Positions 1 through 7,754 of a DNA stretch of 7,754 nucleotides are shown here, piece by piece (positions within the stretch are counted from its first letter, which is position 1; the number at the start of each line of letters is the position of its first letter). Source of the DNA: Pelagibacteraceae bacterium TMED259 (GTDB taxonomy: Bacteria > Pseudomonadota > Alphaproteobacteria > HIMB59); the NCBI GenBank assembly GCA_002169365.1, contig NHLE01000001.1, positions 1 through 7,754 of the forward strand, read 5' to 3'. The position numbers and the translations under genes are program-made. Below the pieces are notes generated by a model that was not told the DNA's origin, searched no databases, and saw only the letters and a list, made by a program, of their open reading frames with translations.

Positions 1-2
1 GC

Positions 3-164
3 TGGCGAAATGGGGGCATCTTTTTAAATCAAGAAGTCATACCAGTACCAGTACCGGAAGATGGCTTAATGTTGGAAGAGGAACCCAAATTGGAGGAGCT
101 TCCTCCGCCAGCTTCTGTAGACGAAAAGAATCTACAGAAGGACGGCGTAAGTGAATTCAAATAA
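3..164 (+). CDS. C-terminal end of an unrecognised protein (5' part outside window)
   Basis: Frame 3 of the plus strand is open from the window edge to a TAA at 162-164 and encodes 53 residues starting WRNGGIFLNQ. The other two plus frames give less protein-like translations: frame 1 stops at 25-27, and frame 2 is Ser/Arg-rich. The visible tail is acidic and proline-rich, with a PVPVPED segment (DNA 'ccagtaccagtacc', a small triplet-type repeat), LEEEPKLEELPPP, and a Lys/Asp-rich end. This composition suggests a flexible, probably exposed tail and not a catalytic domain. No family is recognisable from this part. It converges on the copper-oxidase gene, with 72 bp between the two stop codons. 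There is no ATG within the fragment that would make a credible complete gene, so it is treated as a 3'-terminal partial. That it is coding is an inference from frame and composition. Confidence 0.6.
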   Translation, partial: WRNGGIFLNQEVIPVPVPEDGLMLEEEPKLEELPPPASVDEKNLQKDGVSEFK

Positions 165-222
165 TCGTATAGATTCAGCAATTCCAGCCGACTTTTTTGC
201 AGCTTTTAGCTCCGTCTCGATC

Positions 223-244
223 AAATTTGATTCGAATCAAATTT
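223..244. repeat. Perfect 22-bp palindrome across the oxidase stop codon
   Basis: The left arm AAATTTGATTC is followed directly by its exact reverse complement GAATCAAATTT. The palindrome covers the last codons and the TGA stop (237-239) of the copper-oxidase gene and reaches into the 72-bp gap between the two convergent genes. As RNA it could fold into a 9-bp AT-rich stem with a TCGA loop on either strand. It could be a weak bidirectional terminator or a protein-binding site. There is no clear U-run directly after it, so a classical intrinsic terminator is not supported. Confidence 0.6.
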
Positions 245-3200
245 CTGCAAAGACAAGACTCCTCGCGGCTGCAATGGTTGATGTTCGCAGCCACCCATCA
301 AGCGATTGGCCATGGGAGAGACCCTCATCTAAATACTGCTTGATTGCTGCAAGTGGATTATCACGATACAAGGGGATAAGGTCCTGATTTGTTGCCATAT
401 AGACGCATGCAAGATCAATTGCACGATCGTAGTACGTGGATGCATCGGGAGAGTGAGTTTCTGCCCATACTTGTATGTTGGCAAGTGCCGCAGGATTCCC
501 TATTACCGCTGGATTGGTTTGGAGGTAGGTCAGAGCATCGACATTACCCCCGATAGTTCCCACAGTGATGTTCTGGTGTAGCGAGGAAGATATTTCTGAA
601 AGAGTTGTTTGCTGACTGGCGTCACTATCGGGTGTCGCAGAAAGAATCATAATGGCAAGCTGTGAATCTTCTCGGATAATGTCATGTTGAAAAGAAAACT
701 GCTGGCTCGTCGGGAATGAAATATCAGCTGAGTAGTGTGTCGTCATCGGCATTGATGTACTTGACATGGCAAGCGGATTGAAACGCGCCAGCTGAAGATT
801 CCGCATCGCATTTACAGAATCATTATGACTCAGCAGGGAGTTGTCGAGATTCATTAACCTGAACGTTTCATTAGGTCTAAAATTGCCGTCTCGATTTCCC
901 GTTCCAGCCGTGACATCCCAGCTGTTCCAGTACTCTTGAATTTTGTCAGCATTGGTTTCAAGAAAATGTTTGGATCCGATGGCAACACCAATATTCTCTG
1001 AAGACTTCATTGGCGCCTCAAGAACCATCTCAATCGCTACACGAATGTCTTCTTGGTCAGTCTCGGTACTTGTCAATTCGTTTATAAGGCCTGCAGTGAG
1101 TGGTAGTTCAAGATTCACGGCATGGAACGCGAGATCATGAATTGTGTTTTGCTCACCGGGGATAGAACTGTCTGCATCTGGCTGGATTGTGTTCAGGGAT
1201 GGTGAGAAAATTGGATTTTCGAACAAGGCAAGCGCACTGTTTGATGTCTTTGGAAGCGGCAGGTACTTGCTATTGAGTGGTTCGACGGAGTCATAGGTGT
1301 AGTTCGGGTAATACACTGCCTGAAGAACCTTGTTCGATGTGATCGTTTCCACGCCGGATCCGAGATACGTTGCATTGTTCCAGGTTGAATATGTTTGCAG
1401 GATTGGGTCGCCATTTGCATCAGGCTCCCAGAAGGTGAAGTTCCATCCAGCAATATCGAGGACACTTTCTTGCAAATATGCAGATGTCGGAAGTGTGTTG
1501 TATTCAGTCCATAACTTATCAACGTACCCATGATGCAGATAAAATATGGAATCACGACCAGCAGTCGGTACCCAACCAATGAGAGATGGTGCGATATTTG
1601 AGGATTCACCAAAAAATGTTGTTAGGTAGTTGGAGTCATCTATGATGCTCGTGATGGCACTTGGGTCTGTAGAATACTTGTCACTAATGAAGTTGTAGAC
1701 GTTTCCATAATTACCCTGTTCGATTGCATTTCTCAGAGTTTCTCCGGCATCAGATGGAATGGTGTTACTTTCCCAGAGCGTAGGGACGTTTTCAAGACGT
1801 GCGATGTCCACCATGTCAATCCAGTTTGAGATTCTTGGTAAAGCCGTGTCAGACATTCCACCGATGACATCATGAGCAACTGCGTGAGGCGAGAGTTCAG
1901 CTAGTGAGTTGAATTGAGTGAATAATGTCTGGGCTTGTTGAAGAGCGACACTCTGATTGAAGTATTGAGAGACACTGACTCCTGTTTGTGCATTGCCGGG
2001 TACAGGAACAATGCCAAGGTCGCCTTCAGGCATGTGTGTTTCACTCAGAGGTAGCCCCGCGTTTATATCGGCTCCGCGAATTTTTTCGTAGAGCGAGTTT
2101 GGGCGACCATTATGCATGGGTTCACGGAAACCTTGCGGGAGAGCACTGTTCTCAGGTGTACGGTAATCCCAATAGGGAAGCGCCCATGTTTCGACATCTG
2201 CGTCACTAAGCTCTGCAGCGAACGGAGAATTATTATCTGTTTTTTCATTGATGAGTACTTGCCGAATAACTTTTTCAAAAGCGGCGATATACAGTCGATG
2301 CCAAGCAATAAAAACAACACTAAAATTCTGCGTGGGAATAGTAGGATCGACACCTTGGGCTTGAGCCCACAACTTGACCCAGTGATTGCAGTTGTTGAGA
2401 ACAACTTTCCAGTCGCTGAAGGCTTCATCAGCTTCTGCGGTAGTCATGAATCCTTCGTCAATCATCCCTTGCTTCAGGCTGCTGAGGGTTGTCCAAAAGG
2501 TTCCATGGATACCAGCTTGGACATCCCAGCTATATGGGTTATCGGAAGGGAGGCCTTTCATGACATCAACGGCTATTCGGTAGAGATCAATAGCGTTTGC
2601 ACCCTCTGGCGTATGCGCACCATAACGAATGAAGTCAGGATTTCCGGTTTCAAGAGAGGAGTCTTGGAAATCTTGTACTAGATCTGAGAATGTGAGTAAT
2701 GATTGTGATGCGGTTGAAGAGTCGCCTTCTCCGTGCGTGTTTGACGCTGAAACGGTCAGTGTGTAATCACCTGACTGCAGATCTGCAAGCTCGATAGTCG
2801 TGCTGTCGGTTACGGTGATTTCTTGAGAAATGCCATTATCTGTTGATACGATGTAATGAGCGGTTGGGGCAGCAGAAGCGGTCTGAGACCAAGAGACGGT
2901 AAGTTCACCATCTGCATCGGAGTATGCCTTGAGGTTCTCTACGGCACCCGGTAACAAAGCTGGATCTGGCGCTACGCTCGGACTCCCGTCATCCCAGCCA
3001 ATAATTTCAAATGCTTTTTGCGTCACTCCATCTGTGGACTTTGGTAGCCAACGAATCTGGTCATCTTTTTGGATGATGCGATTTTGCAACAGTTGCAGGA
3101 GTTGTCTTGGGTTACTGGTAGTTGGCGGCGTAGATACATCATGCCATTGATCGGCTGCTGCGTCCCATTTCTCAACAGTTGAGCCGGCAACAACGCCAGT

Positions 3201-3443
3201 AATGACAAAACTCTTGGTGTCTTGTCCGACAAGTTCTGACTTGCCGAACACCACCGGGTCAACACCAACAAGGGATTTATCAATGTAGACTTCACAGACT
3301 GGTTCGAGCTGTGGCCTGATACCAGATGCATCTAGGGCGATACGTTGTTCCAAATGCTCTAGTGAGAGTGTCTTTGAACGCTTGTTCACACTACGATGGT
3401 TGGTGTTGGTAGAACGGTTGAACAGAGTATTAAGAAATCGCAT
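237..3443 (-). CDS. Secreted multidomain type-3 copper oxidase (tyrosinase/catechol oxidase class)
   Basis: The 1068-residue product is predicted to oxidise phenols or catechols with O2 at a di-copper site outside the cytoplasm. Order: basic leader with LEHLEQRIALDA (about 27-40), the module shared with the neighbouring protease (about 50-152), a fibronectin III-like domain (about 164-252), the tyrosinase domain (about 255-655), and about 410 residues I cannot assign. CuA ligands are likely H313, H354 and H382 (FIAWHRLY, then the family's ALPYWDYR). CuB ligands are H520 and H524 (HAVAH) and H637/H638 (FYLHHGYVDKLW). C352 sits two residues before H354, as in the Cys-His thioether of fungal enzymes. 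HisB1+1 is Ala, not the Asn typical of strong monophenolases, so catechol oxidase activity may dominate (inference). The ATG start fits the leader and a GGCGGGG 5 nt upstream. It is much longer than ordinary bacterial tyrosinases (roughly 300 residues). Substrate unknown. Confidence 0.9.
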   Translation of the reverse strand: MRFLNTLFNRSTNTNHRSVNKRSKTLSLEHLEQRIALDASGIRPQLEPVCEVYIDKSLVGVDPVVFGKSELVGQDTKSFVITGVVAGSTVEKWDAAADQWHDVSTPPTTSNPRQLLQLLQNRIIQKDDQIRWLPKSTDGVTQKAFEIIGWDDGSPSVAPDPALLPGAVENLKAYSDADGELTVSWSQTASAAPTAHYIVSTDNGISQEITVTDSTTIELADLQSGDYTLTVSASNTHGEGDSSTASQSLLTFSDLVQDFQDSSLETGNPDFIRYGAHTPEGANAIDLYRIAVDVMKGLPSDNPYSWDVQAGIHGTFWTTLSSLKQGMIDEGFMTTAEADEAFSDWKVVLNNCNHWVKLWAQAQGVDPTIPTQNFSVVFIAWHRLYIAAFEKVIRQVLINEKTDNNSPFAAELSDADVETWALPYWDYRTPENSALPQGFREPMHNGRPNSLYEKIRGADINAGLPLSETHMPEGDLGIVPVPGNAQTGVSVSQYFNQSVALQQAQTLFTQFNSLAELSPHAVAHDVIGGMSDTALPRISNWIDMVDIARLENVPTLWESNTIPSDAGETLRNAIEQGNYGNVYNFISDKYSTDPSAITSIIDDSNYLTTFFGESSNIAPSLIGWVPTAGRDSIFYLHHGYVDKLWTEYNTLPTSAYLQESVLDIAGWNFTFWEPDANGDPILQTYSTWNNATYLGSGVETITSNKVLQAVYYPNYTYDSVEPLNSKYLPLPKTSNSALALFENPIFSPSLNTIQPDADSSIPGEQNTIHDLAFHAVNLELPLTAGLINELTSTETDQEDIRVAIEMVLEAPMKSSENIGVAIGSKHFLETNADKIQEYWNSWDVTAGTGNRDGNFRPNETFRLMNLDNSLLSHNDSVNAMRNLQLARFNPLAMSSTSMPMTTHYSADISFPTSQQFSFQHDIIREDSQLAIMILSATPDSDASQQTTLSEISSSLHQNITVGTIGGNVDALTYLQTNPAVIGNPAALANIQVWAETHSPDASTYYDRAIDLACVYMATNQDLIPLYRDNPLAAIKQYLDEGLSHGQSLDGWLRTSTIAAARSLVFAEI
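240..1478 (-). other. Unassigned C-terminal extension of the copper oxidase
   Basis: Residues about 656-1068 follow the CuB site and match no domain I recognise. The region is acidic, holds only one Cys (C1013) and has no membrane segment or obvious anchor. Two parts differ in character: about 760-960 looks like mixed beta structure, and about 965-1068 is richer in Ala/Leu and probably helical. Many type-3 copper proteins carry a C-terminal domain that covers the active site until it is cleaved. A similar shielding role is possible here but rests only on position and size. Confidence 0.45.
1479..2681 (-). other. Tyrosinase catalytic domain (CuA and CuB sites)
   Basis: This is the part of the oxidase gene encoding residues about 255-655. 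CuA (H313, H354, H382) maps to 2298-2507 and CuB (H520, H524, H637/H638) to 1530-1886. The strongest family marks are AWHRLYIAAFE after the third CuA histidine region, LPYWDYR, and DSIFYLHHGYVDKLW. E516, four residues before HisB1, is placed like the 'waterkeeper' Glu of plant polyphenol oxidases, but its usual partner Asn is replaced by A521. HisB2+1 is D525. Confidence 0.85.
2688..2954 (-). other. Fibronectin type III-like domain
   Basis: Encodes residues about 164-252 of the copper oxidase. The pattern fits an FnIII fold: an opening PGAVENLKAYSDADGELTVSW, a central HYIVSTDNG strand, the late ELADLQSGDYTLTVSASN, then a GEGDSS loop. Such domains act as spacers or carbohydrate/protein-binding modules on exported bacterial enzymes. 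Here it separates the N-terminal shared module from the catalytic domain. Confidence 0.7.
2988..3296 (-). repeat. Shared ~100-residue module, copy in the copper oxidase N-terminus
   Basis: Residues about 50-152 of the oxidase align with the last ~105 residues of the subtilisin-like protein. The shared consensus is a TVEK turn, a Trp, DVSTPPTTSNPR, LLxLL, a DD-x-x-RW-x-P motif, then AF and GW. The core DVSTPPTTSNPR is encoded at 3105-3140 and agrees with the other copy (4976-5011) at 30 of 36 bases; all differences are synonymous. The spacing of W, LL, RW-P and GW recalls repeat domains of giant secreted proteins that carry 'RFVP' and 'AWD' motifs, so this may be a divergent beta-sandwich of that kind. 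Function unknown; docking or surface attachment is inferred. Confidence 0.8.
3324..3365 (-). other. LEPR-type leader motif
   Basis: Residues about 27-40 of the oxidase read SLEHLEQRIALDAS, after a basic stretch containing NKRSK. It resembles the LEPR-x-LL signature found near the N-terminus of large exported planctomycete proteins, here with LEQR-x-AL. There is no classical hydrophobic signal-peptide core in the first 45 residues, so this motif is the likely export or sorting signal. Confidence 0.65.
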
Positions 3444-3448
3444 GAGTG

Positions 3449-3456
3449 CCCCGCCT
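3449..3456 (-). promoter_or_regulatory. Possible ribosome binding site of the copper oxidase
   Basis: On the coding strand AGGCGGGG lies 5 nt before the ATG at 3443-3441. It is purine-rich but not a close match to AGGAGG, and many planctomycete genes lack a clear Shine-Dalgarno sequence. It supports this ATG over an in-frame TTG eight codons upstream (3465-3467). Confidence 0.35.
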
Positions 3457-3604
3457 GAGTTCCCAAAGAGTTACCTTTAAAGATACCTTTGTTTTTCAGG
3501 GGACGCCAGAAATTATTGAGCGTAGGAAATGTGCGTTAGTTCACATGAAGTTTGCCTACCAGGGTGCCAGTTGAGGCATTCTTCCACACATGTCCCGCAC
3601 AAAT

Positions 3605-3621
3605 TTGAATAACGTTATCAA
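3605..3621. repeat. Near-perfect 17-bp inverted repeat downstream of the metalloprotease
   Basis: The plus-strand sequence TTGAATAACGTTATCAA has an exact 10-bp palindrome (ATAACGTTAT) with TTGA/TCAA flanks, broken by one extra A on the left. It starts about 18 nt after the metalloprotease stop. With no loop and a weak stem it is not a good terminator. It looks more like a dimeric regulator's half-sites, but this is only symmetry. Confidence 0.4.
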
Positions 3622-3638
3622 TTGATTTCTAACAAGCT

Positions 3639-4706
3639 TTACCCGCCTTTTTCGCTAAGCGCTTCTTTCATTTCGTTCCGGGTGAGCTTTTGATCACCAT
3701 TCTTGTCCCATTGGTTGAATTGTCGAAACACAAGGGAACGTGGATTATTTACTTCTTCTCGTGTGAGAGTTCCATCACGATTTAAATCAAATCGTAATAA
3801 TATCTGTGGGACAATTTCTGGCCCCAATGTATTTCGTTTTATATTGATTCGTTGGTGTTCTGAGATGATTTTGTATTCATCTTTCGTGATGGTGTCATTT
3901 GACGATCGAGAAGCCTTGCGAAAAAACTCACGAGTAAAATCACGAAATTCAGGAGCAGAATCTTCAATGCGAAGGATCCCACTTCCAGTTGAATCAAGAA
4001 TCTGAAATACATCAGTTGGACTTCCTTGAGGTCCTCGTATTCTTTGTGGCTGAAATGGCCTGCCTTGCGCAGCATATGTGCGAGCAATCGTGGCTTGTGA
4101 ATCGGTTATAGGTTTGATGCGAGTCGGTATTCGGCCAGGTCCAGCACCCATCATCAAATTATTATTTTTTTCAAAAATAGTGTGTGGTAAACCAAGAGCG
4201 TGGCCTAACTCGTGTGCAAGCACAGCAGGTGTCTGCAGTCCTTTAGGACCCCGCGTTGCAAAATAGACAACGCCATCAGGCTTTGGGATAAAAACCCCAC
4301 CAATTGTTTTTTCAAAGTCCTCCGCGAGTACAACATTAAACCCGTTGGCAAGTAGATTCTCGCGCTTGGTGTTGGCAATCAGAGCGGGTGCTATCTTTTC
4401 ACGATGCTGGGAAAGAGCGAGAGCAAACGCTTCGGGCACCTGTGGTGTCATGTTCTGGATCGATTCAATGTCCCAGATGATTGAAGCCTGTTTCCATGTT
4501 TCATTTACTGCTTTCATTTGCTCTCGTATGTCGTCATCACTCATCGAACAGTTGAGTCGGGGTTCGGTTGCAGTGCGAAAGCGATGAATACGAACAGGAA
4601 GAGTAATGGATTCATTATCAGCAGAGGCTGAGATGAGTTCCCGTGCCTGCAAAAATAACACTGCCAAACAGATCAAAAGGGAAGATAAAGAAAACGGAGT
4701 TGCCAT
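3639..4706 (-). CDS. Secreted metzincin metalloprotease with C-terminal EF-hand-like loops
   Basis: The 355-residue product is a predicted zinc endopeptidase exported by Sec. Residues 1-29 form a signal peptide (hydrophobic core SLLICLAVLFL, likely cleavage after SASA). The catalytic domain runs from about 35 to 215. Its HELGHALGLPH motif at 165-175 gives zinc ligands H165, H169 and H175 with catalytic E166, and NNNLMMG (about 181-187) supplies the probable Met-turn. Residues about 236-350 hold four EF-hand-like loops: degenerate at 238 (DSTGSGILRIED) and 266, canonical at 307 (DLNRDGTLTREE), and near-canonical at 334 (DKNGDQKLTRNE, Gln in place of Gly at loop position 6). Calcium may stabilise or switch the enzyme (inference). 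It follows the subtilisin-like gene by 104 bp and precedes the oxidase by 195 bp. An AGG lies 8 nt before the ATG. The exact metzincin family (matrixin, pappalysin-like or other) is unsettled, and the substrate is unknown. Confidence 0.9.
   Translation of the reverse strand: MATPFSLSSLLICLAVLFLQARELISASADNESITLPVRIHRFRTATEPRLNCSMSDDDIREQMKAVNETWKQASIIWDIESIQNMTPQVPEAFALALSQHREKIAPALIANTKRENLLANGFNVVLAEDFEKTIGGVFIPKPDGVVYFATRGPKGLQTPAVLAHELGHALGLPHTIFEKNNNLMMGAGPGRIPTRIKPITDSQATIARTYAAQGRPFQPQRIRGPQGSPTDVFQILDSTGSGILRIEDSAPEFRDFTREFFRKASRSSNDTITKDEYKIISEHQRINIKRNTLGPEIVPQILLRFDLNRDGTLTREEVNNPRSLVFRQFNQWDKNGDQKLTRNEMKEALSEKGG
3657..4001 (-). other. Four EF-hand-like calcium loops
   Basis: Encodes residues about 236-350 of the metalloprotease. 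Loop starts at residues 238, 266, 307 and 334 form two pairs spaced 28 and 27 residues, shorter than the roughly 36 of calmodulin-type pairs. Loops 3 and 4 keep Asp/Asn at positions 1, 3 and 5 and Glu at 12. Loops 1 and 2 have lost several ligands, so probably only the last pair binds calcium. Confidence 0.75.
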
Positions 4707-4810
4707 CGTGAAGACCTGAAAGATCAGAACTATGTATGTGAAGTTTTTGTGTTATTTCGATGAAAGAGGAATTCAATCGATCTACTAACAAATTGATTTC
4801 AAACCGGTGT
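4707..4810. other. 104-bp gap between the two protease genes
   Basis: AT-rich; no ORF, clear promoter or strong hairpin seen. The 10-mer AATTGATTTC (4791-4800) lies 10 nt past the subtilisin-like stop, and the same 10-mer sits 9 nt past the metalloprotease stop (3620-3629). Confidence 0.4.
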
Positions 4811-7754
4811 TTACTGCATCTCAAAGCGAATAGAGCTTTTTGATTCGGATACTAATTTGCCATTCCATCCAACGAGTGAGAATGCTTCTTCTGCTTGTGG
4901 TGATTCGGCTGGCGGTATCCACCGCAGTTCATCATCTGGCTTAACTACTCTTAATGAAAGTAATCGAAGTAATTCACGTGGATTACTGGTTGTTGGAGGC
5001 GTAGAGACATCAACCCATGTATCTCCAGACTTCTTTTCAACGGTTCCACGTACAGAATCGACGACGAATCGAATGCCAGATACTGATGGAAGCAGTGACG
5101 TAGCAAGATTATTCCATGAAAATACAAATGGGTTTGGCCCCGGAACGCTGTTATCAACAATGATTTTTGTCGAGGGAAGCAGTTCTGGTCGTTCAACACG
5201 AGGTAGAGAAATTCCAATGTTGACAGTTGGTTTGAGATTTCTTCTTCCGATTGCAGTTTTATTATTGGTTGTTATGAATTGGTTATCAGGTAGTTCAACC
5301 ATTGGGGTATATGCACCGACGGCTGATGAAAATGAAAGATGTGAACCAGGAAATTCATATGTTCCTTGAGCATCAGTCACAACCTGAGGCTCTTCTGTTG
5401 TGAGTGTTAAGGACCAGTTGTCGAGCATATAACTATGGTTTGGATCAGCATTCATGACCTCGAGAGACCAGGATCCATTGGCCGGGGTGTGCTTAAACGC
5501 CGCAAGGTTTGCCAATGACATATGGTCAGCTGAAGAGGTTTCCATCAAGATGGTTTGACTACTTCCAAACACGGTTGTTGAATCTTGATGGGAAAAGTTG
5601 CCCGGACTATTAAATGCTTGTCCTACGAGCTTTGTACCAGTGATCGGCACCCGGATGCCAAGCGGGCTTATGAGTGTCAGAAAGACTCGGTCTTGTCCTG
5701 ACGGATCGCCGCCTTGGGGTGCATGTATGGTGTAGCTCAGTTCCAAATCTGTAATTGTGCCAGCCATGTTCGCAAATGTAATGACGGACCCAGCCTTTGC
5801 TGGCCAAATCAGCTCGTTTTCATACGTTATGTTTTCGGGAGTAAAGTACCGAGCAGCCGAATGAATGGTGAGTGGCTGAACATTTGGTTCTGTCAAAGTT
5901 TGCTCGGATTCACGAATGCCGTTGCCGTTACTATCAAGAAAGACAGGCATGCCCTCAAGAGGTCGGTCACCCTGGTCTTGGATTCCATTCCTGCCAAAGT
6001 CTTCAAAGACCTTCCCTTGTATGGAAATGTCTGCAATACGGGCAGCTGCCTCCTTGGCCCGAATGAGCCCTACACCAGTCGGATAGTTGAAATGTTCAGG
6101 GTCACCAACTGGCGGAAGCGTTGGCGGATCTATTGTTGGCTGATCATCTCTATCAATCGGCAGTGGCAATGCAGAGGCGGCAAGGTGCTCGTAGATTTCT
6201 GCAGGAGTCAGTTTCTCATTGAGCTCAAGCAGTAGTGCAGCAACAGCTCCAACATTGGGTGTCGCAGCAGACGTACCCGAGAAGTTTTTTAATGTATCCT
6301 TATCTGGGTCACCAGACCCAAAAAAACTTGTGTCGCCGTTCTGGGGTGCGATGAACCGTGGTTGTGGCCGATATTCAGGTTCCTGCCTTTGGCCATCGGA
6401 ATCGAAAAAAATTGGTGTCCCACCAAAGGAACTGAAGTCAGACAGCACAGATTCCCAATCCGAAGAATTCGCCTGATACGCAGGGGTACTCCAGTATTGT
6501 GCTGCCCCAACGTTTGCAGCAAGTTTCGAATTATTATGTCCCCATACTGTGCTGGACCCATGCTCTGCATATTCAATGAAACTGGTTTGAGGAAAATCTT
6601 CTCCAACTGGAGGCTGGCTGCCGTCAAATACCGTAATCCACTTAAAAAATGTGGGCAATTCTTGACCCCCACCACCATCATAGCCATGAGTGTTATGAAC
6701 AAACGCTACATAAAAAGTATTTGGAAGTGCTTCTAAGACTTGCGTTCCGCCTTGCTGCATTCCACTTAGAGGATAGAGAGACATTGGATAGTCGGGATCG
6801 CCGATAGCTTTCCCGAAGTACACTCGTTCTCCATTTTCTTCAGTAAAGAACCAAACCTCATTTGCACTGTTGTTGTGTTTTGCACTGTTGTTGTGTTTCC
6901 AAGGTTGATCCCACTGCACAAAAAAGTTGTTTTTATTAAATGCGCCTGGAAAATACACCTCCTGCATAATATCAATGTTTTCTGCATCAGGATCAAAGTC
7001 ATGATAAAGATACTGCTCTGTATTACCTGGAACTGATGATGGAAGTTGAGAGCTGATTTCCGGGTAGGGTGTGCCACGAAAAGTCGATTGGTAACTTGTA
7101 TTAGTATCATTTCCAGCGGCGCTGAAATACGCTACCGCTTTGTTTCCGTCTTTTCCTTCAACAGCCCAGTCAACAGCCTGAGCGATAATACCGTCCTGGA
7201 ACCATGGCACAATGGGGTCGTATAAGTCGTCGACGATGATATTTACTTTGATATCGTCGACCAATTTCTTGATTACGCTGACGTATCTTTCTGCCCACTC
7301 GTTTGCATGATCTATCGCCATACTTGGACTTGTCGGATCACCAAAATCTGTTACAGGATTAGGAGTGGCAAAGTAGATCTCTGCATCGGGGGCAATCGCA
7401 TGGACCAACTGTGCCATCCCGCGTCCCTCGTCATCTTTATAATCTACGTCGTTACAAATATATGAATAGCCTCTGCTATCCGTCCCCTTCATGTCAGGAA
7501 GTACACCGAGCGCAATGTCCTCATCCATGCCACCTAACGCATTAAAGCTGGTGGAGATAACTCCAATCTTCATGCCTTTTCCAGTTACGTCATAGCGTGC
7601 CCTCACAACATCAGCGAGCATGGCGACGTCAGCCTGATTCAGATTGCTACTCGAATAGCCGCTCCCGATTGTATAAGGACGTTGAGATCCGTCTGTTAAC
7701 CCATCGTAGGTCACACTCCAGCTTTCAACTGGATCCTGAAGGCCGTTGGCTGAC
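4811..7754 (-). CDS. Subtilisin-fold (S8-like) protease with SdrD-B, P-type and shared C-terminal modules; 5' end outside window
   Basis: The frame stays open to the window edge (13 more codons, starting SANGLQD, precede the GTG at 7714-7712), so the true start lies outside. Numbering below counts that GTG as residue 1. Residues about 45-560 form a subtilisin-fold domain: GKGMKIGVISTSFN at the usual Asp strand, DEGRGM then AIAPDAEIYFA at the usual His helix, AAGN (oxyanion N202), and FSGTSAATP (Ser S482). A beta-rich insertion of about 150 residues (235-385) separates Asn and Ser. Next comes an SdrD-B-like domain (564-608 and 775-835) interrupted by a P-type domain (609-774), then the shared module (848-951) and a short end. 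The likely role is extracellular proteolysis, but Glu occupies the His position and no Asp is at the Asp motif, so the mechanism is uncertain. First of three co-oriented genes. Confidence 0.88.
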   Translation of the reverse strand, partial: SANGLQDPVESWSVTYDGLTDGSQRPYTIGSGYSSSNLNQADVAMLADVVRARYDVTGKGMKIGVISTSFNALGGMDEDIALGVLPDMKGTDSRGYSYICNDVDYKDDEGRGMAQLVHAIAPDAEIYFATPNPVTDFGDPTSPSMAIDHANEWAERYVSVIKKLVDDIKVNIIVDDLYDPIVPWFQDGIIAQAVDWAVEGKDGNKAVAYFSAAGNDTNTSYQSTFRGTPYPEISSQLPSSVPGNTEQYLYHDFDPDAENIDIMQEVYFPGAFNKNNFFVQWDQPWKHNNSAKHNNSANEVWFFTEENGERVYFGKAIGDPDYPMSLYPLSGMQQGGTQVLEALPNTFYVAFVHNTHGYDGGGGQELPTFFKWITVFDGSQPPVGEDFPQTSFIEYAEHGSSTVWGHNNSKLAANVGAAQYWSTPAYQANSSDWESVLSDFSSFGGTPIFFDSDGQRQEPEYRPQPRFIAPQNGDTSFFGSGDPDKDTLKNFSGTSAATPNVGAVAALLLELNEKLTPAEIYEHLAASALPLPIDRDDQPTIDPPTLPPVGDPEHFNYPTGVGLIRAKEAAARIADISIQGKVFEDFGRNGIQDQGDRPLEGMPVFLDSNGNGIRESEQTLTEPNVQPLTIHSAARYFTPENITYENELIWPAKAGSVITFANMAGTITDLELSYTIHAPQGGDPSGQDRVFLTLISPLGIRVPITGTKLVGQAFNSPGNFSHQDSTTVFGSSQTILMETSSADHMSLANLAAFKHTPANGSWSLEVMNADPNHSYMLDNWSLTLTTEEPQVVTDAQGTYEFPGSHLSFSSAVGAYTPMVELPDNQFITTNNKTAIGRRNLKPTVNIGISLPRVERPELLPSTKIIVDNSVPGPNPFVFSWNNLATSLLPSVSGIRFVVDSVRGTVEKKSGDTWVDVSTPPTTSNPRELLRLLSLRVVKPDDELRWIPPAESPQAEEAFSLVGWNGKLVSESKSSIRFEMQ
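4862..5173 (-). repeat. Shared ~100-residue module, copy at the C-terminus of the subtilisin-like protein
   Basis: Residues about 848-951 mirror the N-terminal module of the copper oxidase: RGTVEK, W, DVSTPPTTSNPR (4976-5011), LLRLL, DDELRWIP, AFSLVGW. Only about 16 residues follow, so the module ends this protein while it begins the oxidase. The opposite placement suggests a self-contained fold that can be added at either end. Confidence 0.8.
5210..6025 (-). other. SdrD-B-like domain split by the P-type domain
   Basis: The first half (about 564-608, 5891-6025) reads GKVFEDFGRNGIQDQGDRP, then LEGMPVFLDSNGNGI, as in SdrD-B repeats. The expected continuation, TDAQGTYEF and later a T...NIGIS ending, appears only at about 779-835 (5210-5380). 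The P-type domain lies between the two halves, at the loop after the second calcium-binding-like segment. Confidence 0.7.
5393..5890 (-). other. P-type (proprotein convertase-like) domain
   Basis: Encodes residues about 609-774. Family-like marks, in order: GTITDLELSYTI, DRVFLTLISPLGIRVPI, a FNSPGNF..DST stretch, LANLAAF, NGSWSLEVMNAD and LDNWSLTL. P domains are beta-sandwiches that often follow bacterial and eukaryotic subtilisin-type catalytic domains and support folding or substrate binding. Confidence 0.75.
6861..6898. repeat. 18-bp perfect tandem duplication
   Basis: The unit TTTGCACTGTTGTTGTGT is present twice (6861-6878, 6879-6896), with two further matching bases. It duplicates six residues in frame (KHNNSA-KHNNSA, residues 273-284) within the beta-rich insertion of the subtilisin-like protein. 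The lack of any divergence points to a recent replication-slippage event. Confidence 0.95.

Follow-up and report, generated by a model that had tools for sequence, protein, structure and literature searches.

A mostly terminal, single-copy relative of cadherin-like repeats in planctomycete proteins, with a possible role as a surface stalk or cap

A module of about 110 residues that occurs once in a tyrosinase and once in a neighbouring subtilase-like protein of a planctomycete is best read as a lineage-specific variant (new here) of the already known Ig/cadherin-like repeat superfamily. Our preferred reading, to which we give a probability of roughly 0.55, is that this mostly terminal, single-copy offshoot of Big_9 and Cadherin_5 serves as a surface stalk or cap. 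Both copies lie in the window, the whole stretch of 7,754 nucleotides that was analysed (Table 1).

Two old copies of one module

BLASTP aligned the two copies with 47 of 114 positions identical (41%, 72.8 bits; the E value of 1e-22 refers to a single comparison), confirming that the two proteins share a real module, as the initial annotation had proposed. It is present at both places first given, but in each copy its start lies about 20 bases further out. The first enzyme had been labelled a copper oxidase, which was wrong: the open reading frame (ORF) carries a tyrosinase domain (PF00264, E 3.1e-17) and, after the module, a fibronectin type III (fn3) domain (PF00041, E 6.1e-6, 26.8 bits against a cut-off of 25). 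The subtilase-like ORF matched PF00082 (E 5.6e-10), with SdrD_B and P_proprotein matches below cut-off. The metalloprotease between them matched PF00413 slightly below cut-off (E 4.4e-5), and a search of it for the module found none.

Table 1. Coordinates of features in the window
Feature	Position	Strand	Basis or remark
Tyrosinase gene, 1068 aa	237..3443	-	Order: LExLEQR motif, module, fn3, tyrosinase domain
Fibronectin type III domain, C-terminal of module in tyrosinase	2703..2945	-	PF00041
5' cassette of tyrosinase, export motif and module	2986..3443	-	blastn, binned and segment identities
Module copy 1, tyrosinase residues 43-152	2988..3317	-	
Helix PRQLLQLLQN, module-specific insertion	3081..3110	-	DSSP of AF2 model, H75-84
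Core DVSTPPTTSNPR, copy 1	3105..3140	-	
LEHLEQRIALDA motif, tyrosinase residues 28-39	3327..3362	-	Read from sequence
Matrixin-like metalloprotease with EF hands	3639..4706	-	EF-hand models and PF00413
Subtilase-like gene, 5' end beyond window edge, 980 residues within window	4811..7753	-	PF00082
15-residue C-terminal tail after copy 2	4814..4858	-	
Module copy 2, C-terminus of subtilase-like protein	4859..5191	-	
Core DVSTPPTTSNPR, copy 2	4976..5011	-	

The 12-residue core is the same in both copies, and the 6 of 36 bases that differ fall in 5 codons and are all silent, as first described. For the core alone pS was 0.51 and pN 0.04, the lone "nonsynonymous" step being a path-average artefact of AGA/CGT at identical residues; over all 110 aligned codons pS reached 0.78 (saturated) and dN 0.64. 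The core is therefore held by selection on the protein rather than by being a fresh copy, which bears out the earlier suggestion. Since silent sites beyond the core are saturated, the two copies are old paralogues, and a recent transfer of one copy into the other gene is ruled out.

The two genes had also been taken to form a common cluster of protease and oxidase, which did not hold up elsewhere. The subtilase-metalloprotease pair is conserved in genome G003 (the metalloprotease being 90% identical in L004/L043), on a contig without a tyrosinase, and three other tyrosinase loci had no orthologous subtilase within the 6.3-12.3 kb stretches examined. A functional tyrosinase/subtilase cluster is therefore not supported within those distances, though more distant linkage may exist; a module common to neighbouring genes is not in itself a sign of a functional cluster, which calls for caution in interpretation.

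Kinship with cadherin-like repeats

Neither module stretch matched a model in Pfam or NCBIfam, where only Wza_C appeared at chance level (E 0.21). Big_9 (PF17963) and Cadherin_5 (PF17892) gave no match to the module copies at E<=10, and direct profile comparison of the module with Cadherin_5 detected nothing (E 0.52). Profile comparison did join the module to the RWxP...AWD repeats of giant proteins (E 6.4e-11), and these repeats to Cadherin_5 (E 1.4e-6); five of ten weak-class repeat stretches exceeded the Pfam cut-off for Big_9, and the shuffles and reversals used as negative controls for the profile comparisons were clean. The module is homologous by profile to Big_9/Cadherin_5 through these intermediates only. 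The suspicion that its RW-x-P and GW spacing marks a divergent version of the giant-protein repeats is thereby supported, and the description "undescribed" stands insofar as no family model matches the two stretches, but not in the sense of lacking relatives. Merging with an already defined, ubiquitous domain, named at the outset as a refuting result, occurs stepwise but not directly. Judged from these profiles, the module is a form of a very widespread cadherin-like domain, altered in one lineage and specific to it. Resemblances to Kelch, primase and P-domain were at chance level, and for PAD2 we make no family claim.

We modelled the structures of module copy 1 (AF2, pLDDT 85, pTM 0.77) and of one giant-protein repeat. 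A helical insert, TPPTTSNPRELLRLL, precedes the RWxP strand in the module; the predicted helix is present in the model of copy 1 and missing from that of the repeat, and it was also not found in aligned generic repeats. Seven residues (G, K, W, R, D, W, F) are invariant across 46 modules, among them K55, W63, R85, D91 and W95. Each strong ORF contained a single strong stretch; L076 and L078 also had a weaker second one. The TPPTTSNPRELLRLL insert, together with single-copy and mostly terminal placement, distinguishes the module from generic repeats.

Carriers, export motif and possible roles

Among the loci examined we found 50 strong carrier ORFs of many architectures, so the module is not confined to two enzymes of one cluster as had been supposed. 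Strong copies numbered up to nine per genome (G068), within one planctomycete lineage. At E<=1e-6 the A2 search returned 1 of 294 genomes in the phylum draw, namely the centre G003 itself, and 25 of 296 in the order draw, all 25 already in the family search; for most genomes in these searches 15 first-look candidates were scored, and weak copies may escape. The module was N-terminal in 37 strong ORFs, C-terminal in 8 and in the middle in 5. N-terminal carriers include tyrosinases and pentapeptide-repeat, multicopper-oxidase, lipocalin, cupin, LamG, propeller and phosphoesterase proteins, whereas C-terminal carriers comprise subtilases and others. The titles and abstract beginnings returned by literature searches mentioned neither the module nor a swap of the 5' export end with it.

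The N-terminal class is laid out as an LExLExR export-type motif, the module and usually fn3, which followed in 21 of 26 proteins scanned. An LExR/K-type motif was present in 44 of the 50 carriers. By eye and pattern, LEHLEQRIALDA resembles the N-terminal export motif Planc_extracel (PF07595) and the motif described in PMC8567305. By the same means, an N-terminal RRLxxExLExRxLLA-type motif was recognised in the window tyrosinase and in the subtilase orthologue L043, where the export-type motif reads ERLEPRHYLSAD. The PF07595 model matched none of the window proteins, the N-terminus of the window subtilase lying outside the window; its matches, all below cut-off, were to carriers L061 and L062 and repeat proteins L096 and L097.

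We infer that the module acts as a folded surface stalk or cap. Carriers of the N-terminal class would be exported by the planctomycete LExLExR route, and the module, mostly with the adjoining fn3, would form a spacer on the envelope side that keeps the passenger (tyrosinase, pentapeptide array, lipocalin or propeller) away from the surface; in subtilases an equal fold would cap the free C-terminus. The conserved patch might dock to a common partner, a step that is a guess. Made the main function, as the initial annotation had suggested, such docking would have the module bind one common envelope partner (a surface polysaccharide, an S-layer-like protein or a scaffold) and so co-locate unrelated proteins. 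We regard this as possible but less probable: the five numbered invariants, the helix absent from aligned generic repeats, the unrelated passengers of up to nine copies in G068, the near-constant placement at termini and the mosaic of export end and module all favour it, yet several invariants (W in RWxP, F in AF, G) may serve core packing, the export-type motif is by itself already common to carriers, and no conserved gene cluster was seen.

A sorting or maturation signal, read by a secretion machine and possibly processed, as C-terminal sorting domains are, appears unlikely. The tail of 14-19 residues beyond the module in 8 of 8 C-terminal carriers would suit it, as would the 4-11 residues (one exception, 40) between the LExR-type motif and the module in the N-terminal ORFs measured. 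Known sorting domains, however, occur at one end only, the module being found at either end and mid-chain, and an N-terminal export-type motif is already present in 44 of the 50 carriers.

Tyrosinase and pentapeptide genes seem to exchange the export motif and the module together, as a single 5' cassette. The body of the window tyrosinase is 70-82% identical to orthologues L048, L049 and L051. By blastn and segment identities its cassette is closer to pentapeptide-repeat genes than to other tyrosinases (83% to L044 over window 2986-3443, 78% to L045 over 2986-3513), with binned identity shifting near +456 and breakpoints near the start codon and immediately beyond the module. Tree tests rejected a single clade of all 8 tyrosinase modules (p 6.75e-5). 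With groups chosen after tree inspection, the tests rejected P0025 as joining either the four other tyrosinases (p 0.003) or the window group (p 5e-4); a clade of those four and the window group was not rejected (p 0.27). The P0025/P0026 exchange has good support from trees; for the window tyrosinase an exchange is argued from the sharp identity mosaic, a case that the module tree by itself leaves undecided, and a claim of two tree-proven exchanges is not upheld. An assembly chimaera is unlikely because P0001 (standing for 168 sequences clustered at 90% identity, judged by its representative only) and P0002 share the mosaic arrangement.

These breakpoints would also be expected if the module had no function of its own and merely rode beside the export signal by neutral shuffling. 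We consider this very improbable, given the protein-level constraint on the core, the seven invariants, C-terminal copies that are not beside an export signal and the lack of a stop within any of the module matches listed. A bolder combination, a mobile 5' cassette repeatedly swapped among unrelated genes, whose module became a dedicated docking domain when a helix was inserted into a cadherin-like repeat, strikes us as doubtful; if true, a single system for surface display and docking could accept any passenger. Cassette swapping, if real, would leave passengers to diverge while the display end is exchanged, and would indicate how a surface set gets built. Planctomycetes have many proteins with no assigned place or role, and a module that marks up to nine per genome, mostly at a terminus and mostly with an export-type motif, could help to name the surface-displayed set.

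Comparison with known systems

Type A domains of type IX secretion served as one comparison for C-terminal sorting. PEP-CTERM, as presented in an excerpt of PMC1569441, served as another. The C-terminal class resembles such domains in that the module stops short of the stop codon in varied proteins, but it differs in occurring also N-terminally and mid-chain, and no sorting domain model was among the Pfam/NCBIfam matches of the window proteins. Like fn3 in secreted bacterial enzymes, it would be an accessory beta-sandwich adjoining a catalytic domain; the two are separate families and neighbours within the same proteins.

Big_9 (a bacterial Ig domain) and Cadherin_5 usually, though not obligatorily, occur in tandem, as in the tandem-95/cadherin-like repeats of giant bacterial proteins. 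The module is joined to them by profile through the RWxP...AWD repeats, strand order is equal in the two models, and its ending RWxP...AF..xGWDDG corresponds to YTP...G.DSF.Y.V.DG. It differs in having no Pfam match of its own, in its one strong, non-tandem copy per ORF, in its helical insertion and its own invariant K, W, R and D, and in being confined, in the genomes sampled, to a single family of planctomycete genomes. The likeness to Planc_extracel lies in the LExR/K-type motif of most carriers, directly N-terminal of the module in the N-terminal class; the difference is that this motif is short and separate from the module.

The module copies and their genes

Three genes were encoded on the minus strand of the window, whose left end also carried the last part of a plus-strand frame. 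The initial annotation had proposed that the tyrosinase N-terminus and the subtilase-like C-terminus carry one common module, and this held: the two stretches named were 41% identical in a 114-residue alignment (E 1e-22), and the 12-residue core was identical in both copies, with six base differences that were all silent. Over 110 codons, silent sites were saturated (pS 0.78) at a dN of 0.64, which, together with the identical core and its silent-only differences, marks the copies as old paralogues under selection at the protein level. The module stretches had no Pfam or NCBIfam model, with one chance-level match (E 0.21).

Features of the window
Feature	Position	Strand	Basis or remark
Plus-strand frame end, ...EELPPPASVDEKNLQKDGVSEFK, stop at 162-164	3-164	+	convergent with tyrosinase gene
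Tyrosinase with fn3 domain	237-3443	-	Pfam
Module, copy 1 (tyrosinase)	2988-3317		core 3105-3140
Matrixin-like metalloprotease with EF hands	3639-4706	-	Pfam
Subtilase-like gene, weak P-domain, open at window edge	4811-7753	-	Pfam
Module, copy 2 (subtilase-like)	4859-5191		core 4976-5011
GVISTSFN, N-terminal part of subtilase	7541-7564		GVISDSFN in relative L061

The Asp of GVISDSFN is presumably the usual catalytic Asp of subtilases, which may be absent from the window subtilase; the Pfam S8 match was restricted to the Ser half. Judged from its sequence, the protein is possibly non-canonical or inactive. Asp was also absent from the same site in two other loci, L043 (GIISTSFN) and L060 (GVLSVSYN).

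The genome at the centre of our family search, G003, retained the subtilase-metalloprotease pair (85% at the DNA level) with different genes beyond it, and its tyrosinase lay on a separate contig; module sharing therefore does not count as evidence that these two enzymes act together. By default we regard the module as a putative stalk or cap, docking being the bolder proposal.

Carriers of the module

Searching a large protein collection with the tyrosinase module returned 26 proteins of comparable length, all listed with fn3, of which 4 had PF00264 (tyrosinase) and 22 pentapeptide-repeat models, while the subtilase module returned 31, one a beta-helix protein and the other 30 carrying PF00082. 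Four loci came from a contig scan, in records labelled Planctomycetota, Pirellulales or Planctomycetaceae. A two-sequence module profile matched 31 of 72 genomes of G003's family at E<=0.01, of which, as read off by eye, 15 had at least one strong match (E below 1e-15) and the other 16 weak matches only; G068 had nine strong matches, and G022 had eight strong and two weak ones. Across 56 fetched stretches, 50 ORFs carried a strong module (i-E<1e-20), a count that includes a few near-copies from different genomes (e.g. L053/L054) and several ORFs cut by contig ends.

The module lay near the N-terminus in 37 of these ORFs (start before residue 260), at the C-terminus in 8 (fewer than 40 residues following; observed tails 14-19) and between in 5. 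An LExR/K-type motif resembling Planc_extracel (PF07595) was present in 44 of the 50 (27 by a strict pattern, 13 by a relaxed one and 4 by eye); the six without a full motif comprised four open at the 5' end, L055 with a cut form and L088 with none. The gap from motif end to module was 4-11 residues in the N-terminal carriers measured, save L087 (40). Pfam was run on 40 proteins: 26 N-terminal, 7 C-terminal and 4 mid-chain carriers, plus three (L092, L093, L098) with weaker, repeat-like stretches. N-terminal modules were joined to tyrosinase, pentapeptide repeats, lipocalin, multicopper oxidase with DUF4114, LamG, cupin, NHL-like and DUF5122 propellers, phosphoesterase, DOMON or a weak beta-helix, and fn3 was the sole domain in several. 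At E<=0.01, fn3 occurred in 21 of the 26 (3 of them below the Pfam cut-off), its best stretch starting 13-16 residues past the module's last matched residue in 18 of the 21. C-terminal modules accompanied a subtilase with P-domain in 4 of 7 proteins and cadherin in 1; the other two had no Pfam family, with one sub-threshold match. The module was followed by 276-316 residues in four mid-chain carriers (L062, L063, L066, L083), whose whole proteins had no Pfam family over cut-off. Two ORFs (L078:1584-5255 and L076:1404-3644) had a second, weaker profile stretch after fn3, of a VELMASHLLG... type also present in other family genomes (L030-L032, L034, L036, L037), and this type forms a putative sister branch of the module. 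P0012, listed with pentapeptide and fn3 models, had two further repeat-like stretches between export motif and module.

Probable exchange of the module together with the export end

Identity along the window tyrosinase was a mosaic. Against tyrosinase P0025 it was 88% in the body, 80% in fn3 and 61% in the module, and against tyrosinases L051 and L049 82% and 81% in the body and 59% in the module; against pentapeptide protein P0003 it was 82% in the export end, 88% in the module and 24% in fn3. At the DNA level, 2986-3443 was 83% identical to pentapeptide gene L044, and 2986 to 3513 was 78% identical to pentapeptide gene L045. In 60-base bins running from the start codon, identity to L044/L045 stayed at 67-93% up to about +480 and was about 22-52% further on, whereas identity to L049/L051 was 45-70% before that point and mostly 65-80% after it. 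The window module was thus far nearer to the pentapeptide modules of other genomes than to tyrosinase modules, contrary to the order of the bodies, so that exchange is the plain reading of these alignments.

In the body-plus-fn3 tree, whose five inner branches were all well supported, P0025 and the window group were sisters (97/97), whereas the module tree (36 rows) paired P0025 with pentapeptide protein P0026 (100/100) and put the window group on the side of the pentapeptide proteins, with a weakly supported backbone (78/86). A single clade of all 8 tyrosinase modules was rejected (p-AU 6.75e-5). In follow-up tests, whose groups were chosen after tree inspection, grouping the P0025 module with the window group (p 5e-4) or with the four other tyrosinases (p 0.003) was also rejected; a clade of the window group and those four was not (p 0.27). 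The conflicting pairing and the rejected groupings make a P0025/P0026 exchange well supported; for the window tyrosinase, module topology alone is compatible with or without exchange. At least once, the module appears to have been exchanged together with the export end.

Relation to Big_9 and Cadherin_5

Weak matches in the family genomes formed a gradient of RWxP...AWD sequences, in giant proteins as well as ordinary ones. One such repeat (L096 651-748), as a lone query against 3854 ORFs, recovered 18 ORFs with a strong module; their sequence E-values, 3e-9 to 7e-4, are lenient since the database was assembled via module matches. Its best stretch fell on the module in 18/18 (stretch E 9e-8 to 0.07), limited to the last 31-35 residues in 5, and an iterated search united the repeat and module sets. 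The repeat itself is Big_9 (PF17963), above the Pfam cut-off. Among ten weak-class stretches scanned, five had Big_9, all above cut-off, and five Cadherin_5 (PF17892; E<=0.03, all below cut-off when scanned alone); three had both and three neither (L096:1036-1362, L098, L092). In the whole-protein L096 scan Cadherin_5 was above cut-off, and the stretch covers one such repeat. L096, source of this bridging repeat, and L097 are giant proteins that combine DUF4347 and MBG with cadherin-like repeats and many RCC1 repeats.

Profile alignment with hhalign linked module to repeats (97%, E 6.4e-11) and repeats to Cadherin_5 (90%, E 1.4e-6), with no direct match of module to Cadherin_5 (E 0.52); 40 column shuffles and one reversal per pair all gave <=0.5%. 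The bridging repeat was widespread, matching 91 proteins at E<=0.01; many contained PF17963 and PF17892, and the named ones belonged to Planctomycetes, Proteobacteria, Verrucomicrobia, Bdellovibrionota and Chlorobium. At E<=1e-3 the module profile matched 37 of the 91 with HMMER filters and 55 without (with 34 and 38 single stretches, respectively, reaching that level), and 0/91 in the reversed control. The module is an unusual offshoot of an ordinary superfamily, mostly terminal and probably Ig/cadherin-like, with a predicted helix insert of its own, and is reused widely within one planctomycete lineage.
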